Shown: one piece after another, positions 1 to 47,573 of the stretch | Numbering within the stretch: the first letter of the stretch is position 1 | How the letters are laid out: each line of letters opens with the position of its first letter | NCBI GenBank assembly: GCA_014379585.1 | Contig: JACMLN010000034.1 | Coordinates: 1-47,573 of the forward strand | Length of the DNA stretch: 47,573 nucleotides | Direction of reading: 5' to 3' | Source: Gloeobacterales cyanobacterium ES-bin-313 | Lineage (GTDB): Bacteria > Cyanobacteriota > Cyanobacteriia > Gloeobacterales > Gloeobacteraceae | The notes under the pieces: model-generated | What the model was told of the DNA's origin: nothing | Databases searched by the model: none | Seen by the model: only the letters and a program-made list of their open reading frames with translations | Translations under genes and position numbers: made by a program

Positions 1-519
1 AAGTTCTTGATACACTGTTCCTTGCAATTCAAAGATCTGAAAGTTATCTGCTAGTCGGTCAAATAGGACATAGTAGGGCACCCGCAAAATGCTCTCGTAG
101 ACTTCCCACTTCGAGGGTGGTGTGCGGCCACGCAAAGTTAAGCCTTGGTCTTCTTCCAATGTACTCGGCGATAGCAATTCGACGACAATAATCGGCGAGT
201 GGCGTTCTTGCCATCTCACATAGCTCAATCGTCCAGTATCAAGGAGTCGGGGAACATCGACCACAGCAAACCAATCAGGACGCTTGTAATAACTGCGGTT
301 TTGAGAATCATAATAGAGATTCAAATCGGAAGCGGCGAAAACCCTATCCAAAGCGTAGGTGGAAGGTTGAAAAGTTTGAGAAAGCAACTGCGCTTGCCAA
401 CCATGAAATTCGTCCGGCAATCCAGGCTCCTCTGGGTTCTCACTCGGTAAATCGTACATCGTTGGCAAAGGCTGCGGTGGCAGACTCTCAGGCATAAAGC
501 TAGGTTTTACGAAGGTCAT
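1..519 (-). CDS. Uma2-family (DUF820) putative endonuclease, 3' end cut by window edge
   Basis: The frame reads from ATG at 519 without a stop to base 1, giving 173 residues; the C-terminus is outside the window. A GAGG ribosome-binding motif lies about 8 nt upstream of the ATG. The protein contains the signatures of the cyanobacterial Uma2/DUF820 family, a PD-(D/E)XK-like fold: a YYKRPDW segment, then a strand ending in PIIVVELLSPST, followed by the WEVYESILRVPYYVLFD stretch. The Asp in the RPDW region and the Glu of VVEL would be candidate active-site acids. Family members are numerous in cyanobacteria and their real role is unclear; several are proposed endonucleases linked to mobile DNA. 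It is divergent from the next gene across about 110 bp. Family assignment is from remembered motifs, not from a search. Confidence 0.75.
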   Translation of the reverse strand, partial: MTFVKPSFMPESLPPQPLPTMYDLPSENPEEPGLPDEFHGWQAQLLSQTFQPSTYALDRVFAASDLNLYYDSQNRSYYKRPDWFAVVDVPRLLDTGRLSYVRWQERHSPIIVVELLSPSTLEEDQGLTLRGRTPPSKWEVYESILRVPYYVLFDRLADNFQIFELQGTVYQEL

Positions 520-632
520 AGCCTAACCTCGCTTGTAGACAACGTTTCAACCTATATTAGCTCCTCGCACAAAGGGTAAGCCGTGCTATCTAGGAGTCAC
601 TTCCCATTGACCCATCTTGTACTCGGATTTTC

Positions 633-1403
633 ATGAACCCCTACGACATTTTGCAGCGTACCGAACGTCAGCACGTCAGCGATGGTGCAATCGCACCGAT
701 TCTGGGCGGAAATTTGGGCAGTGCAACACGAATTTTGGTGCTGGTCTGGTCACAACTTGGCGATTTCGACAGCCTGGAGTACGCCTGGTGGCTAAAAAAA
801 GAGCAGGCATTGCTACAGCGCTCTGGGGTACGAGTACGAGCGATTGGGATCGGCAATCGTGCTTCAGGCCAAAAGTTCTGCCAATATACGGGCTTTCCAG
901 AACAAGATCTCTTCGTCGATCCAACTGCCGAACTCCATGGTCAACTCAATTTATATGCGGGGTCGACTTACAAATGGCCGGGTCTAACGCCAGGTCAGCG
1001 AGCATGGCTCAATTTAATGCTGATGTGCGCAGGTATAGGCAGTCCAGGAACTCTCGCAGAAGTACTCCGTGGCTACCTGGGGGATCGACGTGCTCCCCAA
1101 CTGATCGCCGATGAAGAGATCGTCAAAGCAGGCCCCTTGCCCCCACTCAAAGGCAAAAGCTTTGCTCTTTTTGGCCAAGGATTCCAACGCCCGATTGAAC
1201 TTGCCACCCTGAGGTTGCGCAATATGACCGAGGTCTTAAGCAACTGGCAGACCTATGTCCCGAACGCTGCCTACTTGACCCAGCGCGGAGCAACCTATCT
1301 TTTTGACCATCAAGGAGCGTTGCTCTATACCCACATCGACCCCGGCATTCTTGGGTTTGCAGCAAATCGGAGCCGTCCTCTGGACTTTCTCGCTGCGAAT
1401 TAA
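633..1403 (+). CDS. Peroxiredoxin-like (AhpC/TSA-like) conserved cyanobacterial protein
   Basis: This 256-residue protein has a thioredoxin-fold peroxiredoxin-like pattern: a beta strand ILVLVWSQLGDFDSLEYAWWL where peroxiredoxins carry their Cys motif, then VRAIGIGNRASGQKFCQYTGF and LFVDPTAELHGQLNLY, typical of the plant/cyanobacterial PRXL2-like AhpC/TSA group. The expected peroxidatic Cys position reads GDFDS, so classical Cys-dependent peroxidase activity is not supported. Two other Cys occur (QKFCQY and LMLMCAG). No signal peptide is visible, so it is probably cytoplasmic. The ATG at 633 is the first start after an in-frame stop at 591, and no good ribosome-binding site lies directly before it. 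Family placement is fairly secure; function is unknown. Confidence 0.7.
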   Translation: MNPYDILQRTERQHVSDGAIAPILGGNLGSATRILVLVWSQLGDFDSLEYAWWLKKEQALLQRSGVRVRAIGIGNRASGQKFCQYTGFPEQDLFVDPTAELHGQLNLYAGSTYKWPGLTPGQRAWLNLMLMCAGIGSPGTLAEVLRGYLGDRRAPQLIADEEIVKAGPLPPLKGKSFALFGQGFQRPIELATLRLRNMTEVLSNWQTYVPNAAYLTQRGATYLFDHQGALLYTHIDPGILGFAANRSRPLDFLAAN

Positions 1404-1493
1404 AGAACCGCATCAGCATCAATGGATGGAGGAGCGTTGTGATCACCGTGGCAGCAGAAGCTACCCCCATCGCAACTGGTGATCCAAAAGATT

Positions 1494-4400
1494 TCAACAG
1501 ATCGGACTTGGCACTTGGGCCAAATAGCAGCCAAGCACTTCGGCAAGTTCACTAGGTCTGATCGGCTTGCTCAAGTAATCGTCCATTCCAGCAGCTAAAC
1601 AGCGTTCGCGCTCGCCGTCCATGGCATTGGCAGTCAGAGCAACGATGGTTGTCTTCGCTGCACTCGTTCCTAGAGCACGAACCGATGCAGTCGCTTCAAA
1701 GCCATCCATCTCTGGCATTTGGCAATCCATTAACACCAGTTCGTAGTGCTTTTGCGAAATCGCTTCGACTCCTTCTAGACCGTTGCAGGCAATATCGGCA
1801 GTGCAACCGAACTTTTTGAGGTGCTGTAGCAGGACTTTACGGTTGACGATATTGTCCTCGACGATCAGCACTCTACCCTCGTAATGTTGTTGCGTTTGCG
1901 TTGGGATGATTGGTTGGATTGGCAAAGCTTTGCGGGTGAAAGTCTGCTCCAAACAAGCATAAAGGGCTTGCTGACGAACAATGGGTCGTACCAAGGAGGC
2001 AATGTAGGGATCGCTCAATGGAAGACCTTGTTTGCCGAAGTCGATCAGCCGCACGAATTGAAGGGAATCAAAACGTTGATCACTGCGTACCTGGCGAACA
2101 AAATCCGCCTTCTCAGATTCAGGCAACCTAAAATCGACAATCACTGCCGAAAAAGCCTCGCCCCGCTCGACGGCCTTACCCAACTGATCGAGGGCATCCT
2201 CAGTGTTTGGAGGCAAGTAATTAGGAATTTGCCAAGCCGTGAGTACATCGCTAAGCGCTCCGCAGATCGTTTGACTTGGGCTGAGAATAAGAATCCGTTT
2301 TTGCTGCCAAACTTCAGGAATTTCGAGACTCTTTGTTCCCTCTGACGCTGCGGCCTGGAAAGGAATAGCGCAATAAAACGTTGAACCCTTTCCAATTTCA
2401 CTCTTAAGACCAATTGATCCACCCATCAATTCGACGAGTTGTTTACTAATCAAAAGACCAAGACCGGTACCGCCGTAGTGACGGGTTGTCGAACGCTCCG
2501 CTTGTGAGAAGGCTTGGAATAAGAGCTGTTGACCTGCTTCACTGATCCCTGGCCCTGTATCTTCAATAGCGAAGTAGAGTTGAGCCGCTCCGTGTTTTTG
2601 GGCTTGCAGTTGAATACGGATCGAGACTTGGCCTTGTTCAGTGAACTTGAGGGCATTCCCTAAGAGGTTGGTGAGAATCTGGCGTAGACGTACCGGATCT
2701 CCCAAGAGGTGACTGGGAATAGCTGGATCGACAAAACAGAAGAATTCTAGTTTTTTGTTCTCTGCTTGTTCGGCCAAAAGCTCAACGACTTCTTCAACCG
2801 TTCGACGCAGATCGAAGGCAATGTTTTCGAGGTCGAGTTTGCCGGCTTCAATTTTTGAAAGGTCGAGAATCCGATTGATGATCGAGAGGAGAATATCCCC
2901 CGAGTTTTGAATCAGCTGGGCAAACGCTTTTTGTTCTGGGTTGAGGGGGGTATCGAGCAAAAGACCAGCCATTCCCAAGATCCCATTCATCGGCGTGCGG
3001 ATCTCGTGGCTCATGCTCGCTAAGAAAGCACCCTTCGCACTATTCGCATCTTTCAACTCAAGGTTGAGTTGCTGGAGTTCAATGGTGCGCTCCTGAACTT
3101 TTTCTTCCAACTGTCGATTGAGACTTCTTTGCGTTTGCAGTTCTCGATTTTGCTTGGTCGTGCGGAAGTTTCCGTACACTGCTCCACCCAAAATAAACAT
3201 GGCAGCGGAGATACAGTAAGCCCAGGCTGACTTCCACCAAGGTGGAGCAATCGTGATCAAAAGACGAAGGCCCGAATGGCTCCAAACACCATCACTATTC
3301 GCCGCTCGTACCAACAAGGTGTAAGTGCCTGGATCGAGGTTTGTATACTTCAGTTCGCGCTTGTTGCCTGCATTGACCCACTCGTGATCGAAGCCAACAA
3401 GCTTATATGCGTAGGTATTCTTGTGAGGTGCAACATAGTCGATCGCAGCAAACTCGAAGGACAATACAGAATCTTGGTAAGAAAGCCGCAAATCTTCTAG
3501 ATCTGAAATCGGCACGTCCATGTGAACATGGTTGCCAAACTTTTTAAAATCTGTCAGCGCAACGGTGGGAGGTTGGCGATTAGCCTGAAGTTTTTCAGGA
3601 TAAAAAGCATTAAAACCCTGGATTCCACCAAAAAACAGCTCGCCACTTTTGCTTCGAAAAGCAGCGCCGTTATTAAACTCGGTACTCTGGAGACCATCAT
3701 CCCCATCAAAGCTCTGGGCATTTCCTGTGGCTGGGTCGAAACGGGTTAGACCAAAGTTCGTGGTGATCCACAGTTGACCCTTTGTACCTGGGAGGATGCC
3801 ATCGATCACTTCATTCGGCAAGCCTGTAGTAATCCCATAGTGCTCACATTTCCTCACTTGTCCATCACAGCGGTTCAGACCCGCACTCGTTCCCACCCAC
3901 AACGTACCGGAGGCATCTGCGTAAAGCGACTGAATACTGCTGTCACTTAAACTCCCAGGATCACTATCGCTGTGGAGGGCGTGGCGAAATGTTCCAGTTT
4001 TGGGGTCGAAATGGTTCAACCCTGCCTGTGTGCCAACCCACAATCCACGAGAAGCATCTCCTAAGATGACCTGGACATTGTCATCGCTGAGACTCGCCTG
4101 ATTACTGTCGCTGTGTGCATGATGGTCAAACGTTCTAGAAACTGGATCGAACTGATCTAGCCCACCACCAAAAGTCCCTACCCACAAAGTCCCGCGACGA
4201 TCCTCATAGAGCGCGCGAACATTGTCGTTTGCCAAACTACGGGGATTTTTACGGTCGTTGCGGTAGTGAATAAATCCACTTGTTTTCGGATCAAAGCGCT
4301 CCAGCCCGCCACCCAAGGTACCAACCCAAACCTGTCCAAGATGATCCACATAAATCGAGCGCACATCGTCACTAGATAGACTATTGGGCTTGAGCGGATC

Positions 4401-5678
4401 GTGGTGAAAATGCAGCTTCTCCCCTGTGTTGCGATTTAAACGATACAGCCCACCACCGAGGGAACCTGCCCAGAGTTGGCCTTTGCTATCTTCAAAAAGA
4501 GCGTGAACCTGGGTGCTACCCGTTTGACGGTCTGCATTCAACTGGTAGGGTGTGAATTTCTCAGTCTTGTTGGCGTACTGGTTTAGGCCACCACCATTGG
4601 TACCCAGCCATAGAACGCCTGAACGGTCTTCAAATACGGTGTAAATAGTATCTTCGGAGAGACTTTTAGGGTCAGAAGCATCGTGTTGAAAACGCAGAAA
4701 CTTTCCGGTGCGGCGATCTAACTGGTTTAGCCCGCCGCCATTGGTGCCAATCCAAAGCGTGCCATTACTGTCTTCGAAAATGCTATGGATCTGGTCAAAG
4801 CTTAAACTTTGAGGATTCTTTGGGTCATTGACATAGTGCTGAAATTTTACGGTTTTGGGATCTAGGCGATTCACGCCCAGCCCTGTACCGAGCCAGAGTA
4901 TCCCTTGACGGTCTTCAAAAATAGTCCGTATCCGATTGTCACTGAGGCTATTTACATCGCTCTCGTTGTGACGATAGTGAGAAAACTGATTGGTCTTCGG
5001 ATCGTAGCGATCAAGACCACTACGGGTTCCCACCCACAATTGGCCTGATCGATCCTCGTAGAGTTTGTAGACAATATCGCTGCTCAGACTTCCTAAATAT
5101 TTATCGTTGTGACGGTAGTGAGAGAACTGATGCGCCTTTGGATCGTAGCGATCAAGACCACCACCATCTGTAGCAATCCAAAGAATATCTTGACGATCGA
5201 CGTAAACAGAGCGAATTTGATCGTTACTGAGACTGTTTGGATTTTTTGGGCTATTGCGAAAATGTACGAAACCTTCACGCCTGCGGTCTAAAAGATCCAA
5301 GCCACCGCCGTAGGTACCAACCCAGAGATTGCCATTTTTATCTTCATCGAGGGAAGTAATGACGCTTCCAGAAAGTGCCGCAGAACTTCCACTATGGCGT
5401 CTATAAACTTTAAATTCATAGCCGTCGTAGCGATTAAGCCCCTCTTCTGTACCAAACCAAAGAAAACCGCTGTGATCTTGGTAGATGGAAAGAACTGTAC
5501 TGTTAGATAGCCCTTCTTCCAAAGACAAGTGCTTAAATCGGTTATCGATGAAGAGGGCTGGCTCTGCAAAAGATAACGAGGCATGAAAAAAAATGGAGAT
5601 GAACGACGCCATGCCAAGCCAAAAGCCAAAAGTAACAGAACTCTTTAGGCGATTTTTTTCCGTGGCTTGGTATGGCAT
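1494..5678 (-). CDS. Two-propeller hybrid sensor histidine kinase (reg_prop, Y_Y_Y, HisKA, HATPase, two REC)
   Basis: A 1394-residue membrane sensor. Residues 1-38 look like a signal peptide or anchor ending in LSFA. Residues about 40-680 hold repeats of 'two-component regulator propeller' type with LWVGT-like cores; I count fourteen, matching two seven-bladed propellers. A Y_Y_Y domain (about 700-810) follows, then a transmembrane helix (about 817-838), a coiled segment, HisKA with phospho-acceptor His891 in MSHEIRTP, and an HATPase domain with DTGPGI and GGTGLGL boxes. A first, weak receiver has Asp1182 (VIVDFRLP); a clear second one has Asp1318 ([12 protein letters not shown]). The layout resembles Bacteroidetes hybrid systems but has no AraC-type DNA-binding domain, so phosphate must pass to another protein. 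It lies 169 nt downstream of a co-directional secreted protease. The ligand is unknown. Confidence 0.9.
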
Positions 5679-5847
5679 ATTTCAAATCCAAAAGGTAGAA
5701 GAGAGTCAGTTAAGCTAAAAAACCCAAACAGTCAAGCTACAAAATCGGAAGTCCAAAGGATTTGAAATTGCTGCCATTGGTCGTTATTTAGGTTGTACTC
5801 GCGAGGCATTTTGGTAAGACGTGGCGTTCAAATTCCTAAATACTGGC

Positions 5848-7170
5848 CTAGTAAATGAACGGACTTCCAAAAGTCTTGAAGCTCCCATTGTTTGTACTAG
5901 TCGTCGTCGTTGATACAGGCGTAGATGATGCGGAACTTGTACCGTAGATAGCATCCAGACTCATCTGTCTCGTGTCGCCAGAAACTCCATTGATCCCAGA
6001 AGTTGGATTCGGATTCCATTCCAGTTCAATAGCAGCTAGTCCAGCAATAATCGGTGCCGAAAAAGAGGTTCCAGTGGCCAATGCTTGTGCTGTGTTACTA
6101 CCTATATAGGCTGAATAGATACTCACACCAGGGATATAGTAATCTACACCAGCGCCATAGTTCGAAAAACCAGCCCTAAATTGATTCTGGTCACTCGCTC
6201 CAATGGTCAGCGCTGCGGTGACTCGTGCTGGAGAAACAGTGGATACATCGACGTTACTGTTTCCTGCCGCGACCACATAAATCAACCCACCGGAATTGAT
6301 TGAACTCGTGACAGCACTATCGACGGAAGTATTTGCAGCACCACCAAAGCTGAGGTTAACCACAGCTGGGCGTACACCATTGGTAGTAATCCAGTTGATC
6401 CCTGCGATGATATTCGAGGTACTGCCATTGCCAGTGCAGTCGAGGACTCGCACAGACCTTAAATTGACTTGCTTGGCAACTCCGTACTTATTTCCACCGA
6501 TCAAGGCCGCGACAAAGGTTCCATGCCCATTGCAATCCGTATTGCCATTGCTGTCACTAATTGCATTGTAGACAGAAGCAGCTCGGCCTTGAAACTCGGA
6601 ATGGGTTGTGAGGATACCTGTATCAACGACATAAGCTGTGATATTTTTGCCTGTTCCAGTGATAGAGAAGGTTCCATCTAGCCCTGTGTAACCTTCAGCC
6701 ATACGATCCACGTGCCAGGGAGCCATTGACTGAGTGACGCACTTAGGATAATGTCCATCGGAAGCGGCTTTAGTATTGCAGTCCGTGATAGCCGTCTGGT
6801 TACCAGACATCAACGCATCTTCTTCGACATATTTGACGCGCGCGTCTTGACTAAGCTCCTGAGCTTCACTTTCGCCTAGACGAATGGCAAAGCCATTGAG
6901 CACTTTTCCGTACATTTGTAGAATATTGCGATTGCGGCGCTGGTAATCACTCGCAATTTGACGGACTTCTTTCCAGGTCACATCATCGTTAAAGACAACT
7001 ATGTACTGATTTGGGATAGCATTGCGGATACGCTGAAACCTTGAAGAATCCGTTTGAGCTTCTTCCATAACATTGGGCTGGGCAGCTTCTTGTGCAAAAG
7101 CAGGAGCCCCAATTAAAACAGTAGCAGAAATAGCCAAATCTATCGTCCAGGAGCGCTTCATGCTCATCAT
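5848..7170 (-). CDS. Secreted subtilisin-like serine protease (S8, proteinase K-like) with I9 propeptide
   Basis: This 440-residue preproprotein starts with a signal peptide (residues about 1-27, ending APAFA). An inhibitor I9-type propeptide follows (about 53-120: NQYIVVFNDDV...VKYVEEDAL). The catalytic domain spans about 148-410 with Asp183 (VVDTGI), His216 (NGHGT), oxyanion Asn304 (AAGNSN) and nucleophile Ser369 (GTSFSAP), so the full triad is present. The His motif reads GHGTFVAALIGG rather than the commoner GHGTHVAG, a small deviation. Cysteines such as Cys131, Cys144, Cys213 and Cys245 may form disulfides, as in proteinase K relatives. The C-terminus is a Ser/Thr-rich tail (411-430) without a recognised anchoring domain. 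It is upstream of and co-directional with the large sensor kinase, suggesting but not proving a shared transcript. Confidence 0.92.
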   Translation of the reverse strand: MMSMKRSWTIDLAISATVLIGAPAFAQEAAQPNVMEEAQTDSSRFQRIRNAIPNQYIVVFNDDVTWKEVRQIASDYQRRNRNILQMYGKVLNGFAIRLGESEAQELSQDARVKYVEEDALMSGNQTAITDCNTKAASDGHYPKCVTQSMAPWHVDRMAEGYTGLDGTFSITGTGKNITAYVVDTGILTTHSEFQGRAASVYNAISDSNGNTDCNGHGTFVAALIGGNKYGVAKQVNLRSVRVLDCTGNGSTSNIIAGINWITTNGVRPAVVNLSFGGAANTSVDSAVTSSINSGGLIYVVAAGNSNVDVSTVSPARVTAALTIGASDQNQFRAGFSNYGAGVDYYIPGVSIYSAYIGSNTAQALATGTSFSAPIIAGLAAIELEWNPNPTSGINGVSGDTRQMSLDAIYGTSSASSTPVSTTTTSTNNGSFKTFGSPFIY

Positions 7171-7399
7171 CGAACCTCAAGATGGGGGGTGAAAAATGAT
7201 CAAAGGTTTTTAATTTAGAAGTTGAGAGGCTGTACTAAAAACTCGCTGTCTACTTCGTAATATCTAAGTAGATTGCATCCGAATCCGTGGGTGTACTTAT
7301 GAGTATTCTAAGTAACTACCTCAATAATAAGTATGAAGTTCTTATCAAGAAAGCATGAACTCAGAGTAATTACGTACGCATACACATACACAACTCCAA

Positions 7400-7436
7400 A
7401 AAACGGGTCACTCTCGCATTGAGGGTGACCCGTTTT
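7400..7436 (-). terminator. Strong hairpin terminator downstream of pilC
   Basis: Bases 7400-7415 pair with 7421-7436 around a 5-nt loop, giving a 16-bp stem with a single G-T pair. Read on the minus strand, the stem is followed by a run of six T residues, so it ends the pilB-pilT-pilC transcript 27 bp after the pilC stop. The rest of the gap up to the protease start (7171-7399) is AT-rich with no recognisable gene; it probably holds the protease promoter. Confidence 0.85.
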
Positions 7437-7462
7437 GGGATGGAATGCGAAGCACGAATTGC

Positions 7463-8695
7463 TTATTTGATGAGGTCGAAGATGCTGAACAGGGGCAAGT
7501 ACATGGCCAAGATGACCGACCCAACCATACCCCCCAAGAAGACGATCATGATTGGCTCTAGGAGGCTTGTCAGAGACTTCACCGCTTGCTCAACTTCGAG
7601 TTCATAGAAGTCTGCGACTTTCATCAACATCGTGTCGAGTTCCCCGGCCTCCTCACCAACACTGATCATTTGAACAGCCATGGGCGGGAAGCATTTTTCT
7701 TTCTGCAGGGTTGGACTAATCATGCCCCCCTCCCGAATCACTCGGCGGGCTTCATCGACTGCTTGAGAAATAACTTGGTTGCCTGCGGTGTCGCGGACAA
7801 TCTCAAGGGAAGTCAAAATCGGTACGCCAGAGCGGGTAAGGGCACCAAAAGTACGACAGAAGCGGGCAACAGCCGCTTTTTGAATCAAGTCGCCAAACAA
7901 AGGCAATTTAAGTTGCAAGCGGTCAATATTCAAACGGCCTACCGGAGTCGCGTAAACGGACTTATAGGCAAACGCGATACCTGCGCCACCCCCGATTATC
8001 GCTACCCAACCAAAGGGATTTTGCAGGAAGTCGCTGATCACGAGCATCGCTTGGGTGAAAGCAGGCAGCTCGCCACCTAACTGCTTGAAGATATTTTTGA
8101 AGACGGGCAAGATAAACGTGACCATTGCCAGGAAGATACCCGTCGCCAACACCAAGACTGTCGTTGGATAGGCCAAGGCAGACTTAATTTGGCGCTGTAA
8201 ACGATCTTGATCTTCCAGCAACTTGGAAAGCCGCTCAAGAACTTCATCGAGCACACCACCAACTTCCCCAGCCTGAATCATCGCCACAAACAAGTTATCG
8301 AAGGCTTGGGGGAACTTACGCATCGAGTCCGCTAGACCTGTCCCCTGCTGCACGTCGAAGCCAACTTGGGTCAAGTACTTCTTCATCTTGATGTTCGTGG
8401 CCTGGTCTTCAAGAACGCTCAAGGAGCGCACTAAAGAGACACCTGCATTGATCAATGCGGACAACTGACGTGCAAAGACCGATTTGTCGCGGATCTTGAT
8501 GGAGGTCGTTGCCATCTGGAGCGCATCAAAAGAGAACAAGCTGCTGATGTCCGAGCTTTTCACCTCGGCAATTTCTAGCACATACATGCCCTGCTCCCGT
8601 AGGCGGGTGCGTAGATCTGTAGCATTGCTAGCCTCAGTGGTCTGCTCGATGGCCGAGCCACGAAAATCCCGAACGCGGTACTTGAATTTAGGCAT
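7463..8695 (-). CDS. pilC: Type IV pilus inner-membrane platform protein PilC
   Basis: A 410-residue GspF/PilC-family protein. It starts with MPKFKYRVRDFRGSAIEQTTEA, the usual N-terminal strand of this family, and has two repeated T2SSF domains (about 70-195 and 275-400). Each carries the FARQLSALINAGVSL or FCRTFGALTRSGVPI signature, and they are separated by a transmembrane segment near residue 170-195 and by a further pair. The C-terminal hydrophobic stretch PIMIVFLGGMVGSVILAMYLPLF is typical. PilC forms the membrane platform that couples the PilB/PilT motors to the pilus. It is the last gene of pilB-pilT-pilC, 55 bp after pilT, and is followed by a strong terminator. Confidence 0.95.
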   Translation of the reverse strand: MPKFKYRVRDFRGSAIEQTTEASNATDLRTRLREQGMYVLEIAEVKSSDISSLFSFDALQMATTSIKIRDKSVFARQLSALINAGVSLVRSLSVLEDQATNIKMKKYLTQVGFDVQQGTGLADSMRKFPQAFDNLFVAMIQAGEVGGVLDEVLERLSKLLEDQDRLQRQIKSALAYPTTVLVLATGIFLAMVTFILPVFKNIFKQLGGELPAFTQAMLVISDFLQNPFGWVAIIGGGAGIAFAYKSVYATPVGRLNIDRLQLKLPLFGDLIQKAAVARFCRTFGALTRSGVPILTSLEIVRDTAGNQVISQAVDEARRVIREGGMISPTLQKEKCFPPMAVQMISVGEEAGELDTMLMKVADFYELEVEQAVKSLTSLLEPIMIVFLGGMVGSVILAMYLPLFSIFDLIK

Positions 8696-8750
8696 GGCGA
8701 TCTGTCACAAAGGTTCCGTAGTTAACAAAGTGCCCGGTAGATAGGCGATT

Positions 8751-9887
8751 CTACCGCTGGGGTGGGCGTTGGGGGGTGCCCGTCTGCGAGGTCGGACGCT
8801 GGTTAGGCGCACCGCCGATCATGCGAATAAACTCTTCAGGGCGCGAAGTTTTCATCATCGCATTCTCGAAGCTAATTGCTCCGGACTGATAGAGATCCCG
8901 CAAACTCGATTCAAGCGTCTTCATACCCAAGTTTGCTCCGGTCTGAATCGCCGAGTAGATTTGGGAGGTTTTGCCTTCGCGAATCAGGTTCGAGATCGCT
9001 GGGTTGACGATCATGATCTCTTGAGCAAGGACTCGGGACTTGACCCCTTTGCCTGCATTCATGCGGGCGATCAACGTCTGGGCAAAGACAGCGACGAGGG
9101 AGTTGGACAACTGAACGCGAATTTGCATCTGTTGACCCGGTGGGAAGACATCCACCATCCGGTCTACGGTTTGAGCGGCTGAAGCAGTGTGCAAAGTAGC
9201 AAATACCAAGTGACCTGTTTCAGCAGCGGAGATCGCCAACTGAATCGTCTCCAAATCTCGCATTTCTCCAACGAGGATGACGTCTGGATCTTCCCGCAGT
9301 GCAGACTTCAGGGCATTGGCGAAACTTTTGGTATCTTCACCGAGCTGGCGCTGGTTGATAAAAGATTTTTTCGGAATAAACAGATACTCAATGGGGTCTT
9401 CAACAGTGAGGATATGTTCGGCGCGGCTGATATTGATGTAGTCTATGAGCGAGGCGAGAGTCGTCGTCTTCCCAGAACCAGTGGGACCTGTGACCAGCAC
9501 CAGTCCCCGTGGCTTGTCGGCGATCTCCCGCATAATCGGTGGCAAACCAAGATCTTCGATGGCTGGAATTTTCGAACTGAGGGCACGCAGGGCAGCAGCG
9601 TAGGTACCTTTGTCCTTGTAGACATTCACCCGGAAGCGACCCATTCCGGCGATCCCGTAGGAGCAGTCAAGCTCCCAGTTTTGCTCTAAATTCTTGCGTT
9701 GCGTATTATTAAGCATCGCAAAGATGATCTTTTGGGTGTCCTCTGGGGAGAGTGGCTCATCACCGACATAGCGCAACTTGCCCCCAGCCCGAATACACGG
9801 TGGTAATCCTGCGGCAATATGCAGGTCCGAACCCGCCCAATCAATGACGTTTTGCATCAACTCTTCGATGGTCAGATTCGTGGCCAT
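8751..9887 (-). CDS. pilT: Type IV pilus retraction ATPase PilT
   Basis: A 378-residue hexameric secretion-type ATPase that powers pilus retraction and twitching. Walker A is GPTGSGKT at 134-141, the Asp box region TVEDPIEYLF is at 161-170, and Walker B is DPDVILVGE at 200-208. The His box TGHLVFATLHTAS follows. The retraction-specific motif reads AISNLIREGK near residue 290, which separates PilT from the extension ATPase PilB. The C-terminal 20 residues are rich in Pro, Gln and Thr and look disordered. The start is supported by GAGG 7 nt upstream. The gene follows pilB by 17 bp. Confidence 0.95.
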   Translation of the reverse strand: MATNLTIEELMQNVIDWAGSDLHIAAGLPPCIRAGGKLRYVGDEPLSPEDTQKIIFAMLNNTQRKNLEQNWELDCSYGIAGMGRFRVNVYKDKGTYAAALRALSSKIPAIEDLGLPPIMREIADKPRGLVLVTGPTGSGKTTTLASLIDYINISRAEHILTVEDPIEYLFIPKKSFINQRQLGEDTKSFANALKSALREDPDVILVGEMRDLETIQLAISAAETGHLVFATLHTASAAQTVDRMVDVFPPGQQMQIRVQLSNSLVAVFAQTLIARMNAGKGVKSRVLAQEIMIVNPAISNLIREGKTSQIYSAIQTGANLGMKTLESSLRDLYQSGAISFENAMMKTSRPEEFIRMIGGAPNQRPTSQTGTPQRPPQR

Positions 9888-9904
9888 GATCGATCCTCAG
9901 AAAA

Positions 9905-11884
9905 TTATTCGACGCGGGGAGTGGTGCAATAGGGACAGTCTAGCCATTCTGGTTGAAGTTGTGCCCCACAACCGTTGCAGACTAACACCCGACTGCGCTT
10001 AGACGTTTCTAAGCCCGTATCGGAAAGGGTGACACGTTCCACCTCTTCGAGACTGGTCATGCCTTGGCGAACCAGTTGGATCGAGTAGGTGAGTAGGGTG
10101 CTCATCCCCTCTTCGACGGCTGTTTCGCGGATCAGTTCCGTCGATGCTTCTCGGTTGATCAAACCACGCAGATTTTCACTGAGGCGCATCACCTCGTAGA
10201 CACCGATGCGGCCTTTGTAGCCAACTCCACCGCAGGTCGAACAGATCGGTTCGTTGTTCTTGCGGCGCTCCTCCACCTGCTGAGGTGTAATCGTATTCGC
10301 TTTGAAAAACACCACTTCGTCTTCGCGAGCAGAGACAAGACCAAATTGGCGCAGGCGCTCTGGAGAAGGAGTGTGCGGAATTTTGCACTCTTGACAGACT
10401 TTACGCATCAACCGCTGGGCAAGCACACCGATCAGCGAACTGGAGATCATGAACGGCTCAACGCCCATTTCACTGAGTCGTGCAATCGCACCCGCCGCAT
10501 CGTTCGTGTGCAAGGTCGTTAGTACCAAGTGTCCCGTTAGAGCTGCCTCGACAGAGGTTTTGGCTGTTTCTAAGTCGCGGGTTTCCCCCACCAGCATGAT
10601 GTCTGGATCCTGGCGCAAGAAGGCACGCAGAATACGAGCGAAATCCATGCCTTTTTCGCGAATAACTTGAACCTGGGTAATCCCCGGCAATGTATATTCG
10701 ATCGGATCTTCAGCGGTCGTAATATTAATGCCTGGTTCGTTGCGCTCGGCGAGAGCTGAATAGAGCGTCGTCGTCTTCCCTGAACCCGTTGGACCTGTGA
10801 CCAAGATCAAACCGTAGGGGCGGTTGACCATTTCCCGGACAGTATCCAAAGTGTTCTTGTCGGTAATCAGCTTATCGAGACCGAGTTTGGTCGATGAGTT
10901 GTCGAGCAACCGTAAAACAATCTTCTCGCCATAGCGACTCGGGAGCGAGCTGACCCGAAAGTCGATGGCACGCCCGTCGTACTGGCGGCGAATACGGCCA
11001 TCTTGGGGCAAACGGCGTTCCGAAATGTCCAACTCAGACATAATCTTGAAGCGAGAAATCAAAGCCGGAATAATCTGCTTGGGAAGACGGTCAAAGGACT
11101 CCCGCAACACCCCGTCTTTGCGAAACCGGATCCGCAAAAAGTCTTCTTGCGGCTCGATATGAATGTCAGATGCGCCCTGCTCAATGGCACGCACCAAAAT
11201 TTTGTTGGAAAGCTTGATGATCGGGGCATCCTCAGCAGCCTGGGACAACTGCCCCAAGTCCATTTCCCCTTCGTTATCAGAAACTTCTTCGAGGGAGCCA
11301 ATAAAGTCATCGAATTCTTGGGCAAAGGCTTCTTCAGCGGGCGCTGCTCCCGATCCGACTTGATTGTCCATATAACCGGACAACAGTTGCTGATAGTCCT
11401 CAGGGGTAATCACGATCCGCTGAAGAACTAGGCCACGGGCACGGAGGCGGCGGTTGAGATCGTCGAGAGCCTCTAGATCCTCTGGATCTACCATGGCAAC
11501 GATGGTTGCGTTGGCTTCTTGTCGAACCGGAACCAACTGATAGCGCGTACAAACTTCTAAAGGCACCAAATCGTCGATCAGCTTTGCCACTAAGACCGGA
11601 TCGACAACGTTATTATCCGGGTCAAAAGATTGCACCCCAAACAGAATTTTGAGTTCAAAAAGCTGTTGAGATTTGAACTGCCTGAGCATCTCCGGGGCAA
11701 TCTTACCGTGGGTCATCTGGGAAAGAATATCGACAAGCGATCGCCCTGTGCGGCGGTTCTCTTCGAGCGCCTGCTGGAGTTGCATCTCCGTGACTAAGCC
11801 AACTTTGACGAGCCGCTCGCCAAAGGGAAAAAGTGTTTTACGGGATACGAGTGCCCGACGGGACATACCTGAACCTATAGTCAT
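9905..11884 (-). CDS. pilB: Type IV pilus extension ATPase PilB (GspE family)
   Basis: Extension motor of the type IV pilus, about 659 residues from the chosen start. It has an N-terminal MshEN/GSPII_E domain (LVKVGLVTEMQLQQALEENRRTG) and a core ATPase domain with Walker A Lys370 in GPTGSGKT and Walker B DPDIMLVGE. The GspE-type tetracysteine module is also present (CQEC ... CSTCGGVGYKGR). The C-terminus adds a compact second Cys pair, VCNGCG...CPYC, which looks like a small zinc ribbon. The frame is open to GTG at 11932, but ATG at 11884 (MTIGSG) or 11866 (MSRRALV) fits cyanobacterial PilB N-termini better. It heads the pilBTC operon and is divergent from the sigma factor gene. Confidence 0.93.
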   Translation of the reverse strand: MTIGSGMSRRALVSRKTLFPFGERLVKVGLVTEMQLQQALEENRRTGRSLVDILSQMTHGKIAPEMLRQFKSQQLFELKILFGVQSFDPDNNVVDPVLVAKLIDDLVPLEVCTRYQLVPVRQEANATIVAMVDPEDLEALDDLNRRLRARGLVLQRIVITPEDYQQLLSGYMDNQVGSGAAPAEEAFAQEFDDFIGSLEEVSDNEGEMDLGQLSQAAEDAPIIKLSNKILVRAIEQGASDIHIEPQEDFLRIRFRKDGVLRESFDRLPKQIIPALISRFKIMSELDISERRLPQDGRIRRQYDGRAIDFRVSSLPSRYGEKIVLRLLDNSSTKLGLDKLITDKNTLDTVREMVNRPYGLILVTGPTGSGKTTTLYSALAERNEPGINITTAEDPIEYTLPGITQVQVIREKGMDFARILRAFLRQDPDIMLVGETRDLETAKTSVEAALTGHLVLTTLHTNDAAGAIARLSEMGVEPFMISSSLIGVLAQRLMRKVCQECKIPHTPSPERLRQFGLVSAREDEVVFFKANTITPQQVEERRKNNEPICSTCGGVGYKGRIGVYEVMRLSENLRGLINREASTELIRETAVEEGMSTLLTYSIQLVRQGMTSLEEVERVTLSDTGLETSKRSRVLVCNGCGAQLQPEWLDCPYCTTPRVE

Positions 11885-12114
11885 CCTGTTCTCAACTGGA
11901 TACACCTTCGACTGCAATCGTACCCATTTCACTCTTTAAAAATGCCGCCGTACGGGAATTTACGGGCAATCGTTTTCTACTGGCGCATTCTGCGTAGTAT
12001 TACTGTCTGGCACTCAGGATGTATACGGTTTTTTGAGAAAGCTTCATCGCAAATTCATATTGGCTATTCAGGAATCTGTAGGATGCAATTGTGAACCCCC
12101 AAAGGAATCTCCGG

Positions 12115-12876
12115 ATGTCTGCACCTTCGATGGAACTAAGCTCTCTGGAACTGCTCTGTGCTTATCGCCAATCGCCAAGCACTCTGGTACGCAATGCCCT
12201 AGTCCGCAAAAACATGGGACTCGTCCATAAGATTGCCCATCAGATCGGTAGCCAGTGCCGCGAACCCTACGAAGATCTTGCCCAAGTCGGAGCGATTGGC
12301 CTCATCCGCGCTATCGAACGCTTCGAGCCAAGTCGTGGCCATTCGTTTAGCTCCTTTGCGATGCCCTACATTCGGGGCGAAATTCAACACTATTTGCGCG
12401 ATCGTGGCCATGTAGTACGCCTGCCAAGACGCTGGATGGAACTTGACTGCAAGGGTCGCCGATTGATTCAAGAACTCACCCAGAGCCAAGGTCACGCCCC
12501 TAGCGAGCAACACATCGCGGATCTGCTCGAAATCTCCCTCGAAGAGTGGCATGAAGTCCGTCTTGCCCGTAGCAACCGCACTGCCATCAGTCTCGATGCC
12601 CCAGTGGGTAGCACAGAGGACGCATCTTGCCTCGGTGAGATGATTGCTGACCAGCCTTACCAGAGTTTTTGTCTTGCTGAAGAAGATCGCATTCGCGTTC
12701 GTCAAGCCCTCAGTCAGCTGGAAGAAACAACCCGAGACATTATTGAATCTGTGTTTTTCCAAGACCTTACCCAGACGGAAACCGCTCAGCGGATGGGACT
12801 CTCGCCGATGACCGTATCCCGACGCATCAAAAAAGGGGTACGTCAAATGTGGGTTCTGCTCAATACCAGGCTCTAA
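12115..12876 (+). CDS. sigF: Group 3 RNA polymerase sigma factor, SigF-like
   Basis: About 253 residues from ATG 12115, which has AAAGGA 8 nt upstream. A GTG at 12091 with AGGA 7 nt before it is an alternative adding 8 residues. Region 2 is clear (NMGLVHKIA, YEDLAQVGAIGLIRAIERFEPSRGHSFSSFAMPYIRGEIQHYLRDRG), as are region 3 (LPRRWMEL... APSEQHIADLLEISLEEW) and a region 4 helix-turn-helix (DLTQTETAQRMGLSPMTVSRRIKKG). There is no region 1.1 and the length is short, so this is a SigB/SigF/SigG-type alternative factor. In Synechocystis, SigF is required for pili and motility. Its position divergent from pilBTC fits that role; the specific name is inferred from sequence pattern and context. Confidence 0.82.
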   Translation: MSAPSMELSSLELLCAYRQSPSTLVRNALVRKNMGLVHKIAHQIGSQCREPYEDLAQVGAIGLIRAIERFEPSRGHSFSSFAMPYIRGEIQHYLRDRGHVVRLPRRWMELDCKGRRLIQELTQSQGHAPSEQHIADLLEISLEEWHEVRLARSNRTAISLDAPVGSTEDASCLGEMIADQPYQSFCLAEEDRIRVRQALSQLEETTRDIIESVFFQDLTQTETAQRMGLSPMTVSRRIKKGVRQMWVLLNTRL

Positions 12877-12907
12877 TCGAAAGTTTTCAAGAACCGTTTC
12901 TTTTTGT

Positions 12908-12940
12908 AAACCCTCTCTAGTTCACCTAGAGGGGGTTTTA
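12908..12940 (+). terminator. Rho-independent terminator after sigF
   Basis: Bases 12908-12920 pair with 12926-12938 around the loop TTCAC, giving a 13-bp stem with one G-T pair, followed by TTTTATTT. It begins 31 bp after the sigF stop. Confidence 0.88.
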
Positions 12941-12944
12941 TTTG

Positions 12945-13068
12945 TGATCCCAAAAAATCGATTATGAGAAAGTGATTCCTTGGGGATCAACTCAAAGTAC
13001 GAAGAGAAGCCACCGTAGTGTTTGCTTATCGTGGGCGGGGATCGCTCTTGGAGAGCGAAATTCTTCTT
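12945..13068 (+). other. Intergenic region with a second stem-loop; possible short transcript
   Basis: Between the sigF terminator and the rpaB promoter region there is no open frame of note. Bases 13042-13048 pair perfectly with 13052-13058 (7 bp, 3-nt loop), followed by a pyrimidine-rich AATTCTTCTTTTTCC. This could be the 3' end of a small RNA of about 100 nt or a chance hairpin. I see no match to Yfr1 or 6S RNA cores. Confidence 0.25.
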
Positions 13069-13118
13069 TTTCCTTTATCACTATCTACAGGCTCTTTAAG
13101 TGTTAAAAGAAACAAAAG

Positions 13119-13138
13119 TGTACAATGACGTTTACAAC
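13119..13138 (+). promoter_or_regulatory. HLR1-like direct repeat upstream of rpaB
   Basis: TGTACAAT (13119-13126) and TTTACAAC (13131-13138) are near-copies of the RpaB half-site (G/T)TTACA(A/T)(A/T). Each has one mismatch. The spacer is 4 nt rather than the canonical 2 nt, so the fit is imperfect. A TATACT at 13145-13150 just downstream could be a -10 element, which would place the repeat over the promoter as expected for autoregulation. Confidence 0.35.
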
Positions 13139-13192
13139 AACCTGATATACTAAACAAAAGTCATCAAAAGTTATAATTAGGTGGGTGGGCGC

Positions 13193-13918
13193 GTGGATAA
13201 CCGCAAAGAGAAAATTCTGGTTGTGGACGACGAAGCCAGCATCCGGCGCATCCTGGAGACACGGCTATCTATGATTGGCTACGATGTCGTCACTGCGGCA
13301 GATGGCGAAGAGGCAATTGAGGTGTTCAACCGTGAACATCCGGACCTTGTTGTCCTTGACGTGATGATGCCCAAACTAGACGGCTACGGCGTCTGCCAAG
13401 AGTTGCGCAAGGACTCGGACGTTCCAATCATCATGCTGACGGCTCTTGGCGACGTGGCAGATCGGATTACAGGACTCGAACTTGGTGCAGACGACTACGT
13501 TGTCAAACCTTTTTCTCCCAAAGAATTAGAAGCGCGCATTCGTTCAGTGCTTCGCCGCGTAGACCGTGGAACAGCGAGTGGCATTCCAAGCTCTGGTGTC
13601 ATCCAAGTCAGCGACATCAAAATCGATACCAACAAGCGCCAAGTCTACAAGCGCAGCGAGCGCATCCGCCTCACCGGGATGGAATTTTCACTCCTCGAAC
13701 TCCTAGTTAGCCGCTCTGGAGAGCCTTTTTCACGTTCTGAGATTCTGCAAGAGGTCTGGGGCTACACTCCCGAGCGGCACGTCGATACACGAGTCGTCGA
13801 TGTGCATATCAGCCGTCTACGCTCAAAGCTAGAAGATGACCCCTCCAATCCGGAGCTGATTTTGACAGCACGGGGTACCGGTTATCTTTTCCAGCGCATC
13901 ACAGAACCAAAAGAATAG
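13193..13918 (+). CDS. rpaB: Response regulator RpaB (Ycf27 type, OmpR/PhoB family)
   Basis: About 241 residues from GTG 13193, chosen because cyanobacterial RpaB proteins begin with the M-x-NRKEKILVVDDEAS pattern and AGGTGG sits 7 nt upstream; an in-frame GTG at 13181 would add four residues. The receiver domain has an acidic pair in VVDDE, phospho-acceptor Asp in VVLDVMMPKLDGYG (residue 56 from this start) and Lys in VVKPFSPKE. The winged-helix DNA-binding domain ends with VDVHISRLRSKLEDDP and ARGTGYLFQRI. RpaB is an essential regulator of high-light, photosynthesis and cell-cycle genes, acting through HLR1 sites. The sequence is very close to remembered RpaB proteins. An HLR1-like site lies upstream and a terminator lies downstream. 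Confidence 0.93.
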   Translation: MDNRKEKILVVDDEASIRRILETRLSMIGYDVVTAADGEEAIEVFNREHPDLVVLDVMMPKLDGYGVCQELRKDSDVPIIMLTALGDVADRITGLELGADDYVVKPFSPKELEARIRSVLRRVDRGTASGIPSSGVIQVSDIKIDTNKRQVYKRSERIRLTGMEFSLLELLVSRSGEPFSRSEILQEVWGYTPERHVDTRVVDVHISRLRSKLEDDPSNPELILTARGTGYLFQRITEPKE

Positions 13919-13943
13919 TTCAAAGGTCATCTTCGCCCCTTTC

Positions 13944-13974
13944 CCCTTTTCTCATCTTGAGAAGAGGGATTTTT
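13944..13974 (+). terminator. Rho-independent terminator after rpaB
   Basis: Bases 13944-13954 pair with 13958-13968 around a TCT loop, giving 11 bp with one G-T pair, then ATTTTT. It lies 26 bp after the rpaB stop. Confidence 0.85.
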
Positions 13975-14043
13975 AATGCATATTTTTATCATCGAAGAAC
14001 CTACATACCTAAAAAGGCATATATGTATAGACTCTCTCCCGGT

Positions 14044-14976
14044 TCAGGGTGCTGATGTTTCTTCGTCCTCTACGCTAGGCAATTCCTTCCCGTAGTTACC
14101 TTCTAGACCGCTGTAGCGCGACTGCCACTGTCCCTGACTCGTGCCATAGATACTGTACGTCCAACGCTCAAAGTGCGTCTCGCGCACGACAATTTCTTCG
14201 TTACCATCACCATTTACATCTGCAATCGCCAAGGGGCCATACTGGGTTGCGTTTTGAGGTGATCCTAGACTGATTTGATTCAAGCGTGGTTGCCAGGTCG
14301 TTTGCCCTTTATCCGTAACCGATTCAGCCACCAAAAGCAAATTCACAATTTGACGGACTGTGGCACCATTTTGCTTCGCACTAAATACTTTTCGGTAAAG
14401 AGCTACCACTGCGTCCGGTTTTCCAGGAACGACTGCCGACCCCACCCAAATCCGTGGTACACCAGCACTCACCTTCGCAGGCAGTCCAGCCTTCTCGAAA
14501 GCCGCTTTAGCGAGATCATCGACACTACTCAACACCTCAACAGCAATCGGTTTATGGGCAATTTCTTTTAGCGGTTGATCGCTCACGAGTACCAAATCCA
14601 GATCCGAAAGCGGCAAAAGACTCTGTTCTGTTTTGATTGGGGCTTCGAGGCTGCCGTAGAGTGAAGGAATTTTTTCAGGGATCAAAGCAGTCAGGCTTCC
14701 CAAAGGCTGACCCAGTCTCCAAACAGAGTAAGGACGATTCTTAAAGTAATTTTGGGCAAAAATATTGTATTCAGTTTCCGAAGGAATGGGCGGGTTACGA
14801 AACTGATCCCCCCGTACCTGGGTGACAAAATCGAGCACAGGTGAGAGGACAATATTGCCGCGCTCATCGAGCAAAGAACGCTCCTGAAGGGTAAAAAGTA
14901 CACTCGGAGCCGCACTCACAGCACCTATGCAGCTCAACCACAGTCCAATTCCCAATAGCCAACTACGCACCAGCAT
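14044..14976 (-). CDS. Exported protein of unknown function with C-terminal FG-GAP/VCBS-like motif
   Basis: About 310 residues from ATG 14976. The frame continues upstream to a TTG at 15126, but that stretch is the DnaA-box cluster, and the ATG is followed at once by a good signal peptide (MLVRSWLLGIGLWLSCIGAVSAA). The mature protein has no enzyme motif I recognise. Near the C-terminus, YGPLAIADVNGDGNEEIVVRET is an FG-GAP/VCBS-type calcium-binding loop (D-x-N-G-D-G). The middle mentions a stretch of tidy beta-rich sequence (PRIWVGSAVVPGKPDAVVALYRKVF). It is probably periplasmic or outer-membrane associated. Transcription runs away from the candidate origin, and no partner gene is adjacent. 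Confidence 0.7.
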   Translation of the reverse strand: MLVRSWLLGIGLWLSCIGAVSAAPSVLFTLQERSLLDERGNIVLSPVLDFVTQVRGDQFRNPPIPSETEYNIFAQNYFKNRPYSVWRLGQPLGSLTALIPEKIPSLYGSLEAPIKTEQSLLPLSDLDLVLVSDQPLKEIAHKPIAVEVLSSVDDLAKAAFEKAGLPAKVSAGVPRIWVGSAVVPGKPDAVVALYRKVFSAKQNGATVRQIVNLLLVAESVTDKGQTTWQPRLNQISLGSPQNATQYGPLAIADVNGDGNEEIVVRETHFERWTYSIYGTSQGQWQSRYSGLEGNYGKELPSVEDEETSAP

Positions 14977-15013
14977 TCCCCGAAGTATCGAAGCCAAGCT
15001 AACACTGTTTGCC

Positions 15014-15240
15014 TGTGGGAAACCTGTGGAAAAGCCCTCGACACCCTGTGGAGAAACTGCCGAGTTATCCACTAAGTATTTATACCCTGTGGATAAGTCC
15101 GTGTTTCTCCACAGGGTATTCCACAATGGTTGAGAGGCGGGATCGCTTGTGACCAGCGGATCTAGGGGGGGTTTTCAACATTTCCCCAGGCTCTACTACT
15201 ACTAGATCTGTATTTTAAATAGATAAATAGAAGAAGACAC
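15014..15240. other. oriC: Candidate chromosomal replication origin (oriC): DnaA-box cluster plus AT-rich tract
   Basis: Seven DnaA-box-like 9-mers lie in 112 bp. Two match TTWTCCACA exactly on the minus strand: TGTGGAAAA at 15025-15033 and TGTGGATAA at 15088-15096. Five have one mismatch: 15014-15022, 15047-15055, 15065-15073, 15105-15113 and 15117-15125. Both orientations occur: the four minus-strand boxes at 15014, 15025, 15047 and 15088, and the plus-strand boxes at 15065, 15105 and 15117. An AT-rich tract (TATTTTAAATAGATAAATAG, 15211-15230), a plausible unwinding element, follows before dnaN. In several cyanobacteria the origin lies next to dnaN, which supports the call. No dnaA gene is adjacent. 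Confidence 0.8.
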
Positions 15241-15285
15241 CTGGGGATAAAACTCCTAGGTATGCTGTAATCAGTCTTCCCAAAC

Positions 15286-15313
15286 TGGACTGAGACACTA
15301 ACTGTGCTATACT
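15286..15313 (+). promoter_or_regulatory. Candidate sigma-70 type promoter of dnaN
   Basis: TGGACT (15286-15291) and TATACT (15308-15313) are separated by 16 bp, and a TG dinucleotide stands one base before the -10 (extended -10). The predicted start would leave a leader of about 24 nt before the GTG start of dnaN. Confidence 0.45.
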
Positions 15314-15343
15314 CTCGTCTACCGCAAAGTCTTGGTAGTTGCT

Positions 15344-16459
15344 GTGAAAATCACTTGTGCGCAGTCTGTGCTCAACCAAAATCTCTCCTTGGTGAACCGG
15401 GTAGTGCCTGCGCGCCCTCCACAGCCAATTTTGAAAAATATTTTGCTAGAAGCAGACGCGGAGTCAGGCAGTGTGACTCTGACTGGATTTGATCTCGATT
15501 TGGGCATTGAAACCCGTTTTCCAGCGCTCATCGACCGCTCAGGCCGGATTGCTCTGCCGTCACGGTTGTTGGGGGATATTATTTCCCGCTTGCCCAACGA
15601 AGAATTAACCATCGAAGTGGGGGCGGACGAGGGGATCAGCCTGGAGTGCGGCAGCAGCAGCTACCAGATTCAGGGCACCAACGCCGATGAATTTCCCCAC
15701 CTCCCAGAGATTGCTCCTGAGCACTCCCATATCTTGCCTGTGAGCGAGCTGCTCGGCGGCATTCAACGGACTGTTTTTGCGGCTTCAGGCGATGAAAATA
15801 AGCTAATTCTCAACGGTGTCTCGATCCGCACCCTGAGTGGTGGCATGGAGTTTGTGGCGACTGATGGTCATCGGCTTTGCTTCTTGCGCACGGACACGAC
15901 AGGCGAACAAAAACTAGAAGCCGTTGTGCCAACGCGCTCCCTACGAGAACTCGAAAAAATGCTCGCTTCTCAATCCACCGAGGAAGTCGAGGTCAACTTT
16001 GACGATAAGCAGATGGTCTTTCAATTTCCGAACCAATGCTTAACGACGCGCTTGCTCAACGGTCGCTACCCGGACTATCACCAACTGCTACCCAAAGAGT
16101 TCGTGAACGTTGCAGACATCGACCGTAAGCAGTTTATAAGCTCATTGGAGCGCATTGCCGTCCTTGCAGACCAGAAGAATCACATCATCCGGCTCGACCT
16201 CGATACAAAGACCTCCACAGCGGTGATCTCCGTTGAAGCCAGTGACGTGGGACGGGGCAAAGAAAGCCTGGGGATTCAGTACATGGGCAAGGATATGTCC
16301 GTCGCTTTCAATGTGCGCTACTTGCTGGAGGGACTGAAATCCATGGATGCAACAGATATTTCTTTTTGCCTGAACGGCTCCTTGAACCCCGCAGTCGTAA
16401 AGCCTGTGGGACAAGGAGATTTTCGCTATTTGATCATGCCTGTCAGTATTCGCGATTAA
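15344..16459 (+). CDS. dnaN: DNA polymerase III beta subunit (sliding clamp)
   Basis: A clamp protein of 371 residues from GTG 15344 (VKITCAQSVLNQNLSLVNRVVPARPPQPILKNILLEA); a TTG at 15332 would add four residues but the family begins at this strand. Three clamp domains are recognisable: N-terminal (LTGFDLDLGIETRF), middle (ILPVSELLGGIQRTVFAASGDENKLILNGV, then FVATDGHRLC) and C-terminal (ending in the conserved LNPAVVKPVGQGDFRYLIMPV). DnaN rings tether DNA polymerase III to DNA. It lies directly downstream of the candidate origin. Its stop overlaps the stop of convergent ychF by 4 nt. Confidence 0.97.
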   Translation: MKITCAQSVLNQNLSLVNRVVPARPPQPILKNILLEADAESGSVTLTGFDLDLGIETRFPALIDRSGRIALPSRLLGDIISRLPNEELTIEVGADEGISLECGSSSYQIQGTNADEFPHLPEIAPEHSHILPVSELLGGIQRTVFAASGDENKLILNGVSIRTLSGGMEFVATDGHRLCFLRTDTTGEQKLEAVVPTRSLRELEKMLASQSTEEVEVNFDDKQMVFQFPNQCLTTRLLNGRYPDYHQLLPKEFVNVADIDRKQFISSLERIAVLADQKNHIIRLDLDTKTSTAVISVEASDVGRGKESLGIQYMGKDMSVAFNVRYLLEGLKSMDATDISFCLNGSLNPAVVKPVGQGDFRYLIMPVSIRD

Positions 16460-17550
16460 GTATTAAACAGGAAATGCATAACATCACCGTCTTTGACGAT
16501 GTACTCTTTGCCTTCTGCCCGTAGCCAGCCTTTGTCGCGAGCCGCGCTATTGGAGCCAGCGGTAACAAGATCTTTGTAAGCGACTGTTTGGGCACGGATG
16601 AAGCCCCGCTCAAAGTCTGTGTGGATGGTACCAGCCGCACCGGGTGCTGTCGTGCCTTTGATAATTGTCCATGCACGCACTTCTTTCTCGCCAGCGGTGA
16701 AGAAAGTGACCAGACCCAGCAGTTCGTAAGTTGCCTGAATCATGCGCTGAATCCCAGAATCCGTCACGCCCAACTCCGAGAGATAAGCTTGGCGTTCTTC
16801 TTTATCGAGTTCGGCCAATTCTGCTTCCAATTGGGCACAGATCACCACCATCTGGGCGTTCTCTTCCTTGGCCAGTGCCTCTACTTGCTGGGTATAGGCG
16901 TTACCTGTTGAGAGTTCTGCATCGCTGACGTTGGCAGCGTAGATCACCGGTTTGAGGGTGAGTAACTCCAATGCGGCAATCGTGGTGAGTTCCTCGTCGT
17001 TGAGTCCGGCAGCACGGGCAGGTTTACCCTCGTTGAGTACTGCTTCGAGTTTCGTCAGGGTATCAATTTCAAGGGCGTACTGCTCTTTGGCAACTTTTGA
17101 CTGTTTAGAAATTTTTTGAAGACGCTTATCGACCTGACCCAAGTCAGAAAGGGCGAGTTCTAAATTAATCGTCGAGATATCCCGTACAGGATCCACAGAG
17201 CCGTCGACGTGCACAATATCGCCATTCTCAAAGCAGCGGACAACATGAACAATCGCATCGACTTGGCGAATATGGGCGAGAAATTGGTTGCCCAGTCCTT
17301 CACCTTGGCTTGCCCCACGCACCAGACCAGCAATGTCTACATATTCGATTCGTGTCGGGATAATCGTTCGGCTTGAAACGATGCGAGCGAGGACATCAAG
17401 GCGTTCGTCAGGCACCGATACAATGCCGGTATTCGGTTCGATCGTACAAAACGGAAAGTTAGCAGCCTCTGCTTGGGCAGCTTCAACGAGGGCATTAAAA
17501 AGCGTAGACTTGCCGACATTCGGTAGTCCGACGATTCCGGTCTTAAGCAT
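16456..17550 (-). CDS. ychF: Redox-regulated ATPase YchF (OLA1 family)
   Basis: A 364-residue Obg-like P-loop protein. G1 is GLPNVGKST at residues 8-16; the switch region includes NTGIVSVPDERLD; G3 is DIAGLVRGASQGEGLGNQFL. The altered G4-type segment YAANVSD is typical of YchF, which prefers ATP over GTP. The coiled-coil arm (KRLQKISKQSKVAKEQ) and the C-terminal TGS domain (ELLGLVTFFTAGEKEVRAWTI ... YIVKDGDVMHFLFN) complete the protein, and the length is normal. YchF binds ribosomes and modulates translation and stress responses. The gene converges on dnaN with a 4-nt overlap of stop codons, so the two 3' ends are complementary. Confidence 0.97.
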   Translation of the reverse strand: MLKTGIVGLPNVGKSTLFNALVEAAQAEAANFPFCTIEPNTGIVSVPDERLDVLARIVSSRTIIPTRIEYVDIAGLVRGASQGEGLGNQFLAHIRQVDAIVHVVRCFENGDIVHVDGSVDPVRDISTINLELALSDLGQVDKRLQKISKQSKVAKEQYALEIDTLTKLEAVLNEGKPARAAGLNDEELTTIAALELLTLKPVIYAANVSDAELSTGNAYTQQVEALAKEENAQMVVICAQLEAELAELDKEERQAYLSELGVTDSGIQRMIQATYELLGLVTFFTAGEKEVRAWTIIKGTTAPGAAGTIHTDFERGFIRAQTVAYKDLVTAGSNSAARDKGWLRAEGKEYIVKDGDVMHFLFNT

Positions 17551-17684
17551 GAAAATGGTCTAGAGAGCGATCCTATTTTAGCTGTTTCTCAGTCTGCCCT
17601 GAGTAGGAGATAGGAAAAATTGGTTCGCTCCCCACAAAATAAGTGATAAAGTTTTGAAGCCTTTCGCAACGTAGAGGGAGTCTT

Positions 17685-19922
17685 GTGGGTTTAAAGGATT
17701 ACTGGCGTATTTTGCTACGGCATAGGGTCTATGTAATTGCTACTTTTATTGTGGTGTTCGCGAGTATTGCTCTGTGGACATTTGCGCAAACGCCTGTATA
17801 CGAAGCACAAGGTCGTCTTCTCTTTAAGCAAAAACAAACCGCTATTAGCGCATCAGGTGCCGCTTCGCGTAGTTCAGGTCAGCTCGATTCTGTCGCTTTT
17901 GGCAGCCCCCTAGATACGCAAGCAGAAATTATTCGCTCTCGGTCAGTGGTCGAAACGATTATCAAGCGCCTTGGACTCAAAGACCCCGCCAACCCAAAAG
18001 ATTTGATCGACCCGGATGATTTTCTGAAGTTGCTCAAAGTGGAAGCGCTACGCCGTACTGACTTCCTAACTATCAAGTACCGCGACTCCGACCCACGCCT
18101 TGCCGCCCAAGTCGTCAATGCGCTTGCCCAAGAATACATGGTTCGCAATGTGCTCGACAATCGCTCAGAAGCAGCGTCTATCCGCAAGTTTGTTGAAGTA
18201 CAGCTGCCCGCCATGGAAAAGCAACTGCGCGCAGCAGAACATAAATTGCGCCTTTTTAAAGAAAAATATGGCAGCATTATCCTTCGAGAGGAGCAAGCCA
18301 CTGCTATTAGGGTTCTGGCTGATTTCAAGAGCCAGCAAGCGCAAGCGCAGATCAGCTTAGAGGCATCCGAGAGTCACACTAAGGCGCTGGCAGATCGCGT
18401 CGGCATGTCAGAAAAAGATGCAATGATTGCTGGCGCACTGATGAAGACTGACGGTATCAAGGATCTGCGCAAAGACCTTTTGGATGTGGAATCGAGGCTG
18501 GCGGTTCTGCGCTCCCAGTATCAAGACAGCTACCCTGAGGTCAGTCAAATGATCCGCAAGCGCGCTGCGCTGCGCAGTGTGCTGCAAGGGCAAGTCAATC
18601 GCTTTTTCCAAAATGGGCAGTCCCAGTCTTCTTTGCTCGATTCCACTGTGGCTGGTGGCGCAGAGGTGGTTGGCCAGCAGCCACAAGATAACTTTCCGCG
18701 CATCGACGCAGTCCGCCAAGAACTGATTCGTGACTTTGTTTTTGCCAAAGTTGAGGAACTCACGGCCCGAACACGCTTAGAAGCTCTCAACACAGTCACC
18801 CAAGGATACGCCAACCGCGTCGCAGACCTGCCGCGACTTGAAGAAGCCCAAACCCAGCTAGAACGGAGCGTTGCCGCGACTCAGGAAGCCTACGGTCTGT
18901 TGGATCGCAAGTACTACGAGACGCGCATCATCGAAGCACAAAATATCGGCAACGCAGAACTGATCGACCAAGCAATTGCTCCAATCGAACCAATCTGGCC
19001 GCGCAAAACCTTAAGTCTGGCTATCGGTGCAGTCCTCGCATTTATTTTGGGGGCAGCGGTTGCCTTTGTCCGAGAATTCACAAACGACTCCATTCAGACT
19101 GTCGAAGATGCCCAAGAGGTGCTTGGTTTGCCGGTTCTTGGCACGATCCCAGACTTCAGTGATCAAGAAAATACCATTCCGATTGCTTTACAAGATCCGC
19201 TTTCGCCTGTCAGTGAGGCATACCGCTCATTGCGCACGAATATCAAGTTTTTGAGTACCGAGAAACCTATTCAAGTCATCGTCGTCTGTAGTGCAGTTCC
19301 TCAAGAAGGCAAATCGACGACGAGTTCCAACCTAGCCGCAGTCAGTGCTCAGTCCGGTGTCCGCGTGTTGATCATCGACGCAGATTTACGCAAACCTCGC
19401 CAGCATCGCATTTGGAATATGACCAATGGCCGGGGACTCACCAGTGGTTTGGTCGGCGAAGGTGAGTGGCAGCAACATGTCCAATCCACCAGCCAAGATA
19501 ATCTTTCCATTCTCACAAGTGGTCCACTGCCGCCCAATCCTGTTGCTCTCCTTGAATCAAAAAAGATGGCTGCCCTTGTGGAAGAAGCTCGCCAGCACTT
19601 CGACTTGGTGGTAATCGATGCACCGCCCCTCACTGCTGCAACCGATGGTTTAGTACTCAGTAGTCTCTGTGATGGCTTATTGCTCATCGTCAGACCCAAT
19701 ATTGCCAACAAACGTGTACTTGCTAAAATCAAGCAGGACTTCAAGCAGTCGCGCATCAAAGTACTTGGTCAAGTTGTGAATGGAGTGATTGCGGCCAACG
19801 AAGGCTTCAGTTACTATCTGTACAACAATCGCTACACCAGCGAAGAAAGCCCAGTGAATGGCAATGGCAAGGCCCCAGCAGACAGCAAATGGTTTAAAAA
19901 GTCTGCCAAGGAGCGCTCCTAA
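17685..19922 (+). CDS. Wzc-like polysaccharide co-polymerase with BY-kinase domain
   Basis: A 745-residue inner-membrane protein starting at GTG 17685 with GAGGGAG upstream. It has a Wzz-type N-terminus with a first membrane helix (about 13-35) and a long coiled periplasmic region. A GNVR-like segment and second helix (about 444-466: LAIGAVLAFILGAAVAFVRE) follow. The cytoplasmic tyrosine kinase has Walker A Lys543 (SAVPQEGKSTTSSNLA), Walker A' IIDADLRKPRQH and Walker B VVIDAPPL. The Tyr cluster FSYYLYNNRYTSEE near residue 710-722 is the likely autophosphorylation tail. Such proteins control chain length and export of Wzx/Wzy-made polysaccharides. It opens the exopolysaccharide cluster; the cognate phosphatase appears to be the PHP protein at 28835-29635. 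Confidence 0.93.
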   Translation: MGLKDYWRILLRHRVYVIATFIVVFASIALWTFAQTPVYEAQGRLLFKQKQTAISASGAASRSSGQLDSVAFGSPLDTQAEIIRSRSVVETIIKRLGLKDPANPKDLIDPDDFLKLLKVEALRRTDFLTIKYRDSDPRLAAQVVNALAQEYMVRNVLDNRSEAASIRKFVEVQLPAMEKQLRAAEHKLRLFKEKYGSIILREEQATAIRVLADFKSQQAQAQISLEASESHTKALADRVGMSEKDAMIAGALMKTDGIKDLRKDLLDVESRLAVLRSQYQDSYPEVSQMIRKRAALRSVLQGQVNRFFQNGQSQSSLLDSTVAGGAEVVGQQPQDNFPRIDAVRQELIRDFVFAKVEELTARTRLEALNTVTQGYANRVADLPRLEEAQTQLERSVAATQEAYGLLDRKYYETRIIEAQNIGNAELIDQAIAPIEPIWPRKTLSLAIGAVLAFILGAAVAFVREFTNDSIQTVEDAQEVLGLPVLGTIPDFSDQENTIPIALQDPLSPVSEAYRSLRTNIKFLSTEKPIQVIVVCSAVPQEGKSTTSSNLAAVSAQSGVRVLIIDADLRKPRQHRIWNMTNGRGLTSGLVGEGEWQQHVQSTSQDNLSILTSGPLPPNPVALLESKKMAALVEEARQHFDLVVIDAPPLTAATDGLVLSSLCDGLLLIVRPNIANKRVLAKIKQDFKQSRIKVLGQVVNGVIAANEGFSYYLYNNRYTSEESPVNGNGKAPADSKWFKKSAKERS

Positions 19923-19930
19923 CCCAACTT

Positions 19931-20950
19931 ATGATTGCAGTAAACGGGCGTTATCTACTCAAAACGAGAATTTCAGGGGTTGAACGGTATGCGCAGGAAG
20001 TGATAAAGAGGATAGGAGAGACTTTGCCTCTCACACTATTGACACCTAAGAAACGTTCGACAGCCTATGAACATTTTTGGGAGCAATGCCTTCTGCCTTT
20101 ATCTCTCAAAGATCGGCCATTGCTTTTCAATCCTTGTAATCTCGCTCCAGTTCTTTACAGTCGGAATGTTGTTGTTCTCCACGACATTATCCCGCTTGTC
20201 TATCCCGAGTTTTATAGTTTTGGTTTTCGTTCTTACTATGGGTTTCTGTTGCCGTTGATTGCTCAAAGAGCGATCCATATCGTGACGGTCTCTAAATTTT
20301 CAAAACAAGAAATAATCCGTTGTCTTGGAATTTGCGAAAAAAAGATTAGCGTTGTCTACTCTGGTGTGAGCCAACGCTTTCATCCTAACCAAGTGCTTCC
20401 ACCAAAATATAACTTTGACCGCCCCTATATTCTTTACACAGGTTCTTTAGAACCACGAAAAGATGTTGGTACTTTGGTACGCGCTTTTGACTTCGCGCGA
20501 AAAAATGGGCACCTCCAGGATCATTGCTTGATTGTGGCTGGAAATCCTCATAAGAACTTTTCTCAATTAGACTTTTCACCTGAGAGTACTAATGATATCT
20601 TTTTCTTAGGCTACGTAGACGATCACGATTTGCCTGCATTGTACGCAAATGCTGAACTATTTGTTTATCCCTCGCTCTACGAAGGATTTGGTCTACCTGT
20701 GCTTGAAGCGATGGCCTCGGGGACTGTTCCACTTGTGTCTGACAGTTCTTCTTTGGTGGAAATCGTCCGCAGGAAAGATTTACGGTTTCCACCTGGAAAT
20801 TATAAAATGCTTGCGCAAAGGATCTGTGACCTAATTGCAGATCCTCTAGCATATCAGCAATTGCGCCAGGAATGTCTGCAATTTTCCAGCCAATTTTCTT
20901 GGTCAGAAACAGCGAGAAATACTGCTAAAATTCTTACTGGTATTGTGTGA
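19931..20950 (+). CDS. GT4-family glycosyltransferase (exopolysaccharide)
   Basis: A 339-residue glycosyltransferase with two Rossmann-like halves (GT-B). The acceptor half begins MIAVNGRYLLKTRISGVERYAQEV. The donor half holds RPYILYTGSLEPRKDVGTLVRAF and the E-x7-E signature region YPSLYEGFGLPVLEAMASGTVPL, the hallmark of GT4 retaining transferases. No membrane segment is predicted, so it probably works at the inner face of the membrane on lipid-linked sugar. It starts 8 bp after the Wzc-like gene. Two spot-checked lines of this gene are about 42-45% GC, lower than the flanking cluster, suggesting a separate origin. The sugar specificity cannot be read from sequence. Confidence 0.88.
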   Translation: MIAVNGRYLLKTRISGVERYAQEVIKRIGETLPLTLLTPKKRSTAYEHFWEQCLLPLSLKDRPLLFNPCNLAPVLYSRNVVVLHDIIPLVYPEFYSFGFRSYYGFLLPLIAQRAIHIVTVSKFSKQEIIRCLGICEKKISVVYSGVSQRFHPNQVLPPKYNFDRPYILYTGSLEPRKDVGTLVRAFDFARKNGHLQDHCLIVAGNPHKNFSQLDFSPESTNDIFFLGYVDDHDLPALYANAELFVYPSLYEGFGLPVLEAMASGTVPLVSDSSSLVEIVRRKDLRFPPGNYKMLAQRICDLIADPLAYQQLRQECLQFSSQFSWSETARNTAKILTGIV

Positions 20951-20961
20951 AATTAAGTCTA

Positions 20962-22071
20962 ATGAAGGTTGCCATTGTCCATGATTATTTAAGCCAGTTT
21001 GGCGGGGCGGAACGTGTTGTCTCGGAGATGGCTCGGATCTTTCAAGATGCGCCGATCTACACGTCCATTTTTCATCCTGAAATGACTTGGCCAGAGATCA
21101 ACCACTACCGAGTTTTCACCACTTGGCTTCAGAATGTACCGGGAAGTAAGCGCCACTTCAAACTGCTTTTGCCTCTCTATCCGATGGTTTTTGAGCAGAT
21201 GCACTTCAAAAACTACGATGTGGTGATTTCTTCCTCTAGTTCTTTTGCTAAAGGAGTCAATGTTTGTCCAGAGGCAACGCACATTTGCTACTGCCACACA
21301 CCAACTCGGTTTTTGTGGAGTTTCGAAGACTATCTCAGCCGTCAAGGTATTGGTACTTGGAGCCGCAATGTTTTGCGGCCCGTGATCAATGCTCTACAGC
21401 ACTGGGATCTTTATGCTGCCCGTAAACCCGACTACTTTTTGGCGAATTCCTCTGTAGTCAAACAGCGGATTGCCAGAATTTATGGGCGGGATGCCCAAGT
21501 TATTCACCCACCGGTGAATGTGCACCGCTTCAAAGTTGCCCACAAAAGTGAAAATTTCTACTTAATTGTCTCCCGTCTGCTTTCCTATAAGCGCATCGAT
21601 ATTGCCGTTGAAGCCTTCAATCGCCTTGGTTTGCCATTGGTGATCGTCGGCGACGGCCCAGATCGCGCCTATTTAGAGCGGTTGGCAAAAAGTAATGTGA
21701 CATTCACTGGCTATGTGAACGACACAAAGGTGCTTGATTATTTCTACCGCTGCCGTGCTTTTATTTTTCCGGGAGAAGAAGATTTTGGTATTGCCCCTCT
21801 TGAGGCGAACGCCTGCGGAAAACCAGTTATTGCCTACCGCGCTGGGGGTACCCTTGACACACTGATTGAAGGCGAGAGTGGATTGTTTTTTGATGAACAG
21901 GACGCTGAGTCTCTGCTTCAATCCGTGCAGTCCAGTCGAAAAATTTCCTGGGATCCTGGAAAAATTCGGCTGCACGCCGAATCTTTTTGTCCAGAAAATT
22001 TTCAGCAAAAAATGATAAATTTCGTAGATGAGGTTACGAGCAAAAAAGCGGCTATAGAGCTAAGGAGATAG
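20962..22071 (+). CDS. GT4-family glycosyltransferase (exopolysaccharide), second
   Basis: About 369 residues from ATG 20962 (MKVAIVHDYLSQFGGAERVV), the typical start of this subgroup; an in-frame GTG at 20947 overlaps the previous stop and would add five residues. GT-B features are present: an N-terminal acceptor domain with TRFLWSFEDYLSR, a linker FLANSSVVKQRI, a donor domain with FYLIVSRLLSYKRIDIAVEAF, and the signature FPGEEDFGIAPLEANACGKPVIAY with its paired Glu residues. Members of this subgroup often act as mannosyl- or rhamnosyltransferases in O-antigen and EPS clusters. It sits between the first glycosyltransferase and the rhamnose genes. Confidence 0.9.
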   Translation: MKVAIVHDYLSQFGGAERVVSEMARIFQDAPIYTSIFHPEMTWPEINHYRVFTTWLQNVPGSKRHFKLLLPLYPMVFEQMHFKNYDVVISSSSSFAKGVNVCPEATHICYCHTPTRFLWSFEDYLSRQGIGTWSRNVLRPVINALQHWDLYAARKPDYFLANSSVVKQRIARIYGRDAQVIHPPVNVHRFKVAHKSENFYLIVSRLLSYKRIDIAVEAFNRLGLPLVIVGDGPDRAYLERLAKSNVTFTGYVNDTKVLDYFYRCRAFIFPGEEDFGIAPLEANACGKPVIAYRAGGTLDTLIEGESGLFFDEQDAESLLQSVQSSRKISWDPGKIRLHAESFCPENFQQKMINFVDEVTSKKAAIELRR

Positions 22072-22116
22072 CTCAAAGTCATTAGGAAAGCATAGTGTAT
22101 ATGACGGATTTCTACG

Positions 22117-22992
22117 ATGGTTTATTTAGTGACTGGCGCAAAGGGACAACTAGGGCAAGCAGTTGTTGCCCTTCTCAAACAGCAGGGTAAACAGGTCTGT
22201 GCTTTTTCCCGCGATCAGCTCGATATTGGCGATTATGGGCAACTGGCTGAAGTTTTCGCCGAACATCAACCCAAAATCGTTTTCAATTGCGCCGCCTACA
22301 CCCAGGTGGATCGTGCTGAGAGCGAATCAGAAATTGCCCACCGCGTCAACGCCCAAGGTCCAAAGTACCTAGCACAGTTGTGTACGCAATACGACGCATT
22401 CCTCTGTCATTTTTCAACGGACTACGTTTTTAACGGCAAAGCTTTTCTACCCTACGAAGAAAACGCAGTTCCTTCACCTCTCGGTGTTTACGGCCAAACC
22501 AAGCGCCAAGGAGAGGCCGCTGTCGAAATCTCCCAAGCGCGCTACGCAATTTTGCGCACGGCCTGGGTCTACGGCCTGGTCGGAAAGAATTTTGTGAAGA
22601 CGATCCTGCGCCTAGCCCAAGAACGCGAAACCCTGCGCATCGTCGAAGACCAGATCGGCACACCAACTTGGACGGGAGATCTTGCTGAAGTCGCCCTCGC
22701 CCTTGCAGAAGGGCAAACCGAAAATGGCATTTACCACGTCACCAACAGTGGGGTCGCAAGTTGGTACGATTTTGCTGTAGCGATCTGCGAAGAGGCAACG
22801 CACCTCGGTTGGGATTTGCGCGTCAAGGAGATCATCTCGATCTCAACTGCCGAATATCCAACTCCCGCAGAGCGCCCTAGTTATTCCGTCCTCTCACGCC
22901 GTAAGGTTGAAGAGAAACTTGGACATAAAATGACCCATTGGCGGGTTGCTTTACGTCAAATGCTCAAAGCGTTGTGGGAGAGTGAACATTGA
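22117..22992 (+). CDS. rfbD: dTDP-4-dehydrorhamnose reductase
   Basis: A 291-residue extended SDR enzyme that performs the last step of dTDP-L-rhamnose synthesis, reducing dTDP-4-keto-L-rhamnose with NAD(P)H. The nucleotide-binding motif is TGAKGQLGQ at residues 6-14. The active site includes the STDYVFNG segment with the catalytic Thr and the YGQTKRQGE motif (Tyr and Lys). The C-terminal substrate region includes RTAWVYG and TPTWTGDLAE. The length is normal. It overlaps the next gene, rfbB, by 4 nt (TTGA), so the two are translationally coupled. Confidence 0.95.
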   Translation: MVYLVTGAKGQLGQAVVALLKQQGKQVCAFSRDQLDIGDYGQLAEVFAEHQPKIVFNCAAYTQVDRAESESEIAHRVNAQGPKYLAQLCTQYDAFLCHFSTDYVFNGKAFLPYEENAVPSPLGVYGQTKRQGEAAVEISQARYAILRTAWVYGLVGKNFVKTILRLAQERETLRIVEDQIGTPTWTGDLAEVALALAEGQTENGIYHVTNSGVASWYDFAVAICEEATHLGWDLRVKEIISISTAEYPTPAERPSYSVLSRRKVEEKLGHKMTHWRVALRQMLKALWESEH

Positions 22993-24035
22993 AACAGATC
23001 CTCGTCACGGGTGGAGCCGGGTTTATCGGCAGTAATTTTGTCCATTACTGGAGTCAAATTTACCCAGAAGACCGTCTTGTAGTGCTGGACAATCTCACCT
23101 ACGCAGGAAATCTGGCTAACCTTGAGGCTCTGCAAACCAAAATTCGGTTTGTCCAAGGCAGTATCTGCGACACCGAACTTGTCGATCAACTTTTCGTCGA
23201 AGAAAACCTTGACACAGTCGTGCATTTTGCAGCTGAATCCCATGTTGATCGATCAATTCTTGGCCCTGGGTTGTTTGTGGAGACGAACATTCAAGGCACG
23301 TTCGTTTTACTAGAAGCTGCCCGAAAGCACTGGTTGCCTGCAAAGCAGGGGAAATTTTTACACGTTTCCACCGATGAAGTCTACGGCAGTTTGTCCCCTG
23401 AGGATCCGCCTTTTACCGAACAGACTCCCTACCAGCCCAACAGTCCCTACGCAGCTTCAAAAGCGGCCAGCGACCATCTTGTGCGGGCGTACTTCCATAC
23501 CTATGGATTGCCTGTACTGACGACCAACTGTTCGAATAATTACGGCCCCTACCAATTTCCCGAAAAGCTGATCCCTTTGATGATCACCAATGCCTTGCTC
23601 GGTAAGCCTTTACCTATCTACGGTGATGGCCAAAATGTTCGAGACTGGCTGTACGTGGAAGATCACTGTCGTGGGATCGAAGCAGTATTGCTGCGGGGGC
23701 GACTTGGGGAGACCTACAACATCGGTTCTCGCAACGAACGCTCTAATCTTGAAACTGTACATTTGCTCTGCGACCTGCTCGCAAGGCAGATCCCAGACCG
23801 GGACTTCCATGGTTTGATCTCCTATGTCACCGATAGACCAGGCCATGACCGTCGTTACGCCATTGACCCAACCAAGATCGATGCAGAACTTGACTGGAGA
23901 CCCCTCGAAAATTTTGAAACCGGCTTAGAGAAGACGGTAATTTGGTACTTGGAGCATAGGCAGTGGTGGCAGTCCTTGCTTGAACGTTCATCTTTCCCTA
24001 AAGAGCTAGTGCCATGTCCCTCACCGAACCTATGA
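22989..24035 (+). CDS. rfbB: dTDP-glucose 4,6-dehydratase
   Basis: A 348-residue extended SDR starting at TTG 22989 inside the rfbD stop. It converts dTDP-glucose to dTDP-4-keto-6-deoxyglucose using bound NAD+. Seen in sequence: TGGAGFIGSNFVHY (residues about 7-20), HFAAESHVDRSI, the catalytic STDEVYGSL with its Thr-Asp-Glu, and YAASKAASDHLVRAY with the Tyr/Lys pair. TTNCSNNYGPYQFPEKLIPLMI and RDWLYVEDHCRGI are typical of RmlB. It is the second enzyme of the rhamnose pathway; rfbA is two genes downstream. Confidence 0.96.
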   Translation: MKQILVTGGAGFIGSNFVHYWSQIYPEDRLVVLDNLTYAGNLANLEALQTKIRFVQGSICDTELVDQLFVEENLDTVVHFAAESHVDRSILGPGLFVETNIQGTFVLLEAARKHWLPAKQGKFLHVSTDEVYGSLSPEDPPFTEQTPYQPNSPYAASKAASDHLVRAYFHTYGLPVLTTNCSNNYGPYQFPEKLIPLMITNALLGKPLPIYGDGQNVRDWLYVEDHCRGIEAVLLRGRLGETYNIGSRNERSNLETVHLLCDLLARQIPDRDFHGLISYVTDRPGHDRRYAIDPTKIDAELDWRPLENFETGLEKTVIWYLEHRQWWQSLLERSSFPKELVPCPSPNL

Positions 24036-25432
24036 AGATCAACGATGTTCGAGCGACAGGAGGCCAAGGTCTGCGCCGTGGCGAACTGGTCAAGTGGAGC
24101 CGAGTGGTTCTGTTGAGCCTGAGCGATCTTGGTGCTTTTGTGATGGCGTGGCTGTTGGCAGCGCAGATTTTTCCAAGCAAAGTTTCGGCGGGGTATTTTA
24201 ACCTTCATGCTTGGCCGATCTGGTTGCTCAGTGGCACGATGATCGCCCTCAACGCTGTGCGTGGTCTCTACCGGGGGGGCAACTACTGGCGGAGCACTTG
24301 GGATCTTTTTATCAGTGTTGGTCTTTCCTTTTTACTCATTCAACTTTTTTGGTTTGTGACCACCGAAGGGCCACCCCCTTTTAGCCGCTTAGTGTTCGCT
24401 GGGGCTTGGTTTTTGAGTGTGATTTTGGCTTCCCTCGGGCGCACGTTCCTCAATCAAGTGATTTCGAGATTGCGCCGTGTCAAGCAGTTCTGTGTGCCAA
24501 CTTTTGTCATTGGTCCTCCAGAACGCCGTGCCCAGATGGTACGGATGCTTTCAACGGGTGGTTACACCGTTGTCGGTGAAGCGAATCCGACAGACGATGT
24601 GATCTCAGGTCTGTTGGAAGAAGTGCTTGTCAGCGATGCCCAAGAGGTGGTGATCTCGACATTGGACTACTTACCCGGTTTGCCTGCGTTTTATCGAGGA
24701 CTCCACGCCGAAGGGATCACAACGCGCTGGGTGCCCGATTCTGGCGAATTGCTCCTTCATCAAGTTGGGACGACCCGTATTTTGTGTGGGATGCCGACGG
24801 TTGAAGTTTGTCCACCTCTGTTTGGTGGTTTGGATTTTCGTCTGAAGCGGATCATCGATATTGCCCTCGCAGGCATTGCTCTATTCATCACTGCACCGAT
24901 TGCCCTCGTCATTGCTATTGCGATTCGGCTCAATTCTCCAGGGCCTGTGTTCTTTACCCAAGAGCGGATTGGCGTGCGGGGTAAACCCTTTAAGATGTTC
25001 AAATTTCGCAGTATGTATGTGGATGCCGAGGCGCGCAAAGCAGAACTGCTTGCCCAAAATGAAGCGGAAGGCCCGCTCTTTAAGTTGCGCAATGACCCGC
25101 GAATTACAGCAGTCGGTCAATTTTTGCGTAAATCAAGTCTCGATGAAATGCCCCAACTTTGGAATGTCTTAACTGGGGAGATGAGTCTGGTGGGGCCACG
25201 TCCGCCTTTAGCTTCGGAGGTGGCGCTCTACAAGAATTGGCATTTTGACCGTTTACTGGTCATTCCGGGCATTACAGGACTGTGGCAAATTTCAGGCCGC
25301 TCGGATCTCAAAGACTTCGACGATGTTGTCCGTCTCGACCTTTACTACATTCAGAATTGGTCCTTGGCTTTAGACATTGACATCATGCTTAAAACCGTCG
25401 GTGTAGTCCTTCGTGGCAAGGGAGCCTATTAA
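24032..25432 (+). CDS. Undecaprenyl-phosphate sugar phosphotransferase (WbaP/CpsE-like initiating enzyme)
   Basis: About 466 residues. ATG 24032 overlaps the rfbB stop as ATGA, matching other junctions in this cluster; ATG 24014 would add six residues. The N-terminal half has four or five membrane helices (LSDLGAFVMAWLLAA, LHAWPIWLLSGTMIALNAV, LFISVGLSFLLIQLFWFV, LVFAGAWFLSVILASL). A CoA-binding-like domain (FVIGPPERRAQMVRML) follows. The C-terminal catalytic domain is typical: KRIIDIALAGIALFITAPI, then SPGPVFFTQERIGVRGKPF, KFRSMYVDAE, RKSSLDEMPQLWNVL, MSLVGPRPP and PGITGLWQISGRSD. It transfers a sugar-1-phosphate to undecaprenyl phosphate at the inner membrane, starting the repeat unit. Confidence 0.93.
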   Translation: MKINDVRATGGQGLRRGELVKWSRVVLLSLSDLGAFVMAWLLAAQIFPSKVSAGYFNLHAWPIWLLSGTMIALNAVRGLYRGGNYWRSTWDLFISVGLSFLLIQLFWFVTTEGPPPFSRLVFAGAWFLSVILASLGRTFLNQVISRLRRVKQFCVPTFVIGPPERRAQMVRMLSTGGYTVVGEANPTDDVISGLLEEVLVSDAQEVVISTLDYLPGLPAFYRGLHAEGITTRWVPDSGELLLHQVGTTRILCGMPTVEVCPPLFGGLDFRLKRIIDIALAGIALFITAPIALVIAIAIRLNSPGPVFFTQERIGVRGKPFKMFKFRSMYVDAEARKAELLAQNEAEGPLFKLRNDPRITAVGQFLRKSSLDEMPQLWNVLTGEMSLVGPRPPLASEVALYKNWHFDRLLVIPGITGLWQISGRSDLKDFDDVVRLDLYYIQNWSLALDIDIMLKTVGVVLRGKGAY

Positions 25433-25433
25433 A

Positions 25434-26501
25434 ATGCGTGGATTGATCTTGTCTGGTGGTCGAGGCACGCGCCTACGACCACTCACTTACACAGGAGCGA
25501 AACAACTCGTCCCCGTGGCGAACAAGCCGATCCTCTGGTACGGCATTGAAGCGATGGTTGCTAGCGGGATTCGCGACATTGGCATTGTGATCAGCCCCGA
25601 AACGGGGGATCAAGTGAAGCAACTGACTGGAGACGGCACACGCTTTGGTGCTCAGATCAGCTACATCTTGCAGGCAGAACCCCTTGGTTTGGCCCATGCC
25701 GTGCGCACGGCGCGCCCTTTTTTGGGGGATGAAGCTTTCGCCATGTACCTGGGAGATAACCTGATTCAGACAGGCTTGGAGCAGTTGATCAGCCGCTTTG
25801 AAGTCTCGCAACCGGACGCTTTGATCTTGCTGAAGCGGGTTCCTAATCCCACTGCTTTTGGGGTGGCCGAGTTGGATGCCACAGGTCAAGTCCGTCGTCT
25901 GGTCGAAAAGCCGAAGGAACCCCCCTCTGACTTGGCCTTGGTGGGCGTTTATTTGTTTTCTGCTTTTATCCACAAAGCGATCGATGCGATCGCACCCTCG
26001 GCACGGGGAGAACTGGAGATCACCGATGCGATTCAATCTTTAATTGCCAGTGGTCAGCGGGTCGAATCCCTCGAACTGGCGGGATGGTGGCTGGATACGG
26101 GCAAAAAAGACGATCTCCTCGAAGCAAACCGGATTATTCTCGATGAACAGGTGATCTGCACCCAGTCGGGAGAAGTTGATTCTGAAAGCAAGATTAGTGG
26201 GCGTGTCTGCATTGGCTCAGGAAGCAAGATTATCCGCTCGACGATTCGTGGACCTGTGATCATCGGAACCAATTGTTCGGTGGAAGATACCTATATCGGC
26301 CCATATACGAGTATTGGTGACCGAGTTATCCTCAAAAAAGTGGATATTGACCACAGTGTCGTGCTTGAAGGCGCAAATGTCAGCGAAGCAGGGCGCGTCG
26401 TAGACAGCTTGATCGGTCAGCGGGCTGTGGTGCGCAGCCACCAGGGGGTGCCAGTGGCCCATCGCTTTATGCTCGGCGACGACTCGGTGGTGGAACTTTA
26501 G
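25434..26501 (+). CDS. rfbA: Glucose-1-phosphate thymidylyltransferase, long form with beta-helix domain
   Basis: About 355 residues from ATG 25434 (MRGLILSGGRGTRLRPLT), immediately after the previous stop. The N-terminal nucleotidyltransferase domain has the GGRGTRLRPLT loop, KQLVPVANKPILWYGIEAM, AMYLGDNLI (metal-binding Asp) and VEKPKEPPSDLALVGVYLF. The C-terminus is an added left-handed beta-helix with hexapeptide-like repeats (ISGRVCIGSGSKIIRSTIRGPVIIGTNCSVEDTYIG). This is the long RmlA form rather than the compact enterobacterial one. It makes dTDP-glucose from glucose-1-phosphate and dTTP, the first committed step towards dTDP-rhamnose. Confidence 0.92.
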   Translation: MRGLILSGGRGTRLRPLTYTGAKQLVPVANKPILWYGIEAMVASGIRDIGIVISPETGDQVKQLTGDGTRFGAQISYILQAEPLGLAHAVRTARPFLGDEAFAMYLGDNLIQTGLEQLISRFEVSQPDALILLKRVPNPTAFGVAELDATGQVRRLVEKPKEPPSDLALVGVYLFSAFIHKAIDAIAPSARGELEITDAIQSLIASGQRVESLELAGWWLDTGKKDDLLEANRIILDEQVICTQSGEVDSESKISGRVCIGSGSKIIRSTIRGPVIIGTNCSVEDTYIGPYTSIGDRVILKKVDIDHSVVLEGANVSEAGRVVDSLIGQRAVVRSHQGVPVAHRFMLGDDSVVEL

Positions 26502-26549
26502 CCAAAAGCTCAGGTAAGGTACACTAAGCAGGAGCTTTGTAACAGACAG

Positions 26550-27605
26550 ATGCACAAAAGTTTCCTGATCATTAGCCTATTGCTGCTTATCCCTCTGGGT
26601 GTTTCCGCCCAGACCACTTCTCCCCAGGCTGTCGCAAAGTCTGTACCTGCGTTTGATCTCACGGCAACTCAAGAAGGGTACTTGCTCGGCCCTGGGGATC
26701 GGATCAACATCAAAGTTTTTGGGGCGGACGAATTTAGTGGCCCGCAACTCGTTTTGCCCGATGGCACGATTACTTTGCCTTTGGTGGGAACAATCGTTGC
26801 CTCGAACCGGACACTGGTGGATCTCAGCAGCGATCTCGAACGTCGATTAGCCGGGTTTGTCAAAAAGCCTCGTGTCGCGCTTCGCGTTGATGCACTCCGT
26901 CCTCTGCGAATCACCGTCTCTGGCGAAGTGCTTCAGCCGGGGCCAAGACAACTCCAAAGCCTCGTGACAGGCGTGGGGACAGCGGGTGGTAATTCCCTGC
27001 CAACTGTCACTTCTGCTGTTGTTCAAGCGGGTGGAGTGAATAACCAGGCTGATGTCAGCAAAATCATTCTGACCCGTCGCCTTTCTAACGGGCAGTCAGT
27101 CGAACGCCGCGTCGACCTTTGGAAGGCCATCCAAGAGGGCAAAATCGAAGAGGATCTTTTCTTAAAAGATGGTGATGCCATTTTTGTCCCCCGCCGTGAT
27201 GCTGACAGTCCTGTGGATGTTCGGGTACTGGCGAGAACAACCCTGGCACCGGGCAGAATTCGAGTACGGGTATTTGGCGAGGTGAATCGCTCCAGTAGTT
27301 TCGACTTAGATGCCCGTTCTACAGTGGTGGATGCGATCGCCTCAGCCGGAGGGATGACGAACTTGGCTGCTCCAGACAATGTCGAAGTTGTAAGCCTAGA
27401 GCCAGATGGACGGGTCGTCAACCGCTTGGTCGATGTCAACAAAGCCATTCAAGGGGATAGTGGCCAAAATCCACTGCTCAAAGACCAAGACGCGGTGATC
27501 GTGCGGCGGAGCTTGGGAGGTGATTTAATTAACGGTCTCAACGTCTTCACAGGTCCAGCGAGCACAATTGCAAACCTGTTCTTTATTTTCCGTAATTTCC
27601 GCTAG
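26550..27605 (+). CDS. Polysaccharide export protein (Wza/GumB-like, SLBB domains)
   Basis: A 351-residue exported protein with a signal peptide at residues 1-20 (ending GVSAQ); no lipobox Cys is seen. A Poly_export domain follows (GYLLGPGDRINIKVFGADEFSGPQLVLPDGTITLPLVG). Two SLBB-type domains come next: RPLRITVSGEVLQPG... and RIRVRVFGEVNRSSSFDLDARSTVVDAIASAGGMT. The hydrophobic C-terminus (NVFTGPASTIANLFFIFRNFR) may be the membrane-spanning helix of the outer-membrane pore. In the Wzx/Wzy pathway this protein forms the export channel paired with the Wzc-like kinase at the start of the cluster. It is 48 bp after rfbA and is followed directly by the TPR gene. Confidence 0.92.
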   Translation: MHKSFLIISLLLLIPLGVSAQTTSPQAVAKSVPAFDLTATQEGYLLGPGDRINIKVFGADEFSGPQLVLPDGTITLPLVGTIVASNRTLVDLSSDLERRLAGFVKKPRVALRVDALRPLRITVSGEVLQPGPRQLQSLVTGVGTAGGNSLPTVTSAVVQAGGVNNQADVSKIILTRRLSNGQSVERRVDLWKAIQEGKIEEDLFLKDGDAIFVPRRDADSPVDVRVLARTTLAPGRIRVRVFGEVNRSSSFDLDARSTVVDAIASAGGMTNLAAPDNVEVVSLEPDGRVVNRLVDVNKAIQGDSGQNPLLKDQDAVIVRRSLGGDLINGLNVFTGPASTIANLFFIFRNFR

Positions 27606-28838
27606 GTGCAGAAAGAAGTGTCCCCCAAAAACCTGCTGCTATTCTCTCTACCGCTGATCGGGAGCTTATTTTTTGCGACTCCGCTGATCGCTGCTCCAGT
27701 GGTTGCCCCAAACGACGAGCAAAAAATTCGGGCTGGGTTGGTGACACAACCCAAAGAACCTCGCCTCTGGAACAACTTGGGTGTGACTTTGCGCCGTCAA
27801 GGTCGTCTTCCTGAAGCGATTGCGGCTTACCGTCAAGCAGTGAGCATCGATAGCCGCTACGCCGATGCCTACAGTAACCTCGCCGTCGCTCTTGCCGCCC
27901 TTCAACGCTACCCAGAAGCTTTTCAAGCGATCAATCAAGCCATCAAGCTCAATCGCAGCAATGCCGTCTACCACTTGAACTTGGCGACCATCGACGAAGG
28001 TCTCAAGCGCTACTCCGAAGCGGCCATCGAATACCAAACCTACCTGCAACGGGCCAACGACGCTGCTCCGGTCTACGCCCGCCTTGCGCGCCTTCAAACT
28101 CGACTCGGTCGGCCTGCCCAAGCCCTGATCAGTTGGCAAAAGGCTGTGGATGTCGAGCCGGACAATGGCGAATACCGTCTTGCTTACGGCCAAGCCCTCG
28201 CTGATGCTAGCCAAAATTTTGCAGCGACTGCCCAACTCGAAGCAGCGATTCGCCTGAATGCCATGGATGGACGTGGTTATTTGCTCTTAGGCAATCTCTA
28301 TCTCGAACAAGATCAACCCGATGCCGGAGCTGCAGCGCTGCGGGAGGCGGCACGTCTAGATCCCAATTCAGCCCGCATCCAAAATGATTTGGGTGTGGCA
28401 CTGAGCAATCTTAAATTGGATGACGAAGCCCTAGCGGCACTGCAAAAAGCTGTTGCCCTTGCCCCAAATTATGCCGAAGCCTATAGCAATCTCGGTGTGC
28501 TCCAGCGGCGGCGGGGTAAAATACAGGAAGCAGAAGCTGCTTACAAAAAAGCTCTGGCGATTACAGATAGGCTTCCCCAGTTGTACAACAACCTCGGTGT
28601 TCTCTACCTAGAAACCAATCGGGACAAAGAAGCAGTTGAGCAGTTCGATCAAGCGCTCAAGCGCAATGCCAACTACTGGGAGGCAAGGCGGAACCTTGCC
28701 CTAGTCCTTAGCCGTCAGGGAGATCTCAAAGGAGCAGCTCAGCAACTACAAATAGTCTTGAGTGCATCGATTCCGGCGACGACAGTTGCTGAGGTGCAAG
28801 CGGATCTCAGAAGAATACAAGAGGCAAATACCCGATGA
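27606..28838 (+). CDS. Tetratricopeptide-repeat protein, exported
   Basis: A 410-residue protein beginning with GTG immediately after the stop of the export gene. It has a signal peptide (about 1-29, ending ATPLIAA). The rest is a run of about ten 34-residue TPR units with the usual pattern, for example LWNNLGVTLRRQGRLPEAIAAYRQAVSID, ADAYSNLAVALAALQRYPEA and AEAYSNLGVLQRRRGKIQEAEAAYKKALAI. TPR proteins of this kind act as periplasmic assembly scaffolds in alginate, cellulose and Pel secretion, so a scaffold role for the polysaccharide machine is plausible but inferred. The end overlaps the phosphatase start by 4 nt (ATGA), implying coupled translation. Confidence 0.9.
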   Translation: MQKEVSPKNLLLFSLPLIGSLFFATPLIAAPVVAPNDEQKIRAGLVTQPKEPRLWNNLGVTLRRQGRLPEAIAAYRQAVSIDSRYADAYSNLAVALAALQRYPEAFQAINQAIKLNRSNAVYHLNLATIDEGLKRYSEAAIEYQTYLQRANDAAPVYARLARLQTRLGRPAQALISWQKAVDVEPDNGEYRLAYGQALADASQNFAATAQLEAAIRLNAMDGRGYLLLGNLYLEQDQPDAGAAALREAARLDPNSARIQNDLGVALSNLKLDDEALAALQKAVALAPNYAEAYSNLGVLQRRRGKIQEAEAAYKKALAITDRLPQLYNNLGVLYLETNRDKEAVEQFDQALKRNANYWEARRNLALVLSRQGDLKGAAQQLQIVLSASIPATTVAEVQADLRRIQEANTR

Positions 28839-29635
28839 TCGACTTGCATGTACACTTGGTTCCTGGAGTAGACGATGGTCCTAAGGATCTCGAAACTGCT
28901 CTGGCGCTTGCCCGCCTTGCCTATGCAGGCGGGGTGCGTATTGCAACGTTGACACCGCACCACATGCCCGGTATGTACGAGAATACAGCCGAGCAGATCC
29001 AGGGCTACGTCAAACTGATGCAAGATCACTATGACCGTGAAGGCATCGATATTCATCTGTTGCCCGGTCAAGAAGCATTTCCAGAAGGGGATCTCAAGGA
29101 GCGCTACGAGAATGGCGAGTTGCAGACCCTTGGCGGTGGCGACTATTTGCTGGTGGATCTGCCCCAGCAGGACTGCCCTTACTATATTGAGCAGTTGCTC
29201 TTTAGCCTCCAGGCGAAGGGCTTGATGCCGATCCTTGCCCACCCAGAACGCAACCGTGCTCTACGCCACCACCCAGAGCGCCTCCAAGCGATGATCAATA
29301 CGGGAATGCGGGCAGTTATGAGCGCTGGCAGTTTGCACGGTGCCTTCGGTGTTTCTGCCCAAAAAGCAGCCCAGGAGTTTTTACAGCGTGGTTTGATCCA
29401 ACTGGTTGCTTCTGATGCCCACCATCCCGACGGCCCCGCCTATTTCCCATTACAGAATCGCCCTGTGATCGAAGCGTTGATCGGTGCAGAGCGCACCCGC
29501 GAAGTGATGGAAATCAATCCCCAACGGGTGTTAGATTCCAAAGAAATTCCGGTGACGATCATTCCTTTTGAACTTGCCCAGGCCAAAAAGAAACCGAGTT
29601 TGTGGGCACGCCTTTTTTCTCCTTCGGCGGTCTAA
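28835..29635 (+). CDS. cpsB: PHP-family tyrosine-protein phosphatase (CpsB/YwqE type)
   Basis: A 266-residue PHP-domain metallophosphatase. The metal ligands are evident: DLHVHLVPGVDDGP at residues 3-16, TPHHMPGMYEN, the PGQEAFPEGD Glu, ILAHPERNRAL, and the late SDAHHPDGPAYF. These are the CpsB/Wzb-analogue motifs known from Gram-positive capsule loci. It should dephosphorylate the Tyr tail of the Wzc-like kinase, closing the control cycle for chain length. The gene overlaps the TPR gene by 4 nt, and DUF3007 begins 2 bp after its stop. Many Gram-negative systems use a low-molecular-weight phosphatase here instead. Confidence 0.92.
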   Translation: MIDLHVHLVPGVDDGPKDLETALALARLAYAGGVRIATLTPHHMPGMYENTAEQIQGYVKLMQDHYDREGIDIHLLPGQEAFPEGDLKERYENGELQTLGGGDYLLVDLPQQDCPYYIEQLLFSLQAKGLMPILAHPERNRALRHHPERLQAMINTGMRAVMSAGSLHGAFGVSAQKAAQEFLQRGLIQLVASDAHHPDGPAYFPLQNRPVIEALIGAERTREVMEINPQRVLDSKEIPVTIIPFELAQAKKKPSLWARLFSPSAV

Positions 29636-29637
29636 CC

Positions 29638-29919
29638 ATGCGGCGTATCGATGTCCTCTGGATTGGAGCGGGTCTATTCGTTGCTGGAATTGTTTTCTAC
29701 GCCCTCTTTTCTGCCTTTGGGCTTTCATCGGTTTCAGCCGGTATCTGGTCACAGTTGCTCTTTTTAATCGGACTGATCGCTTGGATCGGCACCTATGTTT
29801 TTCGGGTGACTGGACGCAAAATGACCTACAACACCCAGATGCGCGACTACAAACTCGCCGTACTCCAAAAACAACGCGAAGAGAAAGCGGCCAAAGAAGC
29901 GTCTGAAAAGAAACCCTAA
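29638..29919 (+). CDS. DUF3007-family small membrane protein
   Basis: A 93-residue protein from ATG 29638 (MRRIDVLWIGAGLFVAGIVFYALF). Starts further upstream would overlap the previous gene. It has two membrane helices (about 8-26 and 38-57: GIWSQLLFLIGLIAWIGTYVFRV), followed by the conserved TGRKMTYNTQMRDY segment and a charged coiled C-terminus (LQKQREEKAAKEASEKK). This matches the cyanobacterial/plastid DUF3007 pattern. The function is unknown. The next start overlaps its stop by one base (TAATG). Its place within the polysaccharide operon may be coincidental. Confidence 0.85.
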   Translation: MRRIDVLWIGAGLFVAGIVFYALFSAFGLSSVSAGIWSQLLFLIGLIAWIGTYVFRVTGRKMTYNTQMRDYKLAVLQKQREEKAAKEASEKKP

Positions 29920-31565
29920 TGGCTCGTGGTGCATTCTGGTTGGCTTTAGGCTCGGTATTTTTTACCCTGGAAGCCAGTGCTTCCCCGTTGCCCCCACCGC
30001 TGACGGTCTATGGGAATCAACAACTTGATGCCTACGAAGTTGAAAATCGCTTAGGCATTCAGATCTTGGATGCGCCTGTTGCGGGAAAGCAACCTGTGAA
30101 CTGGTACGGGCGCAGTTCTGAACTATCTGTCAGTTCTCATTCTTTACGGCTTCTTTCTGTCCAAGGTATTCGAGATCTTGTCGGTGGAACCGTTAAGCAG
30201 GACAATACCCAAGCCCTATTTGCTCTGGGTGAAGCCCAACTAGTCAGTATTCAAAGATCGCCAAGTGCAACTGGTGAACGCATCGTTATAAACCTGGATA
30301 AACCAGCCTTCTATCAGGTAATAACCCTTGGCTCAAACTTACAGATCACGGTTCAAGCGAAGTCCGAACTGCCTGCAAATGTTCTTCCACTTGGCCTGAT
30401 TTCTCAAAACACCCCCGCTGGAATTCGCGTAGAGATCGGCGCGAGCAGTCCAGGTTTTTATACGGTCAGTACTCTGGGTAGTCCATCCCGCATTGTGGTT
30501 GACCGCTGGACGACTGGGCGTTCGGATCGCCTTCAAGCCTGGGCTGCGGATCTCGTCTATCACGAATCGCAGCGCTTCTGGGAAGAAAAGCCCCGTCGCA
30601 TTGCCTGGGTCACATTTGCACCGAAAACGCATCGCCTTGGCTTACTCGTCAACGATCCACTGCGCAGTCTGCAACCAGTCAGTGCCATGGCCAATTTACA
30701 AAATGCCTTGGTTGCGGTCAATGGTGGCTTTTTCAATCGAAATACTGCTGAAAGTCTCGGTGTATTGCGAATGAATGGGCAGTGGTTAGGTAGTCCGGTT
30801 CCTGGCCTGAAGCCTCGCGGTGTTCTTGCCTGGTCGGACAAAGGAGATTGGGTCCTCGACCGACTCACCTGGCAGGGCAGTCTTCAGCTTGGGGAACAGA
30901 GTTTTTCACTAGTTGCCCTCAATGACAGCGCTTACGGAAATGGCTTTGGTCTGTTTACGAGTAAAACCTATACCCCGGTCGGTGGTGAATTCGTTGGCAC
31001 TGTTCGCAAGGGTCAATTGGTAAGCATCCGTGAAGGATCTGTTGGGTTGGGGATACTCATTCCTGAGGATGGCTACTTATTGGTTGCTAAACAATCTGCT
31101 ATTCCCATTCTGAAAACGGTAGCTATTGGTGCTTCTGTAGATTTCAAAGTAACCGTATTGCCAGAAAAAATTGCCAACTTTCCAAACTTTATCGGTGCTG
31201 GCCCTTTGCTTTTGCAGGATGGAAAACTGGTTTTAGACCCAAATCTTGAACAGTTTCGCTCGGATGTCCGGGCAGAGGGGGTGGCCCGCACGGCAATTGC
31301 TCGTCGTGGGGATCAAGGTTTTCTCGTCGTCGTTTCCACTGAAGGTAACGCTTCAGGGATGTCCTTGGAATCTTTCAGTCGCTTTTTGCAAACCGAACTT
31401 CAAGTCACAGATGCGCTCAACCTTGACGGTGGTGGCTCCAGCGCTTTATATCTCGGTGGTCATCTTCGAGATCGCAACTCAGGCCGCTTCGAGCGCCCAA
31501 TTGCCAATGGCCTTGGTCTTTGGCCAACCCCTGAGAATCCGCGAGTGAATTCGATTTTGCCCTGA
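29919..31565 (+). CDS. Exported phosphodiester glycosidase (NAGPA-like) family protein
   Basis: A 548-residue protein with a signal peptide (about 1-23, ending EASAS). The N-terminal part is an AMIN-like beta region (about 90-200: VSIQRSPSATGERIVINLDKPAFYQ...). The C-terminal domain (about 230-545) carries NAGPA/DUF2233 signatures: LVAVNGGFFNR, then LQVTDALNLDGGGSSALYLGG with the conserved DGGGSS, and a late PIANGLGLWP. The founding enzyme of the family removes N-acetylglucosamine caps through a phosphodiester, and bacterial members occur in exopolysaccharide clusters. Here it may process or trim the exported polymer; this is inferred from context. It is the last gene of the polysaccharide cluster, 21 bp before repeat copy A. 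Confidence 0.88.
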   Translation: MARGAFWLALGSVFFTLEASASPLPPPLTVYGNQQLDAYEVENRLGIQILDAPVAGKQPVNWYGRSSELSVSSHSLRLLSVQGIRDLVGGTVKQDNTQALFALGEAQLVSIQRSPSATGERIVINLDKPAFYQVITLGSNLQITVQAKSELPANVLPLGLISQNTPAGIRVEIGASSPGFYTVSTLGSPSRIVVDRWTTGRSDRLQAWAADLVYHESQRFWEEKPRRIAWVTFAPKTHRLGLLVNDPLRSLQPVSAMANLQNALVAVNGGFFNRNTAESLGVLRMNGQWLGSPVPGLKPRGVLAWSDKGDWVLDRLTWQGSLQLGEQSFSLVALNDSAYGNGFGLFTSKTYTPVGGEFVGTVRKGQLVSIREGSVGLGILIPEDGYLLVAKQSAIPILKTVAIGASVDFKVTVLPEKIANFPNFIGAGPLLLQDGKLVLDPNLEQFRSDVRAEGVARTAIARRGDQGFLVVVSTEGNASGMSLESFSRFLQTELQVTDALNLDGGGSSALYLGGHLRDRNSGRFERPIANGLGLWPTPENPRVNSILP

Positions 31566-31586
31566 AGATATATGCAGTATTCTATT

Positions 31587-31900
31587 TTGGTGAAAGCGAG
31601 AAATATAGCGAACGGCACCAAAGGGAAGGGGCAGGCCCCTCCCTCTGGACTCCCACCCCGTGGGGGGACAGAAGCCTGTCCCCCCACACCCCCCTCGGCA
31701 ATTGAGTGGCTTGATGCTGAGTGATGCTCGGTTGCGCAGACTTTTTGTCACGTTGCGGACGGGTGCGCAACGACCCAAATCTGTGGACTGGTGGCACGGT
31801 GGGCATAACGCTGCGCGTTCCAGGCTCATGGCGCTACGCGTGGTGGAGCAGAATTGGAGGGGGATTGGGGGAGGTTTGGGTGACCAATGGGAGACGCATT
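31587..31900 (-). repeat. Dispersed hairpin-rich repeat, copy A (reverse orientation)
   Basis: This ~300-bp block is the reverse complement of blocks at about 32690-32999 (copy B) and 46717-47019 (copy C), at high identity over most of its length. It carries a perfect 12-bp hairpin at 31660-31671/31676-31687, a second GGGAAGGGGC/GCCCCTCCC hairpin, and a CGTTGCG/CGCAACG stem. Short frames within it are not genes. The right boundary is fuzzy. It fills most of the gap between the polysaccharide cluster and the lipoprotein gene. Confidence 0.85.
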
Positions 31901-31923
31901 GGGTTTTTATGCCCCAGCCACTT

Positions 31924-31970
31924 ATTCCGATGACGAATTAGTATCACTCATTTCGATGATGAATCAGTAT
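31924..31970. repeat. Two degenerate 21-bp tandem units, 26-bp period
   Basis: Bases 31924-31944 and 31950-31970 differ at three of 21 positions, all C/T changes. They lie just upstream of the lipoprotein gene. Confidence 0.5.
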
Positions 31971-31999
31971 GATATTTGAGCTGCTAGGTGCAAAGATAC

Positions 32000-32548
32000 A
32001 TGCAGAAGAACATTGCACATCAATTCTTAATTCTGCTGTGCTTGCTGATCGTTGTTGGGTGTGGCGATCAAGGCCATCCAAAGGATGATCAAATGCTTGC
32101 CCAGTTTGCAAAACATCGGCTTGAGCTTGAGCAATTAATTCGCATGTTTAAGACTGACAAGGGGCTAGGTCGTGTTGGTTCAGGTTTCACGAGACCTGAC
32201 AACCCTACAATCATTGGTGTTTCTGCGGAGCGGATAGAGAAATATCGCCAACTGTGCTCAGTTGTAGGCGCGGTGAATTGCATTGAGGGGTATGATGCTA
32301 CTTACGATCGGCTATATGGATCTGTCAGTGAAGGCATAACTGAAGAAAAAGTCCCAATATGGATTCATATTTCTGCCAGGGGTCTCTCTATTTCAGGTTC
32401 AGGGAAAGGATTCTTCTATTCCGAAATGCCTCCAAAGTCTCCCTTTAAACTCGTTAAAGATCTAGACCGAATCTCTATCACTAGACCTGCTGGGACTTGG
32501 CTTCGGCACATTGAGGGGCCTTGGTATCTGTATTTCGATGCGATATAG
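32000..32548 (+). CDS. Putative lipoprotein of unknown function
   Basis: About 182 residues from ATG 32000; a GTG at 31988 would add four. The N-terminus is a lipoprotein signal: a positive start, a hydrophobic core FLILLCLLIVVG and a lipobox Cys (VVGC). The mature part begins with a charged helical stretch (DDQMLAQFAKHRLELEQLIRMFKTDKGLGRVG). This is followed by beta-rich sequence with TRPAGTWLRHIEGPWYLYFDA at the end. I do not recognise a family. One spot-checked line is about 40% GC, lower than the surrounding core genes. It stands alone between inverted repeat copies A and B, so it may be cargo of, or have been bracketed by, that repeat. Confidence 0.65.
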   Translation: MQKNIAHQFLILLCLLIVVGCGDQGHPKDDQMLAQFAKHRLELEQLIRMFKTDKGLGRVGSGFTRPDNPTIIGVSAERIEKYRQLCSVVGAVNCIEGYDATYDRLYGSVSEGITEEKVPIWIHISARGLSISGSGKGFFYSEMPPKSPFKLVKDLDRISITRPAGTWLRHIEGPWYLYFDAI

Positions 32549-32559
32549 GCAGTTGATAC

Positions 32560-32662
32560 TAAGTAGGTGACCTTAAATAAACCGAAGATCTTTCTGGAGA
32601 AACCCTCTTCCTGGCAGGATCCTAGGTCATGGATATTCAGGATTTTGAGGGTCACCTACTTA
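32560..32662. repeat. 103-bp element bounded by 13-bp perfect inverted repeats
   Basis: TAAGTAGGTGACC (32560-32572) is exactly complementary to GGTCACCTACTTA (32650-32662). No frame of significance lies inside. It could be a miniature inverted-repeat element or a long-range stem after the lipoprotein gene. Only one copy is seen in this window. Confidence 0.5.
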
Positions 32663-32689
32663 TGACAATCCCAGCGCGCTAGACCCATT

Positions 32690-32999
32690 GGATCCATTCC
32701 ATCGGCACCCAGATCTCCTCCAATCCGTCTCCAATTCCGCTCCACCACGCGTAGCGCCATGAGTCTGGGACGCGCAGCGTCATACCTACCGTGCCACCAG
32801 TCCACAGATTTGGGTCGTTGCGCACCCGTCCGCAACGTGACAAAAAGTCTGCGCAACCGAGCATCACTCAGCATCAAGCCACTAAAGTTGCCAAGGGGGT
32901 GTGGGGGACAGGCTTCTGTCCCCCACGGGGCGGGAGTCCAGAGGGAGGGGCTTGCCCCTTCCCTTTGGTGCCGTTCGCCATATTTAGCGCTTTCACCAA
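32690..32999 (+). repeat. Dispersed hairpin-rich repeat, copy B
   Basis: Direct-orientation copy, nearly identical to the reverse complement of copy A from the Pro-rich-looking CTCC tract to the end TTCACCAA. The central hairpin is 11 bp (32901-32911/32916-32926) with loop GCTT. Together with A it forms an inverted pair about 790 bp apart. It ends 22 bp before the stop of the first nucleotidyltransferase gene. Confidence 0.85.
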
Positions 33000-33021
33000 G
33001 AGCTTAGAAAGTCTATTCCTA

Positions 33022-33810
33022 TCAACCTGATGGTGCAATAGTATGGAAGCGCCCTAGACGAATGCGAAGCAGTAAGTCATTCAATGCTAATTTTCCCGAA
33101 GCCTGATTTGGCAAGTTGCTTTTTTGATGAGCGGCCTCTAATTTCTGACATAAACGCTCATATTCCGAAGCAAAAAAAGTAAGATCTCCTGATTTAAGCT
33201 GTGATTTTTCTGGGCTTGCTAACTTGAGAGCAATCAACTCATCGAGATAATGGAGCTGGAAAACTTGATTGAGTTGCAATAAATTCGCTTCGATCTCTCC
33301 AGTTTGCATCAGATAGATTCCTGTCAGCAGGACTCGAAAGACGTAGAGTAAAGGCTTGACTTTCTGCTCTTTCTCAAAGAATTTCCATTGCGTTTGTGCA
33401 AAGCCCAGATAGTGATGGCTGTGAAAACGAGTAATGCATTGTTTGGCAATGACTTTCAACTCGACATGTTCAGGTGTTGTTTGAAGGATAAGTGGTGAAT
33501 AGAGCTGCTCTAAAACATAGCCATTCTTTTTCAACAGTAGAGAAAAAAACTTATAAACATCGTGAGTGACAAGATCGATCTCCAAACCATCTTCAATGCC
33601 CATGGATTCAACCGTTTCTTGACCAACATCCAAACCAACGATGTCGTTCAAAGGTAAAATGTGTACACCTCTTAGATCATAGTCGGAGTCCGGCGAGGGA
33701 AAACCGTAGAGATGCGCACCGCTCAAGGTCGTAAAGAGCAGCGAAAAGGGATGTTTTTTAACGATCTCTTGAAGGCGCGGATCATTTAGATCGATCTGTA
33801 CAGAAGACAT
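33022..33810 (-). CDS. Nucleotidyltransferase of the YcgL-like (COG3541-type) family, short member
   Basis: About 262 residues from ATG 33810; the frame is open upstream but the extra residues overlap the divergent gene. The pol-beta-type catalytic motif is clear: LSGAHLYGFPSPDSDYDLRGV, with Ser30-Gly31 and the metal-binding Asp43 and Asp45. The third acid is probably Asp79 in LEIDLVTHDVYKFF. A helical C-terminal region (TRFHSHHYLGFAQTQWKFFEKEQKVKPLLYVFRVLLTGIYLMQTG) follows. Its substrate is unknown; relatives occur in bacteria and large phages. A spot-checked line is about 35% GC, well below the neighbours, which suggests transfer. It is divergent from a related gene. Confidence 0.8.
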   Translation of the reverse strand: MSSVQIDLNDPRLQEIVKKHPFSLLFTTLSGAHLYGFPSPDSDYDLRGVHILPLNDIVGLDVGQETVESMGIEDGLEIDLVTHDVYKFFSLLLKKNGYVLEQLYSPLILQTTPEHVELKVIAKQCITRFHSHHYLGFAQTQWKFFEKEQKVKPLLYVFRVLLTGIYLMQTGEIEANLLQLNQVFQLHYLDELIALKLASPEKSQLKSGDLTFFASEYERLCQKLEAAHQKSNLPNQASGKLALNDLLLRIRLGRFHTIAPSG

Positions 33811-33853
33811 GTTGGTTATGCTGGGGAAACTGAGTTTTAGCATAGCAACCCCC

Positions 33854-34954
33854 ATGGATCGTAGAACCGTCGAACAACGCACCATTCTCCTCAGTATTTC
33901 AGGCTCTCAAGCCTACCGCCTCAATACACCGACAAGCGATCAAGACTACAAAGGGGTCTGTGTCGGCCTCAAAAAGCATTACCTGGGCTTTGAAAAGTTT
34001 GATCAAAAAGATGGTGGTTGGACACAGGAGCCAGGTGAATTTGGCTTTTTGGACGGAGTGAAAGATATTGTGATCTACGAGTTGCGTAAATATATGCAAC
34101 TTGCTATCGAAAATAACCCCAATATTCTCGAACTTCTCTGGCAGGATCCTAAAGATTATCGCGTGATCACTCCAGTCGGCCAAAGATTGATCGATCACCG
34201 TCAAGCCTTCTTGTGCACAAAGGCGAAGCACAGTTTTAGTGGTTATGCGTTTGCCCAACTCAAGCGAATTGAAATGCACCGCAAATGGTTGCTCAATCCG
34301 GTCGAACAAGCACCAACTCCTGAAGAATTTGGCATTGTTGGTATCGAGCCAATGTCCAAAGAACAAATGAATGCCTTTCTTGAATTTCTCTATGTGATTA
34401 TTCAAGACCGCATCGCTTTTTCGGAGATCGAAGAAGAGTTTGCGACTTTCTTAGAACAGCGCGTCGATTTTAAGGGGGCGCTCAAACAGTATCCCCTAGA
34501 AGCCAATCTCTTAGGCTACGTGCAGAAACTCACCAAAAGTAGCGATAACTTTATCCATCTTTTGCACGCAACCCAAAACTATCAAACTGCGATGAAAGCC
34601 TACCAAAACTATCAGCATTGGAAGGCCAATCGCAATCCGATGCGTTCAGCTTTGGAAGCAAAAGTTGGCTACGATGCGAAACATGCGATGCACTGCCTAC
34701 GCCTGTTGCACATGGGCATCGAAATCCTTAAAGACGGGGTTGTGATTGTCAACCGCGAAAAAGCCGGTGATGCTCCACTGCTTCGCTCTGTACGCAACTG
34801 TGAGTATTCCTACGATCAGATCATCGCCATGGCCACAGAATCCCAAGCAGAACTCGAAAACCTCTATCGCACTTCTACACTGCCAAAAACAGTGGATCGC
34901 GCCGCTATGAGTGAACTTTGCGAAGAACTTGTCGAAATCCAAGGCTGGAATTGA
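33854..34954 (+). CDS. Nucleotidyltransferase of the YcgL-like (COG3541-type) family, long member
   Basis: About 366 residues from ATG 33854 (MDRRTVEQRTILLSISGSQAYRL); an ATG at 33809 would overlap the divergent gene. The catalytic pattern is SISGSQAYRLNTPTSDQDYKGV with Asp29 and Asp31, and the third acid is probably Asp71 (KDIVIYELRKYMQ). The following helical region contains GYAFAQLKRIEMHRKWLL and a conserved-looking YDAKHAMHCLRLLHMGIEIL, resembling the family's C-terminal helical domain. It is longer than its divergent partner by about 100 residues. The function is unknown; it is not a known toxin pair by sequence. Its stop is 21 bp from the convergent pyruvate kinase stop. Confidence 0.82.
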   Translation: MDRRTVEQRTILLSISGSQAYRLNTPTSDQDYKGVCVGLKKHYLGFEKFDQKDGGWTQEPGEFGFLDGVKDIVIYELRKYMQLAIENNPNILELLWQDPKDYRVITPVGQRLIDHRQAFLCTKAKHSFSGYAFAQLKRIEMHRKWLLNPVEQAPTPEEFGIVGIEPMSKEQMNAFLEFLYVIIQDRIAFSEIEEEFATFLEQRVDFKGALKQYPLEANLLGYVQKLTKSSDNFIHLLHATQNYQTAMKAYQNYQHWKANRNPMRSALEAKVGYDAKHAMHCLRLLHMGIEILKDGVVIVNREKAGDAPLLRSVRNCEYSYDQIIAMATESQAELENLYRTSTLPKTVDRAAMSELCEELVEIQGWN

Positions 34955-34975
34955 CCTGTTTTTCAAAGATCGTCC

Positions 34976-36775
34976 TCACATTGCCGACGATGTACCCGAT
35001 GAAATCAGTCCTTTTTGGGGATCGAGGGTAATTACCGCTCCATCGGGAATGCGGGTCATACAATCTTTCACACCGAGGAGTATTGGGATTCCTAAGCGCA
35101 GTGCAATGATTGCGGCGTGGGAGGTCAGACTGGCCTCCTCTGTGACAATACCGGAAGCAGATTTGATTGCTTCGATAAAGTTGGCATTGGTGTGCTGGGC
35201 AATCAGAATATCCCCTGGACTGAGTGAACTTGCCTCTTCGGGATTGCGGACGACCCGTGCTCTGCCGCTAACCGTGCCCTGGCCGAGGCCGCGCCCCTTA
35301 CCGAGGACGGCAGTGACCAGTTCGACTTTGATTAAGTCTGTGGAGCCGGAGAGTCCTTGAATGGTGCCAGCGGTCATGATCACCAGATCCCCATCGAGGA
35401 TAAGATGTCGCTCCTGAGCAACGTTGATTGCTGCTTGAAATGTTTGGCGGTTGCTGGGCAGATCGAGAACCATCATCGGATAGACTCCCCAAACCATCTG
35501 CAGTTCGCGGGCAACGCTGGTGGAGGGTGTGACAGCGATGATTGGCACGTTGGGTCGATACTTGCTGACGCTACGCGCCGTGGCTCCAGACTTGGTCAGG
35601 GTCAAAATGGCCTGAGCATCGAGTTGGTGGGCAATGTTACCGACGGCTTGGGAGATGGCGTTTGGAATCGAGCGCCCTATGTTCACGGTCTTCCGCTCTG
35701 GCATATCCCGTTCGATGCGATCTGCAATTCTGGCCATGGTCTCTACAGCCAGTACAGGATGTTCGCCCACAGCTGTTTCGTTGGAGAGCATCACCGCGTC
35801 GGTGCCATCGAGAATCGCATTGGCTACGTCGGAGACTTCGGCGCGGGTCGGGCGACTGTTGGTCACCATCGAATCGAGCATCTGGGTAGCAGTAATGACG
35901 GGCTTGCCTGCGCAGTTTGAGGAGTGAATCAGCCGCTTCTGGAGAAGAGGAACTTCCTCGGCGGGCATTTCTACCCCCAAATCGCCACGGGCGACCATCA
36001 GACCATCGGAAGCAGCAACAACTGCCTCTAAATTCTCAAAAGCTTCAAATTTTTCGATCTTCGAGATCACCGGGACGCGCTTGCCCTGCTGGGCGATCAG
36101 TTCTTTGAGTTCGAGGACATCGCTGGCGTTGCGCACAAAGCTCAAAGCGATCCAATCCACCCCTTGATCTAGACCGAAGAGCAAGTCTTCGCGGTCTTTG
36201 TCGGTCATGGCGGGCACCGAGAGGGTGACACCTGGAAAGTTCACACCCTTGGAGTCGGAGAGTTTGCCACCGACGACCGTGCGGCAGTTCAGAAATTGTT
36301 GTTCGTGATCCACCGATTCAACGACCAGTTCGACCCGGCCATCATCGAGAAGAATCACCGCTCCAGCGGGCACTTCCTGGATGAGCTTGGAGTAGGTGAC
36401 TGGGCTAATCGTCCGATCCGCCGGAATGTTACGGCTGGTCAAAATAAACGGTTCATCCTGCTTGAGAAAGATCGGGCCATCTTTAAATTTGCCGAGGCGA
36501 ATTTTCGGGCCTTGCAAATCCTGAAGAATGGCGACGGGTTGGTTGAGTTCAAAGGACAATTGGCGGATCAGGATAATCCGGCGGCGATGTTCTTCGTGGG
36601 TGCCGTGGGAGAAATTGAGCCGCAAAGTCGTTGCACCAGCCTGGATAAGCCGACGTAGCACATCGGGGCTATCGACTGCTGGGCCAACTGTGGCAACAAT
36701 CTTGGTGCGCCGAAAACGAGCACGGACAACCTCTTGAACAAGCGCGGTATTCGATTCAGGCAGGGCAGCGACCAT
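34976..36775 (-). CDS. pyk: Pyruvate kinase with C-terminal PEP-utilizer domain
   Basis: About 599 residues from ATG 36775 (MVAALPESNTAL); the frame is open to 36844 but that would overlap crr6. It catalyses phosphoenolpyruvate + ADP to pyruvate + ATP. The TIM-barrel core shows RTKIVATVGPA, TLRLNFSHGTHEEH, ILQDLQGPKIRLG, ISKIEKFEAFEN, MVARGDLGVEMPAE and the ITATQMLDSM signature. The B domain lies inside the barrel. The C-terminal allosteric domain is followed by an extra segment (GRARVVRNPEEASSLSPGDILIAQHTN...TSHAAIIALRLGIPILLG). This is the PEP-utilizing mobile-domain type found in some bacilli and cyanobacteria; it has the TSHA motif, where the phospho-His of PEP synthase lies. It converges with the nucleotidyltransferase gene. 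Confidence 0.95.
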   Translation of the reverse strand: MVAALPESNTALVQEVVRARFRRTKIVATVGPAVDSPDVLRRLIQAGATTLRLNFSHGTHEEHRRRIILIRQLSFELNQPVAILQDLQGPKIRLGKFKDGPIFLKQDEPFILTSRNIPADRTISPVTYSKLIQEVPAGAVILLDDGRVELVVESVDHEQQFLNCRTVVGGKLSDSKGVNFPGVTLSVPAMTDKDREDLLFGLDQGVDWIALSFVRNASDVLELKELIAQQGKRVPVISKIEKFEAFENLEAVVAASDGLMVARGDLGVEMPAEEVPLLQKRLIHSSNCAGKPVITATQMLDSMVTNSRPTRAEVSDVANAILDGTDAVMLSNETAVGEHPVLAVETMARIADRIERDMPERKTVNIGRSIPNAISQAVGNIAHQLDAQAILTLTKSGATARSVSKYRPNVPIIAVTPSTSVARELQMVWGVYPMMVLDLPSNRQTFQAAINVAQERHLILDGDLVIMTAGTIQGLSGSTDLIKVELVTAVLGKGRGLGQGTVSGRARVVRNPEEASSLSPGDILIAQHTNANFIEAIKSASGIVTEEASLTSHAAIIALRLGIPILLGVKDCMTRIPDGAVITLDPQKGLISSGTSSAM

Positions 36776-36815
36776 AAAAAAAGCTGATTGCGGGATCCCG
36801 CAAATCGTAGCATTC

Positions 36816-37289
36816 TCAGGCGGCGAGCAGATCGAAGAAAGCAAGATCGATGTCGTAACCGAGGGATTGGGCGAAGTAGCGTAGATCCGAACGGTTCTGA
36901 ATTTTGTGCGCGTCTAGCCAGTCGGCCAGTACAAAGACTTTGCCCATCACAAACAGCTCCATGGCCTCCGGGGAAAAACGAATCCCTTCCGTTGAAGAGA
37001 ATTCGTGGGGTACAAGCATGGCTGCGTAGCGGGTCAGTTCGCCTGAACGCCAGTCTAAGAGGTAGGGAAGCCAAGGATAGCGAGCATCGAGGCGCATGAA
37101 CCAGAGGCGGATTTCCTGTACCTCCGGCAATTCGCGGGGATCCTCCTCAGCGAGAGGATAGACAATTTCAAAACGAATCTGGCGGGCATTGGCCAAAGGA
37201 TCTGAGGCTAAGGCTTCAATCGTTCCTGCGACGAGACTGATGTCCAATCGTTCAATGGCTTCTTGTTCAACGCGGAGCACTGTGGACAT
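36816..37289 (-). CDS. CRR6-family NdhI maturation factor
   Basis: A 157-residue soluble protein with the strongly conserved core EVQEIRLWFMRLDARYPWLPYLLDWRSGELTRYAAMLVPHEFSSTEGIRFSPEAMELFVM, split here by position around residues 57-115. That core is the CRR6/slr1097-type signature. The family helps insert NdhI into the hydrophilic arm of the photosynthetic NDH-1 complex, as shown in plants and Synechocystis. The length is normal. The gene lies 40 bp upstream of pyruvate kinase on the same strand. Family membership is recognised from memory of the motif and is a good cyanobacterial marker. Confidence 0.85.
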   Translation of the reverse strand: MSTVLRVEQEAIERLDISLVAGTIEALASDPLANARQIRFEIVYPLAEEDPRELPEVQEIRLWFMRLDARYPWLPYLLDWRSGELTRYAAMLVPHEFSSTEGIRFSPEAMELFVMGKVFVLADWLDAHKIQNRSDLRYFAQSLGYDIDLAFFDLLAA

Positions 37290-37367
37290 AGATTAGGGTA
37301 ACGACTACAGCCTTCATGGTGGAGCGAGTTTGGCCAATTGTAAAGCTGACAACACAACGAGTAGTTG

Positions 37368-38219
37368 TCACGCTTTTCTGTACAGAGCCTCAGCATGGTG
37401 TCGAAGATGATCTTCGATAAACGTGGAGATGAAGTAGTAACCATGGTCATAACCCTCTTGGCGGCGCAGCATTAAAGCTTGCCCAGAAGCGAGACAGGCT
37501 GATTCGAAAACATCGGGTAATAACTGTTCTTTTAAATAGGGATCAGCCATGCCTTGATCGATTAAAATTGGAACCGTTTGAGTATGTTTAACGAGTTCAC
37601 TGGCATCGTAATTAGCCCAGGTTTCGTGATTGGAACCAAGGTAATGAGTGAAAGCTTTTTGGCCCCAGGGACACTGGCTCGGAGCAGCGATTGGCGAGAA
37701 GGCAGAGACTGATAAATAGCGCTCTGGATTTTTGAGTCCACAGATTAAGGCACCATGTCCACCCATGGAATGCCCGCTGATTCCTCGGCGGTCTTTGATC
37801 ACCGGAAAATTGGCTTCGATGAGCTTCGGCAACTCATCGACGACATAGCTATACATTCGATAATGTTTTGACCAGCCTTCTGTCGTTGCATCGACGTAGA
37901 AGCCTGCGCCAGTGCCAAAGTCCCAATCGGTGTCTTCACCAGGAATGCCCGTATTGCGTGGACTGGTATCAGGATTGACGAGCATTAATCCATACTGAGC
38001 CGCAAATTTCTGGGCACCGGATTTGACCATGAAATTCTCTTCAGTACAGGTTAATCCGGAGAGAAAGTACAAGACAGGAACGGAGCCGTTTTCAGCTTGG
38101 GGAGGCAGATAGACAGAAAAGCGCATTTCTCTAGCACAAGCATTGGAAAAATGACGATAAAAAGCAACTTTGCCTCCGAAACAGGCATGTTCAGAGACGA
38201 GTTTTAGTTGACTGTCCAC
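37368..38219 (-). CDS. fghA: S-formylglutathione hydrolase
   Basis: A 283-residue esterase-D type alpha/beta hydrolase. The nucleophile is Ser151 in GHSMGGHG; Asp226 (DQGMADPYL) and His259 (GYDHGYYF) complete the triad. The N-terminal oxyanion segment is LSGLTCTEENFMVKSG, and the family motif PDTSPRN is present. It hydrolyses S-formylglutathione to formate and glutathione, the step after the class III alcohol dehydrogenase encoded 39 bp upstream on the same strand. The pair forms the glutathione-dependent formaldehyde detoxification route. The length is typical. Confidence 0.96.
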   Translation of the reverse strand: MDSQLKLVSEHACFGGKVAFYRHFSNACAREMRFSVYLPPQAENGSVPVLYFLSGLTCTEENFMVKSGAQKFAAQYGLMLVNPDTSPRNTGIPGEDTDWDFGTGAGFYVDATTEGWSKHYRMYSYVVDELPKLIEANFPVIKDRRGISGHSMGGHGALICGLKNPERYLSVSAFSPIAAPSQCPWGQKAFTHYLGSNHETWANYDASELVKHTQTVPILIDQGMADPYLKEQLLPDVFESACLASGQALMLRRQEGYDHGYYFISTFIEDHLRHHAEALYRKA

Positions 38220-38258
38220 AAGGTTTCCTCTCAGACTTTCAGGTTTCGCAATGAGCTA

Positions 38259-39371
38259 TCAAGGAAAAGTTACAACGCCACGAATCGATTTGCCTTCGTG
38301 CATGAGGTCGAAACCTTCATTGATTTTTTCAAGAGGCATCACATGGGTAATTAAGTCGTCGATATTGATCTTGCCGTCCATGTACCAATCGACAATTTTC
38401 GGCACGTCTGTACGACCTCTCGCTCCACCGAAAGCACTGCCTTTCCAGACACGACCTGTAACCAACTGAAACGGTCGTGTGCGAATTTCCTGCCCTGCTC
38501 CAGCTACGCCAATAATAATGCTTTGCCCCCAGCCTTTATGACAGCATTCGAGGGCTTGACGCATCACATTCACATTGCCGATGCATTCAAAACTGTAATC
38601 GGCACCGCCCTTCGTCAATTCCACCAAATGCGATACTAAGTCGCCTTCGACTTCGCTGGGGTTGACGAAATGGGTCATTCCAAACTTTTCGGCGAGGGGC
38701 TTTTTAGCAGGGTTGAGATCGACACCAATAATCCGGTCTGCTCCGACCATCCGCGCTGCTTGAACGACATTCAAACCGATGCCGCCCAAACCGAAGACGA
38801 CGACATTCGCCCCCGCTTCGACTTTGGCTGTGTTGATCACAGCGCCGATTCCTGTTGTCACTCCACAACCTATGTAGCAGACCTTATCGAAGGGAGCATC
38901 TTTACGAATCTTGGCAACAGCAATTTCGGGGAGCACGGTGTAGTTGGCAAACGTTGAGGTGCCCATGTAGTGGTAGAGCGGCTTGCCCTCGAAGGAGAAG
39001 CGACTCGTGCCATCGGGCATCACGCCTTTGCCCTGGGTCAGTCGGATCGCTTGACAGAGATTGGTTTTTTGGCTGAGACAGTAAGCGCACTGGCGGCATT
39101 CTGGCGTGTAGAGTGGGATCACATGATCACCCACTTCTAGACTGGTTACGCCTGGGCCAACTTCGACGACGATGCCCGCCCCTTCGTGTCCCAAGATGGC
39201 CGGAAATAGCCCTTCTGGATCCATTCCCGACAGGGTGAAAGCATCCGTATGGCAGATGCCAGTTGCCTTAATCTCGATGAGCACTTCCCCAAATTTCGGC
39301 CCTTCAAGTTGGATAGTCTCGATGGACAGGGGTTTTCCTGCTTCGAAGGCAACGGCGGCTTGAATATCCAT
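38259..39371 (-). CDS. frmA: S-(hydroxymethyl)glutathione dehydrogenase (class III alcohol dehydrogenase)
   Basis: 370 residues from ATG 39371 ([20 protein letters not shown]), the usual start and length; the open frame upstream overlaps the SDR gene and is not used. Catalytic zinc ligands are Cys40 (GICHTDAF), His62-Glu63 (GHEGAG) and a later Cys in [11 protein letters not shown]. The structural zinc site is Cys92, Cys95, Cys98 and Cys106. The NAD-binding motif is [16 protein letters not shown]. It oxidises S-hydroxymethylglutathione (formaldehyde adduct) to S-formylglutathione and can also reduce S-nitrosoglutathione. It is followed by fghA. Confidence 0.96.
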
Positions 39372-39435
39372 ACACACTCTCACGCGAAAACGAGACGAAC
39401 AGCATCTTACCCGACTTGGCCACGAAGATCGTCCA

Positions 39436-40245
39436 TCAGCCGAGGGTGGCTTTGCGGATAATCCCGAAAAAAGCAGCATCCGGAAGCAATTTGCGTGCCC
39501 AGAGAAGCAGTGCTGAGTTAATTTGATAGCGCATTTTCCAGGTGCCATCGGTGGCGGCTTTGTAGATCACTTCGGCCACTTTTTCGGGAGAAACCCCTGT
39601 ATCGCCGATGGTCTTCAGTGCATTTGCTCTGGCCAAAAAAGCATCGTAAGCAGTCAATCCTGGTTTAGAAACAACGTCCATAGAGCGATCGTAGAAGTCT
39701 GTTTTGATAATCCCCGGTTCAATAATCTTGACTTTGATATTAAAAGGTTGAAGTTCAAATTGAAGAGATTCAGAAAATCCTTCGACCGCCCATTTGGTAC
39801 CGTGATACAGACTATAAAGTGGAAACGTTGCCCGTCCACCCACAGAGGCGATATTGATCAGTACACCAGCTTTTCGCTCTCGAAAATGGGGCAAAATCTC
39901 CCGCACGACATTCATTAGACCCAGGACATTCGTATTGAATTGGCGTTCGATCTGCTCCGGTGAGGCGGCCTCAAAGGGGCCACTGATCGCGTAGCCCGCA
40001 TTGTTGACCAACACATCGATACTGCCGAAGCGTTTCAAGGTTTCACCAATGGCCGATTGGATCGAAGTGGTATCGGTGACATCGAGGCGCGGACAGATCA
40101 GGGTTTCGCCCTTTGCCCAAGCCCCTGCTTTTTCGGGGGTGCGCATCGTCGCTGCCACGTTCCAACCCTTCTGTTGGAAGTACTTCGCAGTCACAGCGCC
40201 GATCCCTGTCGAACTCCCCGTGATCAAAACCGTTTTTGCCATCAT
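39436..40245 (-). CDS. Classical short-chain dehydrogenase/reductase
   Basis: A 269-residue SDR. The cofactor motif is TGSSTGIG at residues 9-16, followed by an Arg-containing loop (AATMRTPEK) that hints at NADP preference. NNAG is at 81-84, the catalytic Ser is about 134 (NIASVGG), and Tyr147-Lys151 is the YHGTK motif. The substrate is unknown; the pattern resembles the retinol dehydrogenase-like group that often acts on aldehydes or steroids. The gene lies 64 bp upstream of frmA on the same strand, so it could be co-transcribed with the formaldehyde genes, but this is only contextual. Confidence 0.9.
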
Positions 40246-40280
40246 GCCCCTTCGTGTCTGATCCTCAACAGCATACGCAA

Positions 40281-40559
40281 TTAGGTTGCTGGCTCTTCGC
40301 CCGTGCCGAACAAATGATCGAGAATCCGACGATTTTCCAGTTGCAAGCCCCGCACTTCTGCCTGCATATCCCGCACCACGAGCAAAAACTCCTGGAAGAG
40401 AATCATGAAATCCCGCATATTTTGGTTCGTTGCTTCAATTTGCTGGGCCGCCATCATCTGAGCAGCGCGTAATTCTGCAATCAACTCGCCATGATTATCC
40501 AAGCGGTGCGCAGCCGATTCGAGGTACTCTTCAATGCGCTTAAGACGTTCTTCAGACAT
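40281..40559 (-). CDS. Small coiled-coil protein of unknown function
   Basis: 92 residues from ATG 40559 (MSEERLKRIEEYLESAAHRL), with AAAGGA about 8 nt upstream; the adjacent ATG at 40562 is equally possible. The upstream part of the open frame is not needed. The whole protein looks alpha-helical with heptad-like spacing and ends LQLENRRILDHLFGTGEEPAT. No Cys or catalytic motif is present. Short cyanobacterial proteins of this type are common and unstudied. It precedes the SDR gene by 35 bp in the same direction. Confidence 0.65.
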   Translation of the reverse strand: MSEERLKRIEEYLESAAHRLDNHGELIAELRAAQMMAAQQIEATNQNMRDFMILFQEFLLVVRDMQAEVRGLQLENRRILDHLFGTGEEPAT

Positions 40560-40743
40560 CATGCTTTCCTTTGTGGTCAGTGCCAGAGCGATTTCGTCAC
40601 TATCGACTGCTTCAATCTTAGACAGACCCTTTTCATTCAGGCAAACAAAGGGCAAGTGTTGTTGTGTGAATATTGCTTTCGCGTCCGGCGCAGACAGTAG
40701 CGTTCTAGGCGAAACTGAAGATCGTCCTTTTTAAGAGCGTGCC

Positions 40744-41163
40744 GTGAGCGATCTTGGTCTGACCCACATTGCTTTACCCGTCTGCGATCTCGAAGCCAGC
40801 CTTCAGTTCTATAGCAAGTACGCCCACATGCAGGTGGTGCACCACCGCGAGAGTGTCGATGGCGCTGTGGCCTGGATTAGCGACTGTACCCGTCCTTTCG
40901 TCATTGTGCTTGTGAAAACTCACGCAGTTCAACACCCGCTTTTGCCCTGGGCACACTTGGGGGTTGCCTGTGCAAGTCGCACTGAAGTGGATCGCCTCTG
41001 TGAACTGGCGCGCGCTGAAAACTGCCTGATCAGTGGCCCGAAAGACAGCGGCCTCCCCGTTGGTTACTGGGCATTTCTGCGCGACCCCGATGGCCATACC
41101 CTCGAAGTCGCCTACGGCCAAGATATTGCTTTTGCCATTGCGAAAGAATGCCTGGTTCCTTGA
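40744..41163 (+). CDS. VOC (glyoxalase/bleomycin-resistance fold) family protein
   Basis: 139 residues from GTG 40744 with two beta-alpha-beta-beta-beta modules. The first opens LTHIALPVCDLEASLQFYSKYAHMQVVHHRE; the second, AHLGVACASRTEVDRLCELAR, ends at FLRDPDGHTLEVAYG. Probable metal ligands are the His of THIALPV, the His of WAHLGVA and the Glu of LEVAYG, matching the glyoxalase I pattern. The substrate is unknown; the family includes glyoxalases, dioxygenases and resistance proteins. It stands alone in direction, followed 85 bp later by the DUF4336 gene. Confidence 0.85.
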   Translation: MSDLGLTHIALPVCDLEASLQFYSKYAHMQVVHHRESVDGAVAWISDCTRPFVIVLVKTHAVQHPLLPWAHLGVACASRTEVDRLCELARAENCLISGPKDSGLPVGYWAFLRDPDGHTLEVAYGQDIAFAIAKECLVP

Positions 41164-41248
41164 AGCGTGTCGATGAATTTGAAAACTGGCCTGTCCAGTC
41201 GCAAAATTCGCTAAAATCCAGAGGAAATTTGACAAGGAGAGGTTCTGG

Positions 41249-42445
41249 GTGCACGAACCTGCTATAGATAAGCAGCAGCTTCCGCCTAGGGATTTGGCGT
41301 GGCCTTTTTGGTTTGTGTTGCCCCTCTACCCCCACGGGCGACGGCAAACCCTCCGACAAGAAATCCAAAAAGATACGCTTTGGACGTTCGATCAGCTTTT
41401 GGGACTTCTGTACGTCGTCGTTCCAATTCGGATGACCGTTGTGAAACTTTCTGGCGGTGGACTTTTGGTCTACGCTCCCATTGCCCCAACCGGAGAATGT
41501 ATCCGTCTTGTTCGAGAGCTAGAGGCGCAATATGGTCAGGTAAAGTACATTATTTTACCGACAACTTCTGGCCTGGAGCACAAAGTCTTTGTTGGCCCTT
41601 TCGCGAGATTTTTTCCGAAAGCGGATGTCTTCGTTGCTCCAGATCAGTGGAGTTTCCCGATTCATCTTCCCCTCAGTTGGCTCGGCTTGCCCATTGGGCG
41701 TACCCACATACTGCCGAAAGAGAGTCGAAAAGCGCCCTTTGCTGATGATTTTGATTACGCGATTTTGGAACGGATTTATTTGGGCTTGGGTAGCTTTTCT
41801 GAAGTTGCTTTCTACCACAAAGCTTCAAACTCCCTCTTAGTTACTGATATTGTGCTTTCGGTTCCAGAGGAGCCACCAGAGATTGTTCAACTCGACCCCT
41901 ATCCATTACTATTTCATGCGAAAGATCACGCCTTAAGTCCAATCGAAGACACCGCAAAGAATCGTCAAAAAGGTTGGCAGCGGATTGTCCTCTTCATGTT
42001 TTTCTTCCAGCCGAGTAGGTTAGACGTAAGTACTTTGCGGCAATCTTTCCAGGAGGCAAGAAAAGCCAGAAATGCTTCTCCAACGCCTTATTTCGGTCTT
42101 TTTCCTTTCAATTGGAGGCCAGATTGGCAATCTTCCTTCGCGACTCTAAGTAACAATCAGGCCCTACGTGTTGCGCCCATTTTGCAGCTGCTTATTCTGA
42201 ATCGTGCCCCCCAAGAAACACGCAATTGGGTGGACAAAATCAGCCGTTGGAACTTTAAACAGATTATTCCCTGCCACTTTGATGCACCCATTCAAGCGGG
42301 GTCGGAACAATTTCGTCAAGCTTTCGCCTTTCTAGAAGAGGGGCATCCCAGAGACTATTGCGAGCACGACTTGCACTTATTACATAAGATCGACAGGATA
42401 CTAACGCGATTGCGTCTTATCCCTGCATCCAAAATAAAAAGGTGA
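41249..42445 (+). CDS. DUF4336 domain-containing protein
   Basis: 398 residues from GTG 41249 with GGAGAGG about 7 nt upstream. The core YVVVPIRMTVVKLSGGGLLVYAPIAPTGECIRLVRELEAQYG, then VKYIILPTTSGLEHKVFVGPFARFFPKADVFVAP, matches the DUF4336 pattern, a metallo-beta-lactamase-like fold in which the TSGLEH segment replaces the THxHxDH motif. A second region ending IIPCHFDAPIQAGSEQFRQAFAFLE would supply further ligands. Relatives occur in cyanobacteria and plant plastids; the function is unknown. The stop codon lies inside the left arm of the bidirectional terminator. Confidence 0.82.
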   Translation: MHEPAIDKQQLPPRDLAWPFWFVLPLYPHGRRQTLRQEIQKDTLWTFDQLLGLLYVVVPIRMTVVKLSGGGLLVYAPIAPTGECIRLVRELEAQYGQVKYIILPTTSGLEHKVFVGPFARFFPKADVFVAPDQWSFPIHLPLSWLGLPIGRTHILPKESRKAPFADDFDYAILERIYLGLGSFSEVAFYHKASNSLLVTDIVLSVPEEPPEIVQLDPYPLLFHAKDHALSPIEDTAKNRQKGWQRIVLFMFFFQPSRLDVSTLRQSFQEARKARNASPTPYFGLFPFNWRPDWQSSFATLSNNQALRVAPILQLLILNRAPQETRNWVDKISRWNFKQIIPCHFDAPIQAGSEQFRQAFAFLEEGHPRDYCEHDLHLLHKIDRILTRLRLIPASKIKR

Positions 42446-42468
42446 TCCATCTAGAATGATGGATCACC
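42441..42468. terminator. Bidirectional terminator between convergent genes
   Basis: GGTGATCCATC (42441-42451) pairs perfectly with 42458-42468 around a 6-nt loop. On the minus strand it is followed by TTTTTATTTT, so it serves mainly the propeller gene; on the plus strand the tail is weak (TCTTC). The plus-strand stop codon 42443-42445 is within the stem. Confidence 0.85.
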
Positions 42469-42511
42469 TCTTCAGCTAATGAGCAAAATCTGTCAGGCAA
42501 AATGGAACAGA

Positions 42512-44932
42512 TTAAGGGAGTTTAGCTTCCCAGACTCCGCGACCATAGGTGGAGATGCGCAGGAAGCTACCGTCTGCAGGCATATACAGATCGCTAACTT
42601 GAACTGCTGGTAAGCCAGCACCGAACAGGTGCCAGTTGCTACCGCCGTCAGTGGTCTCGTATACACCGAGCCAGGTGGCTGCGTAGAGGGTATTGCCACT
42701 TGCATCTTTCGGACTCACTAACAACTTACTCACCGGCGCGAGGGGCAAGCCGTTGGTAGCAGGCTGCCAAGTTGCGCCGCCGTCAGTCGATTTGACCACG
42801 TAGACCGATTGGCCATTCGGGTTCTCCGAGGCGATGTATAGCGTCGTATCGTTTACCCAGGCAACACTGGCATTAAATCCGTCGTAGCCTGAGACCTTGT
42901 TATCGCGAAGTACCCAATTCACTCCGCCATCGGTGGTGATGTAAACATTACCACTCGGTGCACAGATGGCGATCCGATTGAGATCGCTCGGATGGACACC
43001 GGTATTGTGAACGGTGCCACGGAAAGCAACCGTTCCCGCCGCGCCTCGGAAGATCTCAGACCAGTTCTGGCCGCCATTGGTCGTCTTGTAGGCAAAACGC
43101 TGAGTGGCCGTAAAGAAAACCCTGCCAGTCGGATCAGCAATGGCTGTTGGCGTGGTCAAGGGTGTGAAGAAGACGCCATCAGCAGTATTGATCCCTCTGG
43201 CGGACTCCCACTTGCGCTGGGTGTTCGGGATAACTTCGCTGTACTGAATCTGGTTGAAGAACACACTGCCAAGGACAAATTGGCCATTCGCCTGACTCCA
43301 ACCTGTACCGAAGCCATCGCCACCAATGGTCTGGTTGAAGATGCCCGTGGCGCCAAGGCGGATGCGGGTACCGTTGTCCTGTAACCCGATGGTGATTCTG
43401 GTTGGATCGGTACCGCTCGTTGAAAGGGCATAGATCAAATGGCTGACGATGCTCTTATTTTTAGAGCTGTCCCACTGGGCACCGCCATCGGTACTCACAG
43501 AAAGGCCGCCGTCTGTGCCGAAGAATAGGGTTGGAGTGCCGCCAGCATTGGAAATAGCTGCTGCGTGGAAATCAGCGTGGGTGTAGGGCAGGCCAAACTG
43601 AGCCAACCAGTTCGTTATTAGCGTCCAAGTTAGGCCCCCATTCGTTGTTTTTGCGCTACTGAGTTGTCCACCTAAGTACACCGTATTGCGCGAAGCATCG
43701 TTTGGATCTACCAGAACCAACTGGTTGTAGAATGCCTGTCCAGCCATCAAGTTCATGGTTGGTTGGTCATTGTTTGGGTTCGTGGGAGCTCTATTGGTGA
43801 TGCCCAAGGCTGTCCAAGTCAGCCCACCATCGGCAGAACGAAACAGATCGAGTTGGGCGGCATCGGCAGTAGTGGCTGCGTAGGCGTAGACGACACTGTC
43901 ACCCGGTGCCCCAACCCCTAAGGTTGTACGACCCGCACCCGCTGGACTACCAGCAACAGGACTCCAGGTAGCACCAAGATCTGTAGACAGATAGAGGGTT
44001 GAGATGCCAGTGGTTTGATCTGCAACAGAGACCAGCCAGCCAGCACTGGTCTTCACCAAGCTCCAGGCAAACAAGTTCAGGGGAGAACCAGAGATTTGCG
44101 GTACAGCAGAAAAGGTTGCGCCACCATCCGTCGAACGGAACAGACCGACATCGGTGCCAGCCAAGACAATATCGTTTGGACCGCTCGTATCGACTTTGAT
44201 GTCGGTAACAATTTTGGCGTTGCCGAGGGTGACGTAGGGAGACCAACTTGTTCCACCGTTTGTGGTTTTGACGATCACACCACCGACAGCGAAGTCAAAA
44301 GGATCGCCAAGACCCAGATAGATCGTCTCTGGATCGCGCCCAAAGGACATCGCGCCACCGGAAGTGGTCAGCAAGTTATCCGTGATCGGTTTCCAGAGGC
44401 TGCGAGGAGAAGTGAAGTTTGTGGTCTTGAAAATACCGCCGCTAGAAGTAAGCAAATAAACGATGTCTGGATTGGTGGGATGGGGCAAGATCGTGCGTGC
44501 CCGGCCACTGTCCGTCTCCGTTAAAGTCACCCCGTTCTGGGTAAGCAAGGCATTTCTAGGGCCGATGGATTCCCAAATTGGTGTGCCTTCCGCTGGTACT
44601 GCTCCAGGGGTCTGGCTTGGGTAAAGCCTTTGCTGCTTCTCTAACTCCCGAATGAGCCGTTGGGCAAAATCAGCGGGGGGTTGGCCATAGCGTTCGCGCA
44701 GCCACTCTAGGCGACCCTTAATGACTGGTAGGTTTTCTTCGTCGGCATCCTTGCCCTGATTTGCATAGAACGTCTTTGCATCCATGCGGCTCTTGTAAGC
44801 TGTATCTGAAACTGGGGTATGGGCAAGTTTCAATCCAGCAACCAACATTGCACCCGCAACAGCAATCGTAGCGACAGCAGGAAGGACTTTCTTTCCAGTC
44901 ACTGCTTTTACAGGTTCCTTATCGAGAATCAT
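42512..44932 (-). CDS. Large membrane-anchored Asp-box (BNR/sortilin-like) beta-propeller protein
   Basis: 806 residues with an N-terminal hydrophobic segment (about 14-38, AVATIAVAGAMLVAGLKLA), either a signal anchor or an uncleaved signal. A helical region rich in Arg/Leu (about 70-115) precedes a very long propeller region. I count about ten Asp-box motifs of the form S/T-x-D/N-G-G-x-x-W, for example KTTNGGTSW, RSTDGGATF and KSTDGGATW. The protein ends with STYGRGVWEA, a C-terminal closing motif of VPS10/xyloglucanase-like propellers. It is probably periplasmic or outer-surface exposed. No sialidase catalytic residues are evident, so binding or scaffolding is more likely than hydrolysis. 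It has its own terminator. Confidence 0.85.
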   Translation of the reverse strand: MILDKEPVKAVTGKKVLPAVATIAVAGAMLVAGLKLAHTPVSDTAYKSRMDAKTFYANQGKDADEENLPVIKGRLEWLRERYGQPPADFAQRLIRELEKQQRLYPSQTPGAVPAEGTPIWESIGPRNALLTQNGVTLTETDSGRARTILPHPTNPDIVYLLTSSGGIFKTTNFTSPRSLWKPITDNLLTTSGGAMSFGRDPETIYLGLGDPFDFAVGGVIVKTTNGGTSWSPYVTLGNAKIVTDIKVDTSGPNDIVLAGTDVGLFRSTDGGATFSAVPQISGSPLNLFAWSLVKTSAGWLVSVADQTTGISTLYLSTDLGATWSPVAGSPAGAGRTTLGVGAPGDSVVYAYAATTADAAQLDLFRSADGGLTWTALGITNRAPTNPNNDQPTMNLMAGQAFYNQLVLVDPNDASRNTVYLGGQLSSAKTTNGGLTWTLITNWLAQFGLPYTHADFHAAAISNAGGTPTLFFGTDGGLSVSTDGGAQWDSSKNKSIVSHLIYALSTSGTDPTRITIGLQDNGTRIRLGATGIFNQTIGGDGFGTGWSQANGQFVLGSVFFNQIQYSEVIPNTQRKWESARGINTADGVFFTPLTTPTAIADPTGRVFFTATQRFAYKTTNGGQNWSEIFRGAAGTVAFRGTVHNTGVHPSDLNRIAICAPSGNVYITTDGGVNWVLRDNKVSGYDGFNASVAWVNDTTLYIASENPNGQSVYVVKSTDGGATWQPATNGLPLAPVSKLLVSPKDASGNTLYAATWLGVYETTDGGSNWHLFGAGLPAVQVSDLYMPADGSFLRISTYGRGVWEAKLP

Positions 44933-45096
44933 TTGGGTAAGCTCATCAAGAATAAATTCGTAATGGATCTTACAAGGAAAATTAAATACTTGGGAGTATC
45001 GGGATGAACCTATTAATAGTTTTAAATATTAGAAGAATCTCATGCTTCTAGTACAAACCAAAAGTGCTTCTGCAGCGTACTTGAATCTTATACTAT

Positions 45097-45825
45097 TTAG
45101 CGATTTAATAAAGTCAGGATGCTATATGTACCTGTAAAAATCAGCAAAATGCCGCTTGTCCGATTGATCCAAACGGACCAACGTCTTAGAGAGAGCAAGG
45201 CTTTCAAGGCTCCAGTGAAGACACCAGCCACAACGAGAGGAGTCGCATGACCAATGGAGTAAGTGAACAAAAAAGCAGCACCTAACCAAGGATTATGTAC
45301 TGTCGAAACCCACCCGAGAATTGCTAGAAGAACAGGGGTTGAACAGGGTGAAGCAACAAGCCCAAAAGTGAGACCAGTGATCAGAGATTTCAAACTTTGA
45401 GGAGTATCTTTATTGAGGTCGAAGCCATTGAAACTTGGTAGACGAAAAGGAATAATTTCTAATAGATTCAACCCCATCAGAATGGCGAGACAACCCATGG
45501 CAATAAACCAACCTGTTCCCACTTGGCCATAGATCACACCGGGCAGTGTCGCAACAAGACCAAGACCTGTCATCGTACAGGCGAGTCCGAGGGCAAACCA
45601 GCAGGACTGGGCAAAAGATTGCAGCCGTGACTGGGACTGATAGCCACCGATATAGCCGATGGTCACGGGCAACATCGAAAGAATACAAGGCGTAAAGCTC
45701 GTTGCCAAACCAATCAGATACAGAAGCAAAAAGCTTAGAGGAGTTGCCTGGGTCAGTTGGGTCTGCGCCAGTTCTTGAGCACTGTGTTCAAACTGGTAAA
45801 ACCATAACTGCCAGGATTCAAACAT
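45097..45825 (-). CDS. ccdA: Cytochrome c biogenesis protein CcdA
   Basis: 242 residues with six membrane helices. The two redox Cys stand in typical membrane contexts, SFTPCILSMLPVTIGYIGGY and VASPCSTPVLLAILGWV, as in short CcdA/DsbD-beta transporters. The protein moves electrons from cytoplasmic thioredoxin to the lumen side, keeping apocytochrome c Cys reduced for haem attachment. In cyanobacteria it serves the thylakoid-associated system II pathway with CcsA and CcsB, neither of which is in this window. The length and topology are normal. The gap to the propeller gene (44933-45096) is AT-rich and holds no gene I can support. Confidence 0.95.
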   Translation of the reverse strand: MFESWQLWFYQFEHSAQELAQTQLTQATPLSFLLLYLIGLATSFTPCILSMLPVTIGYIGGYQSQSRLQSFAQSCWFALGLACTMTGLGLVATLPGVIYGQVGTGWFIAMGCLAILMGLNLLEIIPFRLPSFNGFDLNKDTPQSLKSLITGLTFGLVASPCSTPVLLAILGWVSTVHNPWLGAAFLFTYSIGHATPLVVAGVFTGALKALLSLRRWSVWINRTSGILLIFTGTYSILTLLNR

Positions 45826-45938
45826 GCATCGACCTTTGACGTATAAGCAAGTATGCCTCCACTGTAACTGCCGAAATTGAGACAGCGTTATTCAGAAAGT
45901 GGCTGGCCTTGTTGGTACCAAGAGGAATTTTCAGTGAC

Positions 45939-46610
45939 TTAGTTGCCAATCGCTCGTAAGAAGCGCCGCAGCCCATCGAACAAGCCTTCACCTTTAGGTC
46001 GAAAAGCCTTGTCAATGTCTTCTCCGCTGGGGCGTTGGGCCATTTCGTTCACCAAACTGTAATCACCGTCTTGGTCTTCCTTCCAAAGTTGCCAGGGATT
46101 CGGGTAGGAGCGATAGAGTGCCCCCGCCTCAAAGGGTTGAATCGTGTAGATCACTTCGATGGTGGAAAGAAAGCGCTCCCGTAACTGCCGCCCAGCCAGA
46201 CCGATGCCGACGACCCCAGATTCTTCAAGTCGCGAATTGAGCAAGATCACAGGCTTCCCGACTGCCTGACCAGCCACCGATTCCACCGATTCCACTTCGA
46301 CAGCACTCGGTTCTACCAAGAGCAAAGCACTGTACTGGTCAACCCCAGAACGCATCTCACTCAGCCCCCGCAGGGCATAATCTACGGTGCCCAACTTTTT
46401 GCGGGCGAGGGCTGCTGCCCCTGGATCAGGGAAAAGGGCTACCCAGCCCGTACCGAGGAGGGGGGCAATCGCTTGAACAATTGCCATCGTTTCCAATCCA
46501 GGGATCCGAATGTCCACTTGAAGGCGCTGTTTGCCATCATTTTTGGCGCGCTCAAGGGCAGCACCCAGTTGAATCAAGGTTTCATCAAAAGTGCGGGGCA
46601 GTTCGCTCAT
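45939..46610 (-). CDS. DUF1995-family protein
   Basis: A 223-residue soluble protein starting MSELPRTFDETLIQLGAALERAKNDG. The QVDIRIPGLE and GTGWVALFPDPGAAALARKKLG segments and the SALLLVEPSAVEVESVESVA stretch match the DUF1995 (plant LPA3-like) pattern. LPA3 assists photosystem II assembly in chloroplasts; a similar role here is inference only. The C-terminus holds RSYPNPWQLWKEDQDGDYSLVNE, a conserved tail of the cyanobacterial members. It lies 113 bp upstream of ccdA on the same strand. Confidence 0.82.
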   Translation of the reverse strand: MSELPRTFDETLIQLGAALERAKNDGKQRLQVDIRIPGLETMAIVQAIAPLLGTGWVALFPDPGAAALARKKLGTVDYALRGLSEMRSGVDQYSALLLVEPSAVEVESVESVAGQAVGKPVILLNSRLEESGVVGIGLAGRQLRERFLSTIEVIYTIQPFEAGALYRSYPNPWQLWKEDQDGDYSLVNEMAQRPSGEDIDKAFRPKGEGLFDGLRRFLRAIGN

Positions 46611-46716
46611 CGGTTCAACACCTGTGGTAGAGCCATTGTGCCATTTGCCGCAGTTAAAGGTGGTTTTTCAGTGTTCAAAGTGCATCTTTACCTGCGAGAC
46701 TCTCCACAGACTCTCT

Positions 46717-47019
46717 CCCAATGGCATCCAGGCCACTCCCGATCCCCCTCCAATTCCGCATCACCCCGCGAAGCGCCATGAGCCTGGGACGCGCAGCGTC
46801 ATACCTACCCTGCCACCAGTCCACAGATTTGGGTCGTTGCGCCTCCCCCCGCAACGTGGGCACAAGACCGCGTCACCAAGAAACACTAAGTAACAAGCCA
46901 CTAAAGTTGCCAAGGGGGTGTGGGGGACAGAAGCCTGTCCCCCACGGGGTGGGAGTCCAGAGGGAGGGGCTCGCCCCTTCCCTTTGGTGCCGTTCGCCAT
47001 ATTTATCGCAACTCACCAA
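46717..47019 (+). repeat. Dispersed hairpin-rich repeat, copy C
   Basis: Same orientation as copy B, with more divergence in the middle (about 46850-46895). The central hairpin is 11 bp (46920-46930/46935-46945) but its loop is AAGC, the reverse complement of copy B's loop. The CGTTGCG/CGCAACG stem is kept although the loop differs. It fills the gap between DUF1995 and trpD. Confidence 0.85.
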
Positions 47020-47039
47020 AAATTTCTAAAGCCCCCAAA

Positions 47040-47573
47040 CTAGCCAGGATAAATCGCGATTAACTGTTCTAATTTCAGCCAAGGCAACCCACTGCCAATG
47101 CAATGAAGCGCCTCAGAAACCCCTTCCTCCCAGGTGTCTACTTTCCCCGCCACAAGCAAAGCCGCAGCTGTATTTAAAGCAACAATTTCTGTTTGAGGAC
47201 GTGTTCCTTTGCCTTGAAGCACCGCCTTTAAGATCGCTGCATTTTCACGTACATCGCCACCACGCAAATCCGCAACACCAACAAGCTGCAAACCAAGCGC
47301 TTCAGGATCGATGACCAGTTCACGGACAGTTTCACCATTCCCCCAGGCCACCCAAGTTGGCCCAGTGGTTGTGCATTCGTCCAACCCAGGACTGCCATGC
47401 ACCACCAAGTATTTCTGACGACCCAATTGCCCCAACACAGCAGCAAGCCGAGGCACAAGTTCCCGATGGTAAACCCCAAGGACTTGCCCCGTCGGAACCA
47501 AGGGATTCACCAATGGCCCAAGCAGATTAAAGATTGTGCGAATGCCCAACTCTCGGCGTACAGGAGCGAGATG
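47040..47573 (-). CDS. trpD: Anthranilate phosphoribosyltransferase, N-terminal part outside window
   Basis: The C-terminal 177 residues of TrpD; the frame enters from beyond base 47573. It begins HLAPVRRELGIRTIFNLLGPLVNP, the conserved central motif, then VYHRELVPRLAAVLGQLG, VVHGSPGLDECTTTGPT and the late LNTAAALLVAGKVDTWEEGVSEA. TrpD attaches phosphoribosyl to anthranilate in tryptophan synthesis. The 3' end is intact, with the stop at 47040 lying 21 bp from repeat copy C. No other trp gene is visible here, consistent with scattered trp genes in cyanobacteria. Confidence 0.95.
   Translation of the reverse strand, partial: HLAPVRRELGIRTIFNLLGPLVNPLVPTGQVLGVYHRELVPRLAAVLGQLGRQKYLVVHGSPGLDECTTTGPTWVAWGNGETVRELVIDPEALGLQLVGVADLRGGDVRENAAILKAVLQGKGTRPQTEIVALNTAAALLVAGKVDTWEEGVSEALHCIGSGLPWLKLEQLIAIYPG

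Follow-up and report, generated by a model that had tools for sequence, protein, structure and literature searches.

Dispersed hairpin repeats of a Gloeobacterales cyanobacterium share a two-unit layout that recurs in many cyanobacteria and is apparently under selection for triple-stranded DNA folding

The stretch of DNA analyzed here (the window; 47,573 nucleotides of one contig of Gloeobacterales cyanobacterium ES-bin-313) carries three copies, A, B, and C, of one repeat of ~300-480 bp. The hairpin at the center of each copy is, with somewhat better than even probability, one of the two units of a portable DNA module that resides on MITE-like repeats and in which selection would keep a predicted triplex fold. 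The layout recurs in many cyanobacteria and, as judged from sequence comparison, looks to be under selection for triple-stranded DNA folding. In each unit, one strand presents a G-tract, a spacer of ~3-5 nt, a G-rich 5' arm, a loop, and a C-rich 3' arm. Once this strand is made single-stranded, whether through replication, transcription, or extrusion under supercoiling, its arms would pair and the tract would lie antiparallel along the purine arm through reverse Hoogsteen bonds (G.G:C, A.A:T, T.A:T). The product would be two consecutive intrastrand triplexes of the class I purine-motif type. Selection for such folding of the DNA would keep tract and arms in step, transposition supplied in trans would spread the repeats, and loop inversion and occasional hairpin-to-hairpin copying would be by-products of extrusion and strand switching.

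A full copy, oriented as B and C are, consists of imperfect inverted ends, a 103-nt block, G-tract 1, hairpin H1, G-tract 3, and hairpin H2 (Table 1). A sequence-only reading of the window had described perfect central hairpins with stems of 12, 11, and 11 bp and loops GCTT, GCTT, and AAGC in A, B, and C, respectively, the last loop being inverted; direct reading of the sequence bears this out. In the common orientation, H1 is GTGGGGGGACAG-GCTT-CTGTCCCCCCAC in A, GTGGGGGACAG-GCTT-CTGTCCCCCAC in B, and GTGGGGGACAG-AAGC-CTGTCCCCCAC in C, and the side stems CGTTGCG/CGCAACG and GGGAGGGGC/GCCCC are found in all three. The extra G-C pair in A is also real, accompanied by a sixth G in the preceding tract (31689-31694), and is a variant common to another genomic copy (L024) and not a unique event. 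Copy B folds better than its dinucleotide shuffles on both strands (z = -2.8 and -3.0). The inner block of ~103 nt belongs to the full-size form and is missing in the short-form copies (L054, L055, and L064-L067).

Table 1. Features of the three repeat copies in the window (strand refers to the common orientation)
Copy	Feature	Position	Strand	Remarks
A	Dispersed repeat (MITE-like)	31571-31952	-	Boundaries approximate
A	TIR-like end ATTCCGATGACGAATTAGTAT	near 31925-31945		
A	Hairpin H2 (CCAGAGGGAGGGGC..GCCCCTTCCCTTTGG)	31618-31648	-	
A	G-tract 3 (GGGGTGGGAG)	31650-31659	-	Near-mirror of H2 5' arm GAGGGAGGGG
A	Hairpin H1	31660-31687	-	12-bp stem, loop GCTT
A	G-tract 1, AGGGGGG (six G)	31689-31695	-	Mirrors H1 5' arm GGGGGGA
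B	Repeat	32699-33016	+	Boundaries approximate
B	Inner block, ~103 nt	32757-32860	+	Contains side stem CGTTGCG/CGCAACG; limits approximate
B	Covariance-model match R1	32886-32985	+	122 bits
B	G-tract 1, AGGGGG	32894-32899	+	Mirrors GGGGGA
B	Hairpin H1	32901-32926	+	11-bp stem, loop GCTT; hairpin of the sequence-only reading
B	G-tract 3 (GGGGCGGGAG)	32927-32936	+	
B	Hairpin H2	32938-32968	+	
C	Repeat	46714-47021	+	Boundaries approximate
C	G-tract 1, AGGGGG	46913-46918	+	
C	Hairpin H1	46920-46945	+	11-bp stem, inverted loop AAGC
C	G-tract 3 (GGGGTGGGAG)	46946-46955	+	
C	Hairpin H2	46957-46987	+	

Several other features lie close to these copies. At the end of copy A (31922-31976) the repeat's terminal sequence stands twice in tandem, once as ATTCCGATGACGAATTAGTAT and once as ATTTCGATGATGAATCAGTAT. 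Copies A and B flank, in opposite orientations, a 186-codon ORF (31988-32548) without a Pfam match, and the whole arrangement (31571-33016) resembles a composite element. Adjoining copy B is a second, unrelated palindromic element (32556-32664) with 31-bp imperfect inverted arms, TAAGTAGGTGACC../..GGTCACCTACTTA, and 41 nt in between. At 33022-34954 is a divergent, overlapping pair of ORFs that both match RlaP, an RNA repair nucleotidyltransferase (E-values 6e-49 and 5e-17).

The genomic copies that the sequence-only reading had proposed collecting do exist: BLAST returned 42 matches, confirming a repeat family, and a covariance model finds 98 scattered short repeats in the 4.26-Mb, 198-contig genome of the window (hereafter G000). 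The pattern GGGGACAG-N4-CTGTCCCC, allowing at most one mismatch, occurs at 52 places in G000 and its reversed form at none. Many contigs terminate within the repeat, as expected if it breaks the assembly. A DUF1995 protein suggests that the genome is cyanobacterial; scanning the contigs of named genomes for the exact pattern gave no match, and a scan with proteins gave no relative. BLAST for the repeat in 58 relatives gave no match, no Rfam family matches it in gathering-score or E-value searches, and a tRNA search found none; neither blastn against plasmid sequences nor an exact-pattern search of viral contigs yielded a copy. A search of the literature found no paper describing this repeat family.

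Pairing is kept as the sequence varies. In 34 distinct G000 copies, 98.6% of pair cells are standard, compared to 94.1% in shuffles, and 55 pair cells are altered on both sides, compared to 17.7 when shuffled; sliding the pairing partner reduces standard pairs to at most 65%. Most of this covariation resides in the side hairpin H2, in which 5 of 13 pairs have double changes and two further pairs vary as G-U/G-C; one of its seven variable stem pairs is seen as A-U, C-G, and U-A. In H1, on which the sequence-only reading had centered its argument, only one of nine pairs varies on both sides. In an unrelated genus (G137), three hairpins covary independently, with 7 double-change pairs compared to 3.2, and across genera there are 145 double-change cells compared to 39 in shuffles, in an alignment fitted to the model. 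Independent mutation of the arms, which would have counted against selection on structure, is seen neither in the 34 distinct copies nor in G137. The proposal of selection on structure is thus partly supported: pairing is retained genome-wide and across genera, but the inverted loop and the base pair added in A do not support selection, because palindromes flip and self-correct by strand switching.

The covariance model built from G000 copies detects the module in two other families, within other long repeats. A model built on all three families finds the two-hairpin module in 43 of 390 Cyanobacteriia genomes and 31 of 160 genera, many of them multicopy. The module lies mostly within longer repeats, and its flanks differ by genus. 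Read by eye, the consensus is GGAGGGGGTYT-GGGGGACG-loop-CGTCCCCCA..GGGGGTTT-GGGGG-loop-CCCCCAA. The exact four-tract pattern is present in 17 of 386 genomes of the phylum, while the reversed control is absent. One genome (G327) has a tandem array of single G5-TTT-G5-hairpin units with a 38-bp period (C1:1905428-1906010); its 19 pattern matches genome-wide are all on the same strand. A likeness of the G137 flanks to attC (GCCTAAC) was considered and dropped, as the second core site was not seen.

What points to a third strand is the G-tract: ahead of each hairpin it mirrors the 5' arm (permutation p<1e-4), and it covaries with both arms; this and the other permutation p-values given here are optimistic, as the copies are related by ancestry. 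In H2 of G137, 94 of 95 positions match in mirror at k=5, compared to 78.8 when permuted (p=5e-5, 11 unique forms), and a direct repeat of tract and arm is unsupported at k=6-7. In the 78 unique units of all genomes, mirror agreement at k=6 is 416 compared to 380 +/- 4, part of which reflects the difference between H1 and H2, and direct agreement is not significant. For H2 of G000 the mirror count at k=11 is 132 compared to 120 +/- 3 (p=2e-4, 14 unique forms), and in many copies this 11-nt mirror is exact; restricted to type 1 of G000, the same test does not reach significance (p=0.10 for 8 unique forms). Standard reverse-Hoogsteen triads number 51 compared to 43.8 (p=3e-4).

Individual variants show tract and arms changing together. 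In H2 of G137, an A moves in tract and 5' arm together, accompanied by a T in the C arm, giving CGAGGGG-TTT-GGGGAGC..GTCCCC, CGGGAGG-TTT-GGAGGGC..CCTCC, and CGGGGAG-TTT-GAGGGGC..CCCTC; comparable three-way variants are GAAGGGGG-TCT-GGGGGAAC..GTTCCCCC in G165 and GGAGG-TTT-GGAGG..CCTCC in G014. A six-G tract matches six G-C stem pairs both in copy A of the window and in one G137 copy (L105). One G000 type has C in both tract and arm; these C residues are in mirror positions, for which there is no standard triad. In the short form, the H2 variant GGGGTAGGGG-TTTCA-GGGGTAGGGG (L054, L066, and L067) is a direct and not a mirror repeat.

Both units, in the window and in other genomes, have the class I order of purine tract, purine arm, and pyrimidine arm on one strand. 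Mirrors made of standard triads, with no more than about one mismatch, occur in H1 (6 triads) and in most H2. Triad counts are short: H1 and most foreign units have 5-7, and H2 of G000 reaches ~10, interrupted once or twice. Two of the three spacer bases are able to pair in an extended hairpin and would need to open for a triplex to form.

The most conserved feature of the module is a set of four G5 runs, in which spacers of mostly 3 nt separate tract 1 from tract 2 and tract 3 from tract 4, as would also be expected if these runs on the G-rich strand formed a quadruplex to which the hairpins were secondary. This reading seems improbable to us: when A enters tract and arm together the C arm stays complementary, a change that costs quadruplex layers and that a quadruplex does not need, and the pairing of both hairpins covaries.

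The sequence-only reading had left the level of selection as DNA or RNA, and the mirroring of the 5' arm by the G-tract points to selection, and to DNA, as a triplex, over RNA. If the repeats were instead transcribed, as parts of 3' UTRs or as small RNAs, their stems could be terminators, RNase barriers, or processing sites, a role for which the Correia/NEMIS repeats of Neisseria are a model. RNAalifold favors one strand in two genera (-95.7 vs. -82.3 and -74.9 vs. -64.5), and on the G-rich strand G.U far exceeds A.C, with 23 vs. 0 in H2 of G000 and ratios of 26:3, 11:7, and 22:2 in H0, H1, and H2 of G137, respectively. Strand preference and G.U excess fit RNA, and so would they a triplex, in which G.U is expected to exceed A.C because a substitution in the purine arm would disrupt two sets of bonds, whereas C-to-T would disrupt a single set.

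Gene context can be read in part toward transcription as well. The G000 copies are intergenic, and by crude ORF calling 20 of 34 lie between convergent genes, 13 between co-directional genes, and one between divergent genes; of 47 copies from other genomes, 19, 23, and 5 are so placed. The copies therefore avoid the upstream space of divergent genes, in keeping with transcribed hairpins, but between co-directional genes their orientation is even (6 vs. 7 in G000; 12 vs. 11 elsewhere), the hairpins are not followed by a U-tract, Rfam holds no match, and the mirror symmetry would have no role in an RNA hairpin. According to PMC4666352 (citing its ref. 43), RNA does not form purine-motif triplexes. 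RNA is thus the less likely level of selection, given that report and the unbiased gene orientation, and RNA hairpins as the explanation of the module appear unlikely.

Loop inversion is recurrent. In G000, where the H1 loop variants on the other strand are AAGC, ATGC, ACTGC, ACACGC, and ACGCGC, copy C of the window is the only one with an inverted loop among 38 copies in which the loop was read; elsewhere, the loop of H1 is inverted in one copy of G576 (L191) and H2 in one of G529 (L187), and in one copy of G265 (L173) a flipped H2 stands in place of H1. To judge from these products, the hairpins probably extrude and their strands switch, and the inversion is a by-product of hairpin extrusion and no evidence of selection. 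Minute inversions in plastid DNA are similar: there, too, a near-perfect hairpin keeps its stem and has its loop turned around. The inversions described here differ in occurring on dispersed cyanobacterial repeats and in being joined by hairpin-to-hairpin replacement.

These traces of strand switching could suggest that mutation alone accounts for the family, with quasipalindromes corrected by strand switching and MITEs spreading in the absence of structural selection. Strand switching or templated repair explains the loop flips and could explain the agreement of arm with arm, but not mirror agreement: it yields complementary or direct copies, never mirror copies, and mirror agreement exceeds permutation in one genome. 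Nor is an excess of G.T over A.C on one strand expected of a mutational process. We therefore regard mutation alone as a poor candidate, and continue to favor selection on a predicted triplex fold.

The mobility of the module is best seen in the genus g126, whose species are 96-98% identical and in which the module lies within a 277-bp element with inverted ends GGGTGCATCTCA. G579 and G527 carry such an element at one site (L168), which is empty in G265, G540, G612, G270, and G529; G529 has its own nearby insertion, with a clean empty and occupied site and a perfect 9-bp target duplication, CTATGAAAA. Other g126 copies have duplications matching at 7-9 of 9 positions, and a few have none. The g126 element is a MITE that carries the module and transposes with 9-bp target duplications. 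Full copies in G000 have inverted, imperfect terminal repeats, ATACCGATTCGTC / ATACCGTTTCGTC, and no target duplication is found at their ends beyond a possible TA-like agreement within the ends; the window's copies thus look MITE-like, and their family may have spread by the transposition route seen in g126. No cognate transposase was found in G000 by TIR pattern, and none of five G579 stretches that were read holds a convincing autonomous IS with g126 ends.

Three further observations bear on these elements. In G265, four near-identical copies of the g126 element form a direct array with a period of 365 bp (C1:3872315-3873688). In G527, the flanks of one element site, as defined by comparison with L175 (G265) and L189 (G540), are divided between L179 and L181, either because copies have recombined or because the assembly was joined at the repeat. 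L228 (2468-2586) and L231 (263-599) hold shorter elements that end in GGGAGCATCTCA; their 9-bp duplications, TGTATTGTT and GTTTTCTTT, are perfect, and they probably represent another MITE with the same transposase.

As in bacterial MITEs generally, these repeats are short and intergenic, have inverted ends and no visible transposase gene, and in g126 have 9-bp duplications and are polymorphic between close species. They differ in that a conserved inner module is shared by repeat families with ends and flanks that vary from genus to genus, and in that the window's family has imperfect inverted ends and no clear target duplication. Dispersed, tagged, intergenic hairpins in many copies also recall REP elements moved by a RAYT (Y1 transposase), of which GTAG and CGTC families are known and which occur in cyanobacteria (PMC3733652); the G-tract would then be the recognition tag. 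We rejected this very improbable explanation after a Y1_Tnp search and reading of the G000 loci. Neither tag tetranucleotide is present, no Y1 transposase is linked, a Y1_Tnp gene is absent from G137 despite at least 29 copies there, and both Y1_Tnp loci of G000 are of the IS605 type with unrelated ends. Unlike REP elements, the units are direct and not head-to-head dimers, and the g126 unit, with its inverted ends and its 9-bp duplications of the double-strand type, does not resemble single-strand Y1 insertion.

The mirror symmetry is the geometry of purine-motif intrastrand DNA triplexes, known as PIT elements, and the ITxF survey of PIT/BoxC/TM_ECO by Holder et al. (2015) reported many G/C-rich motifs in cyanobacteria, with PIT elements abundant in some of them (PMC4666352). 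The stringent comparison in that survey used stems of at least 8 triads; triplex folding in vitro was shown for the E. coli motif TM_ECO only, in vivo footprinting of triplex motifs was inconclusive, and tests of function gave no clear indication of a role (PMC4666352). Like PIT/TM motifs, the module described here is intergenic, multicopy, G/C-rich, and without strand bias, and runs from mirror tract through 3-nt loop, purine arm, and loop to pyrimidine arm. TM_ECO is of class II, with the C arm first, has 9-nt stems, occurs singly or in inverted pairs, and was not found on mobile elements, whereas the present module has class I order, tandem units, tracts of 5-6 G, residence in MITEs, three-way covariation, and recurrent flips. 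Triplex elements as such are already known as PIT; new here is a G-tract that mirrors the 5' arm of its hairpin and covaries with both arms.

Three-way covariation across many genera would be an evolutionary signature that the three-stranded fold itself is selected, and the family offers hundreds of natural variants for the question of triplexes in living bacteria. It also links triplex motifs to transposition, a connection not seen in the E. coli study (PMC4666352), and constitutes a natural chromosomal record of hairpin inversion. More speculatively, and with considerable doubt, the tandem triplex module may be a DNA-structure cassette needed in the life cycle of several unrelated cyanobacterial MITE families, for example by stalling forks and thereby exposing or synapsing the ends, and selected as a three-stranded fold. 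If this is correct, it would be the first known case of a bacterial mobile element with a part maintained by three-way, triplex covariation.
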